IMG/VR virus record: IMGVR_UViG_3300010368_000003
Location: 1-42,018 of that record
DNA: 42,018 nt
Origin: a virus
Strand: one strand, 5' to 3'
In this document: positions 1 to 42,018 of the stretch, in pieces
Numbering within the stretch: position 1 is the first letter of the stretch
Layout: every line of letters begins with the position of its first letter
Notes under the pieces: generated by a model
The model's input: only the letters and a program-made list of their open reading frames with translations
Told to the model about the DNA's origin: nothing
Databases searched by the model: none
Program-made: the position numbers and the translations under genes

Positions 1-123
1 ATGAGACATCTATAGACCCCCAAAGACAACCTAAAGGAATCGTATGACTACAAACAACGAACTCTTGATTGACGTTCAGATCCGCCTTGAATCCGAGATG
101 ACCAAGAAAGGAATAGACCGTTA
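1..123. repeat. Terminal overlap, left copy (identical to 41896-42018)
   Basis: Bases 1-123 are identical to the last 123 bases of the window. They hold the leader and the first 27 codons of the RNA polymerase gene. Because the repeat cuts through a gene and its length is typical of an assembly overlap, I read it as the sign of a circularly closed contig, not as the biological terminal repeat of the virion DNA. T7-like phages do have direct terminal repeats, but these usually lie between the terminase gene and the early genes. Confidence 0.9.
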
Positions 124-2515
124 CATGAAACAGGTGACAGAGTCCAAGCAATCAGGCACTGAAGACAAGCTCACTGCTGCCCAGCAATTGATCAAGCACC
201 ACACCGCAACCTTAGAGGCGGCAGTAACTGAGTGGTATGCAGAGGTCTCGGCAGGCTCCGCAGGGAACCGCAACTTGGCCTACAAGTACCTTAAAGACAT
301 CGATATCGGTGTTGTGGCCTACGTCACAGTGAAGAAGCTGCTGGGCCGTGTGAGTACCCCGGTGATGATCCAAAGAGCAGCCCGAGAGCTGGGCACTGCT
401 TTGGAAGATGAAGTCAAGCTGAAGTTGGTTCGTGAAGAAGAGAGGAAGACCTATGACTCAATCATCAGGGGAGCCAAGAAGAGGGTTTCAGACCACTACA
501 AGAGGGCCTACGCAATCCGCAGGGCCTCCGAAGCTGTAGAGCTTGACCAGTGGCCTGAAATTGATCGAATGCACGTTGGCATGAAGATGATCGACATTGC
601 AATCAACACCCTTGGGTGGTTCACGATTGAGACAAGATCCAAAAGCAAGAACAACACGGCGAAGTTGTTGGTGGCATCACCTGAGCTTATTGCCCAGATG
701 GAAGACAACCACCACATGACTGCCATGCTCCGCCCCGTCTACGAGCCAATGGTAGTCCGTCCCCGCGATTGGACAACACCAACCGATGGGGGTTACCTCT
801 CAACTGAAATTCGCCCCATTAAGCTGGTCAAGATCTCAAGCAAGGGCTACTATGAAGAACTGGCCCACACAGAGATGCCTGTGGTCTATGCTGCTGTAAA
901 CGCCCTACAGGGCACTGCATGGCAGATCAATACCCAAGTACTGGATGTCTTAAAAGAGTTCTGGGAACGAGGTCATGCACTTGCTGGACTGCCTGCCCGT
1001 GAGGGTCGTGAGATCCCCGCGAAGCCTTTTGACATTGAAACCAATGAAGAGGCACGGACTGAGTGGAAACACGCAGCAGCTAAGTGCTACCAGGAGAACA
1101 CTGAAGAGCGTTCTAAACGACTCAATGTGGTGTTCACCATTGACATCGCCACCCGGTACAACGAGTTCCCCCGCATCTATATGCCGTACCAGTTGGATTT
1201 CCGTGGGCGCATCTATGCTGTCCCGGCATTCAATCCACAAGGCCCAGATCACCAGAAGGCACTCCTGAGATTCTCTTACGGGAAACCCTTGGGTGCCAAC
1301 GGAGCCCACTGGCTGGCTATGCATGGTGCCAACGTAGCAGGCAATGACAAAGTAACCCTTGAAGAGCGTGTGCAGTGGGTCTTGGACCACTCCGATGAGA
1401 TCGTTGCCTGTGCCAAAGATCCTCTTGGCAACCGTGACTGGTACACAGAGATTGCAGGGATTGAGATCGATAAGCCTTGGCAATTCTTGGCCTTCTGCTT
1501 TGAGTGGGCAGGCTATGTTGAGTTTGGGGAGTCCTTTGTCTCCAAGCTTGCAGTGGCCCTTGATGGCTCCTGTTCTGGCCTCCAGCACTTCTCCGCAATG
1601 CTGCTGGATCAGGTTGGTGGTGCAGCAGTAAATTTGACCCCTAAAGAGACCCCCGCAGATGTCTACCGAATGGTTGCGGAGAAGGTTGTTGAGTCTCTTG
1701 AATCCCTAGCCACGTCCGAATCGTCCCCAGATGGGGAATTGGCAAGGCAGTGGTTGGCCTTCGGGGTGACCCGCAAGACCACCAAGCGTTCAGTCATGAC
1801 ACTGGCCTACGGATCTCGTAAATATGGGTTCCGTGACCAGATCATGGAGGACACCTTGGAGCCTGCTTACAAGAAGTTTGTTCGTGAGGGAGGAACCTGG
1901 GGGTTTGAGGGGGATGGCTACAAAGCCGCTGCCTTCATGGCTGCTCAGATATGGGATGCAGTGACGAAGACTTTGGTGAAGTCTGTAGAGGCCATGAACT
2001 GGCTTCAGAAGGCTGCTTCTGTGGTGTCTGGGGAAGGCTTACCCATTCGATGGAGTAGCCCTGTGGGGTTCCCTGTGATGCAGGCTTACTGGGACATCAA
2101 GGAGCGCAGGATCACCACTGCCCTCCAAGGCGGGACCATTAAGGTGACTATGGGAGAGAGAACCGACAAGCTGGACCGCAAGGCACAGGCCAACGGGATC
2201 TCCCCCAACTTCATCCACTCCTGCGATGCTGCCCACATGATGCTTACAACAGTCAGGGCAACACAGGAGGGAATCAAGTCCTTCGCAATGATTCACGACT
2301 CCTTTGGGACCACTGCGGCTGAAACTGAAGACCTCTTCCGTATCGTCCGTGAGAGTTTCGTTGAGATGTATTCAGAAGTGGATGTGCTGGGAGGGTTCCG
2401 CGAAGAGATCGTCCGTCAGTTGACTGAAGAGTCTGTGCAGGAACTCCCTGAGTTGCCGGGTAAGGGCAGTTTGGATCTCTCTGGAGTCCTCCTTTCACGC
2501 TTTAGCTTCGCCTGA
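44..2515 (+). CDS. T7-like single-subunit DNA-directed RNA polymerase (T7 gp1 type)
   Basis: This 823-residue protein transcribes the middle and late phage genes from phage-specific promoters. Family motifs are all present: an FRGR segment near residue 385, motif A DGSCSGLQHF with catalytic Asp507, motif B with Arg577, Lys581 and Tyr589 (same spacing as T7 R627/K631/Y639), and motif C HDSFG with catalytic Asp752. The C-terminus is FSFA, matching the conserved FAFA foot of T7 RNAP. Length is slightly below the 883 residues of T7. The ATG follows an AAAGGA ribosome-binding site. A phage-type promoter at 41811-41840 lies upstream on the circular map, so the gene may be autoregulated, and a repeated palindrome next to that promoter is a candidate operator. 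Confidence 0.98.
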   Translation: MTTNNELLIDVQIRLESEMTKKGIDRYMKQVTESKQSGTEDKLTAAQQLIKHHTATLEAAVTEWYAEVSAGSAGNRNLAYKYLKDIDIGVVAYVTVKKLLGRVSTPVMIQRAARELGTALEDEVKLKLVREEERKTYDSIIRGAKKRVSDHYKRAYAIRRASEAVELDQWPEIDRMHVGMKMIDIAINTLGWFTIETRSKSKNNTAKLLVASPELIAQMEDNHHMTAMLRPVYEPMVVRPRDWTTPTDGGYLSTEIRPIKLVKISSKGYYEELAHTEMPVVYAAVNALQGTAWQINTQVLDVLKEFWERGHALAGLPAREGREIPAKPFDIETNEEARTEWKHAAAKCYQENTEERSKRLNVVFTIDIATRYNEFPRIYMPYQLDFRGRIYAVPAFNPQGPDHQKALLRFSYGKPLGANGAHWLAMHGANVAGNDKVTLEERVQWVLDHSDEIVACAKDPLGNRDWYTEIAGIEIDKPWQFLAFCFEWAGYVEFGESFVSKLAVALDGSCSGLQHFSAMLLDQVGGAAVNLTPKETPADVYRMVAEKVVESLESLATSESSPDGELARQWLAFGVTRKTTKRSVMTLAYGSRKYGFRDQIMEDTLEPAYKKFVREGGTWGFEGDGYKAAAFMAAQIWDAVTKTLVKSVEAMNWLQKAASVVSGEGLPIRWSSPVGFPVMQAYWDIKERRITTALQGGTIKVTMGERTDKLDRKAQANGISPNFIHSCDAAHMMLTTVRATQEGIKSFAMIHDSFGTTAAETEDLFRIVRESFVEMYSEVDVLGGFREEIVRQLTEESVQELPELPGKGSLDLSGVLLSRFSFA

Positions 2516-2543
2516 ATACTCTCCAATACAGGAATATCCCCAA

Positions 2544-3161
2544 ATGAAAAAATGTCCTTACTGTGAAATCGAAAAGCCTGACTCTGAATTTGGGAGAAAC
2601 AACGCCGCATGGGACGGACTCTCCTGCTACTGCAAGTTATGTCGCGCTGAGATTAAGAAAGAACGGAGGGCATCCGGGCCTAGTTCAAGGGAATTTGATA
2701 ACAGGGAATACAACGCGAGGCGGCGTCTGGACCCCATACGTCAAGCCGCGCACCTTGCGAACAGGCGTCTTTATAACCTATTTAATGTAGAGACAGTTCG
2801 CGCTTCAGTGGCTAAATCTACTGCTAAGTTCAAGGCCGAGTTCCCTGAAGAGTACGCAGCGAAGCACGGAGAGAAAGCAATGCGGAGGGAAGCAGAAAAG
2901 ATCCAGCGCACCCCCGCTTGGTCTTCCCCTGAAGCCTGCCGTGTTGCATATCGACTCAGGGTGTCTCTTCAGAATTCCACAGGTATTCGCCAAGCGGTAG
3001 ACCACAGTGTCCCCCTACGGGGAAAGCTGGTGTCTGGGTTTCATGTTCCCGAGAACTTGGTTGTTATTCCCTTTGCAGATAACGCAACGAAAGGGAACCG
3101 CTTCGACCCCATGACATACGAATGGTGGCCCGAGTGCTTCCCAAAGCTTCCGAATCAGTAA
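2544..3161 (+). CDS. HNH endonuclease with N-terminal zinc ribbon
   Basis: A 205-residue protein starting with a CPYC...CKLC zinc-ribbon-like pair of CxxC motifs (residues 4-33), followed by a basic, Arg-rich middle, and ending in an HNH-type segment: DHSVPL with His154, then NLVV and the NATKGNR stretch. This architecture is that of free-standing phage homing endonucleases, which cut DNA and spread by gene conversion. It sits between RNAP and the first promoter-terminator pair. Its leader (ATACAGGAATATC) resembles the leader of the early gene at 38547, which suggests shared control or a common donor. The gene at 34928 has a similar zinc-ribbon plus HNH layout. Whether it still cuts DNA cannot be told from sequence. 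Confidence 0.8.
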   Translation: MKKCPYCEIEKPDSEFGRNNAAWDGLSCYCKLCRAEIKKERRASGPSSREFDNREYNARRRLDPIRQAAHLANRRLYNLFNVETVRASVAKSTAKFKAEFPEEYAAKHGEKAMRREAEKIQRTPAWSSPEACRVAYRLRVSLQNSTGIRQAVDHSVPLRGKLVSGFHVPENLVVIPFADNATKGNRFDPMTYEWWPECFPKLPNQ

Positions 3162-3198
3162 AAAACATCCGACCACTAAGTTGTTGATTTCATTAAGT

Positions 3199-3228
3199 AA
3201 TTCCGTTCCGGACACCTAAGGAAATCTC
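3199..3228 (+). promoter_or_regulatory. Phage-type promoter copy 1 (putative phage RNAP promoter)
   Basis: One of four near-identical elements in the genome sharing TCCGTTCCGGACACCT then WAGGARA (others at 14051, 37114, 41811). All are on the + strand, all are intergenic, and all precede a gene module. By analogy with T7 promoters, the GGARA end would be the start of transcription. This copy lies after the RNAP and HNH genes and before the DNA-metabolism cluster. The assignment to the phage RNAP is inference. Confidence 0.75.
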
Positions 3229-3240
3229 TACCAAATTCCG

Positions 3241-3271
3241 CCTCCTCTCCGAAAGGTCAGGGGGTTTTCTT
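3241..3271 (+). terminator. Intrinsic terminator, early terminator (TE) analogue
   Basis: A roughly 10-bp imperfect stem (CCTCCTCTCC / GGTCAGGGGG) with a GAAA tetraloop, followed by a T-rich run (TTTTCTTTT). It lies just downstream of promoter copy 1. In T7 a terminator after the early genes stops host RNA polymerase but is read through by the phage enzyme. The position here suggests the same job. Confidence 0.7.
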
Positions 3272-3293
3272 TTGTCCATCTCTGGATACCCCC

Positions 3294-3440
3294 ATGAACA
3301 CTTACTCCTCCTCTCTAGGCCGAGCCATTGCAATTCTTCGTGCTGGCAACCGCTTACCCCCTTCCCTTGCAATCGAACTCATTGAGCTTGGTTACGACAT
3401 CCCCTCCCTGCACAACGCACACCTCAATCAGAAAGCTTAA
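3294..3440 (+). CDS. Small hypothetical protein, 48 aa
   Basis: A 48-codon frame fills the gap between the terminator and the ssDNA-binding protein gene and ends 5 bases before that gene. The predicted product is Leu/Ala-rich with two short amphipathic stretches (GRAIAILRAGN and LAIELIELGYDIP) and could form a small helical domain. There is no strong ribosome-binding site before the ATG, which lowers confidence. In its favour are the tight fit to the gap, coding-like composition and position as the first gene of the middle operon, where T7-like phages often encode tiny host-interaction proteins. I do not recognise a family. Confidence 0.55.
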   Translation: MNTYSSSLGRAIAILRAGNRLPPSLAIELIELGYDIPSLHNAHLNQKA

Positions 3441-3445
3441 TCATC

Positions 3446-4138
3446 ATGGCAACCTTTATCAAACGTCCCACATACACATCCCCCAAGGGCACCTTCAAAT
3501 GGCCCTCACTGACCAAGCCTGACTTCGGCAACGACAAGTTCCCCAAGCCCGATGGTGAGTTCAAGACATCCCTGATCGTCCCCCGCTCAGAGGCTCAGGC
3601 CCTGATCGATCAACTGCAACCCGAGTGGGATGCAGCTATTGCAGCAGGCAAGGTGGACTTCGCAAAGATGCCCATCCCTCAAAGAAAAAAGTTTGGTACT
3701 GTCAAAGAGCAGCCATTCTTCGCTGAAGAGTTTGATCCAGAGACGGAAGAAGAGACAGGCAATGTTGTCTTCTCATTCAAGTGCAAGTACAAGATCATGG
3801 ACAAGAAGACAGGCGAGGCACGCTTCAACAAGATTGGCTTGTTCGATGCCAAAGGGAAACCCCTAGCTGCTGGCGTGGCTGTCTATGGTGGCACTGTCGG
3901 CAAGATTGCCTTCCAGGCTACCCCTTACTTTGTTGCAGGCCAAGCAATGGCAGGCATCTCTCTGCGCCTGAGTGCTGCCCAGATCATTGAACTGGTTGGC
4001 CCGGGTGCCCGCTCCGCGAGTCAGTTTGGCTTCGGCCAAGAGGACGGCTACGAGACTGAAGAGACCGCAGCGGAAGCCGCAGGGTTCTCTGAAGAGGCCA
4101 CAACAGCACCATCTAATGGCAACTCGGACGACTTCTAA
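3446..4138 (+). CDS. Single-stranded DNA-binding protein (T7 gp2.5 type)
   Basis: A 230-residue protein that coats single-stranded DNA during phage replication and recombination and contacts the polymerase and helicase. The N-terminal part (IKRPTYTSPKGTFKWPSL) and the central FSFKCKYKIMDKKTGEARF and PYFVAGQAMAGISLRL segments fit the gp2.5/DUF2815 OB-fold family. The C-terminal 30 residues are strongly acidic and end in DDF, the typical interaction tail with a terminal aromatic residue. It is the first large gene of the replication cluster and overlaps the endonuclease I start by 23 bases, so the two are probably translationally coupled. Confidence 0.88.
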   Translation: MATFIKRPTYTSPKGTFKWPSLTKPDFGNDKFPKPDGEFKTSLIVPRSEAQALIDQLQPEWDAAIAAGKVDFAKMPIPQRKKFGTVKEQPFFAEEFDPETEEETGNVVFSFKCKYKIMDKKTGEARFNKIGLFDAKGKPLAAGVAVYGGTVGKIAFQATPYFVAGQAMAGISLRLSAAQIIELVGPGARSASQFGFGQEDGYETEETAAEAAGFSEEATTAPSNGNSDDF

Positions 4139-4544
4139 GAAACGTCCTCAACTAACTGCACTACAGGTCAGTCTGAAACATGGGTTTCGGTCTGGCTTGG
4201 AAGAGGTCTTCTCTGCACAGCTAACGGCAGCGAAGGTCAGCTTCACTTATGAGTCTTTCAAGATTCCATTCGTGCAGCCAGCCAAGAAGAGAACTTACAC
4301 CCCCGACTTTCAACTCTCCAACGGAATCATCATTGAGACCAAGGGGAGATTCCTTGCTGAAGATCGTGCCAAGCACATCCTCGTCAAGGCCCAGCACCCA
4401 GAGCTAGACATTCGATTTGTCTTCTCATCATCCAAAACAAAGATCACAAAGAGATCCCCCACAAGTTACGCCGATTGGTGTGTCAAGAACGGGTTCCTTT
4501 ATGCAGACAAGAAGGCCCCTGAAGAGTGGCTTAAGGAAAAGTAA
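4116..4544 (+). CDS. Endonuclease I, Holliday junction resolvase (T7 gp3 type)
   Basis: A 142-residue nuclease that resolves branched DNA and, in T7, degrades host DNA. The four catalytic residues of T7 endonuclease I (E20, D55, E65, K67) are present with identical spacing as Glu29 (RSGLEE), Asp64 (TYTPDF), Glu74 and Lys76 (IIETKG). The segments QHPELDIRFVFSSSKTKI and SPTSYADWC also match the family. The open frame extends far upstream, but I chose the ATG at 4116 because it gives the normal family length (about 149 residues). That start lies inside the end of the SSB gene. The stop overlaps the amidase start in TAATG. Confidence 0.95.
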   Translation: MATRTTSKKRPQLTALQVSLKHGFRSGLEEVFSAQLTAAKVSFTYESFKIPFVQPAKKRTYTPDFQLSNGIIIETKGRFLAEDRAKHILVKAQHPELDIRFVFSSSKTKITKRSPTSYADWCVKNGFLYADKKAPEEWLKEK

Positions 4545-4996
4545 TGACCCCCGGTTTATCCCCCCGCAAATCCACTGATTACATTGCAGTTCACTGCTCT
4601 GCTTCAGTCCCTGACATCGCCACAGATGCCAAAGTAATTGACCGCTGGCACCGTCAACGCGGCTTCCTGATGATCGGCTATCACTATGTCATCAAGACTG
4701 ATGGCACGATTGAGAAAGGCCGCGATGAAGAGGCCATTGGTGCCCATGTAGAGGGCTACAACAGCACCTCCATCGGCATCTGCATGGTAGGTGGGGTGGA
4801 TGCCAATGGTCCCACAGGTAAGCCAGTGAAGAACTTCTCAGAGTCTCAGTTTGATTCTCTCTTGACTCTCCTGAAGACTCTCAAAGCCAAGTACCCCAAG
4901 GCTGTCATTCAGGGCCACCGTGACTTCCCTAAAGTTGCCAAGGCTTGCCCCTGCTTTGACGTAATCCCTTGGGTCAAGTCTGTGATGAAACCATGA
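4544..4996 (+). CDS. N-acetylmuramoyl-L-alanine amidase, T7 lysozyme (gp3.5) type
   Basis: A 150-residue zinc amidase that cleaves the bond between N-acetylmuramic acid and L-alanine in peptidoglycan and, in T7, also binds and inhibits the phage RNA polymerase. Zinc ligands and catalytic residues line up with T7 lysozyme: His17 (VHCSA), Tyr46 (IGYHY), His125 (QGHRDF), Lys133 and Cys135 (AKACPCFD). It has no signal peptide, so it needs a holin to reach the wall. The gene overlaps endonuclease I (TAATG) and is followed by a small membrane protein overlapping its stop in ATGA. Whether the RNAP-inhibiting role is kept is inference. Confidence 0.95.
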   Translation: MTPGLSPRKSTDYIAVHCSASVPDIATDAKVIDRWHRQRGFLMIGYHYVIKTDGTIEKGRDEEAIGAHVEGYNSTSIGICMVGGVDANGPTGKPVKNFSESQFDSLLTLLKTLKAKYPKAVIQGHRDFPKVAKACPCFDVIPWVKSVMKP

Positions 4997-5127
4997 ACGG
5001 GTTCCTCCTCTTCATTGGCATCTTAGGGATGCTTACCTTCCTTGCTCTCCTCGCAGTTGCTGCCTGGGTGGGCTATCACCACCTCAAAGACCTCCTTGAT
5101 TCATTCGAGCGGGGTCACTACCGCTAA
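4993..5127 (+). CDS. Small membrane protein, 44 aa
   Basis: A 44-codon frame whose ATG overlaps the amidase stop in ATGA, the coupling used throughout this genome. The product is almost all one hydrophobic helix (about residues 4-27, FLLFIGILGMLTFLALLAVAA) followed by a short charged tail (HHLKDLLDSFERGHYR). Its place right behind the amidase makes a role in lysis possible, for example a pinholin-like or lysis-accessory protein, but this is inference. No family is recognised. The neighbouring primase-helicase starts 16 bases downstream. Confidence 0.65.
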   Translation: MNGFLLFIGILGMLTFLALLAVAAWVGYHHLKDLLDSFERGHYR

Positions 5128-5143
5128 CTAAAGGAATCCCACC

Positions 5144-6754
5144 GTGTCTGTAGATGCTCCAGAGTCTCACTACCTCTACAAAGAATCGTGCCCAGAGTGC
5201 GGAAGCCGAGACAACCTTGCCCGGTACTCCGATGGACACGCTCATTGCTTTGGCTGTGGGCACTACATCCACGGAGATGGCTCCCCAACAACCCAACCCA
5301 CAAGGAAGAATATGTCTTTGATCACAGGCTCCTATCAGGACCTAATAAAGCGCGGAATCAAAGAAGAGACTTGCCGACAGTTTGGTTATCAGGTTGGGGA
5401 GCATCAGGGATTGAAAGTCCAGATTGCTCCTTACTACTCTGCTGATGGTGAACTGGTTGCCCAGAAGATCCGAGGTGCTGATAAGACCTTCAAGATTCTC
5501 GGTGACATCTCTTCGGCCCAACTCTTTGGAGCAAGGCTCTGGGGTTCAGGCAAGAAGATCGTCATCACTGAGGGTGAGATTGATTGTCTGTCTGTCTCCC
5601 AAGTACAGAACGGTAAGTGGCCTGTTGTCTCTGTCCCCAATGGGGCACAGGGTGCAGCCAAGGCCATCAAGAAGAACCTTGAATACTTTGAAAAATTTGA
5701 AGAAGTAATCTTGATGTTCGATATGGATGAACCTGGAGAGAAGGCAGCAAAAGACTGTGCAGCCCTCTTCCCCGTAGGTAAAGCCAAGATCGCAACTCTC
5801 CCCATGAAGGACCCCAATGAACTGCTACAGGCAGGCAAGGGGGACCAGATTGTTCAAGCCATCTGGCAAGCCAAAGCATTCCGACCTGATGGTCTGGTGG
5901 GTGTCTCTGACTTGATGGAAGAACTCAACAAAGACATTGAGCAGGGCCTCCCTTGGTTCCTGCCCTCCCTCACTAAACTAACTTTTGGAAGACGACATGG
6001 AGAAATTTATGGATTGGGTGCGGGGACAGGTATCGGGAAAACCGATGTCTTCACCCAGCAAATTGCCTACGATATCGAGACACTATCAGAGAGAGTTGGC
6101 CTTGTGTTCCTTGAACAACAGCCGACAGAGACTGTCACTCGAGTGGCTGGAAAGCTTGCGGGTAAGAGGTTTCATGTACCTGATGGCACTTGGACAAAAG
6201 AAGAGCGGAACGAGTGGGTCCTAAAGCTTGACGGCAAGGTAACTCTTTACGACAACTTCGGAGAGACCGAGTGGTCCACAGTGGCCTCAAAGATTCGCTA
6301 CATGGCGGTCTCTGAGGGCATCAGGATCTTCTATGTGGATCACCTTACAGCGATGGCTGACACCGCAGATGAGCGAGGTTCGCTGGAACAGATCATGAAG
6401 GAGATGGCCTCACTTGCCAAGGCACTGAAGGTCATCATCCACTTCATCTCCCACTTGGCTACCCCTGATGGCAAGAGCCATGAAGAGGGAGGCCATGTCT
6501 CTATCAGGCATTTCAAAGGAGCCCGAGCAATTGGCTTCTGGAGTCATTTCATGTTCGGCCTCGAAAGAAATCAACAGGCTGAAGATGAGCGAGAGCGCCA
6601 GACAACCACCCTTCGGATTCTCAAGGACCGTTACACGGGACAGTCCACCGGGCAACTGCTCTACCTTGGCTACGACCCCCTCACAGGGCTGCTGTTTGAA
6701 ACAGAAGCACCTGAAGAGCAATCAACTTTCACAGATACAACTAAGGATTTCTAA
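5144..6754 (+). CDS. Bifunctional primase-helicase (T7 gp4 type)
   Basis: A 536-residue replication protein that lays RNA primers and unwinds DNA as a ring. It starts with GTG behind AAAGGAAT. In order: a zinc-binding primase domain (CPECGSRDN...CFGC, residues 15-38), a TOPRIM domain with EGEID and DMDEPG, a linker, then a RecA-like helicase domain with Walker A GTGIGKT (Lys299), a Walker B-like FYVDH, and the KGARAIGFWSHFMFGLERN segment. The C-terminus is acidic and ends in DF, as in T7 gp4, where this tail binds the polymerase. An internal ATG at 5312 (Met57) has its own ribosome-binding site, so a short form lacking the zinc domain is likely (see the separate entry). Confidence 0.97.
   Translation: MSVDAPESHYLYKESCPECGSRDNLARYSDGHAHCFGCGHYIHGDGSPTTQPTRKNMSLITGSYQDLIKRGIKEETCRQFGYQVGEHQGLKVQIAPYYSADGELVAQKIRGADKTFKILGDISSAQLFGARLWGSGKKIVITEGEIDCLSVSQVQNGKWPVVSVPNGAQGAAKAIKKNLEYFEKFEEVILMFDMDEPGEKAAKDCAALFPVGKAKIATLPMKDPNELLQAGKGDQIVQAIWQAKAFRPDGLVGVSDLMEELNKDIEQGLPWFLPSLTKLTFGRRHGEIYGLGAGTGIGKTDVFTQQIAYDIETLSERVGLVFLEQQPTETVTRVAGKLAGKRFHVPDGTWTKEERNEWVLKLDGKVTLYDNFGETEWSTVASKIRYMAVSEGIRIFYVDHLTAMADTADERGSLEQIMKEMASLAKALKVIIHFISHLATPDGKSHEEGGHVSIRHFKGARAIGFWSHFMFGLERNQQAEDERERQTTTLRILKDRYTGQSTGQLLYLGYDPLTGLLFETEAPEEQSTFTDTTKDF
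5301..5314 (+). promoter_or_regulatory. Internal ribosome-binding site and start for short helicase form
   Basis: AAGGAAGAATATG inside the primase-helicase gene places a good Shine-Dalgarno sequence before the in-frame ATG at 5312 (Met57), just after the zinc-binding domain. T7 makes a full-length gp4A and a shorter gp4B from the same kind of internal start. The same arrangement here predicts a helicase-only form of about 480 residues. Confidence 0.65.
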
Positions 6755-6990
6755 TGAGCTACTTCAAACAAATCTATTCCCTGACCCCACAGGCACTCAC
6801 CGTCTACCGTCACATCCGTGATGCTGGTTCAATCACCCAGCGCGAGGCCATCATGGACCACTCCGTGCAGTCCCTCACAAGACGCATCACTGAGATCCGT
6901 GCGGCTGGCTTCAAGATCCTCCGTGAGGACAAGAAGCACCCCCTGACTAAGCAACGCTACGCACGCTACACCTTTGGGGCAGAAGCTTGA
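6754..6990 (+). CDS. Small helix-turn-helix protein, 78 aa
   Basis: A 78-residue basic protein beginning at the TAATG overlap with the primase-helicase stop. The middle (SITQREAIMDHSVQSLTRRITEIRAAGFKI) reads as a helix-turn-helix followed by a recognition helix, then a KHPLTKQRYARYTF segment that could form a beta wing. This is the small helix-turn-helix type often found in phage replication operons, where it may be a DNA-binding regulator or replication accessory protein. Target and role are unknown. It overlaps the MazG-like gene by 4 bases. Confidence 0.75.
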   Translation: MSYFKQIYSLTPQALTVYRHIRDAGSITQREAIMDHSVQSLTRRITEIRAAGFKILREDKKHPLTKQRYARYTFGAEA

Positions 6991-7328
6991 GCGCCACTCT
7001 TCGCCTCTACCGTGGCTTTGTGGACTCTCTTGTAGTCAACAGGGCCAGTGGCCTTGATGGTCTCCTTCACGCTGCTGTAGGGATGTCTACTGAGGCAGGG
7101 GAAGTCCTCGACATCGTCAAGAAGTCATGGGCATTCAACAAGCAGATGGACATGAACAAGATCAAGCACGAAGCGGGGGACCTCCTGTTCTATCTTCAGT
7201 TCTTCTGCAACCTCAACGGGATGTCTCTTGATGATCTTGCTGAGATGAACATGAGCAAGCTCCGCCAGCGCTATCCCGATGGATACACCGACAAGGCCGC
7301 TCAACTCCGAGTGGATGGAATCATATGA
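6987..7328 (+). CDS. MazG-like nucleotide pyrophosphohydrolase
   Basis: A 113-residue all-alpha protein with the metal-binding signature of MazG-type enzymes: STEAGEVLDIVKK (residues 34-46) followed by HEAGDLLFYL. This family hydrolyses nucleoside triphosphates or ppGpp to monophosphates and pyrophosphate. In phages it is thought to shape the nucleotide pool or the stringent response. The start is a TTG overlapping the upstream TGA. No ATG lies close enough to leave the domain intact, so TTG is the best choice. It heads a nucleotide cluster with ThyX and ribonucleotide reductase, each overlapping the next. Confidence 0.85.
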   Translation: MSATLRLYRGFVDSLVVNRASGLDGLLHAAVGMSTEAGEVLDIVKKSWAFNKQMDMNKIKHEAGDLLFYLQFFCNLNGMSLDDLAEMNMSKLRQRYPDGYTDKAAQLRVDGII

Positions 7329-7960
7329 ACGTCAAGTTAATGTGGGCCACCCCCGAAGCTGATCAACTGGTTGCCTCAATGGCACGGGTATCCAACCCAG
7401 CCAATCAAGCGAATACCAACATCACAGGCATCCTCAAGTACATGATGCGAGAGGGCCATGTGAGCCCCTTTGAGATGGCTAATGTTTGCCTTGAGATCAA
7501 CACCACCCGAGACATCGGGCGACAGATCTTGAGGCACCGAAGCTTCAGCTTTCAAGAGTTCTCACAACGCTATGCGGAGACCTCTTTGCTTCCCCCGTCA
7601 GAGCTTCGTGAGTGCCGCCTGCAAGACCAACAGAATCGTCAGAGTTCTTTAGAGACCGATGACAGATCTCTTGAGTGCTGGTGGGCACACGCCCAGGCTC
7701 AAGTGGAGGATATCTCCGCAGTCTTGTATGCCAAGGCACTCGCTAAAGGGATTGCCAAAGAGCAAGCCCGTGCCCTCTTACCCGAAGGACTCACCTCCTC
7801 CCGGATGTACATGAACGGAACCCTCCGCTCATGGATTCATTACCTCAAGTCCCGACTTGACCCCTCAACCCAGAAAGAGCATCGCATCATTGCCAACGAG
7901 GCCCTTATGGTTATCCGTACTGTGGCCCCTGTGACGATGAATGCATTCTTTCCAGAATAA
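7325..7960 (+). CDS. thyX: Flavin-dependent thymidylate synthase ThyX
   Basis: A 211-residue enzyme that makes dTMP from dUMP using FAD, NAD(P)H and methylene-tetrahydrofolate. The ThyX signature RHRx7S is present as RHRSFSFQEFSQRY near residues 73-86, and the following LLPEGLTSSRMYMNGTLRSWIHYLKSR segment matches the C-terminal part of the family, including the nucleotide-binding Arg. It starts in an ATGA overlap with the MazG-like gene and runs 20 bases into the ribonucleotide reductase frame, so thymidine and deoxynucleotide supply are co-expressed. Length is normal for the family. Confidence 0.96.
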   Translation: MNVKLMWATPEADQLVASMARVSNPANQANTNITGILKYMMREGHVSPFEMANVCLEINTTRDIGRQILRHRSFSFQEFSQRYAETSLLPPSELRECRLQDQQNRQSSLETDDRSLECWWAHAQAQVEDISAVLYAKALAKGIAKEQARALLPEGLTSSRMYMNGTLRSWIHYLKSRLDPSTQKEHRIIANEALMVIRTVAPVTMNAFFPE

Positions 7961-9929
7961 AAATTTAATGTACACACCCTCTCTTCGTGCTCAAGTAATT
8001 ACCCGCCGAACATACAACCGCCCCCTCCCTGAAGGTGGCTTTGAATCTTGGGAACAAACAGTTGACCGAGTGATTGGTCACCAAGCTTGGCTGTGGTCTC
8101 GGGCAGCATATTCCACGGCAGATAAAGACCCTGAGTTTGGCACTTGGCATGAACTCCAAGAGCTACGCCAACTCATGCTGGACCGCAAGGTACTCACCTC
8201 AGGCCGTACCTTATGGCTTGGTGGTACTGAGGTTGCCAAGAAGCGAGAAGCCTCCCAGTTCAACTGCTCATTCACTCACGTTGAAACCGTGATGGACTGT
8301 GTGGATGTCCTCTGGCTTCTCTTACAGGGCTGCGGTGTAGGCTTCCGCCCCATCATCGGTCAACTCACAGGCTACCAAAAACCAATCACTGACATCCAGA
8401 TCATTCGCAGTTCGCGAACAGAGAAGGGTGGAAAGGAAACCAATGAAGAGACCTTCGTTGATGGTGTCTGGACAATCAAAGTTGGCGACTCCGCAGAAGC
8501 ATGGGCCAAGTCAATCGGTAAGCTGGTCGCTCATAAGTTTCCCGCCGATAAACTTGTACTCGATTTCTCCGAGATCCGCCCCTCAGGTGACCGCCTCGCT
8601 GGATATGGATGGATCAGTTCCGGGGATGCCTCACTCGCTGCTGCCTATGAGGCCATCCATGCCATCCTGAATCGCCGTGCTGGATCTTTACTGACTCGCA
8701 TGGACATCTTGGACTTGGTCAACTGGATGGGCACTGTGTTGTCCTCTCGCCGCTCCGCTGAGATCGCCCTGTTTGAATATGGTGAAGACGAGTGGGCTGA
8801 GTTTGCTGTGGCTAAAGATCAGTTCTGGGTGAACAACCCACAACGGGCACAGTCCAACAACTCTCTCCTGTTCAAGACCAAGCCAACCATCACTCAGCTA
8901 TCCAGCATCTTCAAGATGATGGTGGACTCAGGCGGCAGTGAGCCAGGTTTCATTAATGGGGAAGCCGCAATCAAGCGTGCCCCTTGGATGAAGGGTGTGA
9001 ACCCCTGTGCTGAGATCCTGTTGGGAAACAAGAGCTTCTGTAACTTGACCGAGGTTGATCTACACAAGTTCCACGGAGACTCCGCTGGACTTCGCCGTGC
9101 TATTCACTTGGCTGCTCGGGCTAACTACCGACAGACCTGTGTGAACCTCCGTGATGGTGTCTTGCAAGAAGCTTGGCACTTGAACAATGACTTCCTTCGA
9201 CTCTGTGGTGTGGGCCTTACGGGCATCGCAACACGCCCTGACTTGAAAGCTTACGACTATGCCGAACTTGAACGAACTGCTACTGCGGCTGCATATGCGA
9301 TGGCTGATGAACTTGGAACACCACGCCCTAAAAATGTCACAACAGTCAAGCCCTCGGGAACACTCTCGAAAATTATGGACACCACTGAAGGGGTACACAA
9401 ACCCCTCGGTAAGTATGTTCTCAATAATGTGGTGTTTAGCAAGTTTGATCTTGTGGTTCCTAAGCTTCGGGCTTCTGGCTATCGTGTATTTGACCATCCT
9501 TTCGATAAAGAAAGTGTGCTTGCTACCTTCCCGGTTGCTTGGGAGACTGTTCAGTTCGACAAAGTAAACGGTGTAGAGGTCAATCTGGAATCTGCTGTGG
9601 ACCAGCTTGAGCGTTACAAGATGCTCATGCAGACGTGGTGTCAGCAGAATGTCTCAGCGACTATCAGCTATGACGCAGGGGAAGTTCCTGCCATTGTTGA
9701 TTGGCTGCACACCAACTGGGACAACTACGTTGGTGTCTCCTTCCTGTTCCGCAATGACCCCACAAAGACAGCCGCCGATCTTGGCTACCCATACCTCCCA
9801 CAAGAGGTGGTAACCAAGGCTGTCTATGACGAGTACCTCTCCCGCATTGTTGACTTCATTCTTGATGAGACTCTGGTCTCTGACACGTTGGACGATGACT
9901 GTGCCAGTGGTGCCTGTCCGATTCGATAA
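7941..9929 (+). CDS. nrdJ: Class II (adenosylcobalamin-dependent) ribonucleotide reductase, monomeric type
   Basis: A 662-residue enzyme that makes deoxyribonucleotides oxygen-independently using coenzyme B12. Counted from the first ATG, the catalytic residues match the Lactobacillus leichmannii enzyme in order and spacing: Cys109 and Cys367 as the redox pair (SQFNCSFT, KSFCNL), thiyl Cys356 and Glu358 in NPCAEI, and the C-terminal shuttle pair Cys654/Cys659 in CASGACPIR. This is the monomeric triphosphate-reducing form, shorter than the roughly 739 residues of the reference. The start is uncertain: ATG 7941 overlaps ThyX, ATG 7968 would give a protein nine residues shorter, and neither has a clear ribosome-binding site. 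The phage depends on cobalamin from the host. Confidence 0.95.
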   Translation: MHSFQNKNLMYTPSLRAQVITRRTYNRPLPEGGFESWEQTVDRVIGHQAWLWSRAAYSTADKDPEFGTWHELQELRQLMLDRKVLTSGRTLWLGGTEVAKKREASQFNCSFTHVETVMDCVDVLWLLLQGCGVGFRPIIGQLTGYQKPITDIQIIRSSRTEKGGKETNEETFVDGVWTIKVGDSAEAWAKSIGKLVAHKFPADKLVLDFSEIRPSGDRLAGYGWISSGDASLAAAYEAIHAILNRRAGSLLTRMDILDLVNWMGTVLSSRRSAEIALFEYGEDEWAEFAVAKDQFWVNNPQRAQSNNSLLFKTKPTITQLSSIFKMMVDSGGSEPGFINGEAAIKRAPWMKGVNPCAEILLGNKSFCNLTEVDLHKFHGDSAGLRRAIHLAARANYRQTCVNLRDGVLQEAWHLNNDFLRLCGVGLTGIATRPDLKAYDYAELERTATAAAYAMADELGTPRPKNVTTVKPSGTLSKIMDTTEGVHKPLGKYVLNNVVFSKFDLVVPKLRASGYRVFDHPFDKESVLATFPVAWETVQFDKVNGVEVNLESAVDQLERYKMLMQTWCQQNVSATISYDAGEVPAIVDWLHTNWDNYVGVSFLFRNDPTKTAADLGYPYLPQEVVTKAVYDEYLSRIVDFILDETLVSDTLDDDCASGACPIR

Positions 9930-10030
9930 ACACAAACACTGAGCTTGCACTCGGTTATTGCAGCCCTGCTTATGTGGGCCCCTCAGGTGCGAAGCCTGTC
10001 CTCATTCAATAAACACTTAAAGGAAATCTA

Positions 10031-11890
10031 ATGGCTGATGTCAAACGACTCGTATGGGATTTGGAAACAGATGGGTTGCTTGACACCGTCAGCAAGATTC
10101 ACTGCTTGGTTATCCGGGATGTCTCCACAGGGAAATCAACCCGATGGTCCGATGAGCCTTCTAAAGGCCGCAAAGGCACGGTGCTTGAGGGGCTAATGAC
10201 CCTCTGTGATGCAAACCTGAAATATGACTACCACATCGGGGGCCACAACACCATCAACTACGACCATGCCGTAGTAGAGAAGCTGTACCCCGGTAGGTTC
10301 AAGTTCGATAAGGACCGCTGCTTCGACACCCTTGTGATGGCCCGGTTGATCTGGAGCCACATCAAAGAGATTGACGTTGACTTGATGAAGAAGGGCAAGC
10401 TCCCCGGTGCCCTCTTTGGTCGCCACTCCTTGGAAGCTTGGGGTGTTCGCTTGGGTCTTCTGAAGGGTGACTTTGCCAAGAAGGAGAAGACGGATACAAC
10501 CGATGTCTGGGCTGTGTTTACACAGGAGATGTTGGATTATTGTGACCGTGATACTGAGGTAACTGCCAAGCTTCTTGCCAAGTGTATTGCCAAGGATTAC
10601 AGCCAGCAGGCCATTGATCTGGAACACAACATCCAGTGGGTGATGAGCCAGATGCAACGCAACGGTTTCTGCTTCAACGAGCAGGCTGCTGCCGAACTGC
10701 TGGTCAAGTTGATCTCCCACAGAGACCGCCTTGAGGTGACCTTAAAAGCCACCTTCGCCAACTGGACAGTGACCCTCCCAGACTTCATTCCAAAGCGCCC
10801 CAACAAGACCCTTGGCTACACCGCTGGGGTCCCTGTGCCCCGCTCAAAGGTTGTCATGTTCAACCCCCGGTCACGGGACCACATCGCCAACAGGCTCACT
10901 GCCCTCTACGGGTGGAAGCCTGAAGAGTTCACTGAAGGCGGCAAGCCAAAGGTGGATGAAGAGGTGATGAAAGATCTCCCATACCCAGAGGCACCCCTCT
11001 TAACGGAGTACCTCATGGTTTCCAAGCGCCTCGGACAGTTGTCTGAAGGAGATGCTGCGTGGATGAAGTTATCAACTAAAGGAAAAATTCATGGATCAAT
11101 CAATCCGAATGGTGCCGTCACTGGCAGAGCTACACACTCTCGCCCAAACATTTCACAAGTCCCTGCCGGGAGCAGCCCCTACGGAGAGGAGTGCCGTTCT
11201 CTCTTTACCACCCCTTCGGGCTGGACGCTTGTGGGTGCAGATGCCTCTGGACTTGAACTCCGATGTCTCGCCCACTTCATGGCCCGTTGGGACGAAGGGG
11301 CATACGGGGATGCTCTCTTAACTGGTGACATCCACTCGGTGAACCAGAAGGCTGCTGGCCTGCCCACCCGCAACAATGCCAAGACATTCATCTACGGATT
11401 CCTCTATGGAGCCGGGGATGCAAAGATTGGACAGATCGTTGGGGGTGATGCAATGACAGGCAGGAAGCTCAAAGTAAAGTTCCTTAAGGGACTCCCTGCC
11501 TTGAAGTTCCTGAAGGATGCCGTCCAACTCAAGGCCAAGAAAGATGGCTGTCTCCGGGGCATTGATGGTCGTATGGTCCACATCAGATCCCCCCATGCTG
11601 CACTAAACACTCTCCTGCAATCCGCAGGGGCTCTAGTGTGCAAGCAATGGGTTGTCCTTGTGGAGCGTGAACTTCAATCCAGACTCCTCAAACATGGCTG
11701 GGATGGTGACTATGCACTCTGTGCTTGGTCCCATGATGAAGTCCAGATTGCCTGCCGTACCCAAGAGATTGCAGACATTGTCAAAGAGGTCTGTACATCA
11801 ACCGTTACCCAAGTTGGGGACATCTTTAACTTCCGCTGCCGCCTTAATGGTGAAGCTAAACAAGGAGCCACATGGTCCCAGACCCACTAG
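10031..11890 (+). CDS. Family A DNA polymerase with 3'-5' exonuclease (T7 gp5 type)
   Basis: A 619-residue replicative polymerase starting at an ATG behind AAAGGAAAT. The N-terminal exonuclease domain has Asp10/Glu12 (WDLETDG), GHNTINYDH and the DYCDRDTEVT segment. The polymerase domain has motif A GADASGLELR with Asp404, motif B RNNAKTFIYGFLYGAG, and motif C SHDEVQ with Asp569 and Glu570. The spacing between the catalytic aspartates (165) is a little shorter than in T7 (179), and the total is shorter than the 704 residues of T7 gp5. In T7 the enzyme uses host thioredoxin for processivity; I cannot verify a thioredoxin-binding loop here. It overlaps the next small gene by 19 bases. Confidence 0.97.
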   Translation: MADVKRLVWDLETDGLLDTVSKIHCLVIRDVSTGKSTRWSDEPSKGRKGTVLEGLMTLCDANLKYDYHIGGHNTINYDHAVVEKLYPGRFKFDKDRCFDTLVMARLIWSHIKEIDVDLMKKGKLPGALFGRHSLEAWGVRLGLLKGDFAKKEKTDTTDVWAVFTQEMLDYCDRDTEVTAKLLAKCIAKDYSQQAIDLEHNIQWVMSQMQRNGFCFNEQAAAELLVKLISHRDRLEVTLKATFANWTVTLPDFIPKRPNKTLGYTAGVPVPRSKVVMFNPRSRDHIANRLTALYGWKPEEFTEGGKPKVDEEVMKDLPYPEAPLLTEYLMVSKRLGQLSEGDAAWMKLSTKGKIHGSINPNGAVTGRATHSRPNISQVPAGSSPYGEECRSLFTTPSGWTLVGADASGLELRCLAHFMARWDEGAYGDALLTGDIHSVNQKAAGLPTRNNAKTFIYGFLYGAGDAKIGQIVGGDAMTGRKLKVKFLKGLPALKFLKDAVQLKAKKDGCLRGIDGRMVHIRSPHAALNTLLQSAGALVCKQWVVLVERELQSRLLKHGWDGDYALCAWSHDEVQIACRTQEIADIVKEVCTSTVTQVGDIFNFRCRLNGEAKQGATWSQTH

Positions 11891-12087
11891 TTAACGCCCT
11901 CCTGAGAATCTATGAGAAACCCAAGGCTCTTCAGTCTTGCTTCTGTCGAGAGAACTCTCATTGGATTGGCAGGCTGGCCTCACTTGGCCTCATCACAACC
12001 GCACTGGATGGCTTCTTCGGGAACCACTGGAGGGTAACTCTAACGGGACTTAGGTTCCTTGATATGCATGAAGGAGAAGAGCCATGA
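11872..12087 (+). CDS. Small hypothetical protein, 71 aa
   Basis: A 71-residue protein whose ATG sits inside the end of the DNA polymerase gene behind a strong AAGGAG ribosome-binding site. The sequence (HWIGRLASLGLITTALDGFFGNHWRVTLTGLRFLDMHEG) reads like a small winged-helix fold: a helix, a turn and two hydrophobic strands. Such compact proteins occur in T7-like replication operons. DNA binding is possible but no motif proves it. It overlaps the following gene in ATGA. Confidence 0.7.
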   Translation: MVPDPLVNALLRIYEKPKALQSCFCRENSHWIGRLASLGLITTALDGFFGNHWRVTLTGLRFLDMHEGEEP

Positions 12088-12839
12088 CTAAAGATGAAGC
12101 ACTGAAGCTGGCGCTTGAGGCGCTGGAAAAGATTGCATTTGCAGGAATGGCTGCACCACCTGAAATGTCGGAAGATGGCAGAACAAAATGGCACGCGCAG
12201 GAGGCTTTTAACTTTATTGGTATCGCGGCATGGGCACTAGATTCGGTCAAAGAGGCGCAACCAGATCGTATTCCTGACGCCGGGAAAACGATAAGTGTAG
12301 AGTCTGAGAAGCGCGAGTGGACACCTGAAGACATGGCGTATCGTCCCGGTGGACTAGCGCAACCAGAGCAGGAGACGGACTGGGAAGGAATAGCAGCAGA
12401 TCAAGCACTGACGATTGCGTTGATGAAGTCTGAGTCATTCAAACCAGACTGGGACGAGAAAGCGGTGTTAGTTAAGGAGATGCAGCGCATGGCTAAAGAG
12501 CTTCAAGATAGTTTCAAGATGGGCTATGACGCTGGTGTACTGGAAACGCATCTAGATCAAGCCAAAGAACGTAACTTCTGCCCACGTTGCGGTAAGCGGC
12601 TTATGAGCGCACTTGGCCCTGTAAATATTCACACTTGCTGCCCACCGAGCGTACCAACAGGCTGGGACAACGGACTCTGCCAAGACTACGACAAGAAATT
12701 GGGTGCATGGTTTAGTGAAAAGCCAAATGCGAAAGAAGAACTGCGAGTGGACATGGCGTACCGTCCGGGTGGATTGTCACAGTCTGCAATAAACATTGAA
12801 GCCAAACTTAAGGAGAAGAATGACAACAGCCCTCATTGA
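12084..12839 (+). CDS. Hypothetical protein with Cys-rich zinc-ribbon-like segment and internal repeat
   Basis: A 251-residue protein starting at an ATGA overlap behind AAGGAG. Its N-terminus (MTKDEALKLALEALE...WALDSVKEA) is a short helical module seen in many phage and prophage hypotheticals. The centre has a CPRCGKR...CC zinc-ribbon-like stretch near residues 168-190. The motif DMAYRPGGL followed by a Gln occurs twice, near residues 83 and 226, and the underlying DNA is also repeated (around 12313 and 12741). Codon use is richer in GCG and CGC-type codons than the neighbouring phage genes. This suggests a recently acquired accessory gene inserted between polymerase and exonuclease. Function unknown. 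Confidence 0.8.
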   Translation: MTKDEALKLALEALEKIAFAGMAAPPEMSEDGRTKWHAQEAFNFIGIAAWALDSVKEAQPDRIPDAGKTISVESEKREWTPEDMAYRPGGLAQPEQETDWEGIAADQALTIALMKSESFKPDWDEKAVLVKEMQRMAKELQDSFKMGYDAGVLETHLDQAKERNFCPRCGKRLMSALGPVNIHTCCPPSVPTGWDNGLCQDYDKKLGAWFSEKPNAKEELRVDMAYRPGGLSQSAINIEAKLKEKNDNSPH

Positions 12840-13599
12840 CGCTGACGTACTGGCCTACCAAGCAGCAGCCGCAGGAGAGAAACCTGTGAACTGGGGAGAG
12901 GGTCTCTGGACTCTTCACTCCTTTGAAGAGGAAGTCCTTGCAACCTTTGAAGACAAGCTGGCAACCCTGCTTGCATCTACAGAGGCCACCGACTACATCC
13001 TTGCATTCACCTCACCGAACAACTTTAGATACTCCGTGCTGCCAACTTACAAGGGAAACCGTGCAGACAAGCGGAAGCCCATGCTCCTTAACTGGATCAA
13101 GGAACACGCAATGGGAGTTCACCCGAGCTATCTTAAAGAGGGCCTTGAGGGGGACGATTGCCTTGGCATTCTCTCCACCTGTGGTCGCTATAAGAATCCC
13201 ATCATCTGCTCCATCGACAAAGACTTCAAGACCATCCCAGGAAAGTTCTACGACTTCGGTAAGGATGTCACTTACGACATCTCCGAGACTGAAGCTGACT
13301 GGTGGCATATGTACCAAACACTCGTAGGAGATGCCACTGATGGATACAAAGGATGTCCCGGAGTGGGTGATGTGGGCGCAAGGAAGATCCTCGATGGAGA
13401 AGGACCAATGTGGCCCAAGGTGGTGGCTGCTTTTACAAAGGCAAAGCTTGGAACAGAAGCCGCTATCCAACAAGCAAGAGTTGCACGAATCTGCCGAGCA
13501 ACCGACTATGACTTTAACAAGAAAGAAGTAATCTTATGGAATCCTACGGAGTACCCACAGGGTGTGTCCCTCGCCCCCTCTCTAAAGCTGACACAGTAA
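12820..13599 (+). CDS. 5'-3' exonuclease (T7 gp6 type)
   Basis: A 259-residue exonuclease of the FEN/gp6 family that removes RNA primers and helps degrade host DNA and process recombination intermediates. Metal-binding acidic clusters appear as LIDADVLAY, LEGDDCLGIL and CSIDKDFK, followed by the helix-hairpin-helix-like GCPGVGDVGARKIL DNA-binding turn. The frame is open from 12796, but I chose ATG 12820 because it follows AAGGAGAAG and puts the conserved strand right at the N-terminus. The start overlaps the accessory gene upstream by 20 bases. Slightly shorter than the 300 residues of T7 gp6. Confidence 0.92.
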   Translation: MTTALIDADVLAYQAAAAGEKPVNWGEGLWTLHSFEEEVLATFEDKLATLLASTEATDYILAFTSPNNFRYSVLPTYKGNRADKRKPMLLNWIKEHAMGVHPSYLKEGLEGDDCLGILSTCGRYKNPIICSIDKDFKTIPGKFYDFGKDVTYDISETEADWWHMYQTLVGDATDGYKGCPGVGDVGARKILDGEGPMWPKVVAAFTKAKLGTEAAIQQARVARICRATDYDFNKKEVILWNPTEYPQGVSLAPSLKLTQ

Positions 13600-13859
13600 A
13601 GATTGTGATCCGCCCCTCGCTTGAGGAAACCCTTAAAGATAAGTTAAGTCCCCTCCGAACACAGGTCTCAGGGGACCACTACCGATACCACGCGATTCAA
13701 CCTATTGAGTACATCCATGCCAATGGCATCCCCTTCGCAGAGGGGAACATCATCAAGTATGTAACTCGGTGGAGAGACAAGGGTGGTATCAAAGACCTCG
13801 AGAAGGCACGGCATTACATTGATCTTCTGATTTCTTTGGAGACAAAGAAAAATGTATGA
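13536..13859 (+). CDS. DUF3310 protein (possible nucleotide kinase-like)
   Basis: A 107-residue protein with the DUF3310 signature in its C-terminal half: VSGDHYRYHAIQPIEYI, then GNIIKYVTRW and GIKDLEKARHYIDLLI. The family is frequent in phages. In T7 the same domain is part of gp1.7, a nucleotide kinase acting on dGMP and dTMP. Whether this small stand-alone domain has that activity is unknown. The ATG lies 64 bases inside the exonuclease gene, which is a long overlap. A later start is possible, but it would not affect the domain. The end overlaps the next gene by 8 bases. Confidence 0.85.
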   Translation: MESYGVPTGCVPRPLSKADTVKIVIRPSLEETLKDKLSPLRTQVSGDHYRYHAIQPIEYIHANGIPFAEGNIIKYVTRWRDKGGIKDLEKARHYIDLLISLETKKNV

Positions 13860-14052
13860 GATGTCTAAAGAAACCTTCTCCTTTGTTACAAAGGAGGTCT
13901 CCACTGTTCACTCCGTGTGTGACCGAGCAATGATTCCCCGTGAGGTAGAGGGTGAGCTTCTCTCAATGGCCCAACGGGTCCATGTTTTGGAACGCTGCTA
14001 CCGGGAAATGGTAATGAGATTGGGTAAAGATTACCCTGAAGAATGCCACTAA
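13852..14052 (+). CDS. Small hypothetical protein, 66 aa
   Basis: A 66-residue protein with no recognised family, last gene of the DNA-metabolism cluster. It overlaps the DUF3310 gene by 8 bases. ATG 13861 (Met4) is an equally good start. The C-terminal half (VEGELLSMAQRVHVLERCYREMVMRLGKDYPEE) looks like one long amphipathic helix that could make a coiled coil. The coding DNA holds a perfect inverted repeat, CTCCTTTG/CAAAGGAG with a 3-base loop, near 13876-13894. The stop is directly followed by promoter copy 2. Confidence 0.7.
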   Translation: MYEMSKETFSFVTKEVSTVHSVCDRAMIPREVEGELLSMAQRVHVLERCYREMVMRLGKDYPEECH

Positions 14053-14080
14053 TTCCGTTCCGGACACCTTAGGAGAACCT
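14051..14080 (+). promoter_or_regulatory. Phage-type promoter copy 2, in front of virion genes
   Basis: Second copy of the TCCGTTCCGGACACCT-WAGGAGA element. It lies in the 29-base gap between the last replication gene and the first virion-module gene, with the ATG two bases after the element. The AGGAGA end can serve as the ribosome-binding site of the gene at 14082. In T7 a strong class III promoter occupies the equivalent place. Confidence 0.78.
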
Positions 14081-14081
14081 A

Positions 14082-14273
14082 ATGAGTTCTATAGCCATCT
14101 CAAGAGACCTCTTGGATTACCTCCAACAGGTCTTCCCCGACAAACTCCCTGAACAGCCTCAGTTGCCAGAGCAGATTGGAATCTTAATTGGACAGCAGCG
14201 TGTGATCAAACACCTTGTTGCCCAGTTCAAGCTCCAAGACCCTCTGGCTTTCCAGGTACTTAAGAAAGAATAA
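14082..14273 (+). CDS. Small hypothetical protein, 63 aa
   Basis: A 63-residue protein, first gene after promoter copy 2, whose Shine-Dalgarno AGGAGA is part of the promoter element. The sequence (SRDLLDYLQQVFPDKLP...IGILIGQQRVIKHLVAQFKLQDP) suggests two helices joined by a Pro/Gln-rich linker. Small proteins in this slot are common in T7-like phages (near T7 genes 6.5-7), but no function can be assigned. The following gene begins 3 bases after its stop. Confidence 0.72.
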   Translation: MSSIAISRDLLDYLQQVFPDKLPEQPQLPEQIGILIGQQRVIKHLVAQFKLQDPLAFQVLKKE

Positions 14274-14275
14274 CC

Positions 14276-14479
14276 ATGTGCGGATCTTCCCCTCCACCCC
14301 CACCACCTCCGCTTCCCGCTCAGGCACCTCCTCCACCTCCAGCAGTCCTCCAAACAGCCTCTGATGTCAACAGTACATCAGCAGCACTTGGAGCCAACCG
14401 GGGACGTAGCGCCCTGCGGATTGACAAGACTCGAACAGATACTGGATCAACAGGCTCTGGCCTGAACATCCCAACTTAA
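14276..14479 (+). CDS. Proline-rich virion-associated protein (T7 gp7.3-like)
   Basis: A 67-residue protein beginning MCGSS, followed by long proline runs (residues 6-23) and a C-terminal NRGRSALRID...GSGLNIPT segment. A short protein with Cys at position 2, a proline-rich middle and a terminal RI/GLNIP motif directly upstream of the portal gene is typical of the gp7.3-like tail-assembly or host-range protein of T7-like phages. The role is inferred from that position and pattern, not from a catalytic motif. The portal gene starts 8 bases downstream. Confidence 0.65.
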   Translation: MCGSSPPPPPPPLPAQAPPPPPAVLQTASDVNSTSAALGANRGRSALRIDKTRTDTGSTGSGLNIPT

Positions 14480-14486
14480 GGAACCT

Positions 14487-16130
14487 ATGCAAGACTCTAG
14501 CCCCAAAGAAAAGGGAAATGCAGGCGCTCTGTACAAGACCCTTGAACAGGACCGTATGCCCTTCTTGATGAGGGCTATTGATGCATCGCTGTACACAATC
14601 CCAACTCTGGTCCCTCCCTTAGGCCACTCTAAAGCCACCAAGTATTACACCCCGTACCAATCCATTGGTGCCCGTGGTGTCAACAACTTGGCCTCTAAGC
14701 TGCTCCTTGCTCTCCTCCCAACGAACACCCCATGCTTCCGCTTGGACATTGATTCGACTACGCTTGAGAAGCTAGGGATGCAGCCTGAGATGAAAGCCAA
14801 TGTGGACTCCAAGCTTGCCAAGATGGAACGCTCTGTCCAACGCAAGATTGAGACTGAGGCTATCCGTGTCTCAACATTTGAATCCCTCAAGCATATGCTG
14901 GTTGCAGGGAACGCCTTACTGTATATGCCTCAAAAGGGTGGTATGCGTGTATTCCATTTGCATAACTTTGTAATCCAAAGAGATCCAATGGGACAGGTAC
15001 TGGACATCGTTGTAAAGGAAACGGTGTCTTGTGCTGTGGTGTCTGATGAGATCAAAGAGATCCTTGGTGAGAAACCAGAGCCCAAAGAAGATGAAGGCAA
15101 GCCAGATACTTCTGAAGACAAAGCTGAAGACGCAACCTACCGAACCAACACTGTTGACCTGTTCACTCATGTGAGCTGGGACGATCAGAAATGGGAAGTC
15201 TACCAAGAGGTTAAAGGGATTAAGATTCCCTCCTCCATTGGTGAGTACCCTGCCGATAAGTCCCCTTGGATTCCCATCCGAATGGCAAAGGTAGACGGTG
15301 AGAGCTATGGTCGAGGTTATGTTGAAGAGTACCTCGGTGACATCAAATCCCTTGAGGGCCTGTCTCAGGCAATCGTAGAGGGTGCAGCGGCTGCTGCCAA
15401 GATTCTCTTTCTGGTGAACCCCAATGGGACCACCTCGATGAGTGATCTAGCGTCAACCGAAAGTGGTGGCTTCTGTGAAGGTGTAGAGACCGATGTGTCT
15501 GTTCTACAACTTCAGAAGTACAACGACTTTCGAGTAGCCCTTGAAGCTGCCAAGTCTATCGAAGAGCGACTCTCCTTTGCCTTCATGTTGAACTCCTCAG
15601 TCCAGAGATCCGGTGAACGGGTAACTGCCGAAGAAATCCGATTCATGGCCCAAGAGCTAGAGTCTGGGCTGGGTGGTGTCTATTCCATCCTGTCTCAAGA
15701 GTTTCAGCTACCGCTGATCAACCGCTTGATGTTCAGGATGCAGAGGGATAAAGAGCTTCCAACGCTTCCCAAAGGGATTGTTCAACCAGTCATCGTTACA
15801 GGTATCGAAGCACTTGGTCGAGGGAATGATCTCAACAAGCTTGACACATTTATGTCAGCAGTTATGCAGATCCCCGAGGCTGTCTCTCGAGTTAACTGGA
15901 GTGACTACATGACCCGCCGAGCAACTGCTCTAGGGATTGATACAGAGGGCCTCATCAAGTCTGATGAACAGGTTCAGCAAGAACAACAACAAGCCCAACA
16001 ACAACAGATGATGCAGCAAGGACTTGCTCCTGCAATTAATGCTGCTGGTCAAATGGCTAAACAAGGAATCGCAAACAATGGCAACAGCCCCCAAGCTGCC
16101 CCAGGTCCCGAAGGACCTCCCGCAGGGTAA
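14487..16130 (+). CDS. Head-tail connector, portal protein (T7 gp8 type)
   Basis: A 547-residue portal forming the dodecameric ring through which DNA is packaged and ejected. The N-terminal part (RMPFLMRAIDASLYTIPTLVPP, then GARGVNNLASKLLLALLP) and the SFAFMLNSSVQRSGERVTAEEIRFMAQELE segment are typical of T7-type connectors. A Glu/Lys/Asp-rich insertion (about residues 195-215) interrupts the middle, and the C-terminus is Gln-rich (EQQQAQQQQMMQQG). The length is close to the 536 residues of T7 gp8. It is preceded by AAGGAACCT and overlaps a small gene at its end. Confidence 0.95.
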   Translation: MQDSSPKEKGNAGALYKTLEQDRMPFLMRAIDASLYTIPTLVPPLGHSKATKYYTPYQSIGARGVNNLASKLLLALLPTNTPCFRLDIDSTTLEKLGMQPEMKANVDSKLAKMERSVQRKIETEAIRVSTFESLKHMLVAGNALLYMPQKGGMRVFHLHNFVIQRDPMGQVLDIVVKETVSCAVVSDEIKEILGEKPEPKEDEGKPDTSEDKAEDATYRTNTVDLFTHVSWDDQKWEVYQEVKGIKIPSSIGEYPADKSPWIPIRMAKVDGESYGRGYVEEYLGDIKSLEGLSQAIVEGAAAAAKILFLVNPNGTTSMSDLASTESGGFCEGVETDVSVLQLQKYNDFRVALEAAKSIEERLSFAFMLNSSVQRSGERVTAEEIRFMAQELESGLGGVYSILSQEFQLPLINRLMFRMQRDKELPTLPKGIVQPVIVTGIEALGRGNDLNKLDTFMSAVMQIPEAVSRVNWSDYMTRRATALGIDTEGLIKSDEQVQQEQQQAQQQQMMQQGLAPAINAAGQMAKQGIANNGNSPQAAPGPEGPPAG

Positions 16131-16248
16131 CGCAACCCCCCTCATTGAATACATTGGTGAGGGTGCTGAGAAAGTTAAATTCACCATCAATCCCAAGGCA
16201 CAAAAATATGTGGTTCATACCAACGGGATGGTGAAGGAGTACCTATGA
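16078..16248 (+). CDS. Small hypothetical protein, 56 aa
   Basis: A 56-residue protein (MATAPKLPQVPKDLPQG...YIGEGAEKVKFTINPKAQKYVVHTNGMVKEYL) filling the gap between portal and scaffold. The frame opens at 16024, but the ATG at 16078 has an AAGGAA upstream and gives a sensible N-terminus. It overlaps the portal end by 53 bases and the scaffold start in ATGA. The C-terminal part looks like a small beta-rich domain. No family is recognised. A virion role is suggested only by position. Confidence 0.7.
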   Translation: MATAPKLPQVPKDLPQGNATPLIEYIGEGAEKVKFTINPKAQKYVVHTNGMVKEYL

Positions 16249-17054
16249 GTGATGCACTAGAACGAGTAACCCTCATCACCCCCGATGAGGTAGCCCCTGT
16301 AGGCCACGATGAGAAGATGATTGCATTGGTTGATTCCAAAGCAGCAGAACTCTCAGGCCGACCTTCGTGGCTCCCTGAGAAGTTCGCTACTGCGGAAGAC
16401 ATGGCAGCAAGCTACAAGGCACTGGAAGCAAAGCAGAGTGGGGCAACCCCTCCTGTAGCTCCTGCTGCTCCAGTAGTAGCTCCTGTGGCTACAGCCCCGG
16501 CTGATCCCTTGGCAATCACAACAGCCCCCGCTGATGCAACTGCTGTGGTTCAACAGGCTGGCCTCAACATGGCGGACCTCAATACTGAGTTCGCTACTGC
16601 TGGCACCTTATCCGAAGCAAGCTACACCAAGTTGGCTGCGGTTGGCTTTGACAAGGCAGCAGTGGATAACTATGTGGCAGGCCAACAGGCCCTCGTTGCA
16701 CAGTTCCAGAATGAGGTCATGTCGGCAACCCCAGGTGGTTCTGAGAAGTATGGCGAGATGGTTGCTTGGGCCAAGGTCAATATGACTGAAGCTCAAGTAT
16801 CTGCCTACAACACTGCTGTGAGTTCAGGTAATAAAGATCAAGCCAAGCTGGCAGTAGCTGGCCTTGGTGCCTCATTTACTGCTGCTGTAGGCCGTGAGCC
16901 TGTGCTGCAAGGTGGGCGTGTGTCTGGTGGTGTAACCGATGTCTTTGAGTCTCTGGCTCAGATGAAGGTTGCCATGTCTGACTCACGGTACAAGGCAGAT
17001 CCCGCATTCCGCAATGCTGTACAACAAAAGTTGGGTCGCTCCAACATCATGTAA
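16245..17054 (+). CDS. Capsid assembly scaffolding protein (T7 gp9 type)
   Basis: A 269-residue protein located between portal and capsid, the fixed place of the scaffold in T7-like phages. It contains the SWLPEKFATAEDMAASYKALEAK segment typical of the family, an Ala/Pro/Val-rich low-complexity linker (residues 68-100) and a helical, Ala-rich C-terminal part ending near RKADPAFRNAVQQKLGRS-like sequence (actual: YKADPAFRNAVQQKL). Scaffolds guide capsid assembly and leave before DNA packaging. The gene starts in an ATGA overlap and ends 2 bases before the holin gene. Confidence 0.88.
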   Translation: MSDALERVTLITPDEVAPVGHDEKMIALVDSKAAELSGRPSWLPEKFATAEDMAASYKALEAKQSGATPPVAPAAPVVAPVATAPADPLAITTAPADATAVVQQAGLNMADLNTEFATAGTLSEASYTKLAAVGFDKAAVDNYVAGQQALVAQFQNEVMSATPGGSEKYGEMVAWAKVNMTEAQVSAYNTAVSSGNKDQAKLAVAGLGASFTAAVGREPVLQGGRVSGGVTDVFESLAQMKVAMSDSRYKADPAFRNAVQQKLGRSNIM

Positions 17055-17056
17055 TC

Positions 17057-17470
17057 ATGGATATCACCTACAAAGACCCCATCAGTGTTCTCTTGGACAT
17101 CGGTGGAAAAGTTATTGATCGCATATGGCCTGATCCTGCCCAAGCGGCTGCTGCTAAATTTGAATTATTCAAACTTCAGCAATCGGGAGACTTGGCGCAA
17201 ATGGCAGGCCAGATGCAGATCAATCAAGAAGAGGCCAAGAGTTCCAGCATATTCGTTGCTGGTTGGAGGCCCTTCATTGGCTGGGTCTGTGGGACAGCTT
17301 GTGCGTGGAATTGGTTGGGGCTAAGTATTGCAAAGGTTGTTGCCGAGTTACTCGGACACCAGATCACACTTGCCCCTGCTGATATATCCGAGATGATGCC
17401 CGTCCTTATGGGAATGCTTGGTCTCGGGGCCTACCGCACAGTTGAGAAGATAAAAGGCGTAGCTTCTTAA
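17057..17470 (+). CDS. 3TM-type holin (GTA_holin_3TM family)
   Basis: A 137-residue membrane protein. The signature FVAGWRPFIGWVCGTACAWN (residues 73-92) and the C-terminal LMGMLGLGAYRTVEKIKG match the three-transmembrane holin family first described from gene transfer agents. Hydrophobic stretches lie at about residues 76-95, 97-112 and 118-128. The N-terminal part is amphipathic and basic. Holins form the membrane lesions that let the amidase reach the cell wall. The position between scaffold and major capsid genes is unlike T7, where the holin (gp17.5) lies near the terminase genes. Other holin candidates in this genome are at 33816 and 34342. Confidence 0.82.
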   Translation: MDITYKDPISVLLDIGGKVIDRIWPDPAQAAAAKFELFKLQQSGDLAQMAGQMQINQEEAKSSSIFVAGWRPFIGWVCGTACAWNWLGLSIAKVVAELLGHQITLAPADISEMMPVLMGMLGLGAYRTVEKIKGVAS

Positions 17471-17718
17471 TCCGAGAGGAGGTGATACATCTCGTCTGTT
17501 GGAACGTCATCCCAGCCGCTTGGCCCCCGTAAGGGGCCCTTGTATTTACACCTATAGAAATTGAAAAGTTATCCGCACTGAATCCTTATTCGGTGGTGCT
17601 GCTAATTCAACAGATTGATAGAACTAGCTTGGCCCTCTGCGGAGGAGAACCCTGTGATGTATGTCGAGATGACGAGTTGCTCAACAACTTTCTTTCTCTT
17701 TTATATAGGTAAATTCTC
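17471..17718. other. Intergenic leader of the major capsid gene (248 bp)
   Basis: There is no convincing gene. The stretch holds a GGCCCC/GGGGCC hairpin at 17522-17538 followed by TTGTATTT, a second hairpin CACTGAAT/ATTCGGTG at 17576-17595, and a CGGAGGAGAACCC string near 17638-17652 that matches only the last 9-10 bases of the phage promoter element. It may carry a weak terminator or RNA-processing site and a diverged promoter for the capsid gene. Both are tentative. Confidence 0.45.
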
Positions 17719-18699
17719 ATGGCTAACGCAACCGTTAATTACACAGGTCAAGCAAACAACACTGGCGCACAAGATGCGCTGTTCCTTAAGGTATTCTCTG
17801 GCGAAGTAATGACCGCCTTCGCAGAGGGTACAGTTACTGAGGGCCGAGTGGTCACCCGTAACATCGCCAATGGTAAATCGGCTCAGTTCCCAATCTTGGG
17901 CAAAACAACTGCCGCTTACCACACCCCAGGTACTGAGATCACTGGTCTCTCTTTGCCAGCCAACGAGCAGATCATCACCATTGATGACTTGCTGATCTCC
18001 AGCCTGTTCCTGTCCAACATCGATGAGGCCAAGAACCACTACGATGTCCGTGGTCCTTACGCCCAAGAGATTGGCAACGCACTGGCCTACACCCACGACA
18101 AGCAGATTCTCGCGTTGGGCCTCTTGGCTGCTCGTGGTGCATCTCCTGTTACTGGTGAGGCTGCTGGTGGCTCCATCTTGGATGCCGCTATGTTGTCTGA
18201 CACCACTGGTGCAAAGCTGATCGCTGCCCTGTTTGCTGCTGCTCAGAAGATGGATGAGAAATTCATCCCTGCTGAAGGCCGCACTGCGTACCTGTCTCCT
18301 GCTGCTTACTACATTCTTGCTCAGAACTCATTGGTTCAGAACAGCTTGTACGGTGCTGCCTCTGGTGGCTTGGCAACTGCCCGTGTCCCTATGATCGCTG
18401 GTATCGAATTGGTTAAAACCAATCACGGTCCCTTCGGTTCCACTATCGCTGCTGACGGTGCTTCCGTTGCTGGTGGTGCTGGTCTTGGCGGTGGCGGTGC
18501 AAGCAAGTACGCTGGTGTCTTCACAGGCTCCGTTGGCTTGGTCATGCACAAAGCTGCTATCGGCACAGTGAAACTCATGGACTTGGCAATGGAGTCTCAG
18601 TACGACATTCGCCGTCAAGGCACCTTGATGGTGGCTAAGTACGCGATGGGTCACGGCGTTCTCCGTCCATCGGCTGCTATCGAACTGAAAACAGCCTAA
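17719..18699 (+). CDS. Major capsid protein (T7 gp10 type)
   Basis: A 326-residue HK97-fold capsid protein. Family landmarks are LFLKVFSGEVMTAFAEGTV near residue 22, RNIANGKSAQFPILGKTTAAYHTPG near residue 48, and NEQIITIDDLLISSLFLSNIDEAKNHYDVR around residues 82-112. A Gly/Ala-rich loop (GASVAGGAGLGGGGASK, about residue 250) is unusual and may be surface-exposed. It is close to T7 gp10A in length (345). A long leader with hairpins precedes it and a strong intrinsic terminator follows it, matching the T7 arrangement in which Tphi follows the capsid gene. Confidence 0.95.
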   Translation: MANATVNYTGQANNTGAQDALFLKVFSGEVMTAFAEGTVTEGRVVTRNIANGKSAQFPILGKTTAAYHTPGTEITGLSLPANEQIITIDDLLISSLFLSNIDEAKNHYDVRGPYAQEIGNALAYTHDKQILALGLLAARGASPVTGEAAGGSILDAAMLSDTTGAKLIAALFAAAQKMDEKFIPAEGRTAYLSPAAYYILAQNSLVQNSLYGAASGGLATARVPMIAGIELVKTNHGPFGSTIAADGASVAGGAGLGGGGASKYAGVFTGSVGLVMHKAAIGTVKLMDLAMESQYDIRRQGTLMVAKYAMGHGVLRPSAAIELKTA

Positions 18700-18705
18700 T
18701 CAATT

Positions 18706-18752
18706 AGCCCTAACCTTTCTTGTTAACTCAGGATTGGTTGGGGCTTTTTTTT
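18706..18752 (+). terminator. Intrinsic terminator after the capsid gene
   Basis: A 10-bp stem AGCCCTAACC / GGTTGGGGCT (one G-T pair), a 20-base loop and a run of eight T. It sits 7 bases after the capsid stop. T7 has its late terminator Tphi at the same place; partial read-through would give less of the tail proteins than of capsid. Confidence 0.85.
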
Positions 18753-18771
18753 AAACTTTAAGGAACCTCCC

Positions 18772-19767
18772 ATGACTGAGACAGTCTGCGTAATCTCCTC
18801 TGGGACAACCGCAACATTTAGCACTTCCCTTGCAACAGGAACCCGCACAGCCACCGTTGCTGGTGTGGATGCCTCTATCGCAAGCCAAACACCTTACTCA
18901 GTAACCCTCTCAAGTGTGCCCCCCGCAGGCATAGCGGTGTGCGTCACCATTACCCCTGCGCCGTTGCCACCAGTTACTTATGTCAATTCAGTTAACACCC
19001 TCACAGGCGCACTAACTGCAGCCCAGATAGCAGCCAGCGCATCTGAAGGTTACGGTTTCACCCCATATTCTGATGCGAATCCCGCTGGATACACATCAAA
19101 TGCCGAGACCAGTGGAACAAATACTGGCGATGAAACCGCTGAGACCATTAAGACAAAGCTTGGTGTTACAGCCCTCAGTGGCTCCAACACAGGTGATCAA
19201 ACGCTGCCAACAACACTCCCTGCTTCAGACGTAAGCGCATGGGCAAAGGCAGGAACCAAGCCCAGCTACTCCGCTGCCGAGATTGGCTCTCCGTCAGGCT
19301 CAGGAAACTCTACCGGAACCAACACAGGTGATCAGTCGATCCCAACAACCCTGCCTGCATCTGATGTATATGCATGGGCAAAGGCAAGTGTCAAGCCCAC
19401 TTATACCTACACGGAAGTTGGTGCCCAAGTTGCGGGTAACTATGTCTCACTCTCGTCTACGCTGACGAAGACCACAGACTTCACAGTAGCTGTCACTGAT
19501 TCTTGGTTCATCAACAACAAGACGGGTTCCGCCTGCTTAGTTACCCTCCCTGCGGCTGCAACCTATCCTGGTAGATCACTGACCTTCAAGAATATGCAGG
19601 CCCAAGCTGTCACCTCAGTGTCCTCCGACGTGGTCCCTGTGGACAGCACTGTGGTGGGTACTCAGATTCTCCTTCCGGTGATCGGGAACTGGGCCACTGT
19701 GGTATCTGATGGGACCAACTGGGTCACCATGCAGCAGTCCCCTAACAACATCTTACTTCTGGAATAA
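18772..19767 (+). CDS. Repeat-containing head-fibre or decoration-like virion protein
   Basis: A 331-residue protein between capsid and tail tube genes. The N-terminal ~80 residues are Thr/Ser/Ala-rich beta-like sequence with few charged residues. The middle holds the motif NTGD(E/Q) three times (about residues 117, 139 and 184). The last two occurrences head 45-residue repeats containing PTTLPASDV..WAKA..KP.Y...E(I/V)G, a repeat type common in phage fibres. The C-terminal ~100 residues (FTVAVTDSWFINNKTGSACLVTLPAA...NWVTMQQS) resemble domains at the tips of fibre or decoration proteins. T7 has no such gene here. A capsid-attached fibre or decoration protein is likely, but only by inference. 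Confidence 0.65.
   Translation: MTETVCVISSGTTATFSTSLATGTRTATVAGVDASIASQTPYSVTLSSVPPAGIAVCVTITPAPLPPVTYVNSVNTLTGALTAAQIAASASEGYGFTPYSDANPAGYTSNAETSGTNTGDETAETIKTKLGVTALSGSNTGDQTLPTTLPASDVSAWAKAGTKPSYSAAEIGSPSGSGNSTGTNTGDQSIPTTLPASDVYAWAKASVKPTYTYTEVGAQVAGNYVSLSSTLTKTTDFTVAVTDSWFINNKTGSACLVTLPAAATYPGRSLTFKNMQAQAVTSVSSDVVPVDSTVVGTQILLPVIGNWATVVSDGTNWVTMQQSPNNILLLE
19120..19437 (+). repeat. Direct repeats inside the fibre-like gene
   Basis: Within the gene at 18772, DNA around 19186 and 19321 repeats with a period of 135 bp (45 codons), with mostly synonymous changes. A partial earlier unit starts at 19120. The repeats encode the NTGDQ and ASDV-WAKA-KP-Y-E-G pattern, suggesting growth by internal duplication. 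Confidence 0.8.
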
Positions 19768-19770
19768 ATC

Positions 19771-20358
19771 ATGCAAACCTTATCACCCCTCACTGAACTG
19801 GGGGCTATCAACATCATGCTCTCCACCATTGGAGAGTCCCCGGTCAGTTCGTTATCCTCAGACCAAAGCACGGTGGATGTTGGGATTGCCCAACAGGTTC
19901 TCCGTGAGGTAACCATTCAGGTTGAACAGGAAGGCTGGCAATTCAACACTGAGATTAATTGGGTGATGTCACCAACACTTGATCTTGGTGAGATCTATAT
20001 CCCAGCCAACTGCATCCAGATTGATACCTCTGGCAGGGACTCAACCCTTGATGTGGCGATGCGGGGTAACCGCCTTTATGACCGGGTGAATCACACCTTT
20101 AGCTTCACCAAGAATATTTCTGTAGACATGGTTGTCCTCTTGGATTTCAATGACCTCCCCCATGCTGCCCGTCAATACATTGCTATCCGTGCTGCCCGTG
20201 TCTTTCAACAGCGGGTAGTCGGCTCTGACTCTCTCGCAGCTTACACAGAAAAGGATGAGGCCAAGGCCCGTGCTGGACTGAAGAAGCTTGATGCAAACAA
20301 TGCTGACTACAACATCCTCTCAGGATCGTGGTCAGTCGCAAGGACACTAACCCGATGA
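19771..20358 (+). CDS. Tail tubular protein A (T7 gp11 type)
   Basis: A 195-residue protein that forms the adaptor ring between portal and nozzle. The N-terminus (SPLTELGAINIMLSTIGESPVSSL) and the ARQYIAIRAARVFQQRVVGSD segment are family hallmarks, with VLREVTIQVEQEGWQFNTE in between. The length equals that of T7 gp11 (196). The stop overlaps the next start in ATGA, matching coupled synthesis of the two tail tube proteins. Confidence 0.95.
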   Translation: MQTLSPLTELGAINIMLSTIGESPVSSLSSDQSTVDVGIAQQVLREVTIQVEQEGWQFNTEINWVMSPTLDLGEIYIPANCIQIDTSGRDSTLDVAMRGNRLYDRVNHTFSFTKNISVDMVVLLDFNDLPHAARQYIAIRAARVFQQRVVGSDSLAAYTEKDEAKARAGLKKLDANNADYNILSGSWSVARTLTR

Positions 20359-22802
20359 GCTTAATCTCTTCTTCAATCCCCAACTTCGTGAATGGGGTCT
20401 CACAGCAACCCTTCACCCTCCGTCTGACTTCCCAAGGGGAGGTGCAAGAGAATGGTCTTTCGACTGTCTCTTCGGGATTGCGGAAGAGACCCCCTACGGA
20501 ACACATTGCAAAGATCTCAAGTACCCCCCTTACGGATGCTTTGATCCACACCATCAACCGTGATGGAACTGAGCAGTACCAAGTGATTCTCACTAACGGG
20601 GATCTTAAGGTCTATGATTTATTTGGTGTCCAGAAAACAGTCAACTTTACGGACAAGGCATATCTCAATACAGCAACCACTGCTCAAGATAGCTTTGCCT
20701 TAACGACTGTTGCTGATTACACCTTCATCACCAACAAGACCAAGGTTGTCACTGAGGCATCCACTGTGAGCCCCGGTAGACTCTATGAGGCCCTCTTCAA
20801 CGTCAAGCTGGGTAACTATGGAAAGACATACTCTCTGCTTGTTAATGGGACCAAGGTGGCAACTTACGCTACCCCTGATGGAAGCAATGCAAACCAATCC
20901 CCAGCACTGTCCACAGATTCCATTGCTGCAACCTTATGTGCCTCTCTTAAGGGTGCCATTGCGACTACATCCACAACAGTTGATGCAGAGGGCAACCCGG
21001 TAGTAACAACCACACCTGGTGTAGCAACCACCTTTGCTTCAGCCCCTTGGACAGTAAGCGTAAGCGGTTCCACAATCTACATTAAGAACTCCACTACGGA
21101 CTTCAATGTGACTTGTGAAGATGGTTTCAATAATAATGCAATGGTTGCCATCAAAGGGAACCTTCAGAAGTTCACAGACCTCCCCTCAAATCCCCGAATA
21201 GATTCCTTCTTGGTACAGATCACGGGGGACCAGAGTTCCTCCTTTGACAACTACTGGGTTAAGTACGATGCTGGCGGTATTAATAATGCCTCAGGTGTAT
21301 GGAAGGAGACTGTTGCACCGGGGATCAAGATTGGTTTGGATAACACCACGATGCCCCACCAGTTGGTTCGTGAGGCCAACGGAACATTCACCTTCAAGCC
21401 TGCTGAGTGGGCCACCAGAACTGTGGGGGACATCAAGTCAAATCCAAACCCATCCTTTGTGGGCGGAACCATCAACGATGTCTTCTTCTTCCAGAACCGA
21501 TTAGGCTTCCTGTCAGATGAGAACTTTATCATGACGGAGACAGGCAAATACTTCAACAACTACCGCACCACAGTGGTCTCCCTGCTCGATAGTGACCCTG
21601 TAGATGTCAATGCGGCTACCAACAAGGTGGCTGTGCTGACTCATGCAGTGAGCTTCAATAAACAGATGTTGCTCTTCTCCAAACAGCAGCAGTTCTTGGT
21701 GGACTCTGTTGATATGATGACCCCTAAGAAGGTTCCAATCAAACCCTCTACGGACTTCTCTGTGAACACCCGAGCTCGTCCTGTTACCTCTGGTCGTAAT
21801 GTGTACTTCACATTGGACAAAGGTAACTGGTCCTCGGTGCGGGAATACTTTGTTGATCTGAACAGCCTGACCAACGATGCCACAGACATCACTTCACACG
21901 TTCCAACATACATCCCTTCAGGCGTGGTGAAGATTGCCGCAGGACCATCGGAAGATGTTCTAGCGATGCTCTCTGAGAAGGACGGCACTAAGCTGTACAT
22001 CTACAAGTATTACTTCAGTGGGAATGAGAAGCTTCAAAGCTCTTGGTCTACGTTCACCTTCAATGCAGGGGGGACTATCCTCAGTTGTGAGTTTATTCAA
22101 TCCACCTTGTACATGGTGATCTCCCGTGCAGATGGGCTCTACCTTGAGAAGATGGACTTCTCGGTTGGGGCCAATAATCCGGGTGAGCCATACCGTGTAC
22201 ACCTTGATCGCAAGGTACAGTTACCCACTACCGCCCTTACCTTTGATGGGACCTATACAACCATCTCAGCAGGCTCCATTGGTTACCTCCCATCAGATGG
22301 CACCTATATGGTGACAGCTAAAGGGGGTGGAAGCATTAAGGCAGGGCAGATCACAGATGTTCTCTACTCGGCAGGAGTGACCAAGATCAAGGGAGACTTT
22401 AGCTCAACAGCTTTGACCTTTGGGAAGAAGTACAACTTCCTCTACCAGGTCTCTCCTCTCTCAGTTCGTGTGCAGGGCTCCGGTCAAACTAAAGCTTCGG
22501 ATACAGAGGGAAGAACACAGATACGGAAGATTGCTTTCAACCATGCAGATACGGGGTATTACCAAGTAATGGTTACCCCACTAGCTCGTGAGCAGTACAC
22601 CTATACATTCTCAGGAAAAACCTTAGGGTCACTTTCTGCTGTTATTGGTGCGGAGGCCCTCTCCACAGGACGCTTGGTGGTCCCAGTAGTATCCCAGAAT
22701 ACTACGGTGAAGATAGTTGTTCAAAGTGATATGCCACACCCGGTATCTCTCTTCTCCGCAGATTGGGAGGCCAACTATGTCAAGCGCAGCCGTCAGGTCT
22801 AA
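20355..22802 (+). CDS. Tail tubular protein B, nozzle (T7 gp12 type)
   Basis: An 815-residue tail nozzle protein. It begins SSSIPNFVNGVSQQP, the strongly conserved N-terminus of this family, and includes FFFQNRLGFLSDENFIMTETGKYFNNYRTTV and FNKQMLLFSKQQQFLVDS in the middle. The open frame starts 27 bases earlier, but the ATG at 20355 overlaps the stop of the preceding gene in ATGA and gives the conserved N-terminus. The length is close to T7 gp12 (794). The end overlaps the next gene by 26 bases. Confidence 0.95.
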   Translation: MSLISSSIPNFVNGVSQQPFTLRLTSQGEVQENGLSTVSSGLRKRPPTEHIAKISSTPLTDALIHTINRDGTEQYQVILTNGDLKVYDLFGVQKTVNFTDKAYLNTATTAQDSFALTTVADYTFITNKTKVVTEASTVSPGRLYEALFNVKLGNYGKTYSLLVNGTKVATYATPDGSNANQSPALSTDSIAATLCASLKGAIATTSTTVDAEGNPVVTTTPGVATTFASAPWTVSVSGSTIYIKNSTTDFNVTCEDGFNNNAMVAIKGNLQKFTDLPSNPRIDSFLVQITGDQSSSFDNYWVKYDAGGINNASGVWKETVAPGIKIGLDNTTMPHQLVREANGTFTFKPAEWATRTVGDIKSNPNPSFVGGTINDVFFFQNRLGFLSDENFIMTETGKYFNNYRTTVVSLLDSDPVDVNAATNKVAVLTHAVSFNKQMLLFSKQQQFLVDSVDMMTPKKVPIKPSTDFSVNTRARPVTSGRNVYFTLDKGNWSSVREYFVDLNSLTNDATDITSHVPTYIPSGVVKIAAGPSEDVLAMLSEKDGTKLYIYKYYFSGNEKLQSSWSTFTFNAGGTILSCEFIQSTLYMVISRADGLYLEKMDFSVGANNPGEPYRVHLDRKVQLPTTALTFDGTYTTISAGSIGYLPSDGTYMVTAKGGGSIKAGQITDVLYSAGVTKIKGDFSSTALTFGKKYNFLYQVSPLSVRVQGSGQTKASDTEGRTQIRKIAFNHADTGYYQVMVTPLAREQYTYTFSGKTLGSLSAVIGAEALSTGRLVVPVVSQNTTVKIVVQSDMPHPVSLFSADWEANYVKRSRQV

Positions 22803-23256
22803 ACCTTACTTCCGTAAGACAACCCAATGGGACATCGCTGAGTTGGCCCTTACGATGCGTCAGGAGGACGTTGAAGAGGTCTTCCACGCATCCAGGGGCA
22901 CACCCCTTGGAGCTCTTGTGAGGGGTGCTGAAGCCTCTTCAGAACTCATCTCAATAGTCAAACAAAGCAAGGTCGTTGCCATCTTCGGATTGGTGGGGAC
23001 TAAGGGGGTCTCAGGATCTCCTTGGATGCTCGGCACGGATGAGCTACCGAAGTGCAAGAGCTTGTTAAGGGACTGCCGAAAGATTGTCCAGAGATATCTT
23101 GAGGAATACAAATACTTATCCAATGCCTGCTGGTCCAAGAACGATGTTCACATCGAATGGATCAAGTGGCTTGGCTTTACTTTCGAGGGGGAGGACATCC
23201 GTAACGGAGAGACCTTCCTCCATTTTCATAAGGAGATCAAATGTGTGACCCAGTAA
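22777..23256 (+). CDS. Internal virion protein A-like, acetyltransferase-like fold (T7 gp13 position)
   Basis: A 159-residue protein starting at ATG 22777 behind GGGAGG, inside the end of the nozzle gene. It contains WDIAELALTMRQEDVEEVFHASRG near residue 18 and a VVAIFGLVGTKGVSGSPWMLGTDEL core followed by CRKIVQRYLEEYKYLSNACWSKND, a layout like that of GNAT-type acetyltransferases. This is the usual pattern of the gp13/DUF2833 proteins found between tail nozzle and gp14 genes. In T7 gp13 is needed for assembly of the internal core. Catalytic activity is not shown by the sequence. Confidence 0.8.
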   Translation: MSSAAVRSKPYFRKTTQWDIAELALTMRQEDVEEVFHASRGTPLGALVRGAEASSELISIVKQSKVVAIFGLVGTKGVSGSPWMLGTDELPKCKSLLRDCRKIVQRYLEEYKYLSNACWSKNDVHIEWIKWLGFTFEGEDIRNGETFLHFHKEIKCVTQ

Positions 23257-23846
23257 CGACTGCCCTCCTCGTAGGCAGCGCGGCTACGGCAGGAACAGCC
23301 ACTGTTGCAGCCACTGCGGCAACCGCTGGACTCATCGGCGCAGGGGGTGCAGTGACAGCAGCGGGTGCTCTTTCTGGGCTCTCTGCTGCATCAGGTATTG
23401 CAGGAGTGATTGGGCAACAACAAGCAGCTTCCAGCATGGCAGCTTCTAACTCTGCTCAATATAACAATGCCCTTCTTGCAAGAGCCCAGAATGCCAATCA
23501 GATCAATCTGGAACGTGTGCAGGCTGGAGATGCCGCAGGGCAGAAGCTCAATGCAAACAATATGGCAATGCGGGAGGCACAGTCTTCAGTTGTAGCCCGT
23601 GCTGGCCCCAGTGGGTTGTCTGTAGATGCTCTTCTGGCTGATATGGGGCGCAAGGGTGCAGGCTATAACGAGTCTGTTACCTCCAACCTTGACCGGACCA
23701 ACATGGCTCTGGATAACCAACTCCAGAATGTGAACAACCAAGCAGCCTCCACTATCAACAATCTTAAGACACCCGCACCTGTGGATTACCTCGGGGCTGC
23801 TCTGAAGATTGGTGAGGGCTATCAGAAATACAAAGCGAACACTTAA
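23241..23846 (+). CDS. Internal virion protein B (T7 gp14 type)
   Basis: A 201-residue protein with an Ala/Gly-rich hydrophobic N-terminal third (about residues 8-58), which would suit membrane insertion, followed by a helical part with Gln/Asn-rich stretches (NQINLERVQAGDAAGQKLNANNMAMREAQSSV). T7 gp14 is ejected first and forms an outer-membrane pore. Position, length (T7: 196) and composition agree. The gene overlaps its upstream neighbour by 16 bases and is followed after 14 bases by the gp15-like gene. Confidence 0.85.
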   Translation: MCDPVTTALLVGSAATAGTATVAATAATAGLIGAGGAVTAAGALSGLSAASGIAGVIGQQQAASSMAASNSAQYNNALLARAQNANQINLERVQAGDAAGQKLNANNMAMREAQSSVVARAGPSGLSVDALLADMGRKGAGYNESVTSNLDRTNMALDNQLQNVNNQAASTINNLKTPAPVDYLGAALKIGEGYQKYKANT

Positions 23847-23860
23847 CAAGTAAGGAATAT

Positions 23861-25465
23861 ATGGCAGCACAAGATGCTTTTAATCCGGGGCAAGAAGCGG
23901 CATCAGTGACTGCCTCCCCGAACATCTCTACGGTACAGGCTAGGTATGATCCCAATGCTGGGATGAACTCCTTGATTCAGGCACTCGGTGCTGAGTCAAC
24001 ACAGCGGGGGCTTGACTCCTTTAATCAGGCTTACCAGCAGAAGAAGCTTCAGGACCAAACCTTGAAGATTGATGCCTACACCCAGCAGTTTATGGGAGAC
24101 CACCAAGGGGGTGCTGTCTCACAGGCACAGCTTAAGACCCGCTTCCCTGAGATGGTTCCAGTAATCGCTGCACGAGTTGCAGAGTCTATTGGTAAAAAGC
24201 AAGGGGCATTGGATATTGCCAAGTCAATTGAAGAGATCAATAACACTGATTCTCTCCGTCTTGATACCAACCAACGAGCAGCCTTTGTCGCCAAGCGAAG
24301 GGCAGAACTCTTTGCCAACATCCCACAAGGGAATGACTTCTATGCAGCAGGCGTTGTCTCTGCAATGGACCGTGCGTTTGGTCAGGAAGAGCTTAAGTGG
24401 CAGGGGCAGACCGCCACCTACCATCAAGAGGTCCAGAAGACTGCCCTCTCAGATGAAGTTGTTGGTGCCCTCAACAGTCCAGACCCGAAGGCAGCACTTG
24501 CATTGATTGATACCAACTATGGAAAGAGTTCCTCCCTTAATAACCTAGAGCGAAATAAGGTGTATGTGGACAGTGTGATCAAGACTGCGGCTGTCAGCGA
24601 TGACCCAAATGTTCTTGATAAGATTCCACAGCAGTACCTCAACGCTGACTCTAAAGCTCAGATATATCAGGCACGGATTGCAATCACAAATCAACAGTGG
24701 GCAAAGTTCACACGGGCAAAGGAATTTGAGGCGTATCAGCGTACTGAGGTAGAGAGGGTAGGTAAGCTGGATATCCTCAATAAGCTGGGTGCGGGTAAAG
24801 ATGTTGACCCCACACAATACCTGTCTAGCCCTGGTCTTCACGCATTCGCAGTTGAGGCCATGTCTACCCCCTCAGTTCCTGAAGCTACCTCTAAGGCTTC
24901 TGTTCAGGCATTCCGAACAAGCCTCTTGGGGTCAAGCAATGTGATGACACTGGGAAGCCAAGCCGACCTCACCGCTGCGGTATTCAAGCTAAAAGGAATC
25001 AACCCGAAGGAACGCGCTGCATTGGTGGATGAGATTCCCAAGCTTATGGAGGGGACTGTACTAATGAATGACCCCAATATCCGAAGAGCCTATTCAGACA
25101 ATCTTTCCGCCCGAATGGATGATCTTTCTAAATCTCCAAGTGCCCAAATTCAACGGCTAATGGGAACAGGAAATCTCCGTGGGAATGCAATGGCAATGTT
25201 TGAGGGGGAGATCAGGGGAAACTTTGAGGCAGCGTATCAAGAGTCTGGTCAGTGGCCTACAGGATTTACTTCACGGAAGATTGTTGATGCAGCGGTTGCC
25301 AAAACCTCTGCTTATGTTGACAGGATGACATCCGTTGAGGGACTCCGTATTCATTCTCAAGATGAAACAGCCACACCCGCAAAAGGAACTGCCTCAGGCC
25401 GCTCCACACCAACACCCAAAGCTGCTCCAACAGGTTTACCTAAAGGAGTAACTCTAATTAAATAA
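23861..25465 (+). CDS. Internal virion protein C-like (T7 gp15 position)
   Basis: A 534-residue, mostly helical protein between gp14-like and gp16-like genes. The early segment NAGMNSLIQALGAESTQRGLDSFNQAYQQKK resembles the start of the gp15 family. In T7, gp15 with gp16 forms the internal core and a channel that crosses the periplasm and pulls DNA into the cell. This protein is clearly shorter than T7 gp15 (747 residues). The C-terminal ~35 residues are Thr/Pro/Ala-rich and probably disordered. The assignment rests mainly on gene order and composition. Confidence 0.8.
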   Translation: MAAQDAFNPGQEAASVTASPNISTVQARYDPNAGMNSLIQALGAESTQRGLDSFNQAYQQKKLQDQTLKIDAYTQQFMGDHQGGAVSQAQLKTRFPEMVPVIAARVAESIGKKQGALDIAKSIEEINNTDSLRLDTNQRAAFVAKRRAELFANIPQGNDFYAAGVVSAMDRAFGQEELKWQGQTATYHQEVQKTALSDEVVGALNSPDPKAALALIDTNYGKSSSLNNLERNKVYVDSVIKTAAVSDDPNVLDKIPQQYLNADSKAQIYQARIAITNQQWAKFTRAKEFEAYQRTEVERVGKLDILNKLGAGKDVDPTQYLSSPGLHAFAVEAMSTPSVPEATSKASVQAFRTSLLGSSNVMTLGSQADLTAAVFKLKGINPKERAALVDEIPKLMEGTVLMNDPNIRRAYSDNLSARMDDLSKSPSAQIQRLMGTGNLRGNAMAMFEGEIRGNFEAAYQESGQWPTGFTSRKIVDAAVAKTSAYVDRMTSVEGLRIHSQDETATPAKGTASGRSTPTPKAAPTGLPKGVTLIK

Positions 25466-25475
25466 CAAGGATCTC

Positions 25476-28400
25476 ATGGCTCAATATAAGATCAATGGCA
25501 GCACCTTTGCTGTCGATGATGCTCAAACAGGGGAGCAGTTAAATACAACCCTCACCCAGCTTGCTGATTACACGGCAGCGCAGAACCAACAAAAGTTCCT
25601 CTCCTTTCTCGGTAAGGCCGAAGGGGCAGACTACGGGACTATTGTTGGGGGACGGCAGACCATTACCGACTTCTCAGCTCATCCGAATATTGTTGGCTTG
25701 AGAACCAAAGAGGGACCAAGCACTGCCGCAGGGAGATATCAGATCACAGGAACAACCTTCCGTGAACTGGCTCCCTCTGCTGGGGTTACTGACTTCTCTC
25801 CAGCAAGCCAAGATAAGGTTGCCCTTGCATTGATTGCCCGAAGAGGGGCAATGGATGATGTCACCTCAGGGAACTTTAATGGGGCTATTGCAAAGCTCGG
25901 GAAGGAGTGGGCAAGTCTCCCCTCCAGCACCTATAGCCAAGCCAAGAGATCACAGCAGTGGGTTGATGAGGCTCTCGGTCAGCCCTTTGCTCCCCCTACT
26001 GCTGCACCTGTGGGGACTGCTCAAGGGTATGCACCCTTTGGTGCTGTTACCCCCAACATGGATCAGGCCAAGCTGTCTACCAATCAGGATTGGTTAAAGG
26101 CTTCCCGTCAGGTGTACTCTTGGGATAAACGTAAGCAGTTCACGGGTAACGATTCAGACTTAGCTGAATATGGTAAATCAATCATGGGTTACTTCAACAA
26201 CAATGTTGTAGCCATGACTGCTGATGCTGCTGGTCTTATACAGAACGGGACACAGGACGATAAGAATGCCTACCTCCATTTGATGGAGCAATACGATGCG
26301 ACCAACGTATCATGGGCAGGGGCAGGAAGAGCAGCCCTTGGAATGGTCACAGACCCCGTAAACTTGGTAGGGCTGGGCACTCTTGGAACAGTAACAATTG
26401 GGAAGATGGCTGCTTCAGCTGCAGCTAAAGAGGCATTTATGAAAACCCTACTGACATCCTTAGGCCGCACTGGTATCCAAGCGGGTATCTTAGGTGGTGC
26501 TCAAGGTGCAGTTACCAACACCATTAAACAGGGTGTTGAGGTCTCTGCTGGGAAGAAGGATGGTGTTGATCTGGGGGAGACAGCCCTCCATACTGGAATC
26601 GGTGTTGCTGCTGGTTTAGTCATTGGGACAGCCGCAGATGCTCTTCTGACAGTCGCTGCCCCGGCGGTAAAGAATGCTATTGGGAAGATTGGTGAATTGG
26701 TTGGGTTGGGTAAGAAACCTGCTGTGGTTGGGCCTGTAGTGCCCTCAGTGACCCCCAATGGAAGAACACCCACAACATCAGCCGCTGCTATATCCCCAGA
26801 ACTACATGGTCCTGCACCTGAACTAATAGGGCCACCTAGACCGCCCACAGATACCCTTCCGTTCCCTACCTCCTTCACAGATGAAGAGCTAAGGGCAATC
26901 GGTACGAGGGGCCAGAAGGGAAGGCTATGGACTGATGATCTACCACAAGACTTACCTATCAATGGGAACCCTGCCTCTCGTCTTGTAATCCCTCCATCCG
27001 AGCCGGGTCTCCGTGCGACTGTGCGGAACATGGCTGACTTAACAGCAGATGGTGAGAAGGTTGCTGCACAGATGCGCGTGATGTCAGATGGTGATCTCAA
27101 CTCAACTCTTGAGGTTCTCCGCAACAGCACTACCATGCAGGATATGCCAACAGTGTTCCGTGCTGTGCATATTCTCCATGATGAATCTCGTGTGGCTATT
27201 GCTGAACTGATGAAGAAGATTGAGGCGGCTTCCCCAGATAACCTTGCTGCACTGCTGGCTCAGAAGGAATCCTTAGAGACCAGAATGGTGCAGATTCAGT
27301 TGGCAGATGATGCAATGGGATCAGCAGGGGGTTCTCTCAATAGGCAACGGCAAGAGGGTCTTGTTGGTCTCCAAGGGTCTACTCCTGAGAGCATTATGAA
27401 GGAGATGGGACTCACCAAAGCTGAAGCTGAGAAGTTCTGGGCTGACCTTGTTGCTGCGTCCCAAGTTAGCTCTAAAGCTAAACAGATTGCTGGTGAATAT
27501 GACCAGAAGATTGCCGCCGCTGTAGAGCAGGGGAACTTTGGTGAAGCGGGTAAGCTTCTTATCCTCAAAGGAAGGGAGCTTGCCGGGATTGCTGAAGAGG
27601 CTGCACCTGGGGGTTCTATCTGGAGAGATCGCCTGCATACCTTTGCTGGTGGACTTAAAGAACTGATGATCTCCAACTTGTTCACAATCAAGACGGTGAT
27701 GATCAACGCCTTCCCTGCGGCAATCAAAACACTGACAATCCCCCTCGCTAAGTACCTCGTAACGAACCCTCTTGAGAAGGCCGCAATGGCTGAATTAGGG
27801 GCACATTACTCTGCAATGGGGGCAACAGTTAAGGGAGCCTTTCAAGCAGCCAAAGCGGCCTACAGATATGAGCAGTCCATTCTCACAAGGGATGCTTCTC
27901 GAGTTCTGGAAGGTGAGATGGTTATGACGGGTAAGCTGGGTGGAGGACTTCGTTTCTTCCCCCGGATACTTAACGCCACAGATGAGTTCCTGTCACAGGT
28001 TAACTATGCAGGCTTTGTTTCGGGTAAAGCAGCCAACAAGGCGGCAATCGAAGGGACAGCCAAGGGGTTAACAGGGAAGTCCCTTAAAGACTTCATTGGC
28101 GAAGCAGTCACTGCTGCCAAGGGAACCATGTACGAGGCTGCTGATGAGTCACTGGTACAGCCTATCATCAACAAGGGAGTTAACCTTGGATACTCTGGGG
28201 ATGTTCTTATCAAGTACGTTGAGGCGGAAGCACTGAAGTCTCCTCAGGCTCTTCGACATGGCTCTGATAAGGAAGCACTGGACTTTGTCCGGGATGTTCT
28301 TTACAAGCGTGCATTCAGCGGTGACTCCGCCTTCATGGGGGCCTCTAGTGCAGCTAAGAGTTATGAGACATTCGTTCATAAGAATCCCTCTGCTTCTCTT

Positions 28401-29648
28401 CTGGTAGGCCAGCTATTCTTCAGGACACCCATCCGGGTATTTGAGGAGGGAATGCGTATGACACCGGGGATTCAGCTTCTTGCTCCCCGATTCATTTCAG
28501 ACCTTCGGGGAGCCAATGGGCAAGCAAGACAGGTGAGAGCGCAAGCGGAGTCAATGATGGGGCTGGCCTTAACTGGAACAGCCTTGGCCTTGTACTCTTC
28601 TGGTGCAATTACCGGAAGCGGTTCATACGCAAACTATCGGCAAGATAAAACAAGGAAGGACGGCCCTGCCCCCGAGCCGTACTCTATTAAGTTTTCAGAT
28701 GGGTCCACATGGAGTTTCAAGAACATGGACCCCATCGCCACCCCACTAAAGGTACTCATTAATGCCTTTGAGGGAATGGATCAGTTGAAGATTAAAGAGG
28801 CGCAAGAGGGCTTTGCAATGCTCCCTGAGTACCGTCTATTACAGGCACGGGTATATGTTGGTGTTGCTGCTCTTACTTCGGCAATCACAGATGCCAGCCT
28901 TGTCTCTGGTCTTAAAGGAACTGCCGATCTCTTTGCTGAGATGAATGATCCTGCTGCCAAGGAGGAGGCTATCTTGAAGAAGACGGGCTCCATGCTGGCG
29001 ATGTTGGTGCCAAACACTCTACATAAGATTGCACAGACGAATGATCCGAGGATGAGAGACCCCTCTACGTTCTTTCAGATGCTTGAGGCAAAGCTGGGGC
29101 ACGGTATCTCCCCTTCTAATGAGGTTAAGTCGGCCTTTGCTTATGACCCGCTAGGTCAGGTTCGGTCCGCTGCTGACGTTGGCTCCATGTGGAATATCTT
29201 CTCTACAGCTTCTCAAGAGGAACGCAATAGAGGTCACTCCGAGGCTCACCAACAAGTAATGCTGGGGCTGGACAAGATTGCCACCCAAACAGGAGCAACC
29301 TTCATACCACCCTCCCCAAAGAACCCCAAGACGGGAGAGTTGGATCTCCGCACGATGCTCACTTTGGATAAGTCAGAGACTCTTTACGATAAGTGGCAGA
29401 GGAACTACCGGGACTTAAATCCCGATCAGGTACTGCTCCCGATTGTGAAGTCAGGGGCACCGATGGGAACCTTTAAAGAGAAGGGCCTTATGGTAGATCT
29501 CATTCAATCTGAAATGAAGAATCTTCAAGCTATTGCATTTGAACAACTCTTAACAGATGAGAGAGTCCGTGAAAGACTCATCCGTGAGATGAAGACAAAA
29601 GCAAGAGCAGATAGTGGTCTTCTCGACTTTGATAATGTAAACAAGTAA
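25476..29648 (+). CDS. Internal virion protein D with lambda-R-like muralytic domain (T7 gp16 position)
   Basis: A 1390-residue ejection protein. Residues ~38-168 resemble lambda endolysin R, a lytic transglycosylase: FLSFLGKAEGADY with candidate catalytic Glu49, TIVGGRQTITDFSAHP, GPSTAAGRYQITGTTFREL, FSPASQDKVALALIARRGAM and AIAKLGKEWASLPSSTYSQ. T7 gp16 carries an unrelated SLT-type transglycosylase in the same place. The rest includes hydrophobic helices near residues 275-400 and a Pro-rich linker near 410-450. The size agrees with T7 gp16 (1318). It would digest peptidoglycan locally during DNA entry and then form the transport channel. A terminator follows the stop. Confidence 0.9.
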   Translation: MAQYKINGSTFAVDDAQTGEQLNTTLTQLADYTAAQNQQKFLSFLGKAEGADYGTIVGGRQTITDFSAHPNIVGLRTKEGPSTAAGRYQITGTTFRELAPSAGVTDFSPASQDKVALALIARRGAMDDVTSGNFNGAIAKLGKEWASLPSSTYSQAKRSQQWVDEALGQPFAPPTAAPVGTAQGYAPFGAVTPNMDQAKLSTNQDWLKASRQVYSWDKRKQFTGNDSDLAEYGKSIMGYFNNNVVAMTADAAGLIQNGTQDDKNAYLHLMEQYDATNVSWAGAGRAALGMVTDPVNLVGLGTLGTVTIGKMAASAAAKEAFMKTLLTSLGRTGIQAGILGGAQGAVTNTIKQGVEVSAGKKDGVDLGETALHTGIGVAAGLVIGTAADALLTVAAPAVKNAIGKIGELVGLGKKPAVVGPVVPSVTPNGRTPTTSAAAISPELHGPAPELIGPPRPPTDTLPFPTSFTDEELRAIGTRGQKGRLWTDDLPQDLPINGNPASRLVIPPSEPGLRATVRNMADLTADGEKVAAQMRVMSDGDLNSTLEVLRNSTTMQDMPTVFRAVHILHDESRVAIAELMKKIEAASPDNLAALLAQKESLETRMVQIQLADDAMGSAGGSLNRQRQEGLVGLQGSTPESIMKEMGLTKAEAEKFWADLVAASQVSSKAKQIAGEYDQKIAAAVEQGNFGEAGKLLILKGRELAGIAEEAAPGGSIWRDRLHTFAGGLKELMISNLFTIKTVMINAFPAAIKTLTIPLAKYLVTNPLEKAAMAELGAHYSAMGATVKGAFQAAKAAYRYEQSILTRDASRVLEGEMVMTGKLGGGLRFFPRILNATDEFLSQVNYAGFVSGKAANKAAIEGTAKGLTGKSLKDFIGEAVTAAKGTMYEAADESLVQPIINKGVNLGYSGDVLIKYVEAEALKSPQALRHGSDKEALDFVRDVLYKRAFSGDSAFMGASSAAKSYETFVHKNPSASLLVGQLFFRTPIRVFEEGMRMTPGIQLLAPRFISDLRGANGQARQVRAQAESMMGLALTGTALALYSSGAITGSGSYANYRQDKTRKDGPAPEPYSIKFSDGSTWSFKNMDPIATPLKVLINAFEGMDQLKIKEAQEGFAMLPEYRLLQARVYVGVAALTSAITDASLVSGLKGTADLFAEMNDPAAKEEAILKKTGSMLAMLVPNTLHKIAQTNDPRMRDPSTFFQMLEAKLGHGISPSNEVKSAFAYDPLGQVRSAADVGSMWNIFSTASQEERNRGHSEAHQQVMLGLDKIATQTGATFIPPSPKNPKTGELDLRTMLTLDKSETLYDKWQRNYRDLNPDQVLLPIVKSGAPMGTFKEKGLMVDLIQSEMKNLQAIAFEQLLTDERVRERLIREMKTKARADSGLLDFDNVNK

Positions 29649-29668
29649 TCCCCTTAACCCCCCTAAAC

Positions 29669-29704
29669 AGCCCCCCTTGGATTTCCATCGGGGGCTTTTC
29701 TATT
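29669..29704 (+). terminator. Intrinsic terminator between internal virion and tail fibre genes
   Basis: A 7-bp GC-rich stem AGCCCCC / GGGGGCT with a 14-base loop, followed by TTTTCTATTT. It separates the core virion genes from the tail-fibre module and lies 11 bases before the fibre start. Confidence 0.78.
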
Positions 29705-29714
29705 TGGAGAATAA

Positions 29715-31550
29715 ATGTCAACAAGTTTTGTAACGTACTCAGGCACTGGAACCCAGACTGACTTCACGTTCCCTTTTAACTATCTGGACAAAACAGATGT
29801 GTTCGTCTTCGTTAATGGAGTCTCTTCAACATTCACTTGGCTAAACTCTTCGTCCATCCGTACCACCTCTGCACCCATTGCAGGGACTGCTGTACAGATC
29901 CGAAGGATTACCCAGAAGGCGGTCACTCCAGTCAACTTCACAGATGGCTCAGTGCTTCTTGAGGCTGACCTAGATACCCTCGCGCTGTACTCCCTGTACC
30001 AAGCCCAAGAGAACTCTGACTATGGCTCCCGCATCACTGCGATGGAGAACACGATTCTTGGAATTAGCACAGGAAGTGGACTCCCCGGAACTGTCTATAC
30101 ACAGATCCTTAATGGGGATGGAACAACCCGCACATTTACTTTAGGTGCCACCCCAGCAGCCTCTTCATATGTTGATGTGTATCTCAGTGGAATCTATCAG
30201 GCCAACGCTACGTTTGCCGTAGTGGGAACCGTATTGACATTCACAGAAGCACCCCCTAGAGGGACAGCTAATGTGGAAGTGAAGATCAGCGTAGGGTTAA
30301 CTTTAAACCATACCGATGCCTCCCTAGTAACCTACCAACCAGCAGGCACAGGAGCCGTAGCCACCAACGTGCAGACTAAGCTGCGTGGGAGTGTGAGTGT
30401 TACGGACTTCGGTGCGGCAACTACAAACACTAACGCCCAGAATAAAACTGCACTACAGTTAGCTATAGCAGCAACAGACGCTGCTGGTGGTGGAACTGTA
30501 GTTGTTACAAACGGTATTGATTACGGATTCAAAAACACTGACATTACAACCTACCCGAGTTTTGCGGGAATTGTTAACGATGTAGTGGTGATTGATAATG
30601 GTATTGGGGATGCAGATGGTTCAGGAAATAAAACAGGGGCACAGGTAAGAACCTTTTACGGCACCGCTCAAACTATCCCGTTCGGTATGCACGATGGGAA
30701 TGGTACTAGGATTTATGGTTCTTGGCATCCTTATTACTCTGTAGCAAATACCGCAAATCTAGCACCAGTGGGAAATCCCTCAAGGCTTGCATCTGATAAT
30801 CGCAGGGCCAGTTTTCTCATCAGTAATGATGGTCAAGCAACATACAGATTAGGACAAGGAACTCTGGCTGGTGCGTCATATACAAATGAGGAACTTTCTA
30901 ATTTTGTTTTAGAGCATTATCAAGCGACAGGCGACACTCTTACTGACTATGCCCCACTTGTTATTGAACGTAAAACTGGGAATTGGGCTTTTAACTTAGG
31001 TTCTAATTCGCCGCTAACATCCTTTCACTTTAAATCAAAAACAGCGGGATATGTAACTTCAATATTTGAGTCCTTGGCAACCACTTGTTATCATCTTCTT
31101 CGTAATTCAAATGGATACACGCAGGATGTGTCGCTGAAAAATACCTCCGGTGATTTTGAAGTGTATATGGAGGCGTCAGGAACGGCAGTTTCTGTTGATA
31201 AAACGACTAGAAAAACAACACTTAGAAGTCTAGCACTTGGTGTCTCCCCAACATCCTATGGAAGCACTATAAACATTGATGCGGCACTAGGGCAGATATA
31301 CACAATAAATGCAACCACTGGAGCAGGTTTCAATATTAATGACCCAAGTAATTCAGTATTAGGGCATCAGATAACCATCACAATTAAAAACACATCAGGT
31401 GGTGCTTTAGGCGCTGTTTCATGGGCGGCTTTATATAAAATGGCTACTTGGACACAACCCGCCAATGGTTATAGTAGATCAATTACGTTTTACTATAATG
31501 GAACGAATTGGATTGAATACACCCGAACTAATTCTGATGTTCCTAATTAG
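29715..31550 (+). CDS. Tail fibre with T7 gp17-like N-terminal adaptor
   Basis: A 611-residue protein. Residues 1-115 (FVTYSGTGTQTDFTFPFNYLDKTDVFVFVNG...DGSVLLEADLDTLALYSLYQAQENSD) are the conserved domain that docks T7-type fibres on the tail. It is followed by a second beta module (TRTFTLGATPAASSYVDVYLSGIYQ, near 140) and by SVSVTDFGAATTNTNAQNKTALQLAI, the opening of a parallel beta-helix-like body. The C-terminal ~80 residues (INATTGAGFNINDP...FYYNGTNWIEYTR) look like a fibre tip. DNA from about 30400 onward is visibly AT-richer than the first part, suggesting that the adaptor is old and the distal part was exchanged. Confidence 0.9.
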   Translation: MSTSFVTYSGTGTQTDFTFPFNYLDKTDVFVFVNGVSSTFTWLNSSSIRTTSAPIAGTAVQIRRITQKAVTPVNFTDGSVLLEADLDTLALYSLYQAQENSDYGSRITAMENTILGISTGSGLPGTVYTQILNGDGTTRTFTLGATPAASSYVDVYLSGIYQANATFAVVGTVLTFTEAPPRGTANVEVKISVGLTLNHTDASLVTYQPAGTGAVATNVQTKLRGSVSVTDFGAATTNTNAQNKTALQLAIAATDAAGGGTVVVTNGIDYGFKNTDITTYPSFAGIVNDVVVIDNGIGDADGSGNKTGAQVRTFYGTAQTIPFGMHDGNGTRIYGSWHPYYSVANTANLAPVGNPSRLASDNRRASFLISNDGQATYRLGQGTLAGASYTNEELSNFVLEHYQATGDTLTDYAPLVIERKTGNWAFNLGSNSPLTSFHFKSKTAGYVTSIFESLATTCYHLLRNSNGYTQDVSLKNTSGDFEVYMEASGTAVSVDKTTRKTTLRSLALGVSPTSYGSTINIDAALGQIYTINATTGAGFNINDPSNSVLGHQITITIKNTSGGALGAVSWAALYKMATWTQPANGYSRSITFYYNGTNWIEYTRTNSDVPN

Positions 31551-31552
31551 TT

Positions 31553-32419
31553 ATGACTAATACAAAAATATCCGCGTTAACTTCCGCTACTACGCCTTTA
31601 GCGGGTACGGAAACTTTACCTATTGTTCAAAGTTCAGCTACCGTAAAAACAACGGTAGCTAATTTAACTGCTGGCCGTGATGTTTCAACCGCAACGTTAA
31701 ATTTTACAGGGGCTACGGTTCCTGCAAATGGTTGGTATCTCCCATCAGCAAATGCCCTTGCGGTATCTACGAACAGTACGGAAGTTTTTAGAATATCCAG
31801 CAATCGTTGTGTGCAAATCGGGTCATATTCTCCAGCGGCTTTAGCACCACTTTGGATTTACGCCAATACAAGTGGCGGCGGTTCAAATGATGCGGGTACT
31901 TGGGTAAGGCAGGACGGAACAGACCCAATTGCTATGTGGGGTGGATCAGGCGGGGCATTACGAGCTAAGTTAATGCCTGATGGAACGTGGACTCTTCAAA
32001 GTAATAATCTAGTTTTTGGCACAGCAGCCAAAGGCATCAATTTCACCGCCAATACTCCAGCAGCAGGAATGACGAGTCAGTTGCTGAACTGGTATGAGGA
32101 GGGGACTTGGACTCCTACGCAAGGTGCTGGGCTTACAGTCGTTGGAGCATTTGTTTCTGCTGGAACTTACACAAGAATTGGTAGACAAATTACTGTTATT
32201 GGCTGGGTTGCTGGCGCTACTTCAATCAGTGCAGCTACAGCCAGTCCCCTATGCGGTGGAATGCCATATTCCGCTTTGGATTACTGCCTAGGAACTGCTA
32301 CAGATAACGGAGCCAATAATGGCATTTCGTTGTATGTTTCTGCAACGACACTTTACGCAGCTAATCCCATTACCTCTTCAACAGCCCGAATTAATTTTGG
32401 CGCAACATTCTTTATATAA
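31553..32419 (+). CDS. Tail fibre-like receptor-binding protein
   Basis: A 288-residue protein starting 2 bases after the first fibre. The N-terminal ~60 residues (TKISALTSATTPLAGTETLPIVQ...VANLTAGRDV) are of the short adaptor type found in many environmental phage fibres. The C-terminal ~100 residues (NWYEEGTWTPTQGAGLTV...YTRIGRQITVIGWV) match a domain often found at the ends of phage fibres. It has no catalytic motif. A second fibre or the distal subunit of a branched fibre is likely. The DNA is AT-rich like the neighbouring fibre genes and unlike the capsid and tail genes. Confidence 0.75.
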   Translation: MTNTKISALTSATTPLAGTETLPIVQSSATVKTTVANLTAGRDVSTATLNFTGATVPANGWYLPSANALAVSTNSTEVFRISSNRCVQIGSYSPAALAPLWIYANTSGGGSNDAGTWVRQDGTDPIAMWGGSGGALRAKLMPDGTWTLQSNNLVFGTAAKGINFTANTPAAGMTSQLLNWYEEGTWTPTQGAGLTVVGAFVSAGTYTRIGRQITVIGWVAGATSISAATASPLCGGMPYSALDYCLGTATDNGANNGISLYVSATTLYAANPITSSTARINFGATFFI

Positions 32420-32427
32420 GGAGCATT

Positions 32428-33819
32428 ATGCTAACTAAAGTAACAAATTCAATGATTGCTGGCGCGTCAATCAACGTGATTGACTATGGTGCTGTCGGAG
32501 ATGGAACTACTGATTGCTACGCAGCGTTTGTTTTGGCTTATGCTGCAATACCTGATACAGGAGGAACCATTGTTTTTCCAGCAACAACTGCAAATAAATG
32601 GTATTTCTCACAGGGTATTGTTTTAAATAAGCCAGTTCGGATTGTTGGACAACTACCAACATCGTCTTTATATGTTACTAACACGGGTACTGTGCTTGAG
32701 TTTGCCGCAGACCAAACTGGGTTTACAGTCAATAGTTACAATTCTCCCGGTGCAAATCCAAGTGGCACACCCGCTGGTAACTTTTGCGAAATAGTGCAAC
32801 TTGCTATCGTGTCAAGGGGTGGGCCTACTGGTTTACTCAATGGTGGTACTGGTGCTGCTTGCGATGGTATTTTAAATCGTGGCCCCGGCACTCGTATTAC
32901 TAATGTCTGGACAGACTCTTTCCGTAGAAACGGCATTCGCATAGCCGCAGCTATTGGCTCTGGTGGTGTTACTGAAGGAAATGCCAATCTCTGGTACTTG
33001 AGTGATGTGTCGTGTTTGCGTAATGGTGGTGATGGACTGTATATAGATGGTGCAGACGCTAATGCTGGTTTAGCTTTAAAAGTTAATTGCTCAAATAATC
33101 TAGGCTATGGAATTGTCGAAAGTTCTTTTCTTGGAAATACCTACATCGGCTGTCACACTGATGGGAACACACTAGGGTCAATCGTTACAGACGGTGCAAC
33201 AAATTCAAGCGTGTTTATTGGTTGTTATGCAGAGACAGGTGAGGCATCAATAATTGCACCATCACTAATGATTGGTGGGCTTAACTCATCAAGTGAGCGT
33301 GTAACCGCTGCAAGCACTGGACTTGTATTAAATGGAAGTGCTTCTTTTCGTGGTTCATATAAACACATTAATGCAAAAGGAACTCAAACCGTTGGCGGGT
33401 CGGTTGGTAAAAATGATACATCTTTGAGTGCGTTTACATGGGGTGCTTCTTCGGAAACTGTTACCACTGACGCATGGAAACTAAAATTTCTAAGTACAGA
33501 GAATGCTTGGGTTATTCAATATGCAGACGCTGTAGCATTTGAGCCAATTCGCTACTTAAATAGCGCAGCAACTTTATACACAGATAAGGGATTAACTGGG
33601 CCTGTGTTTCAAAACGGTTACGGTATAAGAAACTTTGGCGATGCCGCTGGATCAGCAAAAGTTCGATTGCTTGCAGCCTTAGCACCAGTGTCTGGAACTT
33701 ATCAGGTTGGAGATATTGTTTATAACAACGCCCCTGCTGCTGGTGGAACAATTGGTTGGGTGTGTACAACAGCAGGAACTCCCGGCACTTGGAAAACATT
33801 TGGAGCAATAGCAGCATGA
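32428..33819 (+). CDS. Tailspike-like protein with pectate-lyase-type beta helix
   Basis: A 463-residue protein starting behind AAGGAGC. The opening NVIDYGAVGDGTTDCYAAFVLAYAAI and GGTIVFPA are the classic entry into a right-handed parallel beta helix of the pectate-lyase-3 superfamily, used by tailspikes that bind or cut surface polysaccharides. Repeated short strand-turn units continue to about residue 300. The C-terminal part (VRLLAALAPVSGTYQVGDIVYNNAPAAGG...GWVCTTAGTPGTWKTFG) is a small domain seen at the ends of spikes. The short N-terminus lacks the T7 adaptor, so it may attach through the other fibres. Enzymatic activity is not proven. Confidence 0.82.
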   Translation: MLTKVTNSMIAGASINVIDYGAVGDGTTDCYAAFVLAYAAIPDTGGTIVFPATTANKWYFSQGIVLNKPVRIVGQLPTSSLYVTNTGTVLEFAADQTGFTVNSYNSPGANPSGTPAGNFCEIVQLAIVSRGGPTGLLNGGTGAACDGILNRGPGTRITNVWTDSFRRNGIRIAAAIGSGGVTEGNANLWYLSDVSCLRNGGDGLYIDGADANAGLALKVNCSNNLGYGIVESSFLGNTYIGCHTDGNTLGSIVTDGATNSSVFIGCYAETGEASIIAPSLMIGGLNSSSERVTAASTGLVLNGSASFRGSYKHINAKGTQTVGGSVGKNDTSLSAFTWGASSETVTTDAWKLKFLSTENAWVIQYADAVAFEPIRYLNSAATLYTDKGLTGPVFQNGYGIRNFGDAAGSAKVRLLAALAPVSGTYQVGDIVYNNAPAAGGTIGWVCTTAGTPGTWKTFGAIAA

Positions 33820-34016
33820 ACGCCATTCTCCAACGCCTCAAATCCAAAACCTATTGGGTAGCAATACTCGGTGCTCTATTAACAGCCGTGGAGGTCAATA
33901 GTGGCTTTCTCGGATCGTTCATACCAATGCCCTATCGCAATTACGTCATCCTGCTGTGGCCTGTTTTAATGGTCTTACTGAGGGAAGTAACTACTTCTGC
34001 TTTGGCAGATAAGTAA
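33816..34016 (+). CDS. Small membrane protein, holin candidate (66 aa)
   Basis: A 66-residue protein starting in an ATGA overlap with the tailspike stop. Two hydrophobic stretches (YWVAILGALLTAVEVNSGFLG, residues 13-33, and YVILLWPVLMVLL, residues 43-55) are flanked by basic residues (LQRLKSK and REVTTSALADK). Two transmembrane helices and this position between fibre and terminase genes match the place of T7 gp17.5, the class II holin. It is the better positional holin candidate, while the protein at 17057 has the better family match. The open frame begins earlier, but ATG 33816 fits the overlap pattern. Confidence 0.72.
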   Translation: MNAILQRLKSKTYWVAILGALLTAVEVNSGFLGSFIPMPYRNYVILLWPVLMVLLREVTTSALADK

Positions 34017-34345
34017 TGAGTCTCCCTCCGTCCTCCTTTAGAGTCAACGGAAGAACCATCTCGCTCTCCCACAAAGCACAAGACAAGATGCCTGGGGTAG
34101 CGGGGTTCTTTGAATCCCATAAGAGTTCCATTGTGATTGCCAAGGGGCAAGAGCAACAGGAACTCCAGGACACAGTCCTCCACGAACTCTTCCATGCTCT
34201 CCTCCACACTCAAGGCCGTGAATACGGTGGTGATGAAGAGGAGCTGTATGTGAGAGCTTTAGCAACAGGAACCATTGGACTCATTCGGGACAACCCTGCA
34301 CTGGTCTCTTGGCTCACAGGAATCTATCCCGAAGAAATCCAATGA
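34016..34345 (+). CDS. Small HExxH metallopeptidase-like protein
   Basis: A 109-residue protein whose start overlaps the upstream stop by one base (TAATG). It contains HELFHALLH (about residues 56-64), the zinc-binding HExxH helix of gluzincin-type metallopeptidases, followed by a Glu-rich segment (GGDEEELYVRALATG) that could supply the third metal ligand. The overall pattern resembles small stand-alone ImmA/IrrE-like or SprT-like phage proteins. A protein-cleaving role, for instance on a repressor or a host factor, is possible, but the target is unknown. It is odd to find it in the lysis-packaging cassette. Confidence 0.7.
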   Translation: MSLPPSSFRVNGRTISLSHKAQDKMPGVAGFFESHKSSIVIAKGQEQQELQDTVLHELFHALLHTQGREYGGDEEELYVRALATGTIGLIRDNPALVSWLTGIYPEEIQ

Positions 34346-34569
34346 TTGAACTCCACCGCCTTGAACAAAAAGTGGATGGACTGACAGATGCAATAAACAA
34401 ACTGGTCCTCTTTGAAGAGCGTCAGTTCGTCCAAGGCCAAGCCCTAGTGGCCCTTACTGAGCGCGTAACAGATTCTGAAAAGAAACTCGATATGTGGATC
34501 AATAGGGGCATCGGGGTGTGGGCTGTAGTTGCCTCCGCAGCCTCCCTATATAAATTAATTCCATTATGA
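34342..34569 (+). CDS. Coiled-coil protein with C-terminal membrane helix (75 aa)
   Basis: A 75-residue protein starting in an ATGA overlap. The first ~50 residues show a heptad-like coiled coil (LHRLEQKVDGLTDAINKLVLFEERQ...LTERVTDSEKKLD), and residues ~55-75 form one hydrophobic helix (GIGVWAVVASAASLYKLIPL). This layout is like that of XhlA-type lysis accessory proteins. In T7 the neighbouring gene is the spanin gp18.5, but no Rz-like N-terminal anchor or lipoprotein Rz1 is visible here. I infer a lysis-related membrane role with modest confidence. Confidence 0.65.
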   Translation: MIELHRLEQKVDGLTDAINKLVLFEERQFVQGQALVALTERVTDSEKKLDMWINRGIGVWAVVASAASLYKLIPL

Positions 34570-34814
34570 GTAAAGCTTCAGAGAAAGCCCTATCAGAACT
34601 TCATGCACAACTCGCGACTGTCCTTAAAGATGGCCTTGGAGTGCTTGATGAATTTGGTAGGCCCAACTCCTCACTCCTCTCGGTAGCCCGTCAGTTCTTA
34701 AAGGATAACCATATTGAGACAGCCTCAGGTGTCCAAACAGGTCCCCTTCACGGATTGGCTGGGTTACCAGTATTTGATGATGACAACGTAGTCCCCCTTC
34801 GCAAGAACGGTTAG
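34566..34814 (+). CDS. terS: Small terminase subunit (T7 gp18 type)
   Basis: An 82-residue protein that recognises phage DNA for packaging. The N-terminal KASEKALSELHAQLATVLKDGL and the SSLLSVARQFLKDNHIE segment are typical of T7-type small terminases, and the C-terminus LPVFDDDNVVPLRKNG is the usual acidic tail. It begins in an ATGA overlap. In T7 the gene directly overlaps the large terminase; here it is separated from it by a structured spacer and an HNH endonuclease gene. Confidence 0.82.
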   Translation: MSKASEKALSELHAQLATVLKDGLGVLDEFGRPNSSLLSVARQFLKDNHIETASGVQTGPLHGLAGLPVFDDDNVVPLRKNG

Positions 34815-34827
34815 ACCTCTTTAAACA

Positions 34828-34896
34828 GCCCTAGAACCTCGTAAGACCAAAAGAGTGGTGTATGCATACCCTCTCCATTTGGAGAGCTTCTAGGGC
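34828..34896 (+). other. Structured spacer between terS and HNH gene
   Basis: A closing stem GCCCTAGAA (34828-34836) pairs perfectly with TTCTAGGGC (34888-34896). Inside it lie a perfect hairpin CTCTCC-ATTT-GGAGAG (34871-34886) and the palindrome GTATGCATAC (34860-34869). The RNA should fold into a stable multibranch structure. It could be an RNA-processing site or the insertion border of the HNH gene. It has no T tract, so it is not a simple terminator. Confidence 0.6.
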
Positions 34897-34927
34897 CTCT
34901 ATAGCCGCCAAGAGTGGCCCTCACAAC

Positions 34928-35437
34928 ATGACAAAACAATGTCCCAAGTGCGTAACAGTTAAACCTGTTTTGTGTTTCTATAAAAATAAATCAAGGCATG
35001 ACGGGCTTGCAAGTGTATGTATGCCTTGCTCAAAAGTGTACCAATCCAACAGCATCCGATCAAACCCTGCATCAGGGAAGGAAGCAGCCTCCCTCTGGAA
35101 GGCGACACCGAATGGACGAATAAACAACCTCCTTCATGGAGCCCGAACTCGGGCAGCAGTAAAGGGACTTCCCTGCACACTTACCCATGAATGGATTGCC
35201 TCCCGACTGGCTCTCGGCTCCTGTGAGGTAACAGGTATTCCCTTTAACTTTAGTAGGGACGGAAGAGGGAGTGGATTTAAAAACCCATTCATCCCAAGCC
35301 TTGATCAAATACTCCCAAATCTGGGATACACACCAGAAAATACACAGATTGTTGTGTGGTCCTATAACGCAGCAAAGGGTGCAGGATCCCACGAAGACGT
35401 ACTGAAATTAGCAAAGGCACTGTGTCATGTCGAATGA
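34928..35437 (+). CDS. HNH endonuclease, inserted between terminase genes
   Basis: A 169-residue protein starting at ATG 34928. The frame is open from 34862, but the upstream 22 codons lie in the hairpin region and look non-coding. It begins with a zinc-ribbon pair CPKC...CMPC (residues 5-34) and ends with an HNH-type module CEVTGIPF...PSLDQILPNLGYTPENTQIVV...NAAKG. This is the architecture of phage free-standing homing endonucleases and is similar to, though diverged from, the gene at 2544. The stop overlaps the large terminase start by 11 bases. It separates terS and terL, which are adjacent in most relatives, so it is probably a mobile insertion. Confidence 0.82.
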   Translation: MTKQCPKCVTVKPVLCFYKNKSRHDGLASVCMPCSKVYQSNSIRSNPASGKEAASLWKATPNGRINNLLHGARTRAAVKGLPCTLTHEWIASRLALGSCEVTGIPFNFSRDGRGSGFKNPFIPSLDQILPNLGYTPENTQIVVWSYNAAKGAGSHEDVLKLAKALCHVE

Positions 35438-37115
35438 AGATGATCTAAAGCGGATAAAGGGGGATTTCCGGGTTTTCATGTCAGTGATCTGGGATCACCT
35501 TAACTTGCCAACCCCAACCCCCATTCAATATGACATGGCCCACTACCTCCAGCATGGCCCCCGGCGGATGCTCATTGAAGCCTTCCGGGGTGTGGGTAAG
35601 TCTTGGGTGACATCCGCCTTTGCCTGCTGGGTTCTCTTGAACGACCCACAGCAGAAGGTGTTGGTGGTATCAGCCTCAAAGGACCGAGCAGATGCATTCT
35701 CTTCATTTGTTAAGCGATTGATAAATGAGGTCCCAATCCTCCAGCACCTCTCCCCCGGACCCGGTCAGAGGGACTCCATGATTGCCTTTGATGTGGGCCC
35801 AGCGAGAGCCTCACATTCCCCCTCAGTGAAGTCAGTGGGTATCACAGGACAGATCTCAGGCTCCCGTGCCAACGTACTGATCGCGGATGATACGGAGACC
35901 CCTGGCAATAGTCAGACACAGACCATGAGGGACAGACTCTCAGAAGCTGTCAAAGAGTTTGATGCCGTGATTGTGCCGGGAGCCAGGATTGTTTACCTCG
36001 GTACTCCACAGACAGAGATGTCCCTGTACACCCAACTTGGTGAGCGGGGATACGAGACACGAATCTGGCCTGCCCTGTACCCAGAGATCAACAAGATCGA
36101 TAGCTACAAGGGGGCACTGGCTCCCATGATCACCAAGGCAGTGAGGGACAACGAGAAGCTTGTGGGAACCACCACAGAGCCTCGTAGGTTCTCTGACGAA
36201 GATCTTATGGAGCGAAGACTCTCTTACGGTAAGGCTGGCTTTGCCCTTCAGTTCCTCTTGGATACTTCCCTGAGTGATGGCGACCGATATCCACTCAAGA
36301 TTCGGGACTTAATCGTCATGTCGTTAAACCCTTCAATGGGGAACACGAAGATTGCTTGGGCCAATGATCCAGCGGGGGTGATCTCTGATGTGCCCAATGT
36401 GGCCCTCACTGGGGATAAGTTTTTCCGTCCAATGTGGAAGTCTGACGATATGGCCGACTACACAGGGGCCATGATGTTCATCGATCCCTCTGGTCGAGGT
36501 GGAGATGAGACAGGCTGGGCTGTGACCAAGCAACTGATGGGCAATGTATTCTTAATGGATGCAGGGGGTTCCAAAGCTGGGTACACCCCGGAGGCTCTTA
36601 AGTTTCTTGCTGAGAAGGCCAAGGAGCATAACGTCAAGCTCATTCAGGTGGAGTCCAACTTCGGTGATGGTATGTTCACGGAACTGCTCAAGCCTGTCCT
36701 TGGGAGCATCTACCCCTGCTCCATTGAGGAGATCAGGGCTACAGGCCAGAAGGAACTAAGGATCATTGAGACACTTGAACCCGTGATGTCTAGTCACAGG
36801 TTGGTGGTGGATCAACGACTGATCACCAAAGACTATGCCACCGCTGAAACAGATATCAAGTACTCCCTCTTCTATCAAATGACCCGGATCACCAAAGACC
36901 GGGGAGCCCTGATACATGATGACAGGCTGGATGCTGTGGAAGGTGCGGTACGGTACTGGACCAAATCAATGGCAAGGGATAACGATAAGGCCAACCTGGC
37001 TCACCGTGACAACCTTCTAAAGATTGATCTTAAGGGATTCATGAAGAATGCCCTTGGAGGCCCTGCTGTGGCTCGTAAGGCCAACTGGTCAGGGACCAAT
37101 GCCAGAATGAGGTAA
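35427..37115 (+). CDS. terL: Large terminase subunit, packaging ATPase-nuclease (T7 gp19 type)
   Basis: A 562-residue DNA-packaging motor. The ATPase domain has Walker A EAFRGVGKS with Lys58 and a Walker B-like VLIADDTE near residue 150, with VYLGTPQTE as the coupling motif. The nuclease domain contains MMFIDPSGRGGDETG, QVESNFGDG and the late acidic DDRLDAVEGAVRYW. The length is close to T7 gp19 (586). The start lies inside the end of the HNH gene. The stop is directly followed by promoter copy 3 and then by the gene-poor region that probably holds the packaging ends. Confidence 0.96.
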   Translation: MSNEDDLKRIKGDFRVFMSVIWDHLNLPTPTPIQYDMAHYLQHGPRRMLIEAFRGVGKSWVTSAFACWVLLNDPQQKVLVVSASKDRADAFSSFVKRLINEVPILQHLSPGPGQRDSMIAFDVGPARASHSPSVKSVGITGQISGSRANVLIADDTETPGNSQTQTMRDRLSEAVKEFDAVIVPGARIVYLGTPQTEMSLYTQLGERGYETRIWPALYPEINKIDSYKGALAPMITKAVRDNEKLVGTTTEPRRFSDEDLMERRLSYGKAGFALQFLLDTSLSDGDRYPLKIRDLIVMSLNPSMGNTKIAWANDPAGVISDVPNVALTGDKFFRPMWKSDDMADYTGAMMFIDPSGRGGDETGWAVTKQLMGNVFLMDAGGSKAGYTPEALKFLAEKAKEHNVKLIQVESNFGDGMFTELLKPVLGSIYPCSIEEIRATGQKELRIIETLEPVMSSHRLVVDQRLITKDYATAETDIKYSLFYQMTRITKDRGALIHDDRLDAVEGAVRYWTKSMARDNDKANLAHRDNLLKIDLKGFMKNALGGPAVARKANWSGTNARMR

Positions 37116-37143
37116 ATCCGTTCCGGACACCTTAGGAGAATGT
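37114..37143 (+). promoter_or_regulatory. Phage-type promoter copy 3, at the packaging end
   Basis: Third copy of the shared TCCGTTCCGGACACCT-WAGGAGA element; its first bases are the terL stop codon. No gene follows for 1.3 kb. T7 has a promoter of the same kind near its right end (phiOR) that serves replication and packaging, not gene expression. The position here suggests the same use. Confidence 0.75.
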
Positions 37144-37524
37144 ACAAAGTTCTCTGGGGGCGGGATCTACTTGATGTCAAGAGATTCTGGTGGCTTTGCT
37201 GGCAACAGCAGACTTGAGACCACTGGGCGGGAACTTCACTTGACATCTAAACAGATGGTAAGTCATTAGACCTTGCAACGTAGTACATCAATATGACATG
37301 GGTCATAGGGTGTACCTTGGGCTATCTTAAGAGTAATCTTAAGGTAATCTGGGGGGTAGGGGGGTAGGCGTTTCTTACTTTCTGTCTACCTAAAGAGAGA
37401 GAGATAAAGGAACCATCTAAAGATATCTAAAGATACCCTTAATGAGTCTCTTCGTACCCTTTAAGGTACAACTGCTGGAGCATGGTCATTATTGTCCTCC
37501 ATCCAGTACACACTCACAGGTTCA

Positions 37525-37568
37525 TCACAAGGACATCTTAAGGAACATCCCTTAGGTTCTCCTTGTGA
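37525..37568. repeat. Long stem-loop
   Basis: TCACAAGGA (37525-37533) pairs perfectly with TCCTTGTGA (37560-37568). The 26-base interior can itself pair in part (TAAGG / CCTTA). It lies in the probable packaging region. Confidence 0.7.
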
Positions 37569-37868
37569 GGTACTTGAAGTAGATCACTTCATCATGCACC
37601 ATGATCTCCATGACCTGAGAGCCTCACCTTGCCATCCCCGTGGCCTCTGGATGGACTCTTTGGATTGACATGGGCATAGTCCTCAAGCTACACGATAGGG
37701 CCTCCTGAGAGGTTCTAAGGGGGCTCTTAAGAGGGGTCTAAAGATTTGCTACAAAAATGTCTAAGGGTAGCTCGAGTTTCCACCCGCGCGACTCCCCCCG
37801 TGTACCCCCTCGCTTCCCTGTGGTTAATCAGGTGGGTGCCCCTATGGAGAGCCTATTGATTCCCTAGC

Positions 37869-37889
37869 GTGCCACTGTATTAATGGCAC
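37869..37889. promoter_or_regulatory. GTGCCA palindrome, candidate operator
   Basis: GTGCCA (37869-37874) and TGGCAC (37884-37889) face each other across 9 bases, and the flanks AGCGTG and CACGCT pair further with a small bulge. The same hexamer pair, 8 bases apart, occurs twice upstream of the RNAP gene (41453-41472 and 41781-41800). It may bind the same regulator. Confidence 0.5.
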
Positions 37890-37953
37890 GATCACGCTAA
37901 GTCATTGATTCATATGGGATGGCAAGAGATTAGATATCCCATGCACTGTGGGT

Positions 37954-37990
37954 TAGCCCTTAGATTGTCTTAAGAGATGGTCAAGGGCTA
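37954..37990. repeat. Inverted repeat
   Basis: TAGCCCTT (37954-37961) and AAGGGCTA (37983-37990) form a perfect 8-bp stem around a 21-base loop. It lies a few bases upstream of the perfect 12-bp palindrome GACTGATCAGTC at 37998-38009. Confidence 0.65.
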
Positions 37991-38086
37991 TTATGTAGAC
38001 TGATCAGTCACCATTTGAACTGCTTAGTTCTTAATGAGAATGATTATCATCTTCTGTTTTTGACTATCTGTGGCTTCAATAGTCCT

Positions 38087-38155
38087 TAGCTATCCCCTAA
38101 GACTACCCAATAGCTATCCCCTAAGACAACCAATAGCTATCCTCTATAACACCCA
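38087..38155. repeat. Tandem repeat, three units of 22-24 bp
   Basis: The units start TAGCTATCCCCTAAGAC at 38087 and 38111, and a more diverged third unit follows at 38134. A hairpin GTGCAT/ATGCAC (38158-38174) comes directly after. Short direct repeats here are compatible with an origin, a protein-binding array or the terminal-region repeats of T7-like phages. Confidence 0.75.
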
Positions 38156-38283
38156 GGGTGCATCCCTTATGCACTCATAAGACACCCAAAGCCTGCCCAA
38201 AGACACCTAGAGACACTCCCCAGAATTTCACTTAAGACCATCAAAACGCTCAATCTGTGGCTTTGACCTAAAAATAATCCCAT

Positions 38284-38331
38284 GTTACAGCACCTGTAAC
38301 CTATTGATTTAATTGACTATTCCAAAATAGT
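38284..38331. promoter_or_regulatory. Two adjacent palindromes with a -35-like hexamer
   Basis: GTTACAG-CAC-CTGTAAC (38284-38300) and ACTATT-CCAA-AATAGT (38316-38331) are both perfect inverted repeats. TTGACT at 38313-38318 overlaps the second one and could be the -35 box of an early host promoter. Operator-over-promoter geometry is suggested, but no clear -10 box is visible. Confidence 0.4.
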
Positions 38332-38434
38332 TCAAATTAAGTGACATTTGTTTATCCCCGATTCGAGACAATCCCCATTTAACGTGCCACAATTCATCCA
38401 TGCACTTAATTAAGAGTGTTTAAAGGACCTCCAA

Positions 38435-38521
38435 ATGATCATTCGCTTATCCCTAACTGCCCTATATATGACCATCACTGTGGTGGCAATGCTTTCTTAC
38501 TTTGACTGTTTGACTAAATAA
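38435..38521 (+). CDS. Membrane micropeptide, 28 aa
   Basis: A 28-codon frame with an AAAGGA ribosome-binding site 7 bases before the ATG. The product is one hydrophobic helix (LSLTALYMTITVVAMLSYF) with a short charged end (DCLTK). It is the first of four small genes downstream of the gene-poor region, the place of T7 early genes that act on the host. Its stop is directly followed by the repeated leader of the next gene. The role is unknown, and the short length leaves some doubt. Confidence 0.5.
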   Translation: MIIRLSLTALYMTITVVAMLSYFDCLTK

Positions 38522-38555
38522 TCCCCATTACAGGAATATCACTATCATGAAAACA
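38521..38555 (+). repeat. Repeated early-gene leader, copy 1
   Basis: A 35-base stretch that includes the ribosome-binding site and the first codons of the gene at 38547. It matches 38719-38753 at 31 of 35 positions, and both contain ATCCCCATT and TATCACTATCATGAAAACA. Confidence 0.85.
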
Positions 38556-38705
38556 ATATTTGCATCACTTCCAGTAGGTACACGCTTCACCTGTAACGGT
38601 CAAGAGTGCATCAAACAATCCACTCGTACTGCCTTAATGGTCAACGTGGGCCGCGTTTTCTACTATGCACGCACTGACCGCGTCCGTATCCTTGGCACCG
38701 TCTAA
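38547..38705 (+). CDS. Small early protein, 52 aa
   Basis: A 52-residue basic protein (MKTIFASLPVGTRFTCNGQECIKQSTRTALM...GRVFYYARTDRVRIL) with a small all-beta look and two cysteines. It starts behind a leader shared with the next gene. The pattern PVGTRF-x-NG-x-E-x-x-K-x-S-x-x-x-A is like small phage proteins found in early operons, but no function is known to me. Several Arg and Lys residues would suit nucleic-acid binding. It is expected to be expressed early by host RNA polymerase. Confidence 0.7.
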   Translation: MKTIFASLPVGTRFTCNGQECIKQSTRTALMVNVGRVFYYARTDRVRILGTV

Positions 38706-38718
38706 ATTTATCTTAATC

Positions 38719-38753
38719 ATCCCCATTTAAAGAGTATCACTATCATGAAAACA
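38719..38753 (+). repeat. Repeated early-gene leader, copy 2
   Basis: Second copy of the 35-base leader, covering the ribosome-binding region and the start of the gene at 38745. The identity runs into the first three codons (ATGAAAACA), so two successive early genes share leader and N-terminus. Confidence 0.85.
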
Positions 38754-39059
38754 ACCGTATCCCTTTATGACTTCCGCGAAGCCTTCCGTCAGTCAGGCCG
38801 TGAAAACTTCAGTTATGAAGGATTGAGCTTGTTGTTCGAATACTTCGAAGACTGCTCCCCTGATATGGAGCTTGATGTTGTTGCAATTTGCTGCGACTAC
38901 ACGGAAGACGATGCCGTAAGCATTGCGGGGAACTATGACATTGACATCACAGACATGGATGAAGACGAAACCCTTGAAGCGGTGCAGGACTATTTGAACA
39001 ATCACACGTCAGTCATGGGAACCACTTCGCCTGGTTCGATTGTTTACGCTGATTTTTAA
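38745..39059 (+). CDS. Acidic early protein, 104 aa
   Basis: A 104-residue, strongly acidic protein (clusters YFEDCSPDMELDVVAICCDYTEDD near residue 33 and DIDITDMDEDETLEAVQDY near residue 65). Proteins with the FREAF..SGR..FSYEGL..LFEYFE and LDVVAICCDYTE pattern are widespread, uncharacterised phage proteins. Its high negative charge and early position would suit a DNA-mimic or an antirestriction role like T7 gp0.3, but it is not recognisably homologous to Ocr, so this is inference only. The start is fixed by the shared leader. Confidence 0.78.
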   Translation: MKTTVSLYDFREAFRQSGRENFSYEGLSLLFEYFEDCSPDMELDVVAICCDYTEDDAVSIAGNYDIDITDMDEDETLEAVQDYLNNHTSVMGTTSPGSIVYADF

Positions 39060-39069
39060 GGGGATGACT

Positions 39070-39249
39070 ATGTTCAAAGTAATCGAAAAGCTCAACCCAT
39101 TAGCGGTTCATTGTATTTGTGATAACCGCGCCCGTGCAGAACACTGGATCAACGTATTAGCCCCCGAATATTGCTCTAAGGGCTACTTTATGGATAAGAC
39201 TCTCACGCCTGATAGTTTCACAATCAAGGCCCCCATAGCCACGGCTTGA
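39070..39249 (+). CDS. Small early protein, 59 aa
   Basis: A 59-residue protein (MFKVIEKLNPLAVHCICDNRARAEHWINVLAPEYCSKGYFMDKTLTPDSFTIKAPIATA). The ATG at 39070 has AAGGGG six bases upstream. ATG 39064 would add two residues but sits too close to that site. The pattern RAEHWINVLAPEYCSKGYFMDKTLTPDSFTI is typical of small conserved proteins in phage early operons. No function is known. It is the last gene before a 458-base intergenic stretch. Confidence 0.68.
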   Translation: MFKVIEKLNPLAVHCICDNRARAEHWINVLAPEYCSKGYFMDKTLTPDSFTIKAPIATA

Positions 39250-39274
39250 TCATCCCCATTCAGTGATATTCCCC

Positions 39275-39294
39275 AAAGCCCTCCAGAGGGTTTT
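39275..39294 (+). terminator. Hairpin terminator, duplicated element copy A
   Basis: AAAGCCCT-CCAG-AGGGTTTT forms an 8-bp stem (one G-T pair) ending in T residues. It lies 25 bases after the last early gene and could work in both directions because of its A/T flanks. Confidence 0.55.
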
Positions 39295-39511
39295 CCAATG
39301 GTTTCCCATGCACAAAGTATGGGTCGCCATTGCAAAGCCTACGCAACTACCCCAACCACAAATGATCCCCCTTAAAACCCTCCCTTGGCCCTTCCCAACA
39401 CAGCTTCCCGCGAAGCGCTTGAGTGGCCCACCACAGCCACCACAGCCCAAATTTAACCCTGCCCATTGTGAGGATGCCTTGCTATAGTCCCCACTTAACG
39501 ACAATCCCCTT

Positions 39512-39529
39512 AGACCCTCTAAGGGTTTT
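39512..39529 (+). terminator. Hairpin terminator, duplicated element copy B
   Basis: AGACCCT-CTA-AGGGTTTT is a short stem followed by TTTTCCC. It belongs to the second copy of the duplicated element. The stem is short, so termination would be weak. Confidence 0.45.
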
Positions 39530-39707
39530 CCCTTTGGTTTCTAACGCACAATAGTTATCAAAGGGAAAATGGTTGACTTAAATCAACGTATTTTCTAGGA
39601 CCCACCCCATTTGTGGGATGACAACTGGACAGAACCACAGTACCATCTCATGACAATTATCAATCACGCCCACTTTAGTATGGGGCGCAACACACACAAA
39701 GGAGTCC

Positions 39708-39887
39708 ATGAAGTGTAAAATAATTCCAGTCGATATCTTTATCGAAATCGTCCCCACTACAGAAGTTTCTCTGATAGTGGATTTTCTTATTGACGAGGCA
39801 AACCTTGAAATTTGGCTATACCGCCTCCATCTAATAATCTCGAAAAAGGTTACATATGTCCACAAATACACGGATCGCAGCGAATAA
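39708..39887 (+). CDS. Small hypothetical protein, 59 aa
   Basis: A 59-codon frame with a strong AAAGGAG ribosome-binding site four bases before the ATG. The product (MKCKIIPVDIFIEIVPTTEVSLIVDFLIDEANLEIWLYRLHLIISKKV...) is rich in Ile, Val and Leu with alternating charges and looks like a small alpha/beta or beta-rich protein. It overlaps the start of the MarR-like gene by 32 bases, so the two are probably coupled. Lying at the head of the lysogeny operon, it could be an excisionase or a Cro-like partner, but no helix-turn-helix is evident and this is speculation. Confidence 0.55.
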   Translation: MKCKIIPVDIFIEIVPTTEVSLIVDFLIDEANLEIWLYRLHLIISKKVTYVHKYTDRSE

Positions 39888-40212
39888 GACCCTGCAAATA
39901 CTGAACACAATCAGGGCTCAAGAGCAAGATATGCCCCTAGGTCAAGCCGTTAGCATCATGCTGATCGCCCTGGGTGAAACAAGTGATGGTGGGGGCCTCT
40001 CAGGAACTGAACTGGAGAAGCAGGGGCAGTTCTCAAGAGCCTCCGCTGGACGCTATGCCAATGCACTAGCTACGGTGGACCGTAAAGGTGACCCCGGCCT
40101 TGATCTGGTCAGCTATGCACGCAAGCCCACAGATGACCGCACGAAGGTCCTCAGGCTCACCAAAAAGGGACAGCTTCTGATGTCCCAAATTGCTGCAATA
40201 CTGGAGAAATAA
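39856..40212 (+). CDS. MarR-like winged-helix DNA-binding protein
   Basis: A 118-residue protein with the order of elements of a MarR-type winged helix: MPLGQAVSIMLIALGETSDGGGLSGTELEKQGQFSRASAGRYANALATV (helix-turn-helix, about residues 26-74), then LVSYARKPTDDRTKVLRLTKKGQLLMSQIAAIL (the wing with its DxR turn, followed by a C-terminal helix). MarR proteins bind short palindromes as dimers. The stop is one base before the integrase ATG, so the two genes form an operon. It is the best candidate for the lysogeny regulator, and the GTGCCA palindromes near the RNAP gene are candidate targets. Neither function is shown directly. Confidence 0.75.
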   Translation: MSTNTRIAANKTLQILNTIRAQEQDMPLGQAVSIMLIALGETSDGGGLSGTELEKQGQFSRASAGRYANALATVDRKGDPGLDLVSYARKPTDDRTKVLRLTKKGQLLMSQIAAILEK

Positions 40213-40213
40213 C

Positions 40214-41227
40214 ATGGCTGTATATCCAAAAGGAGAGCGCTTCATGGGCTCCGTAGGGACAGGCGAAGAGAGGGTCAGGAAGACCTTCAAGACTGTTTCC
40301 GAGGCACAAGTATGGGTTGAGGAAGAAGAGGCCCGTAGAGCGGCTTCTGAGGCCCTTGCCGCCACCTTGGAGAGTGTCCCAACTTGCTGGACTCTTCAAG
40401 AGGCCCTAGACCAAGTCCATAGACACGTCTGGAAGGGTACTGGGGGAGAGTCAAAGGCACTGATCAATGCAGGCCAAGCCTTGGCTTTTTTTGGTCCCGG
40501 TACTCTCGTATCTGAGATAGACGCTGGATGGATTATTGAGTGGATGGAAGAGTTGCAGGATGAAGAGGGCAATTCAGGGTCCACCTGCAATAAGAAGCTC
40601 AGTGCCCTGTCAATGATGCTTAAGAGGTCCGAAGAGTTCGGCGGCTTGCTCTCCTTACCCAAAATGAAACGATACAAAGAGTCACAGCACCGTATTCGCT
40701 GGTTCAGTGATGCCGAAGAGTCGGCAATGCTCAAGATGTCCCTACATCTCGGAATGCCTGATCTCCATGACTTCATTGTCATTGGGCTGGATACTGGGTT
40801 TCGTAAGAGCGAACTACTGGGCCTCACGATGCAGGACTATCACAAGGGGATGCTCATGCTTCACGCAGGAGAGACCAAGAATGGTGACTCACGGTCTATT
40901 CCCTGCTCTGCCCGAGTCAAGGAGATCTTGACCAAGAAGACCAACAAGGTATTCCCCACGCTCACCCATGCGATGCTCCGCAAGCAGTGGGAAGACCTCC
41001 GCTCGGTACTCCAGAAAGATGATGACCCAGGTTTCATTATTCATGTACTCCGCCACACCTGTGCGACCAGGCTGGTATCTGAAGGGGTTCCATTGACAAC
41101 CGTGCAGAACTGGATGGGTCACAAGGTCATTCAGACAACAATGAGGTATGCACACATGGCTCATGGACAGCTTCAGGCTGCTGTTGCTTTGCTTGAAGCG
41201 AGAATCCCGGAATCAAGTAGCGTATAA
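40214..41227 (+). CDS. int: Tyrosine recombinase, phage integrase
   Basis: A 337-residue site-specific recombinase. Catalytic residues are visible in the expected order: Arg197 (TGFRKSELLGL), a Lys in the ETKNGDSRSIP beta turn, His277 and Arg280 (HVLRHT), His303 (NWMGHK) and the nucleophile Tyr312 (MRYAH). The N-terminal ~65 residues form a small arm-binding-type domain with basic residues, followed by a core-binding helical domain. The frame opens earlier, but ATG 40214 has GGAG upstream and lies one base after the MarR-like stop. A complete tRNA-Leu gene starts 10 bases after the stop, the usual position of attP. Confidence 0.96.
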   Translation: MAVYPKGERFMGSVGTGEERVRKTFKTVSEAQVWVEEEEARRAASEALAATLESVPTCWTLQEALDQVHRHVWKGTGGESKALINAGQALAFFGPGTLVSEIDAGWIIEWMEELQDEEGNSGSTCNKKLSALSMMLKRSEEFGGLLSLPKMKRYKESQHRIRWFSDAEESAMLKMSLHLGMPDLHDFIVIGLDTGFRKSELLGLTMQDYHKGMLMLHAGETKNGDSRSIPCSARVKEILTKKTNKVFPTLTHAMLRKQWEDLRSVLQKDDDPGFIIHVLRHTCATRLVSEGVPLTTVQNWMGHKVIQTTMRYAHMAHGQLQAAVALLEARIPESSSV

Positions 41228-41237
41228 TTCGTATCGT

Positions 41238-41322
41238 GCCCCGATGGCGGAATTGGTAGACGCGCTTGACTCAAAATCAAGTATCGAAGGGTGTGCTGGT
41301 TCGATTCCAGTTCGGGGCACCA
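41238..41322 (+). tRNA. tRNA-Leu (anticodon CAA), probable attP region
   Basis: The full cloverleaf can be traced: acceptor GCCCCGA/TCGGGGC, D stem GCG/CGC, anticodon stem CTTGA/TCAAG with loop CTCAAAA (anticodon CAA), a 13-base variable arm as in class II tRNAs, T stem GCTGG/CCAGT with loop TTCGATT, and an encoded CCA end. It is 85 bases long with CCA. It lies 10 bases after the integrase stop. tRNA-Leu genes are known integration targets of T7-like cyanophages and pelagiphages, so this is probably the attachment region, here with an intact tRNA. Confidence 0.95.
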
Positions 41323-41332
41323 TTAATAAAGT

Positions 41333-41356
41333 AACCACCCAAGAGGTGGTTTTTTA
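41333..41356 (+). terminator. Intrinsic terminator after tRNA-Leu
   Basis: AACCACC-CAAGA-GGTGGTT forms a 7-bp stem followed by a run of T. It lies 10 bases after the CCA end and ends transcription of the integrase-tRNA unit. Confidence 0.85.
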
Positions 41357-41373
41357 ACGTCTGTAAACAATTC

Positions 41374-41421
41374 AAATAGGGTGCCGATTCGATTCCCAAA
41401 TAGGGTGCCGATTCGATTCCC
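41374..41421. repeat. Perfect tandem repeat, 2 x 24 bp, resembling a tRNA T-arm
   Basis: Two identical, directly adjacent copies of a 24-bp unit containing GGTGCCGATTCGATTCCC. The GATTCGATTCC part resembles the T-arm of the adjacent tRNA (GGTTCGATTCC). They may be integrase arm-binding sites, remnants of attachment-site duplication, or operator half-sites, since each holds a GTGCC. Confidence 0.85.
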
Positions 41422-41448
41422 GTTTAAAAGCGTGCCATAAATCGTGCC

Positions 41449-41472
41449 ATTCGTGCCATAACTTAGTGGCAC
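41449..41472. promoter_or_regulatory. GTGCCA palindrome, 24-bp repeat copy 1 (candidate operator)
   Basis: ATTC followed by GTGCCATAACTTAGTGGCAC. The 6-bp arms GTGCCA and TGGCAC face each other across 8 bases. The whole 24-bp string recurs exactly at 41777-41800. Further single GTGCCA or TGGCAC words lie at 41432, 41444, 41477, 41575 and 41770. Confidence 0.75.
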
Positions 41473-41668
41473 CAACTGGCACAGATCGGAGACTCTCCCG
41501 CATAAAGAATATATATTAAATGGATTTAATCATATGAATCAACAACTTAGCTTACATCATGCATAGACCAAACTGTGCCATAATACATACCACTGAGACT
41601 CAAAATCCCGCGTAACACTTTAAAAAATCCCTCTCCAAAATAAGACAGTCATTCAAACGTGATATCAT

Positions 41669-41707
41669 TAGACACCTCTCCTTCATTGGGCGGTGTCTAT
41701 TTTTTTG
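41669..41707 (+). terminator. Intrinsic terminator upstream of RNAP control region
   Basis: A perfect 8-bp stem TAGACACC / GGTGTCTA with a 15-base loop followed by TTTTTTT. It insulates the RNAP gene from upstream transcription, so RNAP expression must start within the next ~190 bases. Confidence 0.85.
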
Positions 41708-41776
41708 TCTATTCGATCTCCAAAGACTGATAAACACTAAATTGATACTACTAAATAATGGGGAGCTTAGTGCCAC

Positions 41777-41800
41777 ATTCGTGCCATAACTTAGTGGCAC
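41777..41800. promoter_or_regulatory. GTGCCA palindrome, 24-bp repeat copy 2, next to the RNAP promoter
   Basis: Exact second copy of the 24-bp repeat at 41449. It ends 10 bases before phage-type promoter copy 4. A dimeric repressor bound here, or looping between the two copies 328 bp apart, could shut off RNAP expression. This function is inference. Confidence 0.7.
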
Positions 41801-41810
41801 ACCATTCTCG

Positions 41811-41840
41811 AAATCCGTTCCGGACACCTAAGGAGAACTC
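41811..41840 (+). promoter_or_regulatory. Phage-type promoter copy 4, upstream of RNAP
   Basis: Fourth copy of the TCCGTTCCGGACACCT-WAGGAGA element, about 100 bases before the RNAP ATG on the circular map (ATG at 41939 in the repeated end). If read by the phage polymerase, it makes a positive feedback loop on RNAP itself. Confidence 0.75.
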
Positions 41841-41895
41841 TAAAGAGATATCTAAAGAAACCACTCTTAAGTAACCAATCTATAGATACAACTCA

Positions 41896-42018
41896 ATGAG
41901 ACATCTATAGACCCCCAAAGACAACCTAAAGGAATCGTATGACTACAAACAACGAACTCTTGATTGACGTTCAGATCCGCCTTGAATCCGAGATGACCAA
42001 GAAAGGAATAGACCGTTA
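41896..42018. repeat. Terminal overlap, right copy (identical to 1-123)
   Basis: The last 123 bases repeat bases 1-123 without a difference, so the unit length of the circle is 41,895 bp. The repeat contains the RNAP leader and the beginning of its coding sequence. Confidence 0.95.
41939..42018 (+). CDS. RNA polymerase gene, 5' end repeated by circular overlap (partial)
   Basis: The first 26 complete codons of the gene at 44-2515 appear again because the contig ends overlap. This is not a second gene. The same AAAGGA ribosome-binding site precedes the ATG. In a closed map this entry merges with the gene at 44. Confidence 0.95.
   Translation, partial: MTTNNELLIDVQIRLESEMTKKGIDR

Follow-up and report, generated by a model that had tools for sequence, protein, structure and literature searches.

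The intergenic spacer at positions 41323-41938 of the window (the whole stretch of DNA analysed, a virus record of 42,018 bp) is probably an attP. Its GTGCCA repeats would be integrase arm-type sites, its core would lie at 41597-41607, lysogeny would be tRNA-dependent, and the phage RNA polymerase (RNAP) gene would be silenced by integration. The spacer is read in this way because relatives share its plan and because prophage attL and attR cores in those relatives lie within a tRNA gene. The most likely interpretation of the sequence is a T7-like phage with the anatomy of tRNA-dependent lysogeny, whose attP carries integrase arm sites.

How a T7-like phage can be temperate although its own RNA polymerase drives lytic growth is an open question. 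The answer proposed so far invokes MarR sites at the promoter of RNAP, and the repeats on which it may depend look more like integrase arm sites. The layout described here offers a simpler, testable idea, namely that integration disconnects RNAP from early transcription, and it would extend tRNA-dependent lysogeny, known from actinophages, to T7-like phages. Control of RNAP would then be a consequence of where the att site is placed; one conserved genome-end element was found besides.

Genome organization and relatives

The first 123 bp of the window are identical to its last 123 bp, and because the ends form this exact repeat, the RNAP gene that starts at 41939 continues at position 44. The joining of the gene through the terminal repeat had been overlooked in a preliminary description of the window, as had the 11-bp copy of a tRNA anticodon loop discussed below. 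Gene order is that of the Autographiviridae (T7-like), with RNAP, a gp2.5-like SSB of the T7 type, endonuclease I and an amidase in sequence. The RNAP is closest to those of Bordetella phage BB8 and Limnohabitans phage YIMV22061 (~50% identity), and that of a metagenomic contig, L102, the closest relative, is 72% identical; no close DNA relatives of the region were found among GenBank phages.

The product of the gene at 39856 is homologous to LUZ100 gp10 and P-SSP7 gp0.7. Its predicted structure (AlphaFold pLDDT 91; top PDB matches MexR, MepR and MarR) makes a MarR fold convincing. A scan of viral contigs with this protein returned no matches because the query was too short and too diverged. 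The N-terminal region of the neighbouring tyrosine integrase can be aligned across relatives, is missing in HTVC019P, and is regarded as putatively arm-binding; a Pfam search found no arm-binding model matching it.

Features of the integrase-RNAP region and the left genome end (window coordinates)
Feature	Position	Strand	Details
Word pair near left genome end, inverted (37869/37884)	37868..37890	.	~70 bp inside C6 motif 37794-37799
MarR-like winged-helix protein, directly upstream of integrase	39856..40212	+	phrog_9665, E 1.7e-17
Tyrosine integrase, arm-binding-like N-terminal region (~residues 1-57) and catalytic domain	40214..41227	+	Pfam Phage_integrase, E 1.8e-19
Intact tRNA-Leu (CAA), presumed substitute for split host tRNA	41238..41322	+	ARAGORN; anticodon loop same as candidate attP core
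Weak terminator 3' of tRNA	41331..41352	+	hairpin -9.3 kcal/mol and T run
Tandem pair of 25-bp string CAAATAGGGTGCCGATTCGATTCCC, 24-bp period	41373..41421	+	tRNA T-arm-like
Putative left (P) arm	41432..41482	+	GTGCCA words 41432, 41444, 41453 (+), 41467, 41477 (-); holds first 25-bp copy
Core-proximal site GTGCCATAA	41575..41583	+	
Candidate attP core GACTCAAAATC, equal to tRNA-Leu(CAA) anticodon loop	41597..41607	+	within a 15-bp string that L102 shares exactly
Strong intrinsic terminator between core and RNAP	41667..41702	+	-15.5 kcal/mol
Putative right (P') arm	41770..41800	+	words 41770, 41781 (+), 41795 (-); holds second 25-bp copy
Phage-RNAP-type promoter reading into RNAP	41811..41836	+	four genome copies; CACCTAAGGAGA kept in L102 at similar distance from palindrome
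Phage RNA polymerase gene start	41939..42018, then 44-2515	+	Pfam RNA_pol, E 5.5e-110; phrog_414; terminal overlap

Repeats, core and promoter in the spacer

The sites, the core and their layout were seen directly in the window. Two exact repeats 328 bp apart had been reported previously; the spacing holds, and the length is 25 bp rather than the 24 bp given (CATTCGTGCCATAACTTAGTGGCAC, 41448-41472 and 41776-41800). They contain a 20-bp palindrome that is confined to these two positions even when 3 mismatches are allowed (0.01 expected). The five further GTGCCA or TGGCAC words were confirmed at 41432, 41444, 41477, 41575 and 41770, and four more lie inside the palindromes, so that nine occur in 376 bp against 0.23 expected (Poisson p ~3.5e-12). 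Six words stand to the left of the core and three to the right, those of the left arm being spaced in steps of 9-14 bp. The tandem CAAATAGGGTGCCGATTCGATTCCC pair (copies at 41373 and 41397) lies downstream of the tRNA terminator and ahead of the first arm site.

The string GACTCAAAATC occurs twice in the window, once in the anticodon loop of the phage tRNA-Leu(CAA), at 41268, and once by itself at 41597, between the two repeat groups. The 11-bp candidate core is thus identical to the tRNA-Leu(CAA) anticodon loop; the real attL and attR sequences considered below come from relatives. A core of 11 bp is too short to rebuild a host tRNA, and the phage carries an intact tRNA-Leu(CAA) of its own (41238-41322), which fits tRNA-dependent lysogeny.

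Two other elements of the preliminary description were also recovered. The phage-type promoter begins 10-12 bp beyond the end of the second repeat, and the strong terminator is a hairpin at 41667-41702 (-15.5 kcal/mol) with a T run. Three further copies of the promoter-like string AAATCCGTTCCGGACACCTAAGGAGA, with 1-2 mismatches, are found at 3201, 14053 and 37116, always on the + strand. The copy at 37116-37139 begins directly after the ORF at the terminase end and points toward the left genome end.

Comparison of spacers among related phages

The order MarR, integrase, spacer, RNAP is common to the annotated relatives. In L102 most of the spacer has diverged, and what is retained is a 15-bp identical string, GAGACTCAAAATCCC, with GTGCCA words before it and the palindrome GTGCCATCTGAAGTGGCAC after it; the start of the palindrome lies 43 bp from the promoter string there and 44 bp in the window. 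A gene for an HD-domain protein (SpoT-like by eye) is found between attP and RNAP in L102 (4130-4700).

A core between two groups of sites was seen in the window, L102, Pasto, Lo5R7ANS, RHEph21, LUZ100 and others, and spacers next to full-length integrases tend to have a tRNA-like string flanked on either side by a word of the phage's own: CGACACA in LUZ100, TGACACA/TGCCACA in RHEph21, TGTGCCA in Pasto, GTGACAA in Lo5R7ANS and TGCAACC in ProddE. Over the 50 loci having both MarR and a full-length integrase, TGNCACA words reach 6.24/kb in the spacer vs 0.46-0.72/kb elsewhere. The motif was not reliably recovered in Parvibaculum, Inquilinus, Reyranella and S-SRP02; in Parvibaculum the predicted TGCA-type words were not found in a stretch that ended short of its att core. 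The loci L158, L160, L162 and L170, which are MarR-less and have short spacers, showed no clear cluster of arm-type repeats.

It is highly improbable that a host protein uses the repeats as its sites, or that they are functionless remnants of a tRNA-derived duplication. The tandem strings at 41373 and 41397 do resemble a tRNA T-arm, but the motif changes from phage to phage in step with a domain of a phage protein, and the strong enrichment and conserved layout extend over about 50 loci.

Prophages and att junctions

A scan of bacterial genomes with RNAP gave 80 loci, and integrase was searched in 31 of the genomes holding them. In 14 of the 31 it was found on the contig and strand of RNAP, at the opposite prophage end and 37.0-43.0 kb away, with MarR-like genes beside it. 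These prophage layouts, and the split tRNAs of relatives, were seen directly.

Cores of attL and attR within a tRNA gene were found in nine prophages. At the junctions, the 5' half of the host tRNA is followed by the core and the RNAP side, and the integrase side by the core and the 3' half. In six relatives the cores are short (11-17 bp) and the host tRNA is divided: Rhizobium anhuiense (CAGATTTAGGTT), R. mongolense (CAGATTTAGGTTCTG), Litchfieldella (CTGGATTTAGGTT), Xanthobacter YC-JY1 (GACTTAAAATC), Parvibaculum (17 bp) and Rhodopseudomonas (CTTAAAATCC-type). Close to the integrase, each of these six tRNA-Leu prophages has an intact tRNA-Leu with the same anticodon, and in the Litchfieldella lysogen the phage tRNA is the sole full-length match, the two other matches being the host halves. 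Cores that rebuild the tRNA were present in Pseudomonas putida (55 bp) and Methylovorus (60 bp), both in tRNA-Leu, and in X. aminoxidans (17 bp, tRNA-Cys). Searches for att cores in OTTO1, Reyranella, Inquilinus and RhizobialesAFS found none, and the result for Endozoicomonas was uncertain.

Protein binding the repeats

The preliminary description, like a published hypothesis, took the palindromes for operators: bound there, perhaps with a loop joining the copies, the MarR-like protein would repress the phage promoter that serves RNAP. We consider this unlikely. A MarR-fold regulator is indeed encoded nearby (phrog_9665; predicted fold) and a MarR gene accompanies the repeats in most phages bearing them, but the sites do not occur wherever MarR does: they are missing in the MarR-positive phages HTVC019P, Jormungand, P-SSP7, S-CBP2 and S-CBP3, whose integrases do not have the N-terminal arm-binding region, and S-CBP1, of the same group, has only a tRNA-related triple word. 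Conversely, ProddE encodes a CI-like repressor and no MarR, yet TGCAACC repeats flank its tRNA-like core. BB8 and L110, also MarR-less, have no full site set in the spacer, which counts against the arm-site reading, but keep sites at the genome end, which counts against the MarR reading; in L110 the integrase-RNAP spacer (5560-5900) holds an ORF resembling an HNH endonuclease, and the arm words are gone together with MarR. The operator reading based on presence and absence is weakened by these MarR-positive phages without repeats and the MarR-less phage with them. At integrase-bearing loci, the co-occurrence of spacer repeats and MarR is not decisive, because most loci hold both genes and many MarR-less spacers are too short for an attP. 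In T7-like elements of a Vampirovibrionales genome (L027:6457-7707; L044:6220-6990), two or three MarR-like genes precede RNAP, with no integrase there.

The type of word was also compared with protein phylogenies. When words were assigned to a TGCA-type and a CAC-type class, drawn after the data had been partly viewed and with only 4-5 phages in the TGCA-type, the class changed once on the tree of the arm-binding region, three times on the MarR tree and three times on the tree of the integrase catalytic domain. An AU test of a single TGCA-class clade did not reject it on the MarR tree (p 0.144) and gave p 0.024 on the catalytic tree. The motif class would thus appear to track the arm-binding region more than MarR; this evidence is good but not conclusive, because the smaller class has 4-5 phages and the classes were set after partial viewing.

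Position within the spacer bears on both proteins. The right copy ends ~10 bp from the promoter and the distance of 43-44 bp is kept between L102 and the window, as an operator would suggest, but none of the other three phage promoters (3201, 14053, 37116) has GTGCCA words, and in Pasto and Lo5R7ANS, where other genes separate integrase, att site and RNAP, the words remain beside the core. The spacing of sites is variable and repeats may be direct: the two halves of the palindrome are separated by 8 in the window and 7 in L102, which suits independent sites better than a single dimeric operator, and direct repeats about one helical turn apart occur in L066, L151 and L131, with phased direct repeats also in Lo5R7ANS, an arrangement unlike one dimeric operator. 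MarR might nevertheless repress the adjacent phage promoter, because in L102 as in the window the right-hand sites border directly on it, and a word identical to that of the attP lies near the early region. The MarR-like protein, as modelled, may regulate elsewhere or at promoter-proximal sites.

Sites shared by both proteins are quite unlikely as well. The repeats would then be integrase arms, some of them also bound by the MarR-like protein, which would act as promoter regulator and recombination directionality factor in the manner of P2 Cox or 186 Apl. The winged-helix gene lies directly upstream of int, as xis and int are likewise adjacent in lambda, and one word is used both at attP and near the left end beside the early region. 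The predicted fold, however, matches MarR dimers (MexR, MepR), with MarR-type regulators as the top PDB hits, and the genome-end pairs are kept without MarR. With integrase arm sites as the preferred reading, the earlier idea of a lysogeny switch at RNAP stands insofar as the region is a lysogeny apparatus that sets the link of RNAP to upstream transcription; it is less likely to hold as regards MarR operators, since the repeats flank an anticodon-loop core, follow the integrase arm-binding region and occur without MarR.

Proposed mechanism

We infer that the integrase binds the repeats, that this phage integrates at 41597-41607 and that RNAP is silenced as a result. The GTGCCA repeats, both 25-bp copies included, would be bound by the integrase's N-terminal region, and the strands would be exchanged at the 11-bp core. 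Integration would split the host's tRNA-Leu(CAA) gene, whose role the intact phage tRNA would take over. In the free genome RNAP would be reachable by read-through from the early operon; after integration it would lie at one prophage end, with the early region, MarR and int at the other, because attP is situated between the MarR-integrase pair and the RNAP gene. Transcription from the host tRNA promoter would then run toward RNAP and be halted by the terminator at 41667-41702, which lies between the core and that gene. Such an insulating role appears to be a trend, not a rule, because of 26 relatives 16 had a terminator on the RNAP side and 9 had one on the opposite side; its position as a universal rule was dropped.

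A broader proposal is made only tentatively and is, on balance, doubtful: that integration itself is the lysogeny switch of temperate T7-like phages, with RNAP cut from early promoters, the terminator as a shield, integrase acting at the genome-end pair, and no classical repressor needed to establish lysogeny.

Word pair at the left genome end

The related palindrome previously placed in the early region at 37869-37889 is present at 37868-37890. Relatives carry a pair of their phage-specific word close to the left genome end. It is mostly a direct pair with a 12-bp step, sits ~45-75 bp inward of a C-rich motif and, in genomes with an annotated terminal repeat, falls inside that repeat. Pairs were seen in LUZ100 (90/102), BB8 (105/117), L110 (452/464) and RHEph21 (85/98, 13 bp), and also in L164 and L176; those of Lo5R7ANS (83/95) and Pasto (104/116) were predicted and then found. 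The pair is retained in BB8 and L110 although both are MarR-less. ProddE has a single TGCAACC at 112, the genome-end word of CRP-361 is TTGCACC, the same as its own att class, and the ends of P-SSP7 and HTVC019P showed no pair of this kind. Coordinates of the pair are 37868-37890 in the window, L219:90-108, L220:83-102, L221:104-122, L021:75-94, L009:105-123 and L110:452-470.

The pair is not obviously explained by integrase function and may represent a new element; integrase acting on the genome end, on early promoters or in end processing are guesses. Elsewhere in the early region, the leader TATCACTATCATGAAAACAA is repeated before two ORFs (38537-38556 and 38735-38754), and TAGCTATCCCCTAAGAC is present twice, at 38087 and 38111.

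Comparison with known systems

In attP sites of the lambda type the core is flanked by P and P' arms of short repeated sites. The spacer shares with them two groups of repeated sites around a core, some in tandem about one helical turn apart, and differs in sequence, in having its core in a tRNA anticodon loop and in a right arm that abuts the phage RNAP promoter.

Lysogeny dependent on tRNA has been described for Fionnbharth and other actinophages (Guerrero-Bustamante and Hatfull 2024, PMC10865867), where arm-type sites flank the core; its prevalence outside actinophages was left open by those authors. With the spacer read as attP, shared features are a short core (~10 bp) in a tRNA gene, flanking arm-type sites and a phage tRNA of the same isotype, and the N-terminal arm-binding domain of the actinophage integrase would have its counterpart in the putative arm-binding-like region found here. 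Unlike those systems, the present one belongs to T7-like podoviruses and has its putative attP between int and the phage RNA polymerase gene. In the integration-dependent immunity of mycobacteriophages (PMC10865867), integration itself likewise alters expression of a key regulator, as it would here; there a repressor gene is restructured, whereas here RNAP would lose its upstream promoters.

The lysogeny region of Pseudomonas phage LUZ100 (Putzeys et al. 2023, PMC10134795) resembles that of the window in the MarR-like gene and integrase forming one operon, the terminator, the phage promoter before RNAP and the tRNA-Leu, and repeated CGACACA words flank a core-like string, ACTTAAAA; unlike in the window, the tRNA lies between MarR and int and on the minus strand. 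In the sections of that paper considered here, sites flanking the RNAP promoter are cited as MarR binding sites through which MarR repression is proposed, no attP is named in the spacer, read-through into RNAP from the early operon is proposed, and a stable lysogen was not obtained. Desulfovibrio phage ProddE (MZ666938) shares a related integrase, repeats flanking a tRNA-like core and a T7-like RNAP, and differs from the window in that a CI-like repressor replaces MarR and the repeat is TGCAACC.
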